From IMG/VR virus record IMGVR_UViG_3300045286_000094, positions 1 to 39,710 of that record: 39,710 bases of DNA. The stretch is one strand, 5' to 3'. The translations under genes were made by a program, and so were the position numbers. The notes beneath the pieces were generated by a model. That model was not told the DNA's origin. It did not search any database and saw nothing but the letters and a program-made list of their open reading frames with translations. Positions 1 through 39,710 of this stretch are shown here, piece by piece; the first letter of the stretch is position 1, and every line of letters starts with the position of its first letter. Source of the DNA: a virus.

Positions 1-2
1 GG

Positions 3-815
3 ATTGGTCCTGCTTTTTACGACAACAGAATTCACGGATCAAGCTTCGTTGCAAACATCATTGCCAGACAGTTCTATGACAACCAGTTTGATTCTAGCTG
101 TACTTTTGGTTCCAATGCTTGCGATTTTGATTGGTGCCACAATACGGTTGAGCACGATGCCATCGTCAGCGACAACTTTTTCCACAGCTCGTTCATTTAT
201 TCCATCATCACTGCGGGTTTTGAGATCAGCTCATCGATCTTCAACCACTGCTCTGCGGTTCGCGTTGCAACCTTTATTCGTCGTTGCTATTTTAGCAGCA
301 TCATAAACATGCAGTTCTTTGCCGGGGGTCTTTCTGATTGTTCTGTTCAAATCGATCTGGACGGATTCAATGTGTTGTCTTTTCCCTATAATCCTGCTCT
401 TGCTGAAAGCTTTCCCATGGGCGATCAAGCGGGATATGCTGCCTGGAAATCCACATTTGAAGGGATCATGGATATTGACGTTTCTGTCTCTCTCCAGAAC
501 TATTATCGATGCGGTGTTCTCTTTTTGCATTATTCAAGTCCCACGTCGCTTTCTTCCCTTGGGTACTACACACCCACGGGAATTACTGATATCATCATCC
601 CAAGGAAACTCATGTGCGATCCAAGGGTCCCCCAGGTGGTCGTTATTGGGACCGAATTTGATAACGTCAATGCAGACGATGTTTTCTTGCTTGCAGGGCA
701 AGTCACGCTCTTTTCCAAAACCGGAGACTGGATAGAGTTCGAGCGCACCACGATCACAAATGGAAACGGGACATTCGACATTTGGAAAGAATCAGCGAGG
801 TCAATCTATGGGTAA
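3..815 (+). CDS. Tail fibre/spike protein, C-terminal part (5' partial)
   Basis: The frame is open from base 3 to the stop at 813-815 with no stop codon, so this is the C-terminal 270 residues of a longer protein rather than a gene starting at an internal ATG. The first 110 residues show short spaced N, F and I/V positions (runs such as FYDNRI, ARQFYDNQF, VSDNFF) typical of right-handed parallel beta-helix coils in phage spikes; the rest looks like a compact beta-rich tail domain. If the window is circular, it continues the gene beginning at 39314, giving a 403-residue fibre with a Gly-rich hinge at the join. The last 8 bases overlap the next gene. The fibre role is inferred from composition and neighbours. 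Confidence 0.8.
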   Translation: MGPAFYDNRIHGSSFVANIIARQFYDNQFDSSCTFGSNACDFDWCHNTVEHDAIVSDNFFHSSFIYSIITAGFEISSSIFNHCSAVRVATFIRRCYFSSIINMQFFAGGLSDCSVQIDLDGFNVLSFPYNPALAESFPMGDQAGYAAWKSTFEGIMDIDVSVSLQNYYRCGVLFLHYSSPTSLSSLGYYTPTGITDIIIPRKLMCDPRVPQVVVIGTEFDNVNADDVFLLAGQVTLFSKTGDWIEFERTTITNGNGTFDIWKESARSIYG

Positions 816-2199
816 AAAAATAGCAAGAATCGCGTTGTCTCTCTTGATGCTTGGATGGTTTGTTTCTCTTGCCTATGCCGCCGTCAAGAATTGGAACGAT
901 GGCAACTACACCGGATCCTATCTTGATACCAAGCCTACCGGGACCGTCGGCAACCGGTTCTTCGAGACGGATGGGCAGCGAAGGGTGTGGGTAAGAACAG
1001 CTGGCTCCTGGTCGCTTGTATCAACAGCACAGACAACGACTTGTGCGAATGGTCAATTGTTCTATGCTTTTGATTCTCTTTCCGGAAACTTTACCTGCAC
1101 GGCCGGCGGGACCAGCTCTTCTTCCACTCCCACGACGATGGTAACGAACACCGGGACAGCTTCTACAGCCGGGAATTTTGCAGTATTCACGAACACGAGC
1201 GGGACTGCAATAGCGGATGGAGGGAGCTCTCCTTCGTCCTTCGCTCCGGCTTCTCATGTTTCAAGTGATAGCGCGGTTCATGGTGTGGGAACGTCCACAG
1301 TGGCATCATATGCAAGTGTTACAGGTGCGATCTCTGCTCATGCTAGTTCGTCCTCTGCCATCCATGGGGTTGGAACTTCGTCGATTGCTTCTTATGCGAG
1401 CGTGACCGGCGCAGTTTCAGATCATTCTGGTCTGTCTTCAGCTATTCATGGCGTTGGGACTTCGACTGTCGCATCATATGCGAGCGTCACGGGAGCAATT
1501 TCAACACACGCTGCCCTTACCCAAAGCGTCCATGGGTTTGATGCAAGCGGATACGCTCCGGCAGATCCCGCAGTCTATGCAAGACTCCAGGATCTTGTCC
1601 CAAAGGGCTGGATCACCTCGGGGACGAATTGGGGAACGGCCAACTATGCCTTGCAAGCGAAAGCGCTTGACAGCAACCATTGTGTGAACTGCCATGGACT
1701 GCGTACATGGAAGGCAGACTATGCGGCGATTGGGACTGTCGGAGGTGCCGGAGTCTGTTGGAATACGACCGTTGAACAGCTCATGACAATGACAACCATT
1801 CCCGGGACGTTCAATGGGACGAATCGAATCGTCATATGGAGAGAGAAGTTTGGAGCATGGATGACTACGGGCGGTTCGTTAAATTTAAAAGTTCGCGTGG
1901 GAACCATTGGGCAGGTTTCATTAGCCGGGAACACTGGACCATTCTTTGGGGTCACCGTCACAGCTCGAAGCCTTCAGTCAGCGTCGTTTGAGTGTACATT
2001 CTATATGCCTTCAGCGGGAGGAGCTGGGACAGCAACATATAGCTGTATTGGGTTGGGTGCAGCTAACGGCGGCGCGTGGGGAACGGTAGCCGTGTTTGAT
2101 ATGGCACAGGGACTAAAGTTTGAATCTACTTGTACGTGGTCAACTTTGTTGGACAACGTCATGAAGAGAGATGCTGTGATCCAGATAGGAGGCTATTAA
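808..2199 (+). CDS. Secreted-looking fibre-like protein with 28-residue repeats
   Basis: 463 residues. The ATG at 808 is preferred over upstream ATG 760 because it has a GCGAGG ribosome site and begins a textbook Sec signal peptide (MGKK, hydrophobic core ALSLLMLGWFVSL, AYA cleavage). Residues about 150-233 hold three copies of a 28-residue repeat (1255-1506) with a HGVGTS..ASYASVTGA core, plus a partial fourth; such repeats form trimeric shafts in phage fibres. A CVNCH motif (C292, C295, H296) follows, then a beta-rich C-terminal domain. A signal peptide is odd on a virion protein, which would normally assemble in the cytoplasm. It may be a fibre or an exported surface protein; fibre-like is the safer description. 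Confidence 0.85.
   Translation: MGKKIARIALSLLMLGWFVSLAYAAVKNWNDGNYTGSYLDTKPTGTVGNRFFETDGQRRVWVRTAGSWSLVSTAQTTTCANGQLFYAFDSLSGNFTCTAGGTSSSSTPTTMVTNTGTASTAGNFAVFTNTSGTAIADGGSSPSSFAPASHVSSDSAVHGVGTSTVASYASVTGAISAHASSSSAIHGVGTSSIASYASVTGAVSDHSGLSSAIHGVGTSTVASYASVTGAISTHAALTQSVHGFDASGYAPADPAVYARLQDLVPKGWITSGTNWGTANYALQAKALDSNHCVNCHGLRTWKADYAAIGTVGGAGVCWNTTVEQLMTMTTIPGTFNGTNRIVIWREKFGAWMTTGGSLNLKVRVGTIGQVSLAGNTGPFFGVTVTARSLQSASFECTFYMPSAGGAGTATYSCIGLGAANGGAWGTVAVFDMAQGLKFESTCTWSTLLDNVMKRDAVIQIGGY
1255..1539 (+). repeat. 84-bp in-frame tandem repeat in fibre-like gene
   Basis: Three 84-bp units at 1255-1338, 1339-1422 and 1423-1506, followed by a degenerate partial unit to about 1539. Each encodes 28 residues starting with His and containing HGVGTS then ASYASVTGA. 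Third-position changes between units show protein-level selection rather than very recent duplication. Confidence 0.85.
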
Positions 2200-2453
2200 T
2201 GAACAGGGAATGTAAAAGGTGTGCAGTGCGTGAAGGCATGCTTTTACTATCGCTGTTCTTTGTCTGTTCTCTCATTGCGTATGGAACAGTTTCGGCAAAG
2301 AATCTTATGACAAAGCGAGCTTACCTGTTCATCCCCTTTACCCTTACTGAAGCTGACGGAAAGAAATTGCGTCCGGCAAATACCTCTTCCTACCTGGCGC
2401 CGGCCATTGTGCAGGCAGAGAACGAACGACAAGACAAAGAAGGAGGGAAGTAA
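2199..2453 (+). CDS. Small CxxC membrane or exported protein
   Basis: 84 residues. The start overlaps the upstream stop as TAATG and has an ATAGGAGG ribosome site inside the preceding gene, so translation is coupled. The N-terminus carries C5-x2-C8, followed by a hydrophobic segment at about residues 14-33 ending in VSA, a possible signal peptidase site. The remaining 50 residues are polar. It shares its design (Cys pair before a membrane segment) with the protein starting at 3025 and the 38-residue protein at 29438. No family recognised; its place just before the holin suggests a lysis or envelope role, as inference only. Confidence 0.75.
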   Translation: MNRECKRCAVREGMLLLSLFFVCSLIAYGTVSAKNLMTKRAYLFIPFTLTEADGKKLRPANTSSYLAPAIVQAENERQDKEGGK

Positions 2454-2454
2454 A

Positions 2455-2886
2455 ATGGGAATCCTTGATATGATCCTTGGGAGTGGTGCAAAGCAGGCTG
2501 GCGAAGGGGTTCAAGCTGTTCTTGGGGGAGTCGGAGAGCTCCTGAAGGACACGAGAACTGCGATCACCGGAAAAGACCCTGAACTGGATGCGAGACTCCT
2601 TGCGGTGCAGGAAAAGATCAATGCTGCACAAGCTGCCATTACGGCGGCTGAAGCCGAGAGCGAGAGCCTCTTCAAATCCGGGTGGCGTCCAGCAACGGGT
2701 TGGATCTGCGTTATTGCGCTCGGGTGGTACTATTTCGGCGCGCCGCTGTTGACGTTCTTCTTCACTGTTTTCGGAAGGACGCCGCAGGTCCCGGCCCTGA
2801 ATGTATCAGAGCTGTTGACACTGTTGTTTGCAATGCTCGGGCTCTCCGGTCTCAGAACGATGGAGAAGGCAAAAGGGATCAACTGA
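2455..2886 (+). CDS. Holin, 3-TM (GTA/phage holin family)
   Basis: 143 residues, with an AGGAGGG ribosome site one base after the previous stop. The N-terminal half is amphipathic helix, including a heptad-like stretch around residues 45-65. The C-terminal half has the family signature: SGWRPATGW at the entry to the first membrane helix, a second hydrophobic stretch, then LNVSELLTLLFAMLGLSG and a conserved LRTMEKAKG end. These match the 3-TM holin family of phages and gene transfer agents, which form pores in the inner membrane to time lysis. Its neighbours are small membrane proteins, so a lysis module is likely here, although no classical endolysin is adjacent. Confidence 0.85.
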   Translation: MGILDMILGSGAKQAGEGVQAVLGGVGELLKDTRTAITGKDPELDARLLAVQEKINAAQAAITAAEAESESLFKSGWRPATGWICVIALGWYYFGAPLLTFFFTVFGRTPQVPALNVSELLTLLFAMLGLSGLRTMEKAKGIN

Positions 2887-2887
2887 G

Positions 2888-3028
2888 ATGCCTAAAAAAT
2901 GGTTTGTTATCGGAACCATTTTCTCTATGCTCTTTCTTTACCTGAGCGGACTCTGGTGGACAGTGTATGCTAGAATGTTCGAGTGGATTGGGATTTTCTT
3001 GTCTTGGTTCGCAAAGGAGTTTCTATGA
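2888..3028 (+). CDS. 46-residue single-TM protein
   Basis: Begins one base after the holin stop and ends in an ATGA overlap with the next gene, so it is a true member of the cluster despite a weak ribosome site. Residues about 4-40 are strongly hydrophobic (WFVIGTIFSMLFLYLSG then WIGIFLSWF), enough for one or two membrane helices. It could be an antiholin or accessory holin; nothing in the sequence proves this. Confidence 0.65.
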   Translation: MPKKWFVIGTIFSMLFLYLSGLWWTVYARMFEWIGIFLSWFAKEFL

Positions 3029-3495
3029 AGGAAAACACTTGCGAAAGATGCGAACAGGCCCGCAGGAGAGAAAAGATCATTTTGGCTGGTGTTGTTCTTT
3101 ATCTCATCCTGAGTGCCGCAATTTCTGTTTTCAGCGCTCCTGTCGGGACGATAACAAATTCATATATTCATTGGGCATATACGACTCCGACGCCGACCGG
3201 AGTGATTTCAAATCCAACCGTGAGCGTCATGTATATAGATCATGGTCCGCTTAATTCCAGTGGGCAGAAGTCAGGGATCGTTATCAGGCTTACAAACAAG
3301 CCTGTGCTTCCAATCCCCTTGGCAAACGTTTCGGAACTGACATCGAATGCACTGACATCGATCCCTGTCGGGACATATTGGTTTGAGGCAAAAGCACTTT
3401 TTACGAGCGGACATCTTGTCACCTACGGAGTGGGAACGGGCGTGTGGTCGGATACTCCGGCCATTGCTTGCCCTACAATCATAAGACCTAAATAG
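3025..3495 (+). CDS. Membrane-anchored Fn3-like protein with N-terminal CxxC
   Basis: 156 residues. The ATG at 3025 has an AAAGGAG ribosome site and overlaps the previous stop (ATGA); the longer frame from 2983 has none. The N-terminus has C6-x2-C9 and a cluster of Arg/Lys, then a membrane segment at about residues 19-39. The exported part ends with GTYWFEAKALF and a WSDTP-like strand, the pattern of the last strands of a fibronectin type III or Ig-like sandwich. The next gene encodes another signal-peptide Fn3-like protein, so the two may act together in the periplasm or at the cell surface. Function unknown. Confidence 0.75.
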   Translation: MKENTCERCEQARRREKIILAGVVLYLILSAAISVFSAPVGTITNSYIHWAYTTPTPTGVISNPTVSVMYIDHGPLNSSGQKSGIVIRLTNKPVLPIPLANVSELTSNALTSIPVGTYWFEAKALFTSGHLVTYGVGTGVWSDTPAIACPTIIRPK

Positions 3496-3503
3496 GAGGG
3501 AGT

Positions 3504-3932
3504 ATGAAAAGCGTTCTGTCGATCTTGTTGCTGGTTTTTTTGTTCGTGTCGCTGGCTGTGGCCCAGGAGGCATCTGCGGGAGTTATTACGCAGCTTACCT
3601 GGTCGGCTCCGACGCAGTACACGGACGGATCCACGATCCCGAGCGGCGGGATCCAGTATAACGTGATCCATTGCGGACCCGCTTCGTCAACGACGGGAAC
3701 AGCAGGATATGCAACGCATGTCTCCTTTCCCGGCACGAACACGTTTGCGCTCCTTTCTTCGGCTATCACGAGTACGGCAAGCGGGGCATTTTACTGCGCT
3801 CACACTTCGATCACGCCCGATCTCATAGAAACAGATACGTCGAATGAGGTCATCGTGTGGAGGTTGTCAAGCGGGTCTTTTATGCAGCCGGGACTAAAAC
3901 CCCGGCCTATATCGAATTTACAGGTTCGATGA
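3504..3932 (+). CDS. Exported Fn3-like protein
   Basis: 142 residues with an AGGAGGG ribosome site. A clear Sec signal peptide covers residues 1-20 or so (KSVLSILLLVFLFVSLAVA, AQA-like cleavage region). The mature part reads like one fibronectin type III domain: LTWSAP in the first strand, YNVIHCG in the middle, GAFYCAHTSI and SNEVIVW near the end. Two Cys could form a disulfide in the periplasm. A free-standing secreted Fn3 domain in a phage late operon is unusual; adhesion, superinfection exclusion or lysis support are all possible. Confidence 0.75.
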   Translation: MKSVLSILLLVFLFVSLAVAQEASAGVITQLTWSAPTQYTDGSTIPSGGIQYNVIHCGPASSTTGTAGYATHVSFPGTNTFALLSSAITSTASGAFYCAHTSITPDLIETDTSNEVIVWRLSSGSFMQPGLKPRPISNLQVR

Positions 3933-3961
3933 TCATCATCCATCTTGGAGCGGAGTGAGGA

Positions 3962-4282
3962 ATGACGACAGAAGAAATCGATCAATTGGCAAAAGTGATA
4001 TATGCAACGAACGAACATCTGCTCGAATCGTTCAAGAGGCCCTCGTGGTACGAGCACATGGATCTCGTTCAGATCGCTCTTGTCGGGCTAGTTGGATATT
4101 TCATTTGGTCGTGGAAGCGAATTCTTGACAAGTTCGAAACCTCCATTGCCACGTTGCAAAAAGATCACGGCGACCTGAGAAACGATGTGAGCCGGCTTGA
4201 GGGCCGGATAGAACATCACGGCCTCGTGTGTTACGGAAGACGCATGAACGATGAGGTTAAAGAGCCAGGCAAGGAGGGATGA
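3962..4282 (+). CDS. TM plus coiled-coil protein (spanin- or holin-like candidate)
   Basis: 106 residues, ribosome site GGAGTGAGG. One membrane helix at about residues 35-52 (VQIALVGLVGYFIWSW), followed by a charged heptad stretch (residues 60-85) that should form a coiled coil. This order, a short N-terminus, TM and coiled coil, is seen in inner-membrane spanins and some accessory holins, but no outer-membrane partner lipoprotein is visible nearby. Treat as a lysis-module candidate. Confidence 0.7.
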   Translation: MTTEEIDQLAKVIYATNEHLLESFKRPSWYEHMDLVQIALVGLVGYFIWSWKRILDKFETSIATLQKDHGDLRNDVSRLEGRIEHHGLVCYGRRMNDEVKEPGKEG

Positions 4283-4284
4283 TT

Positions 4285-4899
4285 ATGGGTTTTAGTATAA
4301 AGAGCATTACGAAGCCAGTATCGAAATACGTGGGCTCTGTTAGTAAGATAGCTGAAAAGGCAATTCATAATCCTGTTGGTGCATGGACAGATTCAATAGC
4401 AGGAGGATTGAATGCTATTACTCTCGGTCAATCAGGGAAAATCTTCCGCGGTATGGCTGCTGCCAGAGGCACTGCAAATCAAGCAGAAGCAATGTCAGCA
4501 GCACAGCAAGCCGAGGAGCAGGCAAGGATTGACGCTCTGGCAACAGACGCCATTACCAAGTACAAGAGCGGACAGTTGACACCACAACAGCAGGCGTCCA
4601 TCGATCAGGCGAAGTCCGTGCGCGATGCCCAGGTGAAACAGCAGATGAGTTCGCTTGGGATTACGGGTGGCACAGCGGAACTTGGCATGAACCGGGAATC
4701 AGACCGCATGAGAACTTCCGCGATAGACACTGCACTCGACACCGAGTTTTCAAAAGCAATGGAATCCCTGGGCCTCGAAAAGCAGGCGGCCGATGTCATC
4801 TATCAAATGAGGAAAGAAGATCAGATGGCGTCTGCTCAGGCATTCGCATCTTCCATGCAGGGGATAGGAACTGTCGTTGCACTTGCGGCATTAGCATAA
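4285..4899 (+). CDS. Putative internal virion/ejection protein, 204 aa
   Basis: ATG 4285 is chosen over ATG 4279 because the AAGGAGGG ribosome site lies 6 bases before it but touches the earlier ATG. The protein is almost all helix: an N-terminal amphipathic region, a Gln/Ala-rich coiled-coil middle (QAEAMSAAQQAEEQ) and a hydrophobic Ala-rich C-terminus (GIGTVVALAALA) that could enter a membrane. It is first in a run of helical proteins leading to the 1545-residue giant, the arrangement of podovirus ejection (inner core) proteins. Role inferred from composition and position. Confidence 0.75.
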   Translation: MGFSIKSITKPVSKYVGSVSKIAEKAIHNPVGAWTDSIAGGLNAITLGQSGKIFRGMAAARGTANQAEAMSAAQQAEEQARIDALATDAITKYKSGQLTPQQQASIDQAKSVRDAQVKQQMSSLGITGGTAELGMNRESDRMRTSAIDTALDTEFSKAMESLGLEKQAADVIYQMRKEDQMASAQAFASSMQGIGTVVALAALA

Positions 4900-4908
4900 G
4901 GAGACATC

Positions 4909-5496
4909 ATGAGAATAGACAATCCAGTAAGCGGGTATTTTGCCAGCCGGAGACGTGAAGGACAGCGGGTTGCAGATGCCGAGGCGGCTCAGGAAAAGGT
5001 CTCTGCAAAAGCACGAGCCCTTGCACAGCCGGAAACAGATCGCTATCTGTCAAATACGACAAGCCCTCCGCAGACGCAGTTGCTTGATACCGCCCAGGCC
5101 GCCGAAACCAAACAGGCAGAAGACTTCTATCAGCAGGCCGGGATGGAAAAGACCGACATGATGTCGAAGGAGTTCAGCGAGATCCAGCTCAACAGGCAGC
5201 TGCAGGAAGCGGTCATGCACGAGAACACCTGGAAGAAATCAATCCAGTCTCTTGGGTTCACGCAAGAAGAAACACTTCAGCTCCTTACCGAGTATCGGTT
5301 GGAAGCCAAACAGGAGCAGGAAGCATTTACCAACCTCATGCAGCAGCTTTCGAGCATGGGAATGATCATGATGGTCCACCACGGAAAGAAGGGTAACCCT
5401 CCTGACGGAGAGAAGGGTAACCCTCCTGTTAATCAAACAGGTCTTGGTGGAATCAATATGAGCGTGCAACCACCGCTGTCGATCGGAGGTAAATAA
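4909..5496 (+). CDS. Coiled-coil virion protein, 195 aa
   Basis: Good TAAGGAGA ribosome site. The protein is charged and helical throughout, with Gln/Glu/Lys-rich heptads around residues 20-150. Near the C-terminus a KGNPP motif occurs twice, encoded by an 18-bp tandem repeat at 5387-5428. No family recognised. Its position between two helical proteins in the ejection-protein cluster suggests an internal virion component. Confidence 0.75.
   Translation: MRIDNPVSGYFASRRREGQRVADAEAAQEKVSAKARALAQPETDRYLSNTTSPPQTQLLDTAQAAETKQAEDFYQQAGMEKTDMMSKEFSEIQLNRQLQEAVMHENTWKKSIQSLGFTQEETLQLLTEYRLEAKQEQEAFTNLMQQLSSMGMIMMVHHGKKGNPPDGEKGNPPVNQTGLGGINMSVQPPLSIGGK
5387..5428 (+). repeat. Two 18-bp direct repeats containing a GGGTAACCC element
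   Basis: The 18-bp unit occurs at 5387-5404 and 5411-5428 (24-bp period). Each unit contains AGGGT-A-ACCCT, an interrupted palindrome, and encodes KGNPP in the coiled-coil gene. It may be just a coding duplication. Confidence 0.7.
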
Positions 5497-5497
5497 C

Positions 5498-6460
5498 ATG
5501 GGCGGACTTGGGACAGAACAAACTCCCGGGGCAGAACAGATAGATGCCCTGCAACCGCAAGAACTTGATCCCGTCATGCGCGAGCAGATCGATGCAGCGC
5601 GCAAGCGAACAGCTGTAGCTGGTGCTGAGCTTACACGGCAGTTTGGTCTGTATCAAAAACCAGATCCTTATCTGACCGGAAGAGAGCAGCAGCTTGCCAC
5701 AACGAATCAGACCATAATGGACTTGTTAAAAAAGCGGGAAAAGGAGCCGGAATATCCGTGGGAGCAAATCCAAGCTGTCGATGAACCGAGATACATTCCC
5801 CGATATGATGAGCACCGCGCTGCGTATGTCGCGGCCTCCGCACTTCTTGTTGTTGCCATCGCCGGTCCCCGGGCCGGAAGAATGGGTGCAGGCGCCGCGA
5901 TGAACGCTCTTGCCGGCGCGCTGAAGGGCCTCCATGATGGGAACAAGGAGCGGTTTGAGATCGAACGAGACCGCTATCAGGAAGAAATCAAGAAGATCCT
6001 GATGATGTATGAGGGGGCCAGGAAACGATATTTGGCTGTTGAGAGACAGAAAGATCTTGACCTACAGCAAATCGTTGAGCAACGCAACCAGATTTATAAT
6101 GAGATTGGGGTCCACAAGAAGGATAAGGAAGTTCTCCTGAATCATCTCTCGGCGCATTATGACCGCTTGGCCCGGCTCGAAGACAACCTCATTCAGAAGG
6201 CATGGACAGAACTCTGGAAAACTCAGCACCCGAAAGCTGGTGGCGGTGGCGGGCTCTTTGCCGATGCTGGCAAGACAGTCCCGGAACCGGATGCCGATGC
6301 TCCTCTTACCGAGTGGGGCAAGTACGCACACAAGGTACATCCTGATTGGCCTGAAGACAAGCTGAACGCCTGGCTCAAGGATGTTCACCAGAAAGCGATC
6401 GAGCGCAAAAAAAGTCAAAAGCAGAAGACACCTGCCAAGAACGTTGAACGAGGAGATTAA
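5498..6460 (+). CDS. Putative internal virion protein with a membrane-active segment, 320 aa
   Basis: Starts one base after the previous stop. Residues about 105-145 form a hydrophobic, Ala/Gly-rich stretch (AAYVAASALLVVAIAG, then GAGAAMNALAGALKG), flanked by long charged coiled coils (residues 150-235), a Gly hinge (GGGGG, about 248) and a Lys-rich tail. Internal core proteins that cross the envelope during genome ejection often combine coiled coils with such insertable segments. It directly precedes the giant 1545-residue gene. No specific family recognised. Confidence 0.8.
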   Translation: MGGLGTEQTPGAEQIDALQPQELDPVMREQIDAARKRTAVAGAELTRQFGLYQKPDPYLTGREQQLATTNQTIMDLLKKREKEPEYPWEQIQAVDEPRYIPRYDEHRAAYVAASALLVVAIAGPRAGRMGAGAAMNALAGALKGLHDGNKERFEIERDRYQEEIKKILMMYEGARKRYLAVERQKDLDLQQIVEQRNQIYNEIGVHKKDKEVLLNHLSAHYDRLARLEDNLIQKAWTELWKTQHPKAGGGGGLFADAGKTVPEPDADAPLTEWGKYAHKVHPDWPEDKLNAWLKDVHQKAIERKKSQKQKTPAKNVERGD

Positions 6461-9400
6461 ATGCCGACCTCCGATGAATACCTTGCAGCTCTCCGGCAAA
6501 CAGCCCCCGTTGCGCCCAAAACTGCCGCCTCTCCCCAGAAGGAAGATCCCTACCTGAAAGCGATTCAGGAGACGGACCCATATCTTCAGGTACTTCGAGA
6601 AACAGGAGCCGGCGCCCCAAAGAATCCCCTGCAGAAAGCATGGGCTTCGATCGGGACAGGGTTCTCTGGTGTCTCTCACACGATGGCCGGGATCCTCAGA
6701 AACTTCGGCCGCGATCCCTCGATCCCAAAGACCCGTGAAGAACTGGAAGCAAAGAAGGCCGAGTGGATGCAGATGCGTTCCAAGTTCACGAAGCAGGAAG
6801 ATAAGGATATTGCCGTCAAGGTCATCGGAGAGATGGAGCGGACCTTTCAGCAGTATCAGGTATCAGACGAGAAGTTCGATGAGTCGATGAAAAACATCGA
6901 CGCATTCCTTGATCAGAACACGCACTTCAAAGATCCGCGGTATCAGCCGAAAGGGTTCATCGAAAGCATTGCTTATGGAGTGATAAGTTTTCTCCCCGAA
7001 GCGCCCCTCTATTCGTTTGTCGGTGGGCCTGCCGGGAAGTTTGTTGAGGGAGCGCTCGAATCCGTAGCCAAGAAGTTTGGTCCCGAGGTCGCGGCGAAGG
7101 TCGCTGAGTCTCTGCCCGAGCTCTATGCGAAGGCCAGGAAGTATGCCCTTGATACTGGAGTCAAGATGGCTACCGCAGGAACCGAGGGAGCGGTGACCGA
7201 GCTTGCGGCCGGGAAATCACCGGAAGAAGCAGCGATGACAGGATTGCAGTTTGCCGGGGCAACCGGGGTGTTCCATACCTTTCTGGGGGCTCTTGGCGGA
7301 TTCCTGAAAACTGCTACCAAGAAGCTTGAATTCAAGAAAAAAGAACCAACCTTTGAGCAGCCCGAAGACGGTTTTGATGCCTCTCCGCGACCAGATATTC
7401 CCGCTTCCATGAAGGATCCATCCACCATGCAGGAGCGAACAAACGAAGAAATCCGGAAATCGAAAGACCTTGCTCGGCAACTGGATATTCAAGCGCTTGA
7501 AGAGAAGCGCAAGCGATGGGGCGAGATGGCAGACAAAACCGAGTTTACTACTTGGATGCGAAAAGACATGGAAATGCAGGATGAGCTTGTTCGTCTTGCC
7601 GGCGAAGGAACGGAGGAGCGCGGAAAGAACATCGGCTTCGAAGAGCTTTTGGACCAGGAAGCGAAACGGAAAGCTGAGGGGCTCAAACCGGAAGATCTCG
7701 GTGAGCAGGAAATTCCGTCCTCTCTCGACGGCAGCGGAGAAGCCCGTGATCCAAACCCGCATATGCCGCAAACCGAGGAAGTCGAACAGCTTCCCTTCTT
7801 TGAAGAACTGTTCCGCAGCTCTGAAAAGTTCCCCATTGCAAAAGACTTTTTTACCGTGACGCGCCGTCTCTCGGAAAAAACGCTTGACTGGTTCCGGAAC
7901 ATTCCGAACCTCACGAGACTTGGGCTTGCAGATGAATCATTCTACCTGGCGTCCGCTCGGGCGGTTGCTCCGAAGGTCACAGATGATCTGGTCGCTCGTG
8001 TGATGGGAACGGAAGTGGTTGATGGCGTCCCGTTATACAAGAACGAGCGTGCGAAGCATCTTGTCATGCAGTTCCTCAACAGACTGCGGCAGGTTTCGCA
8101 GGTGCAGGCAGATCAGAAATTCATTACTGATTCAAACAAGCGGCTTGCCGAAATCGAGAAAGAACTGAAGGTTATGGATGAAACGGCAAAATGGGCCGTG
8201 CAACCTGATAAAGAATCTTTCACCAGAACGCGCACGAAGATCGAGCCGGTCGAACCCGGTTCCGAATCTTTTGTCAGATCAGGTGGTCGTATTGAACCGA
8301 TAAAAAGGGGTGCAGATCTTCGTTCTGTCGATCGGCTTCATGAGCAACTTGCAAACAGGGACAAGCTTATCGCAGAACAGAAGAAGCTGAAAGAGAGCGT
8401 GACGATCTTTGAACGTCGAGTGCAGGAAGCGCTTGATGCCCACGATCACGCTCTTTTTGAAGACCGCATTGCACAAGCATTCCGCAAGGATGCTATCGAG
8501 ATATGGGGCAGCCAAGCTGATCCTCTTGAAATTCTCACTCCGAAAGAGATCATGGAACGGAGCAGAGCAGAGGGCAAGGAGATCAGCTATAAAGAAGCGG
8601 TTGAGTTGTCAAATCAAGCGAAGCTGAAGGATTCCTGGCGTGAGCGGACCTCTCCCATGATCGATGCCATGACAAACGAGAAGAGGGATCCGCTTGCCAT
8701 CGAAGGGGATATCCGGGCAGCAAGGAAGCTCGCGGAGGAGAACCTTGTTGATCCGATCCATAAGACTCTTTACCCTTCTCAGCCTCTTTTCAAAGTCCCA
8801 AACCTGCGGGAGATCCTTCGCCGGTACCAGGACATCGTGAATCCGCATTGGGATTCGATGTACCGGACCGCGCACAACATTCCCGAGTCCGTGGATATCG
8901 GGAGCCATGGGCAGTACGCAGAATATGCTGCGCCCGATGTTTACAAGTACAATCCAGAAACGAACAGAAAGGAACTTACCCACCGGGCAGAGACATTCAA
9001 GCTTGCGGTCCGGCTCGTGGGGAAGCATACGGAGGTTTCCGGCGCGACGAAGAAAGAATACGGCAAGAAAGAAGGCCGGCGTCCGTTCGAGGAAGAAGAC
9101 TATGGACAGCCTCGCGGTACCGCAGGAACCACCAAGAGCGGTTTCGCACAGGGAGCCAAGGGAACAAGCGAGTACACGACATGGATGGAAAAGAACTTCA
9201 TGTCTGTTCTACAGGAAAGCGGGGTCAGCGCGGCAAAAGAAACCTTCTACCGGAAAGCTCAGCAGAATGGAGCAATGGCTTTCACTTCCGGAGACATGCC
9301 AGACAAGGAACTTCCGCAGGGGGTCTCCTGGGTGAAACTGCAAGAGGGCCCGGTCGAGCGGCAGCGCCACAATCCACAGACCGGGAAGATCGAGAAGGTG

Positions 9401-11098
9401 TACGATCATGCCTGGGTCCGGTCAGACGCCTACAAGGAAGTTCGCACGCTTCTGGATCTCGATCAGAACCAGAAGCCGTTCTTTCTACTGCAGTTCGCCA
9501 CGACTGTGCAGTTGAAACAGCTTGCCGATTTCGTGGTCCACGGCAAAAACCTGATCACCGAGGTAGCCAGATCACAAGGTAAGCCCTATGGGAAGGTGCA
9601 GGAGCTTCTGGACAAGATCCCGATCCTTGGCCATGCCGATGCCTACAAGCTGATGCGCGACGCATGGAAGGCCATCGAGACTGATTCTCCGAGGATCCGT
9701 TCCGAGATGCGGGAGCTTGCCGAACTTGGTGTTCTTCGAGGGGAACACGGGGCAGACGATATCGTTGCGACCGCGCATTATCTCTGGAAGATGGATACCG
9801 GGGCCAGGCTGCTTCTGAGCAGGTTCTACAAAGAACTCGTGAAACGAAACCTCGTGGAGTACTCAAAGACCGGACACCGTGACTTTGTTCTACAGGTCGG
9901 CATGTATAATGACCGGCTTATGAACCATTTCAAGCAAAAGGTGCGGCGTTTTGGATTGTCCCCATTCCTTGTCGCCGGTGAGAATTTCAATAAGCAGGCA
10001 TGGCGAACGCTCTACACAAACTATGCCGGCGCTGAGGGCAAGGACGAGCAGGCAACAAGCGACATGAAAGCAGTCAACATGGCCGGGACGATGATTGTTG
10101 CGACCATCCCGATGATGCTGAACTACGCCACGACAGGAACGCTTCTCGGCCGGGAAGGAACACCGCTGCTTGCCTGGGACCTAGGGAATCCGAAACGGGA
10201 AGACGGCACGTTTGATGTTCTTCATTTCGGGCAGCTGAGCGGACATGCCAGGGCGACGAGGTTGCTTGGTCTGGAAGCATTCTATCAAGGCGTGAGAGGC
10301 GGACAGACACCTGAGCAGACCGCAGGTCACATGAAAACGCAGGCGTGGCAATCCCTCACGCATCCATACCTCGGCCCGGGTGCTTCTTCGCTTGAGGCGC
10401 TGCACGACAAAGAGGGATGGAGAGCGGCCCTGTCGAAGCTAAACCCAGTGTTTTCGTTCCTTGATATCAAGAAACCGGGACGCCGTGAGTTAGAGACGCT
10501 TGAAAAAACAGGTGGCAAGAAGACCGCTGATGTCTATGCTGCCCGATATCTGGATTCCCTGATGCGCTCTCCTTCAGGAGCGCTCGGGGCCAAATCGGTC
10601 CGTGCGCCTCTTTCCGCTATGGCTGAGTACGTCATCGAAAACAGGACCAAGGGAAGCGCCATGACGGATGAATCAGTTCAGAATATCAAGCTGCATGAGT
10701 TTGCGGACCAGGTCTATCAGGAGTCCGAGACAAAGTATCCGGGCTCAGGCGATGATGCCATGCGTCAGTACATCATGGATCAGATCCAAAAGGGTGTCCT
10801 CAAGAGCAAAACCTTTGCCGAGAAGATTTGGCGGGAACGGAAGCTGAACCACCTGCAGCGCGGCTTCAAGCAACTGGATCCCGAGAAGGCGATCAAGGCG
10901 TATGAGCTTGCGACTCCCGAGGAGAAGGCACAGACCTTCACGATCCTTTGGAAGAAGATCGAAGACCGGAAAGGGAAACATCTTGACTATCCGCTCTGGT
11001 ATGAATATGCTAATCGCAAGCGCGAGGAGATCATGATGTTGATGGACCAGGGCATTATCAACAAGTCCGATGTTTACATGACCACGGGGGTACACTGA
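6461..11098 (+). CDS. Giant internal virion protein, 1545 aa
   Basis: The largest gene, with a CGAGGAG ribosome site right at the upstream stop. The N-terminus repeats a DPYL..(I/L) motif (residues about 28-48), then comes a mixture of helical coiled coils (300-480, 560-690), a Gly/Ala-rich segment near 165-290 and a hydrophobic stretch near 1205-1230 (MIVATIPMMLNYATTGTLL). Size, helical nature and position after smaller helical proteins match the largest ejection protein of podoviruses (the T7 gp16 role) or phage large polyvalent proteins. I see no convincing lytic transglycosylase or protease motif. It ends in a one-base TGATG overlap with the next gene. Confidence 0.85.
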   Translation: MPTSDEYLAALRQTAPVAPKTAASPQKEDPYLKAIQETDPYLQVLRETGAGAPKNPLQKAWASIGTGFSGVSHTMAGILRNFGRDPSIPKTREELEAKKAEWMQMRSKFTKQEDKDIAVKVIGEMERTFQQYQVSDEKFDESMKNIDAFLDQNTHFKDPRYQPKGFIESIAYGVISFLPEAPLYSFVGGPAGKFVEGALESVAKKFGPEVAAKVAESLPELYAKARKYALDTGVKMATAGTEGAVTELAAGKSPEEAAMTGLQFAGATGVFHTFLGALGGFLKTATKKLEFKKKEPTFEQPEDGFDASPRPDIPASMKDPSTMQERTNEEIRKSKDLARQLDIQALEEKRKRWGEMADKTEFTTWMRKDMEMQDELVRLAGEGTEERGKNIGFEELLDQEAKRKAEGLKPEDLGEQEIPSSLDGSGEARDPNPHMPQTEEVEQLPFFEELFRSSEKFPIAKDFFTVTRRLSEKTLDWFRNIPNLTRLGLADESFYLASARAVAPKVTDDLVARVMGTEVVDGVPLYKNERAKHLVMQFLNRLRQVSQVQADQKFITDSNKRLAEIEKELKVMDETAKWAVQPDKESFTRTRTKIEPVEPGSESFVRSGGRIEPIKRGADLRSVDRLHEQLANRDKLIAEQKKLKESVTIFERRVQEALDAHDHALFEDRIAQAFRKDAIEIWGSQADPLEILTPKEIMERSRAEGKEISYKEAVELSNQAKLKDSWRERTSPMIDAMTNEKRDPLAIEGDIRAARKLAEENLVDPIHKTLYPSQPLFKVPNLREILRRYQDIVNPHWDSMYRTAHNIPESVDIGSHGQYAEYAAPDVYKYNPETNRKELTHRAETFKLAVRLVGKHTEVSGATKKEYGKKEGRRPFEEEDYGQPRGTAGTTKSGFAQGAKGTSEYTTWMEKNFMSVLQESGVSAAKETFYRKAQQNGAMAFTSGDMPDKELPQGVSWVKLQEGPVERQRHNPQTGKIEKVYDHAWVRSDAYKEVRTLLDLDQNQKPFFLLQFATTVQLKQLADFVVHGKNLITEVARSQGKPYGKVQELLDKIPILGHADAYKLMRDAWKAIETDSPRIRSEMRELAELGVLRGEHGADDIVATAHYLWKMDTGARLLLSRFYKELVKRNLVEYSKTGHRDFVLQVGMYNDRLMNHFKQKVRRFGLSPFLVAGENFNKQAWRTLYTNYAGAEGKDEQATSDMKAVNMAGTMIVATIPMMLNYATTGTLLGREGTPLLAWDLGNPKREDGTFDVLHFGQLSGHARATRLLGLEAFYQGVRGGQTPEQTAGHMKTQAWQSLTHPYLGPGASSLEALHDKEGWRAALSKLNPVFSFLDIKKPGRRELETLEKTGGKKTADVYAARYLDSLMRSPSGALGAKSVRAPLSAMAEYVIENRTKGSAMTDESVQNIKLHEFADQVYQESETKYPGSGDDAMRQYIMDQIQKGVLKSKTFAEKIWRERKLNHLQRGFKQLDPEKAIKAYELATPEEKAQTFTILWKKIEDRKGKHLDYPLWYEYANRKREEIMMLMDQGIINKSDVYMTTGVH

Positions 11099-11265
11099 TG
11101 CCGATCGAAGACAAGGTTGACGAGTGGATCGAGGAGCTGATAGTCGAGGCAAAGGATGACTGGAACAAGAAGTACAAGGCAGTTCAGCTCGCAGAGAAAC
11201 TTGCTGAAAAAAGGATTGTCGCGCAAGCATCCAAAGACGAAGGAAAGGGATTCCTGGAGGACTGA
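11098..11265 (+). CDS. 55-residue charged helical protein
   Basis: A short gene starting with an ATG that shares its A with the stop of the giant gene (TGATG), so it is read by re-initiation. The product is a single acidic and basic helix (KVDEWIEELIVEAKDDW, then KAVQLAEKLAEKRI) with no hydrophobic segment. It sits between the internal proteins and a 2-TM protein. Function unknown. Confidence 0.65.
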   Translation: MPIEDKVDEWIEELIVEAKDDWNKKYKAVQLAEKLAEKRIVAQASKDEGKGFLED

Positions 11266-11268
11266 TCG

Positions 11269-11547
11269 ATGGAAGAAAAACAATGGACATTCGAGGAACT
11301 GGAACACAGGGCTACCACGGCACAGAAGGAACTTCGCATGACAGTAATGGGGATTATTGAGCTCGGGCTCAAGGTGTTTGCGAGCAGGGCGCTTGTGCTA
11401 TACTCAATGACAATATCGGGAGGGTTGTTCGTCTTTGCATCTATCGATCCGTCTCCCATGAGAATTGCCTGTGCTTCCTGTTTCACGTTGTTCGTATTCA
11501 TCCCGGTGTTGCTCAGGAGAGGCAAAGATGGAGATGATACCGATTGA
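11269..11547 (+). CDS. 2-TM membrane protein, holin candidate
   Basis: 92 residues with a CTGGAGGA ribosome site. A charged N-terminal helix of about 30 residues is followed by two membrane helices (about 38-58 and 64-82) and a short charged tail (RRGKDGDDTD). This is the layout of small class II holins. Together with the 3-TM holin at 2455 it gives two holin-like proteins in one operon, one possibly acting as an antiholin. Confidence 0.7.
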   Translation: MEEKQWTFEELEHRATTAQKELRMTVMGIIELGLKVFASRALVLYSMTISGGLFVFASIDPSPMRIACASCFTLFVFIPVLLRRGKDGDDTD

Positions 11548-11740
11548 TTCAACGCACTTATCAGAGTGCGGTTACGATGAAGAGTTGATGGTTCTAAACA
11601 TCCGTTTCAACGGTGGCGAACTTTACCAGTATGATGAAGTTGAACAATCGGTGTACGAGGGTTTGCTTGGAGCTATAAGTCCAGGCTTATATTTTCGTCA
11701 GAACATTAAAGAGCGGTATCGGTTTGTGAGGCTTGAATGA
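11528..11740 (+). CDS. KTSC domain protein
   Basis: 70 residues starting inside the end of the previous gene, with CAGGAGAGG before the ATG; a second ATG two codons on (11534) is also possible. The whole protein matches the KTSC domain: I-D-S-T/S-x-L near the start, GYDEELMVLNIRF, GGELYQYDEV, V-Y-E-G-L-L and YFRQNIKERYRF. KTSC proteins are common small phage and bacterial proteins of unclear function, sometimes fused to nucleic-acid or lysis enzymes. It overlaps the DUF5675 gene by ATGA. Confidence 0.85.
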   Translation: MEMIPIDSTHLSECGYDEELMVLNIRFNGGELYQYDEVEQSVYEGLLGAISPGLYFRQNIKERYRFVRLE

Positions 11741-12171
11741 AAATGGAGTTTTTTCTTCATAGAAAAGAAACAACAGAAGATGGGACGTTTGGTGAACTTT
11801 ATATTGACGATTGTTGGCTCTACACGCTTGAACTTCCCTGGCGTAATAATGCCACGGATGTTTCGTGCATACCGGAAGGATCGTATCTTTGTCAGCTGGT
11901 CGATACACCACATCACGGGCTAACCTATCAGGTTCTTGTTCCCGGTCGTGTTGGTGTGCTGTTCCATTCCGGCAATACTGAGATCGACACAAAGGGTTGC
12001 ATCTTGCTTGGGCTATCAACCGGTTCAATGGATGCGCGAGATCCCGATTCAGGGGAGATTGAAAAACAACCGGCCGTGCTCCAAAGCAAAGAAGCCTTCA
12101 AACTGTTCATGGATAGGATGAACGGAACAAGCAGCTTCGTGCTGCATATATCAACCAATGAGGAGGAGTAA
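11737..12171 (+). CDS. DUF5675 protein, possible cell-wall enzyme
   Basis: 144 residues, overlapping KTSC by ATGA. It follows the DUF5675 pattern: a short beta strand start, GELYIDDCWLYTLEL, R-N-N, SCIPEGSY, VPGRVGVLFHSGN and DTKGCILLG. H77-S-G-N80 followed by D84-x2-G87-C88 resembles the His and Cys order of the YkuD L,D-transpeptidase active site. No classical endolysin was found elsewhere, so this is the best candidate for a peptidoglycan-acting enzyme in the genome. The family assignment is from memory of the pattern; the enzymatic role is inference. Confidence 0.75.
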   Translation: MKMEFFLHRKETTEDGTFGELYIDDCWLYTLELPWRNNATDVSCIPEGSYLCQLVDTPHHGLTYQVLVPGRVGVLFHSGNTEIDTKGCILLGLSTGSMDARDPDSGEIEKQPAVLQSKEAFKLFMDRMNGTSSFVLHISTNEEE

Positions 12172-12172
12172 A

Positions 12173-12616
12173 ATGAAAAAGTTTCTTGCTGTATTCATGG
12201 TGGTCATGTTTTGGGTGTACTCGATGTGGGCGGTACCGCATGTGCAAACGGCATTTGCAGACAGCGGGCAGTCTGTCGGCAACAAGACGTTCACACTCAT
12301 CAATTCTTCAACGGTTTACACGAATGTGACGACTTCTGCGGTGGCTGTTTTTGACAACCCGATGGTGCATTTTTCCTGTGATGTGATCAATACCGGTGCC
12401 ACGACGACCGCGACTTTTGCCCTGTACGGAAATGCCGGCAGTAGCTATACTGCTTTCGGTGCCACTTATGGATTGCTGCAATCCGCGGTCACCCTCACGG
12501 CAAATAGCCTTGCAACCTTTACGGTGGCCGAGAAGCCGGCGAGAGTTATAAAAGCCGTGATCGTGAACAGTGGGCAGACGAACGTTTTCACTGTGAATTG
12601 CGCTGGCGTTCAGTAG
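12173..12616 (+). CDS. Exported beta-sandwich protein
   Basis: 147 residues; ATG 12173 has a GAGGAGGAG ribosome site and begins a Sec signal peptide (MKKFLAVFMVVMFWVYSMWA, cleavage near AFA-DS). The mature part is Thr/Ser/Val-rich with alternating strands (VYTNVTTSAVAVF, TATFALYG, SLATFTV) like an Ig or carbohydrate-binding sandwich, and ends in VNCAGVQ. It is the last gene of the plus-strand late operon, just before a strong terminator. Like the proteins at 808, 3025 and 3504 it should leave the cytoplasm. Function unknown. Confidence 0.8.
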   Translation: MKKFLAVFMVVMFWVYSMWAVPHVQTAFADSGQSVGNKTFTLINSSTVYTNVTTSAVAVFDNPMVHFSCDVINTGATTTATFALYGNAGSSYTAFGATYGLLQSAVTLTANSLATFTVAEKPARVIKAVIVNSGQTNVFTVNCAGVQ

Positions 12617-12646
12617 GGGTTTTCGAGAAGAACCGTAACAAAAGAA

Positions 12647-12676
12647 ACGCCCAGGGCTTCGGTCTTGGGCGTTTTT
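12647..12676 (+). terminator. Strong, probably bidirectional intrinsic terminator
   Basis: An 11-bp stem (ACGCCCAGGGC with GTCTTGGGCGT, two G-T pairs) closed by a TTCG loop and followed by TTTTT. On the opposite strand the same stem is followed by TTTCTTTTGTT. It lies between the convergent ends of the plus-strand late operon and the minus-strand operon, so it can stop both. Confidence 0.9.
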
Positions 12677-12746
12677 GTGTCCGAGGTTAGCCTGACTCCC
12701 CATCACCACCGGGAAACAGGCTCCAGAGCCCGCGAAACCGGGTAAA

Positions 12747-12983
12747 CTAGGCATTATTTTCGGGGTCTATAACCTCTTCTTGACCGACATAGGGCATGAA
12801 CGGGTACAGGGGACAGTCTTTGATCCTACAATCCCGCCTCCCGTCGGCATACCCGCCCATACATTCGTAACACTTTGCAAGGATTGCTTCCCGTTGGGTG
12901 AGCTTTTCGCCTTTCCGGTACCGGACCAGGTCGGCCTTACCGATCCCCTTGCGGCCTGTCTTGGCATAATCGCTGTTGCTCAT
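12747..12983 (-). CDS. Small zinc-binding phage protein with CPLYPF motif
   Basis: 78 residues, ribosome site GAAAGGAT. The N-terminal half is basic and helical; the C-terminal half has CYECMGG, then DC and KDCPLYPFMPY, giving four Cys spaced like a zinc knuckle. The C-x2-C-x-G-G...C-x4-C-P-L-Y-P-F pattern recurs in many small phage proteins of unknown function. It is the last gene of the minus-strand operon. Confidence 0.8.
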   Translation of the reverse strand: MSNSDYAKTGRKGIGKADLVRYRKGEKLTQREAILAKCYECMGGYADGRRDCRIKDCPLYPFMPYVGQEEVIDPENNA

Positions 12984-13192
12984 GGTTTGGATCCTTTCAG
13001 GTGTGTCGGGAGATCAATCTGGTGCTCTTCGTGGCATTTGAGACAGACGATCCTGGATGCAGGGAGATAGGTCTTTGCTTTGAACGGGGGAAGACCGCAG
13101 CGGTATGGAGATGAAGTTGCGGCAAGAATGATGAGATAGGTAACCATAGAACCGATTGCAAGAAAGATAATACCTGTACTGAATTTTTGCAT
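12980..13192 (-). CDS. Exported CXXCH protein, possible mini c-type cytochrome
   Basis: 70 residues. The second ATG (13192) is chosen because the GGAGG site touches the first one (13201). Residues 6-25 form a signal peptide or membrane anchor; the exported part has C32 and then CLKCHEEH (C50, C53, H54, H57). CXXCH after an export signal is the recognition motif for covalent haem attachment in the periplasm, and the second His could serve as an axial ligand; the same residues could instead bind zinc. It overlaps the next gene by ATGA. Confidence 0.7.
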   Translation of the reverse strand: MQKFSTGIIFLAIGSMVTYLIILAATSSPYRCGLPPFKAKTYLPASRIVCLKCHEEHQIDLPTHLKGSKP

Positions 13193-13197
13193 GACGA

Positions 13198-13470
13198 TCA
13201 TCCTCCAATTTTACGATACCATGACAAGAATGCTTCTGCTCCTCCACTATATGTCTTTCCTTCACTTCTCCATCTTCCTGTGCTTGGATAAAAGTCAATA
13301 TTCAACGCACCATTGATAAAACGAAGATGCTCTCCATTGTTTTTAATCTCGAAAACAATATGAGCGTTATTGAGTATTTTCATATTAGATTCTTTCCAGA
13401 AGGCATGACGATTCTTTCTAGCTTCTGTCAATGCTCTTCCAGATTCAGCGGTATCGCTATCGTGTGACAT
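13198..13470 (-). CDS. Small phage protein with DFYPSTGRW motif
   Basis: 90 residues. ATG 13470 has a perfect AGGGAGG site; the upstream ATG at 13518 has none. The sequence contains an Arg/Ala-rich N-terminal helix, a middle strand (AHIVFEIKNNGEHLRF) and DFYPSTGRWRS. The D-F-x-P-(S/T)-T-G-R/K-W motif is frequent in short phage proteins near replication genes, function unknown. Confidence 0.75.
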   Translation of the reverse strand: MSHDSDTAESGRALTEARKNRHAFWKESNMKILNNAHIVFEIKNNGEHLRFINGALNIDFYPSTGRWRSEGKTYSGGAEAFLSWYRKIGG

Positions 13471-13741
13471 CTCATCCTCCCTAAAAGGGCTAGGCGACGG
13501 CTCGGTATGCTCGCCCATTCTATGGCATAGGTCCGTTATTGGGGTATCCCGATATTCCCCACCGAACTCCAGTCCGGCTCGCCTTGTCCCGCATACGAGT
13601 GACGTGAAGAGGATGGCACAGTACAGACCCCGGTATCTTCACGCTGCTTGCGAAACCCCATTTAAGCGAGCCGCCGCTTTCGCCCTCATCTCATCCTCTT
13701 TTCTAAGCTCCCATTCCAGCCCATACGGGCTGAATTAATTG
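13471..13741. other. Non-coding gap with hairpins
   Basis: A 271-base stretch with no convincing gene. It holds a 6-bp hairpin CAGCCC-ATAC-GGGCTG near 13715-13730 and a GAGGATGAG site before a 16-codon minus-strand frame (MRAKAAARLNGVSQAA) that is too short to trust. No clear promoter was seen. Confidence 0.5.
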
Positions 13742-13924
13742 TTAAATTTTCACAATCTTCACTTTGACAGGCTTTTCTCCTTTATCTCGGCAATGAGCCA
13801 ACGCATCACGACGAAGAAAAAAAGGATTAGGCTGACCGCCTTCGTAGATTTCATTATTCTGTATCGTGCGTCCACAGGAAACCAAATTTCCGTTTGCTCT
13901 TTCGATCCACCAGAGTTTTATCAT
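13742..13924 (-). CDS. 60-residue unknown protein
   Basis: An ideal TAGGAGGT ribosome site 5 bases before the ATG supports this gene. The product is a small basic protein with two strands (MIKLWWIERANGNLVSCG) and a basic helix (FFLRRDALAHCRDKG) ending in VKVKIVKI. No family recognised. Confidence 0.7.
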   Translation of the reverse strand: MIKLWWIERANGNLVSCGRTIQNNEIYEGGQPNPFFLRRDALAHCRDKGEKPVKVKIVKI

Positions 13925-13987
13925 AGTTACCTCCTAAAATTTAACCAGTCAGTTTAGTCGTCCTCAGACGGCGGCTGATTTCCGCCG

Positions 13988-14182
13988 TTATCTTCGTTCA
14001 TTCCACAATGATCGTGCATCAATAGCTGTAAATGAGTACGGGCCTTTCGCGCCACAGGATGAATAATTTGAACATACAACACGCAATAATCCATCGTTTC
14101 TATCTAAAATCCCATAAGCATCACCACCGCAAAACGGGCATGGTAATAACTTGTCGGTCGAGTCCTTTTCGCTATCGCTCAA
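13988..14182 (-). CDS. Lar-like zinc ribbon protein, TTG start
   Basis: 64 residues. The only start that fits is TTG at 14182, six bases after AGGAGG. The sequence has the Lar pattern: LLPCPFCGG, a second Cys pair (C...CGAKGP), then A-R-S-L-W-N-E-R. Lar-family proteins were first described as restriction alleviation factors and are common short phage zinc ribbons; most have untested functions. Here it may help against host restriction or simply bind zinc. Confidence 0.75.
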   Translation of the reverse strand: MSDSEKDSTDKLLPCPFCGGDAYGILDRNDGLLRVVCSNYSSCGAKGPYSFTAIDARSLWNERR

Positions 14183-14184
14183 GG

Positions 14185-14201
14185 CTCACCTCCTGGTTAG
14201 A
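14185..14201 (-). repeat. 17-bp leader repeat, copy 1 (ribosome site)
   Basis: This 17-bp sequence, read on the minus strand as TCTAACCAGGAGGTGAG, is identical to 14460-14476. It supplies the ribosome site for the TTG-started Lar-like gene. Confidence 0.8.
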
Positions 14202-14424
14202 TTGCCGTGAATTCCTTTACAAAGTCCGCTATTCGATATTTAATTGACAGCCCTCTCACTCGCTGACCATAGCAGGATGCTTTGACGTATACGAATACTC
14301 CAACACGCCTTGTTATTTTGTAGTGCTTACCTTTTTTCTCCCATTCGATTGAGAGCGGAGGTCGTTTTCCGGCTTTTCTCCAAAGGGATATTTTTGCCAT
14401 CCTTATGATTGATTCGTCTATCAT
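14197..14424 (-). CDS. 75-residue basic protein, start uncertain
   Basis: A small basic beta-rich protein (SLWRKAGKRPPLSIEW, KHYKITRRVGVFVYV) of no recognised family. The ATG at 14424 has only GGGAAG in front. A perfect AGGAGG lies further up and is spaced 6 bases from an in-frame ACG at 14457, exactly where the duplicated leader of the neighbouring gene puts its TTG. If ACG is used, the protein gains 11 residues. A GGGACGC-GAA-GCGTTCC hairpin spans the ACG region. Overlaps the 17-bp repeat region of the Lar-like gene at its end. Confidence 0.65.
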   Translation of the reverse strand: MIDESIIRMAKISLWRKAGKRPPLSIEWEKKGKHYKITRRVGVFVYVKASCYGQRVRGLSIKYRIADFVKEFTAI

Positions 14425-14459
14425 TCTAACTTCCCGTTCGAGAGGAACGCTTCGCGTCC

Positions 14460-14476
14460 CTCACCTCCTGGTTAGA
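14460..14476 (-). repeat. 17-bp leader repeat, copy 2
   Basis: Identical to 14185-14201. It sits 36 bases upstream of ATG 14424 and is followed by a 17-nt stable hairpin (14444-14460). Confidence 0.8.
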
Positions 14477-14708
14477 GACGGACTATTGCGACTCTTCTTT
14501 TCAAAGCTTGAACAAAGGAAGGATGCGCTACGATATTTCCGCTGATAAAAAATATCGCCGGACGCATGTCCCAGTTACCCTTGTTACTCATGAATTTCTT
14601 TTGAATACGCTTCTTTTTAGAACGAGGAAATTTTATCTGCTGACAGCTTACAGCGTTTATTGATTCTATGACGCGCACCCCTGATATTGTTGGCAAGACT
14701 CCCATCAT
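14472..14708 (-). CDS. 78-residue basic unknown protein
   Basis: Good GGAGGT site. A strongly basic run (RSKKKRIQKKF) is followed by a pattern seen in many phage small proteins: PAIFFISGNIVAHPSFVQALKR, in which a strand carries a V-A-H-P motif. Function unknown. Confidence 0.7.
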   Translation of the reverse strand: MMGVLPTISGVRVIESINAVSCQQIKFPRSKKKRIQKKFMSNKGNWDMRPAIFFISGNIVAHPSFVQALKRRVAIVRL

Positions 14709-14765
14709 TGTAATTACCTCCGGTTCTAACCAATCGTTCGAGGCGATGAATGCCTAAACTCAGCG

Positions 14766-14954
14766 TTATCTGTTTTTATAGAACTGTTCCAACCTTTTGA
14801 GTGCGTGGGATATTCCAGAACGAGAAAATGACATATCGGTGACATACAGCATTACCACGGTTTGCTCTGCCATCTTAAAATTATCGAAATCTCCGGTACT
14901 GATTGCGGTGAAAATAATATCTGAATCGGAGATCATTTTCTCTACGGTTTCCAT
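14766..14954 (-). CDS. 62-residue unknown protein
   Basis: AAGGAGT ribosome site; starts just after the ParB-like gene ends, so probably the same transcript. Acidic N-terminal half, then hydrophobic strand TVVMLYVTDM and a helix with a basic end (ALKRLEQFYKNR). No family recognised. Confidence 0.65.
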   Translation of the reverse strand: METVEKMISDSDIIFTAISTGDFDNFKMAEQTVVMLYVTDMSFSRSGISHALKRLEQFYKNR

Positions 14955-14963
14955 AAATACTCC

Positions 14964-16310
14964 TTAGCGACGCGCTAACTTGTCACCGCTCATCCGGAAG
15001 GAGTGTGAAACATCGGGCTTGATCTTCCATAACTTCAATGCCAGCTTGCTTGCGGCCTCGTCGCCCTGGAGATCGTTGCACATCTGCCGGCTGCTCTCGA
15101 TCGCGAGATAAGCATGGTACAGCAGGATCCTGTTCAGAGTGTGCGAGTTTGTTGCTGCGTTCGGGATGACGGTGTTCCAGAGGAACCGATCGCGCATTCC
15201 ATCTGCCTGCCGCATGTCGCTGACAGAGACCTTCTTCTCGTCCTTCTTCTTCTCTTCCTTCTTGGCCTTCGGGAAGTTCATGTCGTTGAAGCAGGACGGC
15301 TTGAGACAACACTCCACTTCTACGACATGCCCTGAATAGTTCTTCACGAAAGCATAGGCCCGGTGTTCACAAGGAACACACTGAGAAGCGTACCGCTTCG
15401 GTTTTGTGTGCGGTCCCGCTCCGTTTGGGTCGATCTCGAGCATCCGGCGCCGGTCGTTCCTGATTTCGAGATATTCGTTCTCAGTCAGCACGCGGATCTT
15501 CTTCTCGGTGAGCTCCTTCTTCTTCGCGGCATAGTGATCGCTTGTCTTCTTGATAAAACAGCTCTGCATCAGGCACCTATCGCTTCCCTTGACGTCGTCG
15601 GGGAAAAGAATTGCCTGGTTCTTGTTCCGGGAAGGGCAAGTCTTGCATTCCGTCTTGTCGAAGACTGCAGCTGAAAGTTCTGTAGCGTTCGACAGCACGC
15701 GCTGATTGATCGCTGCGGCCGTGAGTCCCTCAGAGATGACGTTCTTGAGCGCCGCATCCTGTTCCTTTGGAAGTCCCAGGCGCCCGATCGCGAGAGCCTG
15801 TGAAAGGTTGATTTTCTCTTCCAGAACGGCCTTTTGAACGTTGTCGCTGAGGTCGAGCAGCTTGAGCCGGGCATAGACATACCGGATCGATACGCCGAGC
15901 TGTTCTGCCACCTGATCGGGTGTGATCTTTCCAGATTCGAGAACGTCGCGGATCCCGTAAGCCTCATCAACAGGATTCGGATCGTCTCTTTGGATGTTCT
16001 CGACCAAGCGCAGGAAGCGAACGTCCTCGTCCGGGATATTGCGAATGAGTGCAGGGATGGTCTTGAGGTTTGCTTTAACTGCCGCCGTATGTCTGCGGTC
16101 GCCGGCCACAATCTCGTAAACCACCGTATTGTTGCCCTCGATCATTGTGCGGACCAGAATAGGCTGCAGAACTCCTTTCTCTGCGACGCTCTTGTTGAGC
16201 TCTTCCTGCTTCTCCTTGTGAACGTGCTTCCGGTAGTTACCGTTTTTCCTGATGAGATCCATGTTGAGCATTGTCACAACGTCCTGGTTTATTGCTGTTG
16301 CTTCTTCCAT
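14964..16310 (-). CDS. ParB/Spo0J-like protein with Cys-rich C-terminus
   Basis: 448 residues; ATG 16310 has GTAGGAGGGG in front, while the longer frame to 16376 has no site. The N-terminal ParB domain is clear: a LQPILVR strand, GDRRH (residues 70-74, the nucleotide-binding motif) and ENIQRDDPNPVDEA. A helix-turn-helix follows (PDQVAEQLGVSIRYVYARL). The C-terminal half has two Cys clusters (CKTCPSR...CLMQSCF and CVPCEHR...CCLKPSCF), probably zinc-binding. No ParA ATPase is encoded, so it more likely acts as a regulator or DNA-clamp protein of phage replication than in partition. No parS-like site was recognised. Confidence 0.85.
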   Translation of the reverse strand: MEEATAINQDVVTMLNMDLIRKNGNYRKHVHKEKQEELNKSVAEKGVLQPILVRTMIEGNNTVVYEIVAGDRRHTAAVKANLKTIPALIRNIPDEDVRFLRLVENIQRDDPNPVDEAYGIRDVLESGKITPDQVAEQLGVSIRYVYARLKLLDLSDNVQKAVLEEKINLSQALAIGRLGLPKEQDAALKNVISEGLTAAAINQRVLSNATELSAAVFDKTECKTCPSRNKNQAILFPDDVKGSDRCLMQSCFIKKTSDHYAAKKKELTEKKIRVLTENEYLEIRNDRRRMLEIDPNGAGPHTKPKRYASQCVPCEHRAYAFVKNYSGHVVEVECCLKPSCFNDMNFPKAKKEEKKKDEKKVSVSDMRQADGMRDRFLWNTVIPNAATNSHTLNRILLYHAYLAIESSRQMCNDLQGDEAASKLALKLWKIKPDVSHSFRMSGDKLARR

Positions 16311-16428
16311 TTTTCCCCTCCTACTATTAAGATTCTTTTGGCTATACCTATACCTATGGAGGCATCGATTTCGCATATGCGTTTTTAATGCCTTCGCATT
16401 GCGAACACAGAAACAGAAATTAAAGATA

Positions 16429-16809
16429 TCAACGTTTTGGAGGATATTCTTTCCAACGAATGGCAGCGCTGTCCTGACTTTTCAAGGACCTGTTTAGGGC
16501 CTCGGTAAACTGTTGGTAGAGCCTTGCATTGCGCCAGAAAGAATTCTTCCCCAACTTATCCACAGGTTCTTCACAGCATATCAACTCGAAGTTTGCTTGT
16601 AAAACAGAAAGGATTGTGGCTTCTTTTGCTTTGCCTTGTAGCAATCTCCTTAAATAAGGGATGTCGTTCGGAAGCTGGCATCCTTCATGCTTCCATTGAA
16701 AATCCAAAAGCCTACGGTAAACCTCTGCTTTTGCCAAGGATGCCTGCATCACCCAGGGGGAGCTGAGGTAGTCATCGGGATACCACTTGTAGTAAGGCAT
16801 TCGAGGCAT
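16429..16809 (-). CDS. DUF1376 replication-type protein
   Basis: 126 residues. The N-terminus matches DUF1376: YYKWYPDDYLSSPWVMQASLAKAEVYRRLLDF, then W-K-H-E-G-C-L-P-N-D-I-P-L-R-L-L, the winged-helix domain of YdaU-like phage replication proteins. It lacks the usual C-terminal extension. The ATG lies one base after the stop of the HTH gene and has no ribosome site, so translation is coupled. It probably recruits host replication machinery to the phage origin. Confidence 0.8.
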   Translation of the reverse strand: MPRMPYYKWYPDDYLSSPWVMQASLAKAEVYRRLLDFQWKHEGCQLPNDIPYLRRLLQGKAKEATILSVLQANFELICCEEPVDKLGKNSFWRNARLYQQFTEALNRSLKSQDSAAIRWKEYPPKR

Positions 16810-16810
16810 A

Positions 16811-17020
16811 TCAGTTTTCGGTGTTGTCGTTCTTCAGCAGGTCTTTTGCCGGGATCGTCTCCACGACAACGATGAACCGGTCCGGAAGTGTGTTTTTGCT
16901 GATCCACGACTTCGCTGCGGACCAGGTCACCCCAAGAGCTTTCGCGAGCTTTGCGGGACTTGTGTTCGGAGGCCACTTTACCTCCCATATCCTACGGACG
17001 ATCCTCTTCTCCAGTTTCAT
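16811..17020 (-). CDS. Small HTH DNA-binding protein
   Basis: 69 residues. ATG 17020 has AAGGAGG nine bases upstream; the longer frame is rejected. SPAKLAKALGVTWSAAKSWISK is a clear helix-turn-helix (Cro/MarR-like length), with basic residues before it and an acidic tail. It overlaps the end of the exonuclease gene and feeds into DUF1376. A transcription or replication regulator, possibly of the operators noted at 24018-24959, is a reasonable guess. Confidence 0.75.
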   Translation of the reverse strand: MKLEKRIVRRIWEVKWPPNTSPAKLAKALGVTWSAAKSWISKNTLPDRFIVVVETIPAKDLLKNDNTEN

Positions 17021-17906
17021 TTTTCCTGTCCTCCTTTTCTTTCTGCCATTGTGAACAGAAGTCGGCAACATGGCAATAGAGTTCGCATCTGGTGAATCCA
17101 CCTTTGCGTTCTTCAACGTAGAATTTCGGACCCTGAAGTTTTTCCTTCTCTAGGTACTTCGCTGCATCCTGGGTTGTGTCGAGAACACGAACAGCCTTCT
17201 TCATGCCTTTCTTCATGACCGCGTACTTTGTGGGCCGGACCCACCGTTCCTCGTCTGTGCAGGAGTAGCAGAATTTCGAGTGAGCGATAATCCGCGATTT
17301 GACATACTCCCTTGCGGTTTCTTCACTCCAGAGCGGGATCTCAATGGTCTGGTATCCGGATTGCGGATAATCTTTCTTCCTAGCGGCCGAACTGGGTGTC
17401 CATTCCCGCAACAGCATGTGGATCTTCGCTTGTTTGACACGGTATTCACGTTCAACGCATCCGAGCATCCAGGCATAGACGTTGATTTGCCTGATCCACT
17501 CTTTCTTGACACCCGAAAGGAAAGTCCATAACGATGTTTCTTTGTAGTCTTCAAGTAATCCGATGCTTGGAGTCCAAAGATCGGCAGTCCCGGAAAGACT
17601 CCAAAAAACACCATGATGCAAGTCACCAGAGAGCGGCATCAGCAATGGCAATTCAGGGATGCTGTCCTTTGGGGCGTATTGGCTGAGGATTGCGTGCTTG
17701 AAAGTGCCGCGAAGGCTGTGCTGCAGCCGGCTGACCGGGATCTCGATCTCGTACCAGTGTCCAGTAGTAAGCTGACGGATGTTCGGGCTGTCGATGAGCT
17801 CGGTAACGCGAATCGACGTGTTTTTCGGAGGAGTGCTGTTCTGTGCGACGGTTGCTTCGAAAATCGCTTGTGGCACCGGGTTGTCCTTGTCCTGGATGAT
17901 TTTCAT
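16992..17906 (-). CDS. PD-(D/E)XK exonuclease with Cys cluster
   Basis: 304 residues; ATG 17906 has a GGAGG site and overlaps the ERF stop (ATGA). Nuclease core: G67-x3-H71, G-T-A-D109, then ED120-Y-K122 (the D...D/E-x-K pair) and QINVYAWML (motif QxxxY). The C-terminal third has CYSC, then CELYCHVADFC, a set of Cys that may hold an iron-sulfur cluster as in Cas4/AddB-type nucleases. It probably resects DNA ends for the ERF annealing protein next to it. Confidence 0.8.
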   Translation of the reverse strand: MKIIQDKDNPVPQAIFEATVAQNSTPPKNTSIRVTELIDSPNIRQLTTGHWYEIEIPVSRLQHSLRGTFKHAILSQYAPKDSIPELPLLMPLSGDLHHGVFWSLSGTADLWTPSIGLLEDYKETSLWTFLSGVKKEWIRQINVYAWMLGCVEREYRVKQAKIHMLLREWTPSSAARKKDYPQSGYQTIEIPLWSEETAREYVKSRIIAHSKFCYSCTDEERWVRPTKYAVMKKGMKKAVRVLDTTQDAAKYLEKEKLQGPKFYVEERKGGFTRCELYCHVADFCSQWQKEKEDRKNETGEEDRP

Positions 17907-18766
17907 GATTTTGCTGCCTCCAGTTTTGTGATATCGTCCCCCCATTTGCCTTTGTTCACGAATTCTATCCGGACCTTCAGTTTCTTTGCATGCAGCTCCC
18001 GGGCAGCATTTGCCACCGTCGAAGAGAACGTATTGTATTTGTCCTTGCCGAGCATGACGATGTACTTCTGTCCGGTCTTGGTAGGCGCAGTGACGACTTC
18101 CGTAATGAAACCAAAGACGCTGAGCGATGAACCGTCCTGCTTTGGCGGTTCGCCCGTCGGCGCTGGCTCGTCGCTTCGCGGCCTCGCCTCCGGGCGCTGG
18201 GCCTGCGGCGCCGGGGGCTCCGAAGCGGTGTCGTTTGCATCGGTGTCTTCGTCGCCCGTCATGATCCCGAACGCATTGCAGAAGGCATAGCGTTTCGCGA
18301 ACGTTAGCGCGGCACCGAACCGCTGCTGGTCTGTCATGTAGGATTCTTTATCGATCGGGACCGAGAAAGAGCTCGTTTGTGAATGTCCAAAGCTGTGCGT
18401 GACCACGCAGGTGACAAGAACAAGGTTTTCCTTGACCTCTGTTTCGACCCGGTAACTAAATCCATGCATGCTCAGGAGCTCGCGAACCTGGGAGATGATC
18501 GAGTCCAAAGGTGCGTACTTGTATCGAAGCCCGCCGCCTTTTTCCGGTTTGTTCCTGACTTCTTTCGTTTTCTGAATCGTCGGGCAGGTGGACTGGAAGG
18601 CGGCCATCGCGTTGTCGAACAGCTCCTTGGCCTGTTCTGCCCTGAGCTGGTTTCTCATCTTGACGATTTCCTGAATTGCTTCAAGCTTCGCGTCCTTCTC
18701 AAGCGCGAGAGTCATGAACCGCTCAATCAGGGCTTCGTTTGCTACCGGGGTCAGTTCCTTGTTCAT
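17903..18766 (-). CDS. erf: ERF single-strand annealing recombinase
   Basis: 287 residues, strong CGGAGGA site. The ERF-family core is plain: helical N-terminus, AFQSTCPTIQKTKEV, YKYAPLDSIISQVRELLSMHGFSYRV, then SFSVPIDKE and QRFGAALTFAKRYAFCNAFGI, followed by an acidic linker (GDEDTDANDTASE) and a Pro/Arg-rich low-complexity stretch. A small C-terminal beta domain ends the protein. It anneals single strands in phage recombination and genome circularisation. It is first of the exonuclease-HTH-DUF1376 cluster. Confidence 0.9.
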   Translation of the reverse strand: MNKELTPVANEALIERFMTLALEKDAKLEAIQEIVKMRNQLRAEQAKELFDNAMAAFQSTCPTIQKTKEVRNKPEKGGGLRYKYAPLDSIISQVRELLSMHGFSYRVETEVKENLVLVTCVVTHSFGHSQTSSFSVPIDKESYMTDQQRFGAALTFAKRYAFCNAFGIMTGDEDTDANDTASEPPAPQAQRPEARPRSDEPAPTGEPPKQDGSSLSVFGFITEVVTAPTKTGQKYIVMLGKDKYNTFSSTVANAARELHAKKLKVRIEFVNKGKWGDDITKLEAAKS

Positions 18767-18959
18767 GTTTTCCTCCGATCATTGAATTGAGGTTTCTCAT
18801 GTCCTCGTCAAGCATTTCCAGGCAATCATCGACGTAATCAAAAACAAGGTCTTGAACGTGCGGGATCTTGGATCCTTGAAGCGAAGAACAAACGCGCAGA
18901 ATTCCTCTGATGGAACCCATGATTGCAGCGTGCCTATGTTCGTATTCGTTTATATTCAT
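18723..18959 (-). CDS. 78-residue helical protein upstream of ERF (start uncertain)
   Basis: An open frame overlapping the 5' end of ERF by 44 bases. Translated from ATG 18959 it gives a plausible helical protein (IMGSIRGILRVCSSLQG, VFDYVDDCLEMLDEDMRNL). No start in it has a good ribosome site, so the start and even the gene are uncertain. It lies directly downstream of a strong minus-strand promoter. Confidence 0.45.
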   Translation of the reverse strand: MNINEYEHRHAAIMGSIRGILRVCSSLQGSKIPHVQDLVFDYVDDCLEMLDEDMRNLNSMIGGKHEQGTDPGSKRSPD

Positions 18960-19064
18960 GGTGGGAAAGGGAAAGAAGTAGCGGGACATCGCGTTTTTGG
19001 ATCGCCGAGTATGCCGGCTTTTGTGTATGCGGCAGGGGATGGCTCGCGTGTCCCGCTCATCATA

Positions 19065-19093
19065 ATCGTAACACAGAATAGTGAGGATGTCAA
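19065..19093 (-). promoter_or_regulatory. Sigma70-like promoter for ERF cluster
   Basis: Read on the minus strand: TTGACA (19093-19088), a 17-bp spacer, and TACGAT (19070-19065, 4/6 match to TATAAT). It sits at the very end of the preceding gene and points at the ERF/exonuclease/replication genes. The -35 is perfect. Confidence 0.7.
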
Positions 19094-19290
19094 ACCATTT
19101 CGTTTGAGGCGATTCGAGTGTCAATGATCTCGAACTCGATCGGACGCAGATCCTTTGCAAAGCGCTTCACCGTCTTTTTGATGATCATCGCTTCCTTCTT
19201 GTTGTGACAACGGGTGCTTTGCGGGTTGTTGACGGCCTGATATCGCCATCGGATCATGATTGGTTTTGTGTTTCCTGATCGGGCTTCCAT
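19090..19290 (-). CDS. 66-residue basic unknown protein
   Basis: GGAGGTT site before the ATG. Basic N-terminus with WRYQAVNNPQSTRCHNKKEA, then KRFAKDLRPIEFEIIDTRIA; the Q-x-V-N and C-x-N-K pattern suggests a small nucleic-acid-binding protein, but no family is recognised. The ERF promoter overlaps its last codons. Confidence 0.65.
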   Translation of the reverse strand: MEARSGNTKPIMIRWRYQAVNNPQSTRCHNKKEAMIIKKTVKRFAKDLRPIEFEIIDTRIASNEMV

Positions 19291-19550
19291 CTCTTAACCT
19301 CCTGCAGGTCAGCGATTTCAGAAGCGGTGATCTTCTGGAGATTGATGCTGCGGTCGCAGCTGATCTCTTCGAATTTCCAGTTTTTAGTCTCGTCCGGGCT
19401 GCCCTTATACTTGTAGAGTGAGCGGACCGGAGTCAGACTGTTGATGTATTCAGCGACCTGAACTGCGGAGATGCCATCGCCCTGATGCACGAAATTCATG
19501 CCGAGAGCACTGATGATCCAATACTCATTCCGGGGTGAGAGTTCAACCAT
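19254..19550 (-). CDS. 98-residue unknown protein
   Basis: ATG 19550 has an AAGGAGA site; the longer frame lacks one. The N-terminal half looks like a small winged helix (EYWIISALGMNFVHQGDGISAVQVAEYIN), with a charged C-terminal half. Possible small regulator; unproven. Overlaps the next gene by 37 bases. Confidence 0.65.
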   Translation of the reverse strand: MVELSPRNEYWIISALGMNFVHQGDGISAVQVAEYINSLTPVRSLYKYKGSPDETKNWKFEEISCDRSINLQKITASEIADLQEVKRWKPDQETQNQS

Positions 19551-19561
19551 TTTCAGTCTCC

Positions 19562-19921
19562 TTATGATGTTCTGATGTTCGGGAAGTTTCGCATGATCCC
19601 TCCCATGATGTCGCGCTCGTATTCCCGATTGAGCGCTCGCATATCGTCTTCGTATGCGGAAATGTCCTCCAGGTGCTCCGCAACGATGTCGTAAAGTTCT
19701 CCTCCGATCTTTCTGTCGTCGTTCATCCACTCAAGCAGTCTATCGCTCACAGTGACTTCCTGTGTCGTGCGAACCCGATAGTATTTCGCACCGATCAGGT
19801 GGCAGTAAAGACCGCTTTCGTCGTTCTGGAATTCGATCTCGAGTTCGCGAAAACGTATTGTTCTCCCACGGAGAACCAGACTAACGTCATATGCTCTCAT
19901 TGTTCTCATGCCTGGCCGCAT
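19562..19921 (-). CDS. 119-residue unknown protein
   Basis: ATG 19921 has an AGGAGG site 7 bases upstream and two further ATGs follow closely (19906, 19897). A beta-rich first half (SLVLRGRTIRFRELEIEF) and an acidic helical second half (LYDIVAEHLEDISAYEDDM). No family recognised. Confidence 0.65.
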   Translation of the reverse strand: MRPGMRTMRAYDVSLVLRGRTIRFRELEIEFQNDESGLYCHLIGAKYYRVRTTQEVTVSDRLLEWMNDDRKIGGELYDIVAEHLEDISAYEDDMRALNREYERDIMGGIMRNFPNIRTS

Positions 19922-19992
19922 CTCGGTCCTCCTGCCATTCCTTCTGGATTTTTTCCACAATGAAACAAGTTAAGCGAAACCATTTCACGGGG

Positions 19993-20376
19993 TCACTCAA
20001 GAACAACGCATTGCAGAATTCCGTTCTCGTCGAATTCGAAACTAATGCTATCGGGATAGAGTGTCTGATCTGCAAAATCGAACTGACAATGGTATTCAAG
20101 ATCCCCTCCGATCTCGAAGATTCGCTCTATTTCATTGATTTCTTCTTCTTCATCTTCTCCTGATTCATAGGTTGAAACAACGATTGATTGTCGTGGAATG
20201 GTAGTGTAAAAATCTTTAATGCCGTAGTCCCGCGTCTCAAATTCCAAAGACCACCGGACTAGAACTTTCTGTGTCCATCCTACGTGAGGGAGGGGAACCT
20301 TGTTTTCTTTCTTCCAGGCGTCTTTATAGTAGTTTGCTTCAACAGTGACTTTTGACTGAAATTCGTATTCTACCAT
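19993..20376 (-). CDS. 127-residue acidic unknown protein
   Basis: ATG 20376 has AAGGAGG six bases upstream. The frame stays open further upstream through the DUF932 region, but that is a shadow of the DUF932 gene. The protein is beta-rich with an acidic loop (GEDEEEEINEIE) and ends in SFEFDENGILQCVVLE. No family recognised. A GC hairpin sits just before its ribosome site. Confidence 0.65.
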   Translation of the reverse strand: MVEYEFQSKVTVEANYYKDAWKKENKVPLPHVGWTQKVLVRWSLEFETRDYGIKDFYTTIPRQSIVVSTYESGEDEEEEINEIERIFEIGGDLEYHCQFDFADQTLYPDSISFEFDENGILQCVVLE

Positions 20377-20388
20377 CTCGATCCTCCT

Positions 20389-20424
20389 TGCGCGCGCGCG
20401 ATATACCAAAGCGTGCAGCGCGCA
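20389..20424 (-). repeat. GC hairpin before ribosome site (A)
   Basis: Arms TGCGCGC (20389-20395) and GCGCGCA (20418-20424) flank a 22-base loop; on the minus strand the hairpin ends immediately before the AAGGAGG of the gene starting at 20376. One of several GC-rich inverted repeats in 20.3-24.0 kb. Confidence 0.65.
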
Positions 20425-20587
20425 GAATAGATAAAGACAAACAAGGATTTCACGGGATGTTCCGGTCGCATGTGTGTGCCTCAAGCTTCCGTCTCTCTTG
20501 TTTGCCTTGCCACGTTTCGGCTTTTTATTCTGGTCTCCAAACGTGCGCCAAAGCTCCAGATGCGCTTCCTCGTCGGGAAAGACTGCG

Positions 20588-21646
20588 CTATGCTGCGATC
20601 TTGAGTACCGAGAACGCTTCCCGCTCAAGATCGATCTGCATGTCGGGTTTCTGGTTCTTCGCGAGCAGCGACAGCGTGTTGCTGAACCGCCATGCGCCCG
20701 GGACTTCCGGAAGTTCGGAAATGCCGGCCGTCTCGTAGAGAGACTTCGTGTTGTCCGCGATCTCTTTGCCGTAGCGCTTCTGGATTGAAGCAAGAGCCGT
20801 GTTGACGTTGAAATCCCGGTCGTTTGCGATGACCTCGAGCTTTGTCTGGATCTCGGGAACAAGCTCAAGGCTCTTTCTGACGATATCCCGAATGGCCGAT
20901 GCGATCGTCCTGACATCGAGCTGGTGCGTCGTTTCCGACATCTGCACAAAGGCTTCGGCGCCCTGGAAACGACTGCCGATGTGAACCTTGCGGAACAGGT
21001 TGAATCCCTGTGCAAGATTCGCACAAATGATGCGTAGAACGCCGAGCGTGATGGAGTTTGCTCCGGTGCCGTAATCACTTGTCGTGAACGTGATGCTGAA
21101 CACGACGTATTCTCCGGGCGCGATCTCGTACATCTCCGGAAGAATGAAAGTGATCTGGTAGCGGTAGTCGGTGTTCTTCCCCCGCATGGGAACGTAGCCG
21201 GCAAGGAGACAGGTGTCAACGTAAGCTTCAAACAGCGGCGAAGCATCATAGCGGCCGTAAGACGGCGACAAGACCCCTTTCGTGGTGTCTGCCACTGTCC
21301 GGAACATTAACCCGTCCTGGGCGTACTGGGCTGTCAACCGATTAAGGTTGAGGCTCGCGAGATCTTTCATGGCGTCGTCGGACGCGAGCTTGTCATAGAA
21401 CTTGGGCGGCATTCCGATGTGTCCAAACAGCTGGGTCCTGGCGTGATCCGTGAACCGCTGCTTGAGCCCGCCGATCTGTGCGCTCAGCCCGCCGTTCACG
21501 TTGTATTCGATGCTTGACGGTTTGACGATGAAATCCTTCCTGATCTGGAATTCGTTCTGGATGTCCCTGAGCGTCTGCCCTACGTTGTTCTTGCCTTCGT
21601 CGATGATGTGTTGCAGCTTGTTCTTCATCTCAAACGTGTATGCCAT
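20588..21646 (-). CDS. DUF932 phage/plasmid-type protein
   Basis: 352 residues with a perfect AAGGAGG site. It matches the DUF932 phage/plasmid family: an N-terminal helix, FTDHARTQLFGHIGMPPKFYDKL, then RTVADTTKGVLSPSYGRYD and S-I-T-L-G-V-L-R-I-C-A-N-L-A. Members are widespread near recombination genes and are thought to be nucleic-acid related, but their activity is unproven. Length is normal for the family. Confidence 0.85.
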   Translation of the reverse strand: MAYTFEMKNKLQHIIDEGKNNVGQTLRDIQNEFQIRKDFIVKPSSIEYNVNGGLSAQIGGLKQRFTDHARTQLFGHIGMPPKFYDKLASDDAMKDLASLNLNRLTAQYAQDGLMFRTVADTTKGVLSPSYGRYDASPLFEAYVDTCLLAGYVPMRGKNTDYRYQITFILPEMYEIAPGEYVVFSITFTTSDYGTGANSITLGVLRIICANLAQGFNLFRKVHIGSRFQGAEAFVQMSETTHQLDVRTIASAIRDIVRKSLELVPEIQTKLEVIANDRDFNVNTALASIQKRYGKEIADNTKSLYETAGISELPEVPGAWRFSNTLSLLAKNQKPDMQIDLEREAFSVLKIAA

Positions 21647-21706
21647 ACAGCCTCCTTCTCAACCCGCCAATGTGTTTCGGTCGGGGTTTACGAGCACGAG
21701 CGAGCT

Positions 21707-22006
21707 TCACACGCGAGAGCGCGTGCGAGTGAGTTGTCGTGTTTCAAAGGCTCTTTGCAACAGCGGGTGACTTTCCATGAGCAGGCGAGAGTAGTGAGAA
21801 GTGTAGTTGTTGTTCAGCTTGAAGTCGTTGTTCGGGTCGTTTGTTTCCATGAACTGTTCCCATCGCAGAACCTCGAATAGCATCTTGATCCCGATCTTTC
21901 TGTGTCCCTTCTCACGCATCTGAAGTGCGAGGCTCAGAAGCCGCTCATAAACGACGGGATTCTTTTCGTGGAATTCCGAGAACTGTTCAGCGATCGACTT
22001 TTTCAT
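21707..22006 (-). CDS. 99-residue conserved phage protein (FHEKNP / DFKLNNNY)
   Basis: AAAGGGG site. The pattern FHEKNPVVYERLLSLALQM, then GIKMLFEVLRWE and DFKLNNNYTSHYSRLLME is one I recognise as a frequent small phage protein of unknown function, possibly DNA-related because of its WH-like helix order. Its last codons overlap a GC hairpin (21710-21725). Confidence 0.75.
   Translation of the reverse strand: MKKSIAEQFSEFHEKNPVVYERLLSLALQMREKGHRKIGIKMLFEVLRWEQFMETNDPNNDFKLNNNYTSHYSRLLMESHPLLQRAFETRQLTRTRSRV
21710..21725 (-). repeat. GC hairpin (B)
   Basis: CACGCG-AGAG-CGCGTG, perfect 6-bp arms with a 4-base loop, at the end of the 99-residue gene and upstream of DUF932 on the minus strand. 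Confidence 0.6.
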
Positions 22007-22018
22007 GGTATCCCCTTT

Positions 22019-22252
22019 CTAGTCCACAGTCCATCCGTCTTCGACGATATCTTCGAATGAGGAATATGTTCTAAACTTTTCGGGATTGGGGTCAAGGATA
22101 TTTGCAAGGAAAACGGTTGGTCCTTTGTCTGCGATGATGTACCCGATTTCGTATCCGAATCCCAAAACGCCGGGAAAAGATCGACGTTTCAAAGGAAGGA
22201 TATTCAAAATAGGCCACTCCTCAGGATGTTTCATCATTTCGAGATCTGTCAT
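22019..22252 (-). CDS. 77-residue phage protein with GWTVD end
   Basis: Perfect GGGGAGGT site. The pattern HPEEWPILNILPLKRR, GVLGF, FLANIL, YSSFEDIVEDGWTVD matches a common small phage protein of unknown function whose C-terminus ends D-G-W-x-V-D. Probably a small folding module in replication-region proteins. Confidence 0.75.
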   Translation of the reverse strand: MTDLEMMKHPEEWPILNILPLKRRSFPGVLGFGYEIGYIIADKGPTVFLANILDPNPEKFRTYSSFEDIVEDGWTVD

Positions 22253-22253
22253 A

Positions 22254-22487
22254 TTACCTCCCCAGTTCCGGGTGTTTTTGATAGCAGTCAGCATCGGTCG
22301 TGCAGTCGGTTCCGTGCCTGTCTAGTTCCTGCCAGCACGCCTGGTCTTCCTGCTCGCACGGATCCGGAATCAGATTCCAGGTGGTCCAGAAGACGATGGA
22401 GCCCCAAAGCAGCCACGCGATCAGAGCATACCACCAAGGGCTTTTTTCCGGTGGGAAGTACGGACCATGAACATGGACGTATCTCAT
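22254..22487 (-). CDS. 77-residue single-TM protein with Cys-rich tail
   Basis: GAGGAGG site before ATG. One membrane helix at about residues 18-38 (WWYALIAWLLWGSIVFWTTW) and a tail with four Cys (C..ACW..CTTDADC), suggesting a disulfide-stabilised external part. It is one of several envelope proteins in this phage. Overlaps the DUF4326 gene at its start. Function unknown. Confidence 0.7.
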   Translation of the reverse strand: MRYVHVHGPYFPPEKSPWWYALIAWLLWGSIVFWTTWNLIPDPCEQEDQACWQELDRHGTDCTTDADCYQKHPELGR

Positions 22488-22744
22488 TTGTCCTCCTCAT
22501 TCGCGATCCGAGCAAGAACGTCGCCGTGGCACGCTGCCGGCTTGCACCAACATCCAAGCACCTTGCCTTTCAGCTTTTTCACGGTTTTCATAATCTCGGG
22601 TTGCGACCTGATCCATGCCTCGTATTTGTCGATGACTTCCTGTCTGTTGCCATCCCGCCCGATCTTGAATGGATTTCCCCAAATACCCGGACGTCCGATA
22701 TAGACGTCGTACTGCTTTGCTTTACAATGCACAACGTATTCCAT
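22484..22744 (-). CDS. DUF4326 protein
   Basis: 86 residues; ATG 22744 has AAAGGAGG and the long hairpin C just upstream. The DUF4326 signature is nearly complete: VVHCKAKQYDVYIGRP, WGNPFKIGRDGNRQEVIDKYEAWI, LKGKVLGCWCKPAACHGDVLARIAN. DUF4326 proteins are small phage/bacterial proteins of unknown activity; C-W-C-x-P-x2-C-H-G suggests a metal site. Confidence 0.9.
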   Translation of the reverse strand: MEYVVHCKAKQYDVYIGRPGIWGNPFKIGRDGNRQEVIDKYEAWIRSQPEIMKTVKKLKGKVLGCWCKPAACHGDVLARIANEEDK

Positions 22745-22757
22745 ATTGGCCTCCTTT

Positions 22758-22790
22758 GCGCCCGCGCGCTTCATTGCGCGGAGCGGGCGC
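22758..22790 (-). repeat. GC hairpin before DUF4326 (C)
   Basis: Arms GCGCCCGC (22758-22765) and GCGGGCGC (22783-22790), perfect 8 bp, plus an inner 4-bp stem. On the minus strand it ends just before the AAAGGAGG of DUF4326. Confidence 0.75.
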
Positions 22791-22804
22791 GAGAATGGAT
22801 GTTA

Positions 22805-22912
22805 TCAGCGGAAAAGGCGGTCTATGTAGGGTGCGATGTAAATGACCGCGATGTAAGAACCAACAACGACATAAACCATGAGGGCAAAGATCAGGACGCT
22901 GAGCGTTCGCAT
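22805..22912 (-). CDS. 35-residue membrane peptide
   Basis: An excellent GAGGAGG site seven bases before the ATG supports this tiny gene. Residues about 5-28 (SVLIFALMVYVVVGSYIAVIYIAPYI) form a single membrane helix, with a basic end (DRLFR). Small regulator or envelope peptide; function unknown. Confidence 0.65.
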   Translation of the reverse strand: MRTLSVLIFALMVYVVVGSYIAVIYIAPYIDRLFR

Positions 22913-22937
22913 ATGATCCTCCTCTGAATAGAATGAA

Positions 22938-23277
22938 GCCGTTTATCGATGACGGCAAACGCTCCTGTTGCACCAGGAGTAATGCTGTCGCTTGCGTAGG
23001 GGGACAGGCCCCTTGCGTGTCGTACGTCACACGCTCTTGTGGTCGTTGTTCGGGCAGGAAATACTGTTGCGCTGTAAGTGCGCTCCTGGATGCCGAACTG
23101 GTCGTTAACGGAGCCACTACGCCATGCTTTCTCTCCGCATGGGGGGACAGGTAGGCGTCCGGTAACGCCTCGTTGCTGGTGCAATCTACATGGGTTGCAC
23201 CTCCTGTCTATGGAATTGCTCAACCTGTCTCATCATATACGACTTGGCGTAAGAATGTTGTCGTTTGAGACAGGCTG
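22938..23277 (-). ncRNA. Hairpin-dense non-coding segment, candidate structured RNA
   Basis: About 340 bases without a convincing gene on either strand but with many perfect stems: 22938-22956 (GCCGT/ACGGC), 22962-22979 (CTCCTG/CAGGAG), 22998-23013 (AGGGG/CCCCT), 23015-23034 (GCGTGT/ACACGC with a CGTACG palindrome in the loop), 23048-23098 (GTTCGG/CCGAAC), 23122-23142 (CCATGC/GCATGG), 23153-23170 (AGGCGT/ACGCCT), 23178-23201 (GGTGCAA/TTGCACC) and 23221-23277 (12-bp arms, one mismatch). A minus-strand terminator closes the gene upstream (23281-23307), so the segment starts a new unit. Strand is inferred from the terminator and from SD-like sites that lie on the minus strand. It could also be a replication or regulatory region. 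Confidence 0.5.
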
Positions 23278-23280
23278 AAC

Positions 23281-23307
23281 AAAAGCTCCGATACAATGCC
23301 TCGGAGC
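23281..23307 (-). terminator. Intrinsic terminator after the 102-residue gene
   Basis: On the minus strand GCTCCGA-(9 nt)-TCGGAGC, perfect 7 bp, followed by TTTTGTT. It lies just after the stop of the gene at 23321-23629. Confidence 0.75.
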
Positions 23308-23320
23308 GGGGCCCGGAACG

Positions 23321-23629
23321 TCAGAACGGAGTGGTTTCGTCAACCACGGCCTCTTTCTTGTTCGGAGAGGCGGCGCTCATTGCGGTTGAGGTCAGGCGCC
23401 ACTTGCGGTATTCCATGACGCGGGGGTTGACCTTGCCCTGCTCGATCTGCTTCAGCACGCTGAATGCTACCGACCAGTGCAGCCCGGGACCGAAGAACTT
23501 CTCGGTGAGAAACTGCATCTGCGATTCCCGCTTCGCCTCGTCGATGAGGCCGAGCTCGAACTGTGCCTGCGTGGTGTTCATGGCCTTCGAACCCCACTCA
23601 ACGTTGTGTCCTGCTGCTGTTGTTCCCAT
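23321..23629 (-). CDS. 102-residue phage protein (FGPGLHWSVAF)
   Basis: ATG 23629 has AGGAGGG seven bases upstream. Contains FGPGLHWSVAFSVLKQI and GKVNPRVMEYRKWRL, a pattern I associate with small conserved phage proteins of unknown function. A terminator follows its stop, so it ends a transcription unit. Confidence 0.75.
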   Translation of the reverse strand: MGTTAAGHNVEWGSKAMNTTQAQFELGLIDEAKRESQMQFLTEKFFGPGLHWSVAFSVLKQIEQGKVNPRVMEYRKWRLTSTAMSAASPNKKEAVVDETTPF

Positions 23630-23817
23630 TGTCGTTCCCTCCTGTTTTGAATTTGCGCGCACGCGCGCTTCGCAAAGCGGAGCGTGCGCGCGGTTTTGAT
23701 CAGCTCAACCAGTTCCGTGCCTGCCACGACCACGGTGGGGCTTCTGGCCTCCCACGCAAGCAGGAACTCCCGCACGCCCACTGTTTCGAGCAACAATAAC
23801 GGATTGTGCAACATCAT
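23578..23817 (-). CDS. 79-residue unknown protein (tentative)
   Basis: Open frame with GAGAGGAGG before ATG-ATG. The product (LLLLETVGVREFLLAWEARSP then VELIKTARTLRF) is helix-rich and plausible, but it overlaps the next gene by 52 bases and its 3' half runs through GC hairpin D. Kept as tentative. Confidence 0.45.
   Translation of the reverse strand: MMLHNPLLLLETVGVREFLLAWEARSPTVVVAGTELVELIKTARTLRFAKRACAQIQNRRERQWEQQQQDTTLSGVRRP
23655..23691 (-). repeat. GC hairpin (D)
   Basis: Arms GCGCGCACGC (23655-23664) and GCGTGCGCGC (23682-23691), perfect 10 bp, with an inner CGCTT/AAGCG stem. It resembles hairpin C in size and loop (CTTC/GAAG-like). Confidence 0.8.
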
Positions 23818-23895
23818 TCATCGCCTCCTCTCCCCGCCCGCTTCACCGAGGGCGGCGGGGAGGGAGGCGGTCCGCGTACTCGCGGACACCTTTCG

Positions 23896-24016
23896 CGAGC
23901 GCAGCGAGCGTGAAGTAGAGCATGGCGTGGCGAAGCCACGGCCTCCGGTTGCTTTAGAAAGTAGCGTCGAGCGAAGCGAGACGGCTTCCGCTATGGGGTT
24001 CGGCGAGCGGAGCGAG
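23896..24016. repeat. Three CGAGCGNAGCGAG motifs
   Basis: The 13-base motif occurs at 23896-23908 (N=C), 23968-23980 (N=A) and 24004-24016 (N=G) in a non-coding stretch. Each can form a GC/GC stem with a three-base loop flanked by tandem G-A mismatches. A shortened copy is at 25109-25119. Confidence 0.65.
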
Positions 24017-24017
24017 C

Positions 24018-24055
24018 CGTCAAAATTTTGACAGCAGAGTGTCATTTTATTGACA
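24018..24055. promoter_or_regulatory. Operator pair O1/O2 (TGTCAA-N4-TTGACA type)
   Basis: O1 24018-24033 (CGTCAAAATTTTGACA) and O2 24040-24055 (TGTCATTTTATTGACA), centres 22 bp apart, i.e. two helical turns, on the same face of DNA. The same sites occur again at 24923-24959 on the other side of the zinc gene. Probably bound by a dimeric phage regulator. Confidence 0.7.
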
Positions 24056-24075
24056 CCCTGCCGTCTTTCCGACAA

Positions 24076-24708
24076 TTATAAATCTAGTGATTTTGCAATA
24101 AGTCTGCCAATTTCAATATTGTGTCTTGCGGCCTGTTTTTCATAAGGGGAGTTCTGATTAACTATCCGCTGATAACTTTCAATCAAGCGCGCATCGTAAC
24201 CCCGGATCGAAGCGGTGCAATCTTCATGAATGCAGAATGAACATTTGGACAATTCTGTTTCTTTGAATTTCGGGCATATATCTGCCGAGTTGCATTCTTC
24301 GCAACTTTCAAAAGGGGTTGCATCACAAGGTCTGTTTCCGGACTGTTCAAAACCGAAAAGCTCAAAAGCTTCCGATATGCCACGCTCGTCATCGTTCCAC
24401 TCAACGCCATTTCGTTCTTTCGGCGCCGAGTGATACATTGTCTCCTGTGCGTCCATAGCTTGCTCCATCGTAAGCAGGAAAATCTCGTCCATAACGGCGA
24501 GGTCCAAAGCATGATTGCCGTATCTGACATGCACTCTATGCAGGGCCTCTGCATCGCACTTGCCGTCTGTTTCTTCTGTCCAGACATGCGGGAGTTCACG
24601 GTTGCAGTTGTGGCAATACCTTGAGTCAATGCAGGACCATGCAAAACACTTGTGGCATTGCACTATTCTATGTTTCTCCCCGTTCTTCATAGTAAGCATT
24701 CGTACCAT
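24076..24708 (-). CDS. Zinc-ribbon protein, first gene of leftward operon
   Basis: 210 residues; ATG 24708 has a CAGGAGG site, and the longer frame to 24768 does not. N-terminal zinc ribbon C18-x2-C21, C26, C32-x2-C35; a helical middle with FLLTMEQAMDAQETM; a second Cys-rich part (CEECNSADIC, CSFCIHEDC). Likely DNA- or RNA-binding. Its flanks carry the operator pairs O1/O2 and O3/O4, so it may be the regulator or its main target. No family recognised. Confidence 0.75.
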   Translation of the reverse strand: MVRMLTMKNGEKHRIVQCHKCFAWSCIDSRYCHNCNRELPHVWTEETDGKCDAEALHRVHVRYGNHALDLAVMDEIFLLTMEQAMDAQETMYHSAPKERNGVEWNDDERGISEAFELFGFEQSGNRPCDATPFESCEECNSADICPKFKETELSKCSFCIHEDCTASIRGYDARLIESYQRIVNQNSPYEKQAARHNIEIGRLIAKSLDL

Positions 24709-24922
24709 TTTGGTTTCCTCCTGTCTGTGGTATGTACTACGCTTCCTATATTGCAGGAACCATACCATTTTGTATGATGCTGATATTCAACAGGAATTCT
24801 AACCATATGCTTTGATTGTAAAACCTACCGACATGTCAACGAATTGGCTAAACAATCGAATCAAATACTTAGCTATGTTAAGAACTCCGACAAGCTCTCA
24901 AAAACCGTCGGAAAGCTTTACA

Positions 24923-24959
24923 TGTCAATAACTTGACGCACACTGTCAAACTTTTGACA
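24923..24959. promoter_or_regulatory. Operator pair O3/O4
   Basis: O3 24923-24938 (TGTCAATAACTTGACG) and O4 24944-24959 (TGTCAAACTTTTGACA), centres 21 bp apart. Both arms contain TTGACA, so they could overlap -35 boxes, but no good -10 partner was found. O2 and O4 share the context TTGACACCCT. Confidence 0.7.
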
Positions 24960-25184
24960 CCCTCCTTAAAAGCCAAAAGCAACAGACGGGAGCGACACCA
25001 TTCTGTCAGCCTGAGCAGGATCGCCGTTCCAGGTGCAGAGGCGGGGTGACGAGCCGCTATAACCCGAAGTCAAGGAAGCGAGCCGCGCCATCCACAAATG
25101 GCGAAAGGCGAGCGAAGCCACGGGGTAGGACTTTATCGATCCCGCGCGCAGCGCTCCGATCCCGAAGAACCACGGCCTATCAGT

Positions 25185-25367
25185 AAAGGCTTCTAGCAGG
25201 TGTTGCTTCTTGTGGTAGCGGTGGCTATACTAGCTTGCGAAGAAAGGCTTCTGGCCCTTCGCCTTTGGACCAATAGCCTGATGCATCACGATCCTCCCGG
25301 CAGAGAGCGAACGGCGAAAGGCTCTTGCCGTTGGTTCTGGTTTGGCTTCTGGTTCTTGCCTCTGGCA
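25185..25367. repeat. AAAGGCTTCT short repeats (iteron-like)
   Basis: AAAGGCTTCTAGC at 25185-25197, AAAGGCTTCTGGC at 25243-25255, AAAGGCTCTTGCC at 25317-25329, and a GGCTTCTGG/GCCTCTGGC cluster at 25343-25367. Repeats of this kind in an intergenic region often mark an origin of replication; not proven here. Confidence 0.45.
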
Positions 25368-25708
25368 GTTGGGTTTGACGTGGGTCAGGATGGGGCCTCT
25401 CCCCATTCCCCAAAAAAAGTTCTTTGCAGTTACGCTTTCCTTTTGCTCTGCACTCTGCTCTGTACGCGGCCGGCTTCTGTCAATATTGTCAATGGTGTGC
25501 GGGTATGATCGGCTCTGTATCCCGTGTGTAAAGCGCCTCGGCGTTACACATCGCTCAAAACAGGGGAATAAGCTGAAAAATAAGCTACCCCGTCTATTTT
25601 CACTTTTTCCCCTATGGGTGTAACAAGCTTCCCCGGGCTTGTTCCTCCTTGACAGCGTGGATCTGGAAAACAGGGAAATAAATCGACCGATAATTTTGGA
25701 GGGCAATT

Positions 25709-25771
25709 ATGTCCCAGTTTCCCAGCTTCCCTGTATCCCTGGGCTTCCCGGCGGGAAGGTCCATTTGCTGA
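25709..25771 (+). CDS. Possible 20-residue leader peptide
   Basis: TTTTGGAGGG five bases before an ATG; 20 Pro/Phe/Ser-rich residues, followed after 72 bases by the rightward promoter. Too short to be sure; could be regulatory or chance. Confidence 0.3.
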   Translation: MSQFPSFPVSLGFPAGRSIC

Positions 25772-25843
25772 TATCGGCATATGCTGGTTTCGACAAATGT
25801 AAGGACAAAACCCCTGCTTTCTGGGAGGGAGGTTCTGTCTTGC

Positions 25844-25872
25844 TTGACATCGTAACAGTTCTCTGGTATTGT
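25844..25872 (+). promoter_or_regulatory. Rightward promoter with operator, leaderless start
   Basis: TTGACA (25844-25849), 17-bp spacer, TATTGT (25867-25872). A perfect inverted repeat CGTAACA (25851-25857) / TGTTACG (25870-25876) covers the spacer and -10. The ATG at 25880 is seven bases after the -10 box, so transcription should begin at or one base before it. Confidence 0.75.
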
Positions 25873-25879
25873 TACGGTC

Positions 25880-26380
25880 ATGGAAGATCCGGTTCCATAC
25901 GGTGACAAGGGATATTCGTGTTTATGGTATCCTTCGCTTTCTAGGGTTCCTGTTGGGTTCTGTGCGAAGCAGTATCGGCGGCAGGAGGCGGCATCGGCCT
26001 GTGCGACCTGTGAGCGCGGGAAAAAATCCGCTGAAGATGAGATACAAGGGATCAAGGAGGCAATGATGTCGAAGAGACCGGAAGAGGGTTGGGTGTGTCC
26101 GAGCTGCGGCCGCAAGCATCGGGACGGGAAGGATTGCGGGTTTACGGGCGTTTCGAAGGAAGTCAAGGAAGAACCGAAAAAGACAGGGTATATCCCGCTT
26201 GTTTCTCTGGACTTCAATAAATACCCGAGGCTGTATCAGGAACTCGAAGAGGTCGCAACAGAGGAATTCAGGACGGTGGCGCAACAGATCCTTTTTTACA
26301 TGCACGAGGTTCTGGTGGACGGGGATGAAGGTGAAGACGTTGTCAAGATCACGGAGGTTAAAAATGGCAATACCGCTTGA
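25880..26380 (+). CDS. Zinc-ribbon protein, leaderless, with internal start
   Basis: 166 residues, no ribosome site at ATG 25880 and no other start upstream before a stop, but the promoter -10 lies right before it. The first 60 residues contain GFCAKQYRRQEAASACATCERG, a Cys-containing pattern seen in small phage proteins; residues 70-90 hold CPSCGRKH..GKDCG, a zinc ribbon; the rest is helical and acidic. A perfect AAGGAGG precedes ATGs at 26063 and 26066, so a 104-residue shorter product may also be made. Function unknown; it is first in the rightward operon. Confidence 0.75.
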   Translation: MEDPVPYGDKGYSCLWYPSLSRVPVGFCAKQYRRQEAASACATCERGKKSAEDEIQGIKEAMMSKRPEEGWVCPSCGRKHRDGKDCGFTGVSKEVKEEPKKTGYIPLVSLDFNKYPRLYQELEEVATEEFRTVAQQILFYMHEVLVDGDEGEDVVKITEVKNGNTA

Positions 26381-26552
26381 ACTCCCGGTGTTCGATCCGG
26401 TGAAGGGGTACGGGGAGGCCCTGCGCTACGTCGAGGGGCTTACTGTAGGGCGGGAGATGGAGCCCTACACGGACGGGGAGATCAAGTCCATGAGCGGGCA
26501 GAAGGATATTATCGAGGCGAAAAATGCGCTACGTTCTGACAATACGAATTGA
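26364..26552 (+). CDS. 62-residue unknown protein
   Basis: CGGAGGTT site six bases before ATG 26364, overlapping the previous gene. Contains FDPVKGYGEALRYVEGL and ends with a basic/charged helix. No family recognised. Overlaps the next gene by 29 bases. Confidence 0.65.
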   Translation: MAIPLELPVFDPVKGYGEALRYVEGLTVGREMEPYTDGEIKSMSGQKDIIEAKNALRSDNTN

Positions 26553-26709
26553 TGTCGATGCGAAGGACGACCTTGACGCGAAGGAAAAGGTGAAGGCTCT
26601 CGGGCCGATATCGATCCCGATGTCTTTTTCTGTCGGGAAGAAAGAATGGAAGCTGCAGAAGATCCACAAAGACAAAGGCCCTGTGAAGCTGGAAGGAGGG
26701 TTGTGGTAA
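26524..26709 (+). CDS. 61-residue beta-rich protein
   Basis: GAGGCG before the ATG (moderate). YVLTIRIDVDAKDDLDAKEKVKALG with a strand-helix order and a basic end (KKEWKLQKIHKDKGPVKLEGG). Resembles a small ferredoxin-like fold, unproven. Its stop overlaps the next start (TAATG). Confidence 0.6.
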   Translation: MRYVLTIRIDVDAKDDLDAKEKVKALGPISIPMSFSVGKKEWKLQKIHKDKGPVKLEGGLW

Positions 26710-27011
26710 TGGACCGCCGCTCTTTTTTCAAGGCTCTCGTCGTTCTTCCCTTTGTCCCGATAAAAGAACTGATCGATGCTCTTGTTTCTCCTGGCCCGGC
26801 TTCTTTGCCGTCCGCTGCGGTTGCTTCATCGGAAGTTGCTGCACAGCTCACCGCCTTGACACGCAGGGCATACCTTCCGAAGATGGTCGCGTCGATCTAT
26901 GAGTCTTCACCGCAGTTGTCCGGGCTTCTCGCAACGGGTGGAGTCAAATTGTCGGAGGTCACGCACGCATGGAACAGGACAACAGAAGAAAATTCAAACA
27001 AGGAGGAATGA
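26709..27011 (+). CDS. Tat-like protein carrying a copy of the capsid N-arm
   Basis: 100 residues, AAGGAGGG site, TAATG overlap. The start DRRSFFKALVVLPFV matches a twin-arginine signal (RR-x-F-F-K and a mild hydrophobic core). Residues 43-75 align with residues 15-47 of the major capsid protein (start 33949): 20 of 33 identical, including LTALTRRA and the PK..V..IY.S.P.L pattern. The rest is Glu/Asn-rich. So this is an exported-looking protein with a capsid-derived segment, lying just upstream of the terminase genes. Function unknown; a capsid-assembly decoy, a superinfection factor or a relic of duplication are all possible. Confidence 0.75.
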   Translation: MDRRSFFKALVVLPFVPIKELIDALVSPGPASLPSAAVASSEVAAQLTALTRRAYLPKMVASIYESSPQLSGLLATGGVKLSEVTHAWNRTTEENSNKEE

Positions 27012-27013
27012 AC

Positions 27014-27343
27014 ATGCAGCATGAAATGGTTGACGGTCTGGAAGTGTATCAGTGCCACAAGACGGTTCGCGCCGGGAAGATCAAGATGATCGTTGTCTTC
27101 TCGGACTTGAACGGCACGGTCGTCCTCGACAACAAGAATGAGGTTAAGGTAGACCGCAAGTGGCTCGAACGCCACCGTCCTATGGTGGACGGGTATCTCG
27201 TGCAGTACAAGGACGGCTACCTGTCCTACTCACCCGGGCCGGTCTTTGAGGAGGGGTATTCGAAGATCAACAAGGACCAGGAGCCTACGACAACCGTTCC
27301 CCTCGGTCCCACGACCGCCCCGCTCGTCATGGGGAAAGCGTGA
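27014..27343 (+). CDS. 109-residue conserved phage protein
   Basis: ATG 27014 is seven bases after GGAGG; the ATG at 27008 is too close to it. Contains VYQCHKTVRAGKI, VKVDRKWLERHRP and GYLVQYKDGYLSYSPG, a pattern I recognise from many phages next to nuclease and terminase genes. Function unknown. Its stop overlaps the DUF1064-like start (TGATG). Confidence 0.75.
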   Translation: MQHEMVDGLEVYQCHKTVRAGKIKMIVVFSDLNGTVVLDNKNEVKVDRKWLERHRPMVDGYLVQYKDGYLSYSPGPVFEEGYSKINKDQEPTTTVPLGPTTAPLVMGKA

Positions 27344-27696
27344 TGTACGGACAGAAGCACAGAAACTTCGCCCTGGGTCGGCTGAAGACCGGGCAGCGCA
27401 ACAAGACCGAGGCCGCCTACGAACAGAATCTCCTGCTCCTGCAACAGTCCGGAGAGATACAATGGTATCGCTTCGAGGGCCTGAAGCTCCGTCTTGCCGA
27501 CAACACGTTCTATACGCCGGATTTTGCTGTCATGAACAAGGACTGTGTGCTTGAACTGCATGAGGTCAAGGGGTTCTGGACTGATGATGCGCGGGTCAAG
27601 ATCAAGGTGGCCGCGGATTCCTACCCGTTCCGGTTCATTGCGGTAAAGTTGAAGCCGAAGAAACAGGGCGGCGGTTGGGAAAGAGAAGAATTCTAA
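27343..27696 (+). CDS. DUF1064-like PD-(D/E)XK nuclease
   Basis: 117 residues (a GTG one codon earlier is possible). The nuclease-like core is visible: TYAYEQNLLLL-type helix, RFEGLKLRL, YTPDFAV, then LELHEVKG, where D and E-x-K form the motif. Basic C-terminus with GGGWEREE. DUF1064/VRR-NUC-like small phage nucleases act in DNA processing; here it sits right before terminase, so a packaging or resolution role is possible. Confidence 0.75.
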   Translation: MYGQKHRNFALGRLKTGQRNKTEAAYEQNLLLLQQSGEIQWYRFEGLKLRLADNTFYTPDFAVMNKDCVLELHEVKGFWTDDARVKIKVAADSYPFRFIAVKLKPKKQGGGWEREEF

Positions 27697-29441
27697 TGGG
27701 TGTTCTCGACAAGTTCCCGGCCTTCTGCGCCGCCCTCAAGATCAACTCGAAGGAATACGGCAAGGTTCCTCTTAACTTCTGGGGGACGCAAAAGTATTTC
27801 CTGCAACAGGTCCAGAAGGGCATCGACGAGGGCAAGAGATTCTTTGTTACCTTGAAAGGCCGGCAGGGTGGGGTAAGCACGGCGTCTCTTGCTCTCGTTC
27901 TTTTCTGGTTGTCGAAGTATCGCGGCACGCTTGGCTCCCTGATCGTCGATGATGGATCGAACCTGATCCGCTTCCGTTCGATCCTCACGGGCTATATGAA
28001 TTCCCTCCCCCCCGAATTCCGCGTCAGAAAGAAATCGCACAACATCCACGAGCTTGAGCTGATAAACGAAAGCGTCCTCTCCTATCTCGTGGCCGGGAAA
28101 CGGAAGAAAGCTGAGGGCGGCGATCTCGGACAGGGCAAGGGGCTCAACCTCGTGCATGGGACGGAAGTGTCTTCCTGGTCGGATGAGAAGCAGATCGACA
28201 AGCTTGTTGACTCTCTTGCCAAGATACATCCGAACCGCCTTTATCTGTTCGAAAGCACCGCGAATGGATTTAACCTGTATTACGACATGTGGGAGACCGC
28301 AAAGAGAGCAACGACACAGAAGGCGATCTTCATCGGATGGTGGTTGCAGGAAACCTATCAGTGCGACCGGAACAGCAACGAATTCCGCGTCTATTGGGAC
28401 GGGAAGATGACGAAAGAAGAATCGATGTGGGTCCGCGAAGTGAAGCTGCGGTACGGGTTCGAGATACGGCCTGAACAGCTTGCGTGGTGGCGATTGAAAT
28501 ACTACGAGGACAAGCGGGAGGACATGCAAGCGCTCTATCAGGAGCACCCGCCAACAGAAGAATATGCGTTTCAGATGAGCGGATACAAGTTCTTCAGCAG
28601 CGAGCTGCTTACATCGGACTATAAGCGCGCGCTAAAGGAAAAACATGAAAACATGCGATACCAGTTCGGAAATGACTTTGTTGACACGCGAGTACATCGC
28701 TGCACACTTGCTATCTCTGAGCTCAAAATATGGGAGAGGCCGAATCCGAGTGGAGTTTATGTTATTGGCGCCGATCCTGCCTACGGCTTCAACGAGAATT
28801 CGGATCGCTCAACAGCCTCGGTATTTCGATGCTATGCGGACAGAGTGGAGCAGGTCGCTGAATATTCCGCAAGCGGTGTTGGGACTGCACAGTTCGCGTG
28901 GGTTCTCCTTCATCTTGCCGGAGCCTATAAAAATGTTCGAGTCAACCTGGAGCTCACCGGTCCGGGGAGTGCGGTCTTCAACGAGCTGCAGAACGTGAAA
29001 AAGATGCAGTCGATCCTTCCCGGCGGGTTTGCTGACGAGCTCTCGGGCATGGTGCATCACCTGTGGGCAAGAGAAGACACGCTCAGCAAGTCGTTCGCTT
29101 ATCACACGAAGACGAATGCGGAAGGCAAGGAGCTGATGTTGAACCGCATGAACGATCTCTGGAAGTCGCGCATCCTCGTGCTCAACAGCCTTGAATTGCT
29201 CACCGAGATGAAATACTTTGCGCGTGACGGGGCTGTGCTCGAGGGCCGGGGCGGGGAACACGACGACCGGGTCATTGCGGCCGCACTTGCAATCATCTCA
29301 TATCTGGCCTGGGCAAAGGATCCGCTTGTCATCGCAAACCAGACATTTGCCGTCGCGAAGGCAGCGGACGAGGCAGGGAAGGGACCGGCAAGCGATCTCA
29401 TCATGAACTTCCTTAAACAACGAGGGCTCATAAAAAAATGA
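27696..29441 (+). CDS. terL: Terminase large subunit
   Basis: 581 residues. ATG 27696 overlaps the preceding stop (TAATG); the longer frame uses a TTG. N-terminal ATPase: Q-motif NFWGTQKYFLQQ, a Walker A of the K54-G-R-Q-G-G-V-S-T kind, Walker B LVHGTE157, then TANGFN. C-terminal nuclease: VIGADPAYG (D360), an L-E-L strand, and HDDR (D523, D524). It cuts and pumps DNA into the procapsid. No TerS-like gene was clearly recognised upstream; the HTH gene at 29551 is a candidate. Confidence 0.95.
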   Translation: MGVLDKFPAFCAALKINSKEYGKVPLNFWGTQKYFLQQVQKGIDEGKRFFVTLKGRQGGVSTASLALVLFWLSKYRGTLGSLIVDDGSNLIRFRSILTGYMNSLPPEFRVRKKSHNIHELELINESVLSYLVAGKRKKAEGGDLGQGKGLNLVHGTEVSSWSDEKQIDKLVDSLAKIHPNRLYLFESTANGFNLYYDMWETAKRATTQKAIFIGWWLQETYQCDRNSNEFRVYWDGKMTKEESMWVREVKLRYGFEIRPEQLAWWRLKYYEDKREDMQALYQEHPPTEEYAFQMSGYKFFSSELLTSDYKRALKEKHENMRYQFGNDFVDTRVHRCTLAISELKIWERPNPSGVYVIGADPAYGFNENSDRSTASVFRCYADRVEQVAEYSASGVGTAQFAWVLLHLAGAYKNVRVNLELTGPGSAVFNELQNVKKMQSILPGGFADELSGMVHHLWAREDTLSKSFAYHTKTNAEGKELMLNRMNDLWKSRILVLNSLELLTEMKYFARDGAVLEGRGGEHDDRVIAAALAIISYLAWAKDPLVIANQTFAVAKAADEAGKGPASDLIMNFLKQRGLIKK

Positions 29442-29554
29442 ATCCGACTTGCAAACGAAGATGCAATGACCGCAGGCCAAACTATGGGTGCTGCGGCGTG
29501 ATAATCATCGCAGTGCTGTTCTGGTCGCTTGTTCTCTATCTGATATTCAAATGA
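29438..29554 (+). CDS. 38-residue Cys/TM peptide
   Basis: Linked by ATGA overlaps on both sides (terminase and HTH gene). N-terminus with C5, C9, C18, C19 and many Arg, then a membrane helix (VIIIAVLFWSLVLYLIF). The same plan (Cys pair, then membrane segment) as the proteins starting at 2199 and 3025. Function unknown. Confidence 0.65.
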   Translation: MNPTCKRRCNDRRPNYGCCGVIIIAVLFWSLVLYLIFK

Positions 29555-30084
29555 CACAGGAAGAGATCACAAGACGTCTGCACGTTCTGAGGTACGAAGG
29601 GAAATGGTCGCTACTGCGTATCGCAAAAGAATCCGGGCTTTCACCTGCTACGATCAAAAGGGCGTTCCTGGGGTCGTTGTCATCGAGGACGCAATACCGC
29701 TTGTCGCTTATTGTTCTACAGCTCCCGGCAAAGATGCCCCTGCCTCCGAAGAAGAACAAGCCGGGAAAGCGCAAACGATTTCTCATCCGTCTGATCAATC
29801 TGAAAAAATGGATCCGTGAGATCGAGATCCGGGAAAACGTCAAGCTCTACAAAACAAGATTCCACGATACGGGTTCCATGACGAGAGAAGAAGCAGGGTA
29901 TCAATGCTGCAAGCTCGACTACATTCTCAAGCGGTATCTGCTTCATGTCTTCGGTGAAGAATTGAAAAAGAAAAAAGTCTTCCTGGGAGACTGCTATGCT
30001 GCGGAAAAATGGATCGAGCACATCAGCAAGGTGCTGCCGGACTACAGGAGGGACCTATGCAAGGTGCTGAAGAAGAGACAGTGA
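29551..30084 (+). CDS. HTH protein, possible small terminase or regulator
   Basis: 177 residues; ATG 29551 overlaps the stop of the 38-residue gene (ATGA) and has no separate ribosome site. A helix-turn-helix near residues 17-36 (SLLRIAKESGLSPATIKRAFLG) is followed by a strongly basic middle (PPKKNKPGKRKRF) and a helical C-terminus with CxC and Lys-rich parts. Its position right after TerL fits a small terminase subunit, but the sequence does not prove it. Confidence 0.65.
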   Translation: MTQEEITRRLHVLRYEGKWSLLRIAKESGLSPATIKRAFLGSLSSRTQYRLSLIVLQLPAKMPLPPKKNKPGKRKRFLIRLINLKKWIREIEIRENVKLYKTRFHDTGSMTREEAGYQCCKLDYILKRYLLHVFGEELKKKKVFLGDCYAAEKWIEHISKVLPDYRRDLCKVLKKRQ

Positions 30085-30248
30085 TCATCAAGAAGATCAA
30101 AGAAGCCCTTTCCGTCATGTCGTGGAAGGAGCTCCGAGAGATCGGGATCAACGGACAGCAGGCGATGAAGATCAAGAGCGGAGAGGATTATCGCCTCTAT
30201 GACAAAACGATCGAGCGGCTCCAATTCGTCCTCAACATATGGGAATAA
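30057..30248 (+). CDS. 63-residue regulator-like protein
   Basis: ATG 30057 has CAGGAGGG four bases upstream. Helical: IIKKIKEALSVMSWKELREIGINGQQAMKIKSG, resembling a small HTH (turn at IGINGQQ). Overlaps the previous gene by 28 bases and the next by about 50. Confidence 0.6.
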   Translation: MQGAEEETVIIKKIKEALSVMSWKELREIGINGQQAMKIKSGEDYRLYDKTIERLQFVLNIWE

Positions 30249-30513
30249 TGCTTCTTCGTTCGTCGTCTTTCAGGGATATCTGGTTGGGATCGATCGCGTG
30301 TCCAAGGTCAACAGCCCGCGCTCTGGCCACTATCCGGTAAAGTGGAAAGACGCCCGGCTCCCGCGCAACGTCAAACTCGGAACATACGTCACCATCGTCG
30401 GAAAACTCATCACCTACAACCTCGGGCAGTCATTCGTTATAATTGACTGCGAACTCCTCGCGCCCAAAAGCCTGCGATTAATCAAGCGTTTCATCCAGAA
30501 ACAAAAACCGTAA
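30199..30513 (+). CDS. OB-fold-like 104-residue protein (start uncertain)
   Basis: Only a weak ribosome site for ATG 30199; a start further in is possible. The strand pattern VVFQGYLVGIDRV, LGTYVTIVGKLITYN, SFVIIDCELL resembles an OB-fold single-strand DNA-binding protein. Overlaps the preceding gene in another frame. Inference only. Confidence 0.5.
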   Translation: MTKRSSGSNSSSTYGNNASSFVVFQGYLVGIDRVSKVNSPRSGHYPVKWKDARLPRNVKLGTYVTIVGKLITYNLGQSFVIIDCELLAPKSLRLIKRFIQKQKP

Positions 30514-30516
30514 ATC

Positions 30517-30564
30517 TTTGTTACGAACAAATTCCTTGACACGGCGAGAATTCTTGGATACCTT
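30517..30564 (+). promoter_or_regulatory. Promoter for portal/capsid block with upstream palindrome
   Basis: TTGACA (30536-30541), 17-bp spacer, TACCTT (30559-30564, 3/6). Just upstream is a 15-bp palindrome TTTGTT-ACG-AACAAA (30517-30531) that could bind an activator or repressor. The -35 is perfect, the -10 weak, as in activator-dependent promoters. Confidence 0.6.
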
Positions 30565-30590
30565 TCTGTTCAAAAACAGGAGGATGGACA

Positions 30591-30986
30591 TTGCCGCCCA
30601 TCAAGGAATGGAAGTGTGCAGTTGACGGATACTTCGAATCCCCCTATCCGGTCTGCATTCATTGTGGCAGCCAGGATGTTTTAAGGGTATTCCTCACGGC
30701 TCCCGGCTTCATCGGAGACAAGACAAAGGCAAGCGACCAACACCTGAAGGTTCTTTCCCGCCAATTCAACGTCAGCAATATCAGCAACAACACCTCTCAA
30801 AGTCACTCCCCGAGACAACCAGACATTTGGCATCCGTATAACGCGACCAAGCCGAATCCTGGCACCGGCATGAACGATCTGCAGGAACTGGCGAAGATCC
30901 GCGCAACGGGCATCGATTTAAATATGCTGAAACCGCAGCTTGGCGGGAAGTATGAAGCGATAGGACACAAAGAGGATCTGAAGTGA
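30591..30986 (+). CDS. Conserved pre-portal zinc protein, TTG start
   Basis: 131 residues. TTG at 30591 is seven bases after AGGAGG; the nearby ATG (30584) gives only a short frame. KEWKCAVDGYFES...VCIHCGSQDV is a zinc-ribbon-like start, then VFLTAPGFIGDKTKASDQHLKVL. This small protein occurs upstream of portal genes in many podovirus-like phages; function unknown. Its stop overlaps the portal start (GTGA). Confidence 0.75.
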   Translation: MPPIKEWKCAVDGYFESPYPVCIHCGSQDVLRVFLTAPGFIGDKTKASDQHLKVLSRQFNVSNISNNTSQSHSPRQPDIWHPYNATKPNPGTGMNDLQELAKIRATGIDLNMLKPQLGGKYEAIGHKEDLK

Positions 30987-32635
30987 AAATCCCGAAATCA
31001 CATGAAGAGCGGGAATATTTTTACGCGGATCTGGTCCGCAAATGTTTTGCGTCGCGCGCCGACCGTGTGGCTCGCTACAACATTCTGCGAAACTGGTATA
31101 TGTTCGGGAACGGGGATCAGCAGCGTCCGTGCGAATACAACAAGCTTTTCTCCCACATAGATCTTCTTGCCTCCTTCCTCTTCTCCGGCGAGACGACGAT
31201 GTTCATTGTCGAGATACCGGAAACCGATGACATCAACTATGAGTTTGAATTGAAGAAAGCGAAGGTGCTTGCGCCGCGCGTCAACGATACATGGCACGAT
31301 TCAAATACGGACATCATCTTCAACGATGCGCTCATTTGGGCGCTCGTTTACGAAACCGCGTTTGTGAAGCTCGTGCCGATGAAGAACGGAGAGATGCAGT
31401 CGTTCGTCGTCGATCCGAGCGTAATGGGTGTCCTGAGAGAAGATGTCCCGGGGCTCGATCAACAGGAAGCGTTCTGCCATGAGTTCTTTCTTCCAGAGAC
31501 GCAGCTCCGCAGAAGGATCGAGGGGCTCGGAGACGAAGAGCAGAAAAAAATTCTCGAAACCGTCAAACCAATACCGCCAGGTCAAAAGGCAAACATCCTT
31601 CCGACAGGAGCGCAAACCCTCATCATCAATGCGACACAGCCCGAAATCAAGGGCGAGGTCAACACGATACAGCTATTGAAATACGACTTCAATGCAATGA
31701 CCCAGGAAGACGGTGTCATGGCGCAAGAGCTGTGGGTCTATGATGACGAGCTAAAAGACTATCGGACCGTCACCATGCTAGAAGGAGATATCCTTTTGCA
31801 CGATGCGGGCAAGAATTCTTTTTTCCCGAACGAGCATCCGTTCATCAAGATCACGCCGAACACGATGTACGATTATTTCTGGGGCCGCAGCGAGATGATG
31901 TTCCTCATCCCCTTGCAGGAATGGCTAAACGTCCGTATTCCCGAGATCAGGGAAGTTCTTGCCAAGCAGTCAAAACCGCCTACGTCCGGATTTGCCGTGA
32001 TGGAATCAAAAATGGCCGCGCTTATGCAGGCAGGAGGGATAGCGGCATTTGATCAACCTTCCGCTGTCGGGAAGGTGGAACAGCACTATCCGAAGGTAGC
32101 CGAGGACCTGTTCCGCGAATTCAACATGATCGAGCAGATGTTCAACGAAGTGTCCGGCATCCGGGAGATCATGAAGGGTGGTGGCGAGAGTGGCGTTCGT
32201 GCTATGGGTCACGCTGACATGCTGGCGCGTCTGGGATCTTCTCGCGCGAAGAAGAAGGCGTTCATTCTTGAGGATGCGGTTGAGAAGTGCGCCACGCTGA
32301 TGTTGAAGATAATGAAGTTGAACGACGTTACTTATTACAAGACCGACGATGAAGACGGGCCGGGGATGTCATTCATCGCAAAGCACTTGACAGACCATGC
32401 CATTGTCAAGGTTGATGCTCATTCGTCAAGCCCGATATTCATCGAGCAGCAGCGCGAAAACGCAAAGATGTTGTTTGAAGCTGGCGCCATTGACAGGGAA
32501 GACTTGGTCCTTGCTCTGCGATACCATAATGCCGGAATCATTATCAAGAAACTCAAGAAACGGGAGAAGATGGAACAAGCAGCCGCACTCGCGGAAAAGC
32601 AGCAAGAAGCGGCTGAAAGCAAAGGCAAGAAGTGA
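30983..32635 (+). CDS. Portal protein
   Basis: 550 residues, GTG start with AGAGGAT in front. The N-terminal helices, FSHIDLLASFLFSG, a large wing, then FWGRSEMMFLIPLQEWLNVR and a long C-terminal helix set (EVSGIREIMKGGGESGVRAMGHADMLARL) fit a podovirus-type portal, although there is no single catalytic motif. The C-terminus is coiled and Glu/Lys/Ala-rich. It forms the dodecameric ring at the capsid vertex. Neighbours (terminase before, scaffold and capsid after) support the call. Confidence 0.9.
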   Translation: MKIPKSHEEREYFYADLVRKCFASRADRVARYNILRNWYMFGNGDQQRPCEYNKLFSHIDLLASFLFSGETTMFIVEIPETDDINYEFELKKAKVLAPRVNDTWHDSNTDIIFNDALIWALVYETAFVKLVPMKNGEMQSFVVDPSVMGVLREDVPGLDQQEAFCHEFFLPETQLRRRIEGLGDEEQKKILETVKPIPPGQKANILPTGAQTLIINATQPEIKGEVNTIQLLKYDFNAMTQEDGVMAQELWVYDDELKDYRTVTMLEGDILLHDAGKNSFFPNEHPFIKITPNTMYDYFWGRSEMMFLIPLQEWLNVRIPEIREVLAKQSKPPTSGFAVMESKMAALMQAGGIAAFDQPSAVGKVEQHYPKVAEDLFREFNMIEQMFNEVSGIREIMKGGGESGVRAMGHADMLARLGSSRAKKKAFILEDAVEKCATLMLKIMKLNDVTYYKTDDEDGPGMSFIAKHLTDHAIVKVDAHSSSPIFIEQQRENAKMLFEAGAIDREDLVLALRYHNAGIIIKKLKKREKMEQAAALAEKQQEAAESKGKK

Positions 32636-32670
32636 TCTTGCCGCAATCCATGATGGGAGGAGGTGATCCT

Positions 32671-32721
32671 ATGAAGCGTGGCAGGAAGGCAAAGCGCGGC
32701 CGGCGCAAGTCGAAGCGGTAG
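32671..32721 (+). CDS. 16-residue Arg/Lys-rich peptide
   Basis: ATG 32671 is preceded by AGGAGGTGATC, an 11-nt perfect match to the anti-Shine-Dalgarno. Sequence MKRGRKAKRGRRKSKR: 11 of 16 residues basic. Located between portal and the next head gene. It may bind or condense DNA, stabilise the head, or act as a leader; no known function. Confidence 0.6.
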   Translation: MKRGRKAKRGRRKSKR

Positions 32722-32806
32722 GCTTCGATAGCGGGGAAACCGGGCGCATCGGTCCCGCAAATGCTAACCGCATGGAAAGCCGAGCGCCCACTAAGGAGGC
32801 ACGAGT

Positions 32807-33196
32807 ATGCCGGATATTATGCCACAGGGAGTCACCGGGGATCAGCCGCCCCCGCAGACAACGCCGACCGCTCCTCCCGCCGGTACGCCGGACGCTGCAC
32901 CGCAGAAGAACTCCGGCGCAATTGAGCAGGCAAAGGCAAATGTTCAGATCGCGTTGACGATGCTCGAACAGACGCTTCCCATGCTCGGTTCGGATAACGA
33001 CGAAGGGAAGGCTGTCTTGGGAGCAATCACTCAGCTTTCGAAGCGATTCGGAGGCAAGAAGTCTGGCGATTTGGCTCCCGCTGAAATCATGCAGCTGATA
33101 TCCAGCATGCCTGATCAATATAAGCAGCAGATCGCAGCGGGTATGGGAGGCGGCAAGCCCCAAGCACCCCAGGGCGGTATGCCCCAGATGGGGTAA
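32807..33196 (+). CDS. Pro/Gln-rich small head protein
   Basis: 129 residues; AAGGAGG site. The N-terminal 35 residues are Pro/Thr/Ala-rich and disordered; a helix follows (AIEQAKANVQIALTMLEQTLPML), then LAPAEIMQLISSMPDQYKQQI and a Gly/Gln-rich end. Such proteins sit between portal and scaffold in related phages; function unknown, possibly head assembly. Confidence 0.7.
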   Translation: MPDIMPQGVTGDQPPPQTTPTAPPAGTPDAAPQKNSGAIEQAKANVQIALTMLEQTLPMLGSDNDEGKAVLGAITQLSKRFGGKKSGDLAPAEIMQLISSMPDQYKQQIAAGMGGGKPQAPQGGMPQMG

Positions 33197-33210
33197 TGAA
33201 AGGAGAATTC

Positions 33211-33357
33211 ATGTTCAAACCCTCTGTCAACAGCATCAAGAAGAGCGGCAAGGTGGTCGCCGAACCGCCGGACTATCCCGAGATGGGGAACAAGAAGAGC
33301 CAGATGCACGGCAACCCCTCGCGGAAGAGCACGCTCAGTATCAAGAAGCCGAAGTAA
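33211..33357 (+). CDS. 48-residue basic peptide
   Basis: AAAGGAG site five bases before ATG. Lys/Ser-rich with two similar basic ends (SIKKSGK and SIKKPK). Together with the 16-residue peptide it suggests basic accessory head components. Function unknown. Confidence 0.65.
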   Translation: MFKPSVNSIKKSGKVVAEPPDYPEMGNKKSQMHGNPSRKSTLSIKKPK

Positions 33358-33393
33358 CCCGGCGCGGCCGGAATTCATCGAGGAGGCAGGACA

Positions 33394-33918
33394 ATGGCAC
33401 CGGAAGCAGAGGACAAGGAAGAACTCTTGGTCATGGGACGCATTGCGAAGATGGTTCACGGCAACAAGAACACACGCCGGAAGTTTCTTCGCCTTGTGAA
33501 AGAAGTGGACCCGGAAACACCGATCGCCGAGCTCGAAGCAGAAGATGTTCTCGAGGCGCGCATCAAACCGATCCAGGACGAGAACGCCGAGCTTCGCAAG
33601 AAGATCGAACAGGGCGAAGCAATGAAGGATCTGGAGAATCGGAGAACCCCGCTGCGGAACAAACTGCGGGCGCAGAAACTTCCCGAGGATCAGATCGAAA
33701 AGATGATTCTCGACACCGAGAAGGTCATGATCGAGAAGAAGATCGGGGATTACGAGATTGCATTCGATTACAAGACGAGGAATGAATCGGTTGCAGCTCC
33801 CGCAAAGGCCCCATTTACGCCCGTTTCCCTGCCAACCGTGGTGGATGCTAATTTTTTCAAAGACCCCGCAGCGGGCGCACGCAACCTGGCGGCGCAGTAT
33901 TTTGCGGAAAAACGCTAG
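33394..33918 (+). CDS. Scaffold-like coiled-coil protein
   Basis: 174 residues; GAGGCAGG site. Long charged coiled coil at about residues 40-125 (EDVLEARIKPIQDENAELRKKIEQ), a short loop and an end that carries FFKDPAAGARNLAAQYFAEKR. Position directly before the major capsid protein, size and helical nature fit a scaffolding protein. Confidence 0.8.
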   Translation: MAPEAEDKEELLVMGRIAKMVHGNKNTRRKFLRLVKEVDPETPIAELEAEDVLEARIKPIQDENAELRKKIEQGEAMKDLENRRTPLRNKLRAQKLPEDQIEKMILDTEKVMIEKKIGDYEIAFDYKTRNESVAAPAKAPFTPVSLPTVVDANFFKDPAAGARNLAAQYFAEKR

Positions 33919-33948
33919 GCGTAGCGAACAACGAAAGGAGGAACAGCA

Positions 33949-34986
33949 ATGCCTGTTCTCGGAACCGGGATCATCCCTGCGACTGGCGCGGTAGCGAGCG
34001 AATTGACCGCGTTGACCCGCAGGGCATTCATCCCGAAACTCGTCGTACAGATCTATAAATCGACACCCACGCTGGCCGCGCTCATCGCAAGCGCACAGAC
34101 AGCGTCGGGCGGTATCAGCTCAATCACTCAGCCGGTACAGGGAGCGTCATACGTCAACAACTCCTGGGCCGGCTACAACGGCAACTTCCAACAGCCCTCC
34201 ACGCAGGTCGGGGCGCAGAATGCTGAGTTCAACCTCAAGCTTTCTATCGTCCCGATCCCCTTCCTTGGGCTTGAGGGAATTGTCCAGATGGGTCACGAGG
34301 TCATCCCGATCGTGGAAGCCCGAATGAACGACGCGATGAATGTCATCAAGGACGCATTCGCCACCGCGCTGTTCAACAACATCGGGGCCACGAACGCGGA
34401 CGGTACTTCCAACTCGCAGGCCCTCGGCTCGCTCCCGGCCTATGCCGATGACGGCACGAATGCCAGATACTATGGCAACCTCGACCGACAGGCCACGGGA
34501 CCGGCAACCTGGTGGAAGTCGTACTACCAGAACTATGGCGTGATCACTACGCCTACCCGGGCGCAGGTGATGACGATCATTGCCGGCGCCACGAAGTATG
34601 CCGGCGGCGAAGCGCCGAACATCGGGATCATGGGTTGGGGGACGTGGATCAAGCTCGCTCAGGACTTCCTGGGCCAGGAGCGCTACATCGTCGATTCCGG
34701 CTTCAGCATGGGCCAGGTCGAGACCGGTTTCCGCGCGCTCATGGTGTCGGGCGTGCCGATCTTCCCAGATCCGTACATGACAGAGGGCGAGCTTCTTCTG
34801 CTCAACACGAACTATGTGGGTCTGCATTTCCACGAAGCTGCCTCGTTCTCCTTCACCGGGTTCGAGTCCACGCTTCCGAACATGCAGCTTGGATACGTCG
34901 GCGCCGTCGTGACGATCGCCGAACTGGTCGGTTCCAAGCCCAAGACCACGGCTCATATCAAAAACCTCTCCTACGAGAGCCTGTAA
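33949..34986 (+). CDS. Major capsid protein
   Basis: 345 residues; AAAGGAGGAAC site. The N-arm includes VASELTALTRRAFIPKLVVQIYKSTPTLAAL, which is also found in the small protein at 26709. The core has a long helix (VIPIVEARMNDAMNVIKDAF), a beta region and GWGTWIKLAQDFLGQERY, and ends with FSFTGFESTLPNMQLGYVGAVVTIAELV. Size and order (scaffold before, decoration-like after) point to an HK97-fold capsid protein, although no family signature is certain. Confidence 0.9.
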   Translation: MPVLGTGIIPATGAVASELTALTRRAFIPKLVVQIYKSTPTLAALIASAQTASGGISSITQPVQGASYVNNSWAGYNGNFQQPSTQVGAQNAEFNLKLSIVPIPFLGLEGIVQMGHEVIPIVEARMNDAMNVIKDAFATALFNNIGATNADGTSNSQALGSLPAYADDGTNARYYGNLDRQATGPATWWKSYYQNYGVITTPTRAQVMTIIAGATKYAGGEAPNIGIMGWGTWIKLAQDFLGQERYIVDSGFSMGQVETGFRALMVSGVPIFPDPYMTEGELLLLNTNYVGLHFHEAASFSFTGFESTLPNMQLGYVGAVVTIAELVGSKPKTTAHIKNLSYESL

Positions 34987-34998
34987 GGGGGCAATGCA

Positions 34999-35409
34999 AT
35001 GAGCAAACCGTATGATGCAGTAGGCGCAATTCTTCTGGAAGACAACTGCGATGTGATCGCCGTCAAGAACTACGGGACGTCCGACATTCTCGACGGCATG
35101 GCGCTGCAGGTCGATGCGACCAACCTCGACACCACGCAGGCATTGCTTGCAGTTGCGGCAATCGCAGGAGCCCAGGCAAACCGTTGCGGTTTTGCCAAGG
35201 GAACCATTCCGGCCGGTGGAACAGGGATGATGGTGACCGGCGGCATTACTCGCGGGTACTCAGCTTCAACCGCATTCACGCTCGGCAACCGTGTTCTCGG
35301 AGCAGCGACGGGGCAGGTCGCAGAAGGAACGACTGCCGGGCAGCTTCTCGGGACCATTCTGAAAACCGAGACGACCACGAGGCCGTTGATCCTCGTATCG
35401 TTCTCGTAA
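34999..35409 (+). CDS. Decoration-like head protein
   Basis: 136 residues. A beta-rich sequence with many Gly/Thr/Ala (LDGMALQVDATNLDTTQALLAVAAIA, GTIPAGGTGMMVTGG, FTLGNRVLGAATGQVAEG) resembles DUF2190-type or head decoration proteins. Placed right after the capsid gene. No unique motif seen. Confidence 0.75.
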   Translation: MSKPYDAVGAILLEDNCDVIAVKNYGTSDILDGMALQVDATNLDTTQALLAVAAIAGAQANRCGFAKGTIPAGGTGMMVTGGITRGYSASTAFTLGNRVLGAATGQVAEGTTAGQLLGTILKTETTTRPLILVSFS

Positions 35410-35421
35410 GGAGGACGAACG

Positions 35422-35799
35422 ATGGAAGAAGTCAAGGTCACAAACCGGAACACCACGACGTTCAGGGACGCTTTTCTCGGGATCGAGTATGTATTCGAAC
35501 CGGGAAAACCTACGGTGATTCCGGTTGGTGCAGCGGTCCATATCTTCGGGTTCGGCCTCGAAGACAGGTCCCGCCAGTTCACCCGTGCCGGATTCTATAA
35601 TGCCGAGGCAGGACAGAAGTGGTTCTCTGCGTTCGACCTGGAATATATCGAGTACGTCCGCAAGGACGATGCCGACGAAATCGAAGCGCTCAAGATCGCG
35701 ATGGCTGACAAGCAGACGCTCATCGACGAGCTTACCGCTCAACTTCAGGCCACAACGACGGAGATCGAGCAGCTCAAGGAGAGAAAGAAGAAAGGCTAA
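35422..35799 (+). CDS. 125-residue head/neck protein
   Basis: TAAGGAGG site. A beta-rich first half (RDAFLGIEYVFEPGKPTVIPVGAAVHIFGFGL), then a coiled-coil C-terminal half (ALKIAMADKQTLIDELTAQLQATTTEIEQL). Possible capsid-associated or connector component; family not recognised. Confidence 0.7.
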   Translation: MEEVKVTNRNTTTFRDAFLGIEYVFEPGKPTVIPVGAAVHIFGFGLEDRSRQFTRAGFYNAEAGQKWFSAFDLEYIEYVRKDDADEIEALKIAMADKQTLIDELTAQLQATTTEIEQLKERKKKG

Positions 35800-35802
35800 G
35801 CG

Positions 35803-36444
35803 GTGGCAACTCTTCTCGACTATATTACCGAGGTTCAAGGATTGCTCCATGATAGCACCTATCAGTTTTGGTCGAGAGCAAAGCTGGTGGGCTATATCAA
35901 TCAGGGGCGAAAGATGACCGTTGGCGAGACTGCTTGCACAAGGCAGCTCGCCACGGTCGATGTTGTTCAGGCGCTCACGCAATCCGAAGCAACGTATCCC
36001 TACACCACCATCATGACCAGTCGCCGGGTGTTGGATGTCATGAACGTTTTGCTACAGTACAGTTCGAACCAGAACTATCCGCTGCGGTACTTGGAGTTTG
36101 ATCGGGCGGTACGTACTGCTCTTTGGCAATACCAGACAAGCGGAACACCTACTCATTATACGATCCACAACAAATCCGTCATCATTCTCCAGTGGCCTTC
36201 CGTTCCTTATTTGGCAAGTACCTTTGATTGTGTGATTGAACCGATTAATCTTGTGAATGATGCAGACGAAGAAACTGAAATATTGGATGCGCCTCATCAG
36301 ATGTGCGTGACGTTCTATGCGGCATATCGGGCGAAATTGGATGACCAGCGTAGGGTTGAAGCAGAGAATTATCTCGTTGACTACACTCGCATGAAACTTC
36401 GTGCGCTTGGAAGCGAATTCTACCGAAGGTTGCCGGGGCAATGA
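35803..36444 (+). CDS. Head-tail adaptor
   Basis: 213 residues, GTG start (35803). N-terminus LLDYITEVQGLLHDSTYQFWSRAKLVGYINQGRKM is typical of podovirus adaptor proteins that sit under the portal, with Y-P-Y, V-L-D-V-M-N and F-Y-A-A-Y-R-A-K-L-D later. Followed by the tail hub gene, as expected. Confidence 0.8.
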   Translation: MATLLDYITEVQGLLHDSTYQFWSRAKLVGYINQGRKMTVGETACTRQLATVDVVQALTQSEATYPYTTIMTSRRVLDVMNVLLQYSSNQNYPLRYLEFDRAVRTALWQYQTSGTPTHYTIHNKSVIILQWPSVPYLASTFDCVIEPINLVNDADEETEILDAPHQMCVTFYAAYRAKLDDQRRVEAENYLVDYTRMKLRALGSEFYRRLPGQ

Positions 36445-36445
36445 T

Positions 36446-38188
36446 ATGGCGAATGCCAAAGCTGACCAGACGAAACCATGGCAACTGGAGATTGACAAGT
36501 TCCGAACCATGAACGTACGGGATTCTCCGTCCACGGTCAAGGACGACGAGCTTCCCCTTCTCATCAACCTGCAACCAATCGGCACCTCTCTTTACACGAT
36601 CCCCGGTATTGTCCAGACATACGATAATTCTTTTCGCGTAGGCGGGAGCCTGGGTGTCACGGACATTCGGGAATGGGAAAGCATCTCTGTTTATGTTGCC
36701 GGCGATGTTGTTATTCCAGTTATAAATGGCCCGACGAAGTGGACGGGGTTTGCCTATGTCGCGCAAGGGAACGGAACGTCTGGCTTAACAGAACCTACCT
36801 GGCCGACAATAGCGGGTGGCACGGTCCTCGATGGGTCCGTCACTTGGAAGGCTTATAGCCTGACACCAAAAAGGATGACCACGTTCTTGTGGGCAGGTGT
36901 ACCGTACATCATTGTTGCTACTGAAGGAGGCTCGCTCCACAAAATTGATGTGAGCGGGGTTCCCTACACACAGACAATTATTGCCAATCCCGGAACAGTG
37001 ACTGACCCGCAGTTCTCCGCATGGAAAGATACGCGCATCCTGATTCTGGATCCGGTTGCGGGATATGCTACCTATGACGGGACGACGCTTTCCTCCTTCA
37101 ATGCGACCTACACAGGTACAGCAATCGCGGTATTCAGCGGTCGTGTCTTTGTTGCCAAGGCAAGAACCATTTATTACACAGCACCAGACAATTCCGACGC
37201 TGCCGGATTTTCAGCCACCGGTTCTGGTTTTGTTCCGGACACCTATGCTTCTCTGAGCGTCAAGATTGTGAGACTGATCGCAACACAAGAGTATCTTTAT
37301 ATTGTCGGGGATCACGCAATTCACCTTCTCTTTGGAGTGACACTTCTTGATACCGGCGTGACGGTTTTTCAGCTGAGTGATGCGATCAAGGGAATTGGAA
37401 CCTATTACCCTGACACGGTCCTGACCTATGAAGGTTATGTTTATCTGTACGGAGAGAATGGTGCCTATATTGTTCAGGGTCAGACGGCTAACGAGATCTC
37501 AAGTTTGATGGACAAATATTTTTTGAAAGTCGATTTTACGTTCAAGCCGTTCTCCTTCTTTGCTAGGATCAACTTCAAGTATTGCTATTGCACCTGTTTT
37601 CGCATGTATGATCCTATTGATGGCAATCTGCGAAAATATATTTGGATCCTCTTTGAAGAACGATGGTTCCTTGCATACATCGGCGAGAGCTATGATTTCA
37701 ACTGCGCTGTGGTCCTTGAGCTTGCCGACAGCATGACAGCTTACATTTCCTATGGGCAGAGTGTGGTGACGATCTTCAAAGACTTTTCGGCAATGACAAG
37801 AAGATTCAGAACCAAGGCAATGCACTTTGGCAATCCTCTATACGATAAAATCATGACACGGATCGGGGCTCAGATAGAACCAATCCGCGGCCTGACGCAA
37901 AACCTTGAAGTGCTTCTTACCACCGTAGTCCGGAGTGGGAGATATACTGCAACAGCCGATTTCATTCCTGACTCTGTTGTCTGGCAAAACGCGAACAGTG
38001 TGGTGGTGGGCTGGCTCAATGCTTCATCCACGAATGCACTGTGGTCTTATCCTGGCGGTGAAGTTTTGCTTGCCACAAGGACAGAGGGAAGAGGAAAACG
38101 GATTCAGATCGAATACGAAGAAACCTCGGCAGAACCATACATCATCAACCAGCTGCAGCTCGAAGGTGTAATCGGCGCAGACTGGTAA
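36446..38188 (+). CDS. Tail hub/nozzle-like protein
   Basis: 580 residues; ATG 36446 follows CGGGGCAATGAT, and the longer frame is in the previous gene. DKFRTMNVRDSPSTVKDDELPLLINL at the start, then repeated beta elements (GTYYPDTVLTYEGYVYLYGENGAYIVQG), resembling tail stabilisation or nozzle proteins with a propeller-like domain. It presumably forms the tube below the adaptor. No exact family assigned. Confidence 0.8.
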   Translation: MANAKADQTKPWQLEIDKFRTMNVRDSPSTVKDDELPLLINLQPIGTSLYTIPGIVQTYDNSFRVGGSLGVTDIREWESISVYVAGDVVIPVINGPTKWTGFAYVAQGNGTSGLTEPTWPTIAGGTVLDGSVTWKAYSLTPKRMTTFLWAGVPYIIVATEGGSLHKIDVSGVPYTQTIIANPGTVTDPQFSAWKDTRILILDPVAGYATYDGTTLSSFNATYTGTAIAVFSGRVFVAKARTIYYTAPDNSDAAGFSATGSGFVPDTYASLSVKIVRLIATQEYLYIVGDHAIHLLFGVTLLDTGVTVFQLSDAIKGIGTYYPDTVLTYEGYVYLYGENGAYIVQGQTANEISSLMDKYFLKVDFTFKPFSFFARINFKYCYCTCFRMYDPIDGNLRKYIWILFEERWFLAYIGESYDFNCAVVLELADSMTAYISYGQSVVTIFKDFSAMTRRFRTKAMHFGNPLYDKIMTRIGAQIEPIRGLTQNLEVLLTTVVRSGRYTATADFIPDSVVWQNANSVVVGWLNASSTNALWSYPGGEVLLATRTEGRGKRIQIEYEETSAEPYIINQLQLEGVIGADW

Positions 38189-38199
38189 GGGAGACAACC

Positions 38200-38829
38200 A
38201 TGGGACTCTTGACGCTTCCAAGAACATTTGCGAACCTGACAACTGCATTACTTTCTTATCTGGATGATAACTTTGTCGCAATTCGAGATCTTATCAACGG
38301 AAATCTTGATGCGACAAACGTGACGGATTCACAAAAGGTTGTTGGGATCGTACCGACAACCAGTCCTGCGGCAAATAAGATCCCGATATCAGGAAGTGAT
38401 GGAAAGATCGCCGCTGGGTGGATTCCGGTTATTGGATCAGGAGCATCTGGATTTCAATCGGCTTTTGATAATGCAGATTCTTCATATCTGGATTTGCTAT
38501 TCCCTAACGTGATAGCAGGAGATATTTTACTGATTACTGGGGCTCTGCAATATGGCGGATCTGCACCAACAGCAGCAGCAGCTAGGTGTTATAACTCAGG
38601 TCTAGGCACTGCGCTATGGGAACCATGGCCGCATAATTGGTCGGGTCAATTTTATAGGGTTTTTAGCGCGGAAGAGTTAGTCAGTCAGTATGGAGCATCA
38701 TTTGCTTTTCTGATAGTGGTCACAACAACTGGCAATGGAACATTGAGTATAAGACTCTTCCCGGTTGATTCTGGTGGATCAGGGAAAACAATGCAGCTTA
38801 GTGGCTGTTTTTTACTTAAACAATCATGA
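38200..38829 (+). CDS. Tail fibre-like protein, 209 aa
   Basis: Starts 11 bases after the previous stop with GGGAGAC. N-terminal short helix (FANLTTALLSYLDDNFVAIRDLING), then beta-rich repeats; a single CFLL near the end. The order and its ATGA overlap with the collagen-like protein suggest a tail fibre or chaperone-like subunit. Confidence 0.7.
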   Translation: MGLLTLPRTFANLTTALLSYLDDNFVAIRDLINGNLDATNVTDSQKVVGIVPTTSPAANKIPISGSDGKIAAGWIPVIGSGASGFQSAFDNADSSYLDLLFPNVIAGDILLITGALQYGGSAPTAAAARCYNSGLGTALWEPWPHNWSGQFYRVFSAEELVSQYGASFAFLIVVTTTGNGTLSIRLFPVDSGGSGKTMQLSGCFLLKQS

Positions 38830-39317
38830 TCTCTCGTCGTCCATTTAATTCGAACATCACTCCAAGCGATGCCTTGGCGTGGCACAAGTTCTTGTTTGAT
38901 CTCAACATCACACTTGATGAGATCTACTTGGCTTGTAATCGCGGGGGTGTGGGTCCGAACGTCGGTCCGGCGGGGCCTCCTGGCCCGGGGGGCCCTACGG
39001 GAGAACCGGGAGCTCAGGGCCCAATGGGTCCGCAGGGAGTACAGGGGCCTGTCGGGCCGGCAACATTCACTCCTCGTGGGCCGTGGAGCCCGCTCACAGC
39101 ATATGTTTTCGGCGATGTGGTCACTTATGCCGGTTCGAGCTGGTATGCGCTTGTACCGAACACGAACTCGATTCCCGACCTGTTGAATGCCGACTGGTCG
39201 TATCTGGCGCTTGTTGGAGCTCAGGGACCGATGGGGCCGCAGGGTTTGCAGGGACCACCGGGGCCTGGCGGTGGCGGGGGAAGTGACAACGGAGAAAGGG
39301 CCTGGTTCTTCGCATGA
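38826..39317 (+). CDS. Collagen-like protein with carbohydrate-binding domain
   Basis: 163 residues; overlaps previous stop (ATGA). A N-terminal helix, then a Gly-X-Y collagen-like run at about residues 40-79, then PWSPLTAYVFGDVVTYAGSSWYAL...WSYLA, which resembles CBM5/12 (chitin-binding-like) motifs, followed by another Gly-Pro run and a GGGGG hinge. Collagen rods in phages make trimeric fibres, and the module could bind host surface sugars. It ends in ATGA with the next gene. Confidence 0.8.
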   Translation: MISRRPFNSNITPSDALAWHKFLFDLNITLDEIYLACNRGGVGPNVGPAGPPGPGGPTGEPGAQGPMGPQGVQGPVGPATFTPRGPWSPLTAYVFGDVVTYAGSSWYALVPNTNSIPDLLNADWSYLALVGAQGPMGPQGLQGPPGPGGGGGSDNGERAWFFA

Positions 39318-39710
39318 GAACTCTCGTACTTGATACGGTCAACAAGAGCCTTGTCGCTTGGATATCCACGGCCGCATCTTTTGCGGAACCAGACTTCACC
39401 GTTCATTATGCCGATACGAATGGGACAACCTTCACGGAGGGGTCTCAGGATGGGGTCCTGAATGGATCCAATTTGGTAACAATCTGCGATCCTCCTGCAA
39501 CCGGATATCGTCGTGTTATCAAGTCTATCACAATCAACAACGTCGATATTGATCTCGTTGAACTTTACGTTCAGTTCGTAAACGGCGCAAACGCGAGAAT
39601 GATCTGGCATGGCATTCTTAGTGTCGCCGACGTATGGACCCTTGAAGGAACGTATGATAGCGCTGGTGCCTACAAGGGGACGGGAGGAGGTGGCGGGGGT
39701 GGCGCCGCAA
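39314..39710 (+). CDS. Tail fibre N-terminal part (3' partial, likely joins 3-815)
   Basis: ATG 39314 overlaps the preceding stop. The 132 visible residues start LVLDTVNKSLVAWIS, then FTVHYADTNGTTF, GYRRVIKSITINN, and RMIWHGILS before a Gly-rich tail (GTGGGGGGG). This resembles the N-terminal domain of several phage fibres that precede collagen or beta-helix parts. The last base is the first of a codon that base pairs 1-2 complete (AGG), and frame 3 at the left end is open, so the gene likely continues there. Confidence 0.8.
   Translation, partial: MRTLVLDTVNKSLVAWISTAASFAEPDFTVHYADTNGTTFTEGSQDGVLNGSNLVTICDPPATGYRRVIKSITINNVDIDLVELYVQFVNGANARMIWHGILSVADVWTLEGTYDSAGAYKGTGGGGGGGAA

Follow-up and report, generated by a model that had tools for sequence, protein, structure and literature searches.

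A hairpin-dense non-coding segment in an uncultured tailed phage: a candidate structured leader for a tiny membrane peptide

Introduction

Described here is a structure-dense, non-coding segment spanning positions 22938 to 23310 of an uncultured phage genome, which hairpin counts, folds, and codon scores mark as a candidate leader with the minus strand favored. The explanation that we tentatively put first, and regard as possible rather than probable, is that the segment serves as the structured 5' leader, on the minus strand, of a 35-residue membrane peptide within a leftward early operon. The window referred to throughout is the 39,710-base virus record IMGVR_UViG_3300045286_000094 at its full length (positions 1 to 39,710).

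Results

Genomic setting

The window derives from a tailed phage, as indicated by an SU10-like portal and capsid identified with weak Pfam and PHROGs scores, and the capsid is ∼55% identical to those of MW202825 and MW202753. Also encoded are an Erf annealing protein, an exonuclease, a ParB-like protein, and a DUF1376 gene product. Relatives are recognizable via the terminase, the portal, and the capsid, and those in IMG/VR amounted to 582 confirmed stretches, 80 of which were kept. Searches of viral contigs for close relatives with the portal, the DUF932-like protein, and Erf as queries yielded none, the capsid query alone giving matches, and no DUF932-like protein was found in the genome contigs. 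When the first 26.4 kb of the window was compared with twelve relatives, only three open reading frames had a match, namely those for a holin, a 92-residue protein, and the exonuclease, the last in one contig only. Several of these twelve contigs are fragments, and the contents of their early regions cannot be read from this comparison. In one sequence, L004 (1465–5409), the match to the terminase large subunit is split into three pieces (1465–1947, 3061–3456, and 4498–5409) with ∼1 kb between them, suggesting introns or other insertions.

The structured segment sits in a leftward (minus-strand) row of genes. Its upstream neighbor (23321–23632, minus strand, codon score +0.35) encodes a 103-residue protein of unknown family, and a search with 23321–23662 revealed no relative of it in phages or in 50 kin records. 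On the other side, likewise on the minus strand, lies the open reading frame for the 35-residue hydrophobic peptide MRTLSVLIFALMVYVVVGSYIAVIYIAPYIDRLFR (22805–22912), which displays a codon score of +0.20 and a best 19-residue hydropathy of 2.67; a DUF4326 gene is next downstream. A likely control region extends from 24706 to 25880. Within it, the non-coding stretch at 25545–25780, upstream of the rightward genes, carries repeated AAAACAGGG(G/A)AATAA and CAGGGAA/TTCCCTG words, and the fold of 25488–25880 has z-scores of -3.9 and -2.4. Operator-like repeats, palindromic and of the TGTCA-N-TGACA / GTCAA-N-TTGAC type, at 24019–24056 and 24924–24959, flank the gene at 24076–24705 on both sides.

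Coding signal and known RNA families

The first-pass annotation had proposed a structured RNA of a new kind, with no credible gene on either strand. On the phage's own codon usage, all six frames of the segment score between -0.10 and -0.26, as compared to +0.07 to +0.35 for 17 of the 20 training genes when left out, and the absence of a gene is thereby confirmed. A cysteine-rich, 73-residue open reading frame on the plus strand (22933–23154) was rejected as a gene, with no Shine-Dalgarno sequence by eye and a codon score of -0.19. With respect to known RNA families, the window contains no Rfam covariance match at the gathering score, GOLLD and ROOL included, again in agreement with what had been proposed; the leftovers for the segment are chance-level microRNA- or snoRNA-type matches with E values of 0.3–5. 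Three other classes were considered and set aside: tRNA or tmRNA genes (none by ARAGORN), a retron (the proteins scanned include no reverse transcriptase), and an integron attC site, for which GCTCAAC is present at 23219 but inspection by eye showed no matching GTTRRRY box where the 17-bp hairpin ends on its opposite side.

Hairpin density and fold stability

The segment had been described as dense in hairpins, and indeed it contains ten perfect hairpins with arms of at least five bases and loops of 3–15, as compared to 3.4 in dinucleotide shuffles, one out of 300 of which reached ten. With arms of at least six bases the count is six versus 0.84 (0/300), such that the shuffle mean is exceeded about threefold for the shorter arms and sevenfold for the longer ones. 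Local inverted 6-mers number 17 against 5.3 in the shuffles (0/500). The minimum free energy of the whole segment corresponds to z-scores of -3.9 for the plus strand and -5.5 for the minus strand, with none of 100 shuffles equally stable, and when local pairs only are allowed the values are -6.0 and -5.8, respectively (0/200). By number of hairpins alone the segment is not unique, some kin contigs having 7–11 per 383 nt, several of them in stretches with long open frames. Gene calling for structured gaps in the kin contigs was crude and much of the high-scoring DNA looks coding; no analogue is either claimed or denied. The signal for an internal duplication of the segment is weak, its score being reached by 17 of 500 shuffles.

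The neighboring gap at 23633–24075 is as anomalous as the segment itself (z-scores of -6.0 and -5.8), which is consistent with palindromes, REP-like host insertions included, having accumulated passively in a hairpin-rich early region and having no function of their own. Three similar GC-rich hairpins at 22758, 23657, and 23830 point the same way, as does conservation that is shown nowhere. The segment's own hairpins, however, are not copies of one family, and a long gap without function is unusual in the compact genomes of phages. We consider such passive accumulation credible but somewhat improbable.

The three GC-rich hairpins (22758–22791, 23657–23690, and 23830–23863) are 62–79% identical to the first, and each lies just upstream of a minus-strand ribosome-binding site. 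Four hairpins with GNA triloops stand in a row on the plus strand at 23886–24020. The exact core GAGCGNAGCGA occurs in three hairpins (23897, 23969, and 24005), with flanks that differ but match, and nowhere else in the window; tandem G-A pairs are possible in this motif.

Choice of strand

Because palindromes stabilize both strands, stability alone cannot choose between them. Other observations favor the minus strand, which is not thereby proven. The fold on this strand is better defined than those of the shuffles as well as more stable, as is characteristic of structured RNAs: its positional entropy is 0.31 versus 0.71 in shuffles, none of 200 being as low, whereas 30 of 200 are as low for the plus strand. 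The whole-length z-score is larger on the minus strand, a 17-bp helix (below) is complete only there, and both neighboring genes and the terminator-like hairpin between the segment and the upstream gene point in the minus direction. Counting against it are two helices at the 22951–23018 end that are longer on the plus strand.

The same palindromes would fold in either strand of the DNA, and hence a role at the level of DNA fits the stability data equally well. The segment would then be a protein-binding, recombination, or replication site, its inverted repeats acting in duplex or single-stranded DNA and GACAGG/CCTGTC forming part of a binding site. In accord with such a role, both strands are anomalous in stability, and the minus-strand helices are almost all Watson-Crick, with 4.5 G-U pairs against 10.0 in shuffles, a scarcity that inverted repeats in DNA would likewise produce. 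Additionally, five of the 26 copies of GACAGG/CCTGTC in the window fall within 383 bases, and the phage carries Erf, exonuclease, and ParB-like genes. Opposed to these points are the lack of an iteron array or regular spacing, the differing sequences of the hairpins, the absence of an integrase among the proteins scanned, and the location of operator-like palindromes elsewhere, at ∼24020–24960; no cognate protein was identified. A DNA-level site is thus a credible but somewhat improbable alternative to a leader.

Architecture of the minus-strand fold

Read along the minus strand, the first element just after the 103-residue gene is a terminator-like hairpin, GCTCCGA-9-TCGGAGC followed by TTTTGTT, at 23307–23278 (P 0.92). 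The first-pass annotation had placed a terminator on this strand, and the hairpin can be read directly in the sequence; the consensus scan missed it on account of the 9-nt loop. There follows a 17-bp helix with an inner 5-bp helix (23216–23282), which is complete, with two G-U pairs, on the minus strand and has two mismatches on the plus strand. Next is a three-way junction (23146–23208) in which GACAGG/CCTGTC closes two hairpins (23178–23201 and 23153–23170). Beyond the junction lie the hairpin CCATGC/GCATGG (23122–23142), a stacked hairpin composed of GTTCGG/CCGAAC, CAGGA/TCCTG, and GCGC/GCGC (23048–23098), the hairpin GCGTGT/ACACGC (23015–23034), the hairpin AGGGG/CCCCT (22998–23013), and the hairpin CTCCTG/CAGGAG (22962–22979). 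The CGTACG palindrome noted at first pass is found in the loop of the 23015–23034 hairpin. The repeat noted with it, GGGGGACAGG, occurs twice (22999–23008, within the 22998–23013 hairpin, and 23142–23151), with no further copy in the 39.7 kb.

Located at 23186–23205 is a start-stop site, AGGAGGTGCAACCC-ATG-TAG, in which a strong Shine-Dalgarno sequence precedes a start codon with an immediate stop. Nowhere else in the window does a strong Shine-Dalgarno sequence precede an immediate start-stop as in this AGGAGG-8-ATG-TAG arrangement (AGGAGGTG-ATG-TAG); a two-codon case occurs at 39436 on the plus strand. In the predicted fold the ATG lies in a hairpin loop and most of its Shine-Dalgarno sequence in a stem. 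As a single instance, the site could have arisen by chance. Strong Shine-Dalgarno sequences followed by ATG and a stop are likewise features of the lambda bar and axe-txe minigenes (PMC8708949), whereas in the segment the stop is immediate, the Shine-Dalgarno sequence is within a stem, and the site is a putative one known from sequence.

The Shine-Dalgarno sequence of the peptide itself, AGGAGG at 22923–22918, is predicted to be occluded. When the leader is folded together with the first codons, this sequence and the start codon pair with the peptide's own early codons, their unpaired probabilities being mostly below 0.1; as computed without a shuffled control, this predicted sequestration is suggestive only.

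Searches for homologues

No homologue of the segment was found in phages at E≤1e-5, matches of ∼20–35 bases being all that appeared at E≤10, and none was found in plasmids. The 50 kin records gave only matches of ∼14–43 bases. An exact pattern for the segment had no match in IMG/VR, and a further pattern search there returned one match, whose local similarity covers 33 bases with an E value of 0.39. A single-sequence covariance model of 23122–23282, run against 50 sources, gave a best foreign match with an E value of 0.048 that lies mostly inside an open reading frame. The two-copy GGGGGACAGG pattern was met in seven stretches of viral sequence and in at least 118 of genome sequence, and the 15 loci listed are unrelated GC-rich repeats or chance pairs. 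As the nearest phages found have little in common with this one apart from head genes, the failure to find homologues in the collections searched carries little information on function.

The pair search also led to Poribacteria sequences (L122, L127, and L144) with repeated, REP-like CGGGGGACAGGCCCCCG hairpins beside CTACG/CGTAG; hairpins of the GGGGGACAGGCCCC type recur in Poribacteria. Like REP/BIME elements (PMC3733652), the segment has GTAG ahead of a palindrome (plus strand, 22996 and 23151), but its hairpins do not recur in this genome. Near-identical copies, as in REP/BIME, were not found: the segment occurs once in its record, and its own hairpins form no repeat family within 22.7–26.0 kb.

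Discussion

Of the original proposal of a new structured RNA, the non-coding and structured character of the segment and its lack of a known family hold, and a functional RNA is neither established nor excluded. An independent non-coding RNA would account for the tight succession of helices that pair with high probability on the minus strand, for a stability greater than that of all shuffles, and for the lack of coding signal. Against it stand the absence of an Rfam match and of homologues in the collections searched, the lack of a terminator on either strand at the downstream end, and the lack of a convincing promoter for the segment in the promoter scan, and we judge it unlikely. The ornate GOLLD and ROOL RNAs are longer than the segment. 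Like them, it packs helices closely within non-coding phage DNA (PMC12286853), but it is ∼370 nt in length and has no Rfam match, nor is a terminator seen downstream on either strand. The missing terminator disfavors a discrete RNA of the GOLLD/ROOL kind, as does the way in which the segment continues on the minus strand directly into the next gene's ribosome-binding site.

A leader for the 35-residue peptide, the explanation preferred here, would start after the terminator-like hairpin of the 103-residue gene and end at the ribosome-binding site of the peptide. It would presumably be transcribed with the operon by read-through, by antitermination, or from an unrecognized promoter. The folded array, the occluded Shine-Dalgarno sequence, and perhaps the start-stop site would hold translation of the peptide at a low level or make it conditional. 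The lack of a convincing promoter and of any homologue that could show conservation weighs against this explanation as well.

The anatomy of the segment resembles that of type I toxin mRNA leaders such as tisB/istR-1 (PMC7708055; PMC11228461): a tiny hydrophobic peptide is encoded downstream of a long folded leader in the same orientation, and prediction suggests, no more firmly than stated above, an occluded ribosome-binding site. For tisB, only a processed, highly structured mRNA is described as active, with its ribosome-binding site sequestered (PMC7708055). The segment differs from the tisB/istR-1 system in lying in a phage early operon, in having no sequence similarity, and in having no antitoxin RNA identified, the one candidate signal being a 9/12 promoter-like site on the plus strand at 22906–22934. 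Membership in the class is not claimed. It is conceivable, and we think very unlikely, that the folded array, the start-stop site, and the occluded Shine-Dalgarno sequence jointly gate the peptide, possibly together with an antisense plus-strand RNA, as a hitherto undescribed phage-borne switch that operates in the manner of type I toxin-antitoxin pairs.

Dense hairpins in a gap that lacks homologues do not, on their own, demonstrate a functional RNA. The segment is, nevertheless, a well-bounded experimental target. Were it a discrete RNA, it would represent a new family, and if it is a leader that gates the peptide, it would show, in a phage, a tiny membrane protein whose expression is under the control of its leader.

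Follow-up and report, generated by a model that had tools for sequence, protein, structure and literature searches.

The 39,710-nt sequence from an uncultured phage analyzed here (hereafter the window) encodes, at 26709-27011 on the plus strand, a 100-aa protein, P0001 (MDRRSFFKALVVLPFVPIKELIDALVSPGPASLPSAAVASSEVAAQLTALTRRAYLPKMVASIYESSPQLSGLLATGGVKLSEVTHAWNRTTEENSNKEE), which resembles the N-terminal arm of the phage's own major capsid protein (MCP) over part of its length. Comparison of the two genes indicates that a 90-bp block of P0001 (26847-26936) is a partial copy from the phage's own capsid lineage and not a mimic. We hypothesize that P0001 is a lineage-specific small modulator of capsid assembly that arose by partial duplication and acts on the phage's own shell or on that of a co-infecting relative. 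We hold this reading tentatively, at less than even confidence, as the most likely of those we considered.

The P0001 ORF runs from an ATG at 26709 to a stop codon at 27009-27011 and is laid out as a leader, the capsid-arm copy and a charged tail. A strong Shine-Dalgarno-like AGGAGGG (26694-26700, plus strand) lies 8 nt 5′ of the ATG. The start codon overlaps by one base the TAA of the preceding 61-aa ORF (26524-26709, plus strand; TAATG at 26707-26711), and the P0001 TGA overlaps the ATG of a downstream 111-aa ORF (27008-27343, plus strand; ATGA at 27008-27011) that has its own Shine-Dalgarno, AGGAGG, at 27001-27006. Given the Shine-Dalgarno site and the overlaps with both neighbors, the gene looks translated and appears to be a well-formed, translationally coupled member of a rightward gene group. 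This group leads into a resolvase-like gene and the large terminase, portal and capsid genes. The predicted placement before the terminase cluster was borne out: P0001 lies 664 bp upstream of the large terminase subunit gene (27675-29441, plus strand; PF17289 above cutoff, phrog_2), with two small genes in between. A promoter-like site (25844-25872, plus strand; 10/12, extended -10) precedes the group, in a region where such sites are no more frequent than expected by chance.

Elsewhere in the window, imperfect 84-bp direct repeats at 1277-1503 encode SDSAVHGVGTSTVASYASVTGAISAHA-like units within ORF 760-2199, the product of which is probably a fibre or appendage protein, and collagen-like G-x-y repeats occur at 38826-39317 in a tail-fibre-like protein (phrog_5073). 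A 470-aa ParB-like protein is encoded on the minus strand at 14964-16376 (phrog_4715, E 1e-31). The longest ORF (6461-11098, 1545 aa) had no PHROGs match at E≤0.01, and neither Rfam families nor tRNAs were found in the 39,710 nt.

Residues 43-75 of P0001 are identical to MCP residues 15-47 at 20/33 positions; this match, like the coordinates and length of the protein, is exactly as the original prediction gave it. The best local alignment (P0001 39-76 with MCP 11-48) has 55% identity and a raw score of 113, whereas none of 2000 shuffles exceeded 65. The match was recovered by tblastn within the window (E 9e-11) and by a second, separate search (E 1.5e-9), and blastn aligned the arm gene with the MCP gene at 72% over 85 bp (E 1.7e-5). 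Among the 338 window frames of at least 60 aa, only P0001 and the MCP itself scored above 50 against the MCP, the next-best frame reaching 50. By these measures the resemblance is beyond chance; nor is it a product of low complexity. P0001 retains TRRA-x-x-PK-x-V, a Y and a P from the arm. The match is confined to MCP residues 11-48, with the E-loop, spine helix, P-domain and A-domain absent from P0001, and the NF033394 capsid profile does not match it; P0001 itself is not a capsid protein. Searches with P0001 of viral_contigs, the phage collection, PHROGs, Pfam, NCBIfam and PADLOC returned MCP arms only, and the anti-phage defence models of PADLOC-DB gave no match up to E 10.

The MCP (33949-34986, plus strand; 345 aa) scored 122.2 bits against NF033394 (capsid_maj_Podo), above the curated cutoff of 80, and also matched phrog_9953, 'major head protein'. 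A model built from 35 sequences (pLDDT 78) has the HK97 fold, with matches to 7f38_A (Z 22.5, rmsd 3.5, 301 aligned) and 1ohg_A (Z 17.4). The model opens with a helix (residues 14-23), an extended segment (24-39) and a second helix (40-47), all of them ahead of the E-loop and of the spine helix (118-146), so that the copied block, MCP residues 19-48 (34003-34092, plus strand), corresponds to the N-arm. Across 61-66 distinct MCP arms this region (TRRAFIPK[LM]VVQ[IL]Y) hardly varies. Structure prediction, which had been suggested for both proteins, was usable for the MCP but not for P0001, whose model (mean pLDDT 57.5) is not interpretable.

We compared the DNA identity of the two stretches with that expected if they merely encoded similar peptides by random codons. 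The block encoding P0001 residues 47-76 shares 62/90 bases with the MCP gene, compared to an expectation of 52.2 ± 2.9 (p ~0.0004), an excess of 3.4 s.d. Arms from other MCP loci (n = 169) showed a mean excess of 0.2 s.d. and a maximum of 2.3. Because identity to the phage's own MCP gene exceeds the codon-choice expectation and the 169 other arms behave differently, this comparison supports a partial copy over mimicry. Convergent mimicry of the arm with no common origin, which we disfavor as the least credible of the explanations, conflicts with this 3.4 s.d. excess; it does have a possible parallel in a related locus, G016/L176 (3049-3276; IMGVR_UViG_3300036717_000038, 8048-8275), where a 75-aa ORF carries the arm-like stretch TLRNALPGLVRNLYNQNPLLSRLIGRE at its C-terminal end (E 1.5e-4). 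The arm-like stretch of that ORF is identical to its own MCP DNA at 38/90 positions, with 42 expected, and no relatives of the ORF were found, so it is at best an independent resemblance. We note that this ORF is ATGA-coupled to the ORF that precedes it.

The same test gave no DNA kinship in the eight codons before the block or in the DNA after it, which puts the length of the copy at about 90 bp. P0001 residues 77-85 (GGVKLSEVT; 26937-26963, plus strand) could extend the protein alignment, with a gap, to MCP GGISSIT, a protein-level match that is unsupported by DNA similarity. We also considered whether P0001 is what is left of a complete second capsid gene and rejected this, as there is no DNA similarity beyond the arm block. 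The prediction of a partial capsid paralogue is thus supported by the HK97-fold MCP, the N-arm block and DNA kinship specific to the phage's own MCP gene.

The proximity of the block to the terminase gene, which starts 0.7 kb downstream, together with the blastn match over 85 bp at 72%, would suit a duplicated DNA element, such as a packaging, recombination or regulatory site, of which the shared protein sequence is a by-product. The pattern of change speaks against this account, which we rate very improbable: replacements are conservative at the protein level, second codon positions differ least (6/30, compared to 10 and 12 at the others) and the longest exact runs are short.

Over the core, pairwise dN/dS between P0001 and the MCP is 0.29/0.80 (NG86), values that constraint on the MCP alone could produce. 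For this reason, we simulated drift in which the copy changes neutrally and the MCP changes only synonymously, up to the observed nucleotide divergence. Scored with a family profile from which both window sequences were excluded, drifted copies reached 21-23 ± 11 bits compared to the 60.3 observed (0/1187 runs). A drift test on BLOSUM scores that allows for detection bias, in that only recognizable copies are noticed, gave p 0.005-0.011. At 8/12 replaced positions, the new residue occurs in the same column of family MCPs. The copy is, in aggregate, more arm-like than neutral change predicts, which we take as moderate evidence for partial constraint to retain arm-like chemistry, exerted either in P0001 or, prior to capture, in a capsid gene. 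The 12 amino-acid changes are not few and their number fits neutrality (p ~0.16-0.23), and no significant association was found between the changed columns and the variable columns of the arm (p 0.09). The copy lacks Q34, present in 61/61 MCPs, and V33, present in 60/61; real MCP arms carry up to 4 family-unseen residues, as many as the copy does.

Using the MCP, the arm and the terminase as queries, we scanned both viral and genome contigs and obtained ~250 loci. These contain 189 arm-bearing MCP frames, 65 of which are preceded by 7.3 kb or more of sequence. No stand-alone arm homologous at the DNA level was found in the ~250 related loci or in ~31 longer related records; the arm-profile scan returned only MCPs in the ~250 loci and no stand-alone arm in 30/31 of the longer records, the exception being the 75-aa ORF described above. 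The closest relative (L093; terminase 63%, MCP ~65%) has different genes and no arm gene at the syntenic place before the terminase gene. Screening viral_contigs with a degenerate DNA pattern that joins a TAT-like start to the arm gave 0 matches, and our literature search, which reached few subscription papers, returned no description of a stand-alone coat-arm protein. As far as these loci and records extend, P0001 appears unique to its lineage. The original prediction proposed seeking the same gene pair in relatives, where it did not recur, and was to fall if the shared stretch proved low in complexity or the gene a random fusion absent from relatives; the stretch is not of low complexity, but none of the relatives examined has the gene.

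This distribution fits the main rival to our hypothesis, an unselected or recent fusion in which a fragment of a diverged capsid gene from the same lineage became joined to a small ORF, for instance through recombination in a co-infected cell, and as yet has no function. The arm gene is missing from all relatives examined, including the one closest by both terminase and capsid. The number of amino-acid changes is compatible with neutrality, and real arms also carry up to 4 residues unseen in the family. Under such a fusion, the arm-like constraint would have acted inside a capsid gene before capture. Loss of Q34, which is invariant in real MCPs, and of the near-invariant V33 suggests instead that the sequence diverged after leaving the capsid gene, and the DNA excess specific to the phage's own MCP, the intact reading frame and the coupling signals also argue against an unselected fusion. 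We consider it a real possibility, second to assembly modulation.

Residues 1-46 of P0001 (26709-26846, plus strand), comprising the leader and a linker, have no known relatives and match no family in Pfam, PHROGs or NCBIfam. The twin-arginine, export-like start that had been predicted was recovered in part. RRSFFK is present at residues 3-8, with DRRSFFK (2-8) fitting the motif (S/T)RRxFLK, and RR-x-F-[FLM] starts are rare (1/4986 ORFs in related loci). It is followed by only 10 uncharged residues (ALVVLPFVPI) and then KELID, and none of the Pfam and NCBIfam models, those for TAT and signal peptides included, matched at E≤1. Compared to proteins bearing TAT signals, P0001 shares RR-x-F-F-K near the N-terminus but appears to differ in its short h-region, the KELID right behind it and the lack of a model match. 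We read the start as a twin-arginine motif only, which weakly suggests that export is possible.

One explanation that gives the leader a role is a membrane tether, in which the leader anchors P0001 at the inner membrane while the arm docks onto the growing procapsid. RRSFFK and the hydrophobic stretch would suit it, and there is a precedent in T4, where prohead assembly starts from a membrane-bound portal initiator with gp40 (PMC9958956). A further parallel is a distant relative on a Chloroflexi MAG contig (L174, 9941-11077), whose full-length MCP frame opens with a signal-peptide-like hydrophobic leader (MRLRALLTVLVLLLVVPVTADAAV...). This leader-bearing frame has a good Shine-Dalgarno of its own, and none such was seen at the usual MCP start. 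Because this frame is known from one MAG contig only and a survey of 400 genomes gave no relative, it may be an oddity or reflect a faulty assembly. Against a tether, 10 uncharged residues are too few to cross a membrane, the signal-peptide models gave no match and the L174 parallel stands alone. We regard tethering as improbable.

Returning to modulation of capsid assembly, we propose that the phage duplicated about 90 bp of its capsid gene, encoding arm residues 19-48, into a small gene that heads the packaging and head group, where placement behind an unrelated leader would have yielded the 100-aa protein. If expressed, P0001 may still occupy or compete for the capsid-arm site, on a neighboring capsid subunit or on a scaffold protein (the likely scaffold is encoded at 33394-33918), and would then act as a low-level modulator of, or competitor in, procapsid assembly, whether of its own shell or that of a related co-infecting phage. 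In the P22 procapsid, scaffold binds at the coat N-arm, which after maturation reaches a neighboring subunit (PMC9965877); by analogy, an arm copy free of the coat protein would presumably compete for these scaffold and neighbor-subunit sites. The significant match, the kinship with the phage's own MCP DNA, the coupled gene, the drift tests and the location of the block in a structured N-arm favor a modulator. Its singleton status, loss of the invariant Gln and near-invariant Val, a change count that fits neutrality and the p of 0.09 for the changed columns count against it.

A more specific version, which we think unlikely, is a phage-encoded 'capsid-arm peptide', kept separate, that docks in the arm site and either poisons the shells of competing relatives or tethers assembly, possibly at the membrane. 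If the arm copy does bind at the coat-arm site, the phage would have made an assembly regulator, or a weapon against relatives, out of a piece of its own shell protein, a natural example that would be simple and unlike both the scaffold mimics and the full coat homologs of satellites. If P0001 is instead a fusion without selected function, it illustrates how proteins of this kind might begin.

We know of no coat N-arm copy in any of the satellite capsid redirectors CpmB, Rcm, TcaP and Sid. The window, for its part, does not resemble a satellite without head genes, as it encodes a terminase, a portal and an MCP of its own. Scaffold-like or external-scaffold proteins with which satellites redirect the capsids of their helpers include CpmB and Rcm (PMC12409344), TcaP (PMC10945586) and P4 Sid (PMC7552001). 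These are likewise small proteins that act on capsid assembly, an activity shown for them and proposed for P0001, but they resemble scaffolds or form external cages, whereas P0001 resembles the coat N-arm. SaPIbov5-type satellites, according to the account in PMC10945586 citing Hawkins et al. 2021, encode a full-length capsid homolog that forms pentamers. As described there, this too is a second, altered copy of a coat protein, one that takes part in shell assembly, but it is satellite-borne and full-length, whereas P0001 has about 30 arm residues and resides in the phage itself. The HK97-fold MCP of the NF033394/phrog_9953 type is the source of the copied block and differs in having the E-loop, P-domain and A-domain that P0001 lacks. 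Set beside the satellite capsid redirectors, a phage that carries a copy of the coat arm alone would represent a new variation.
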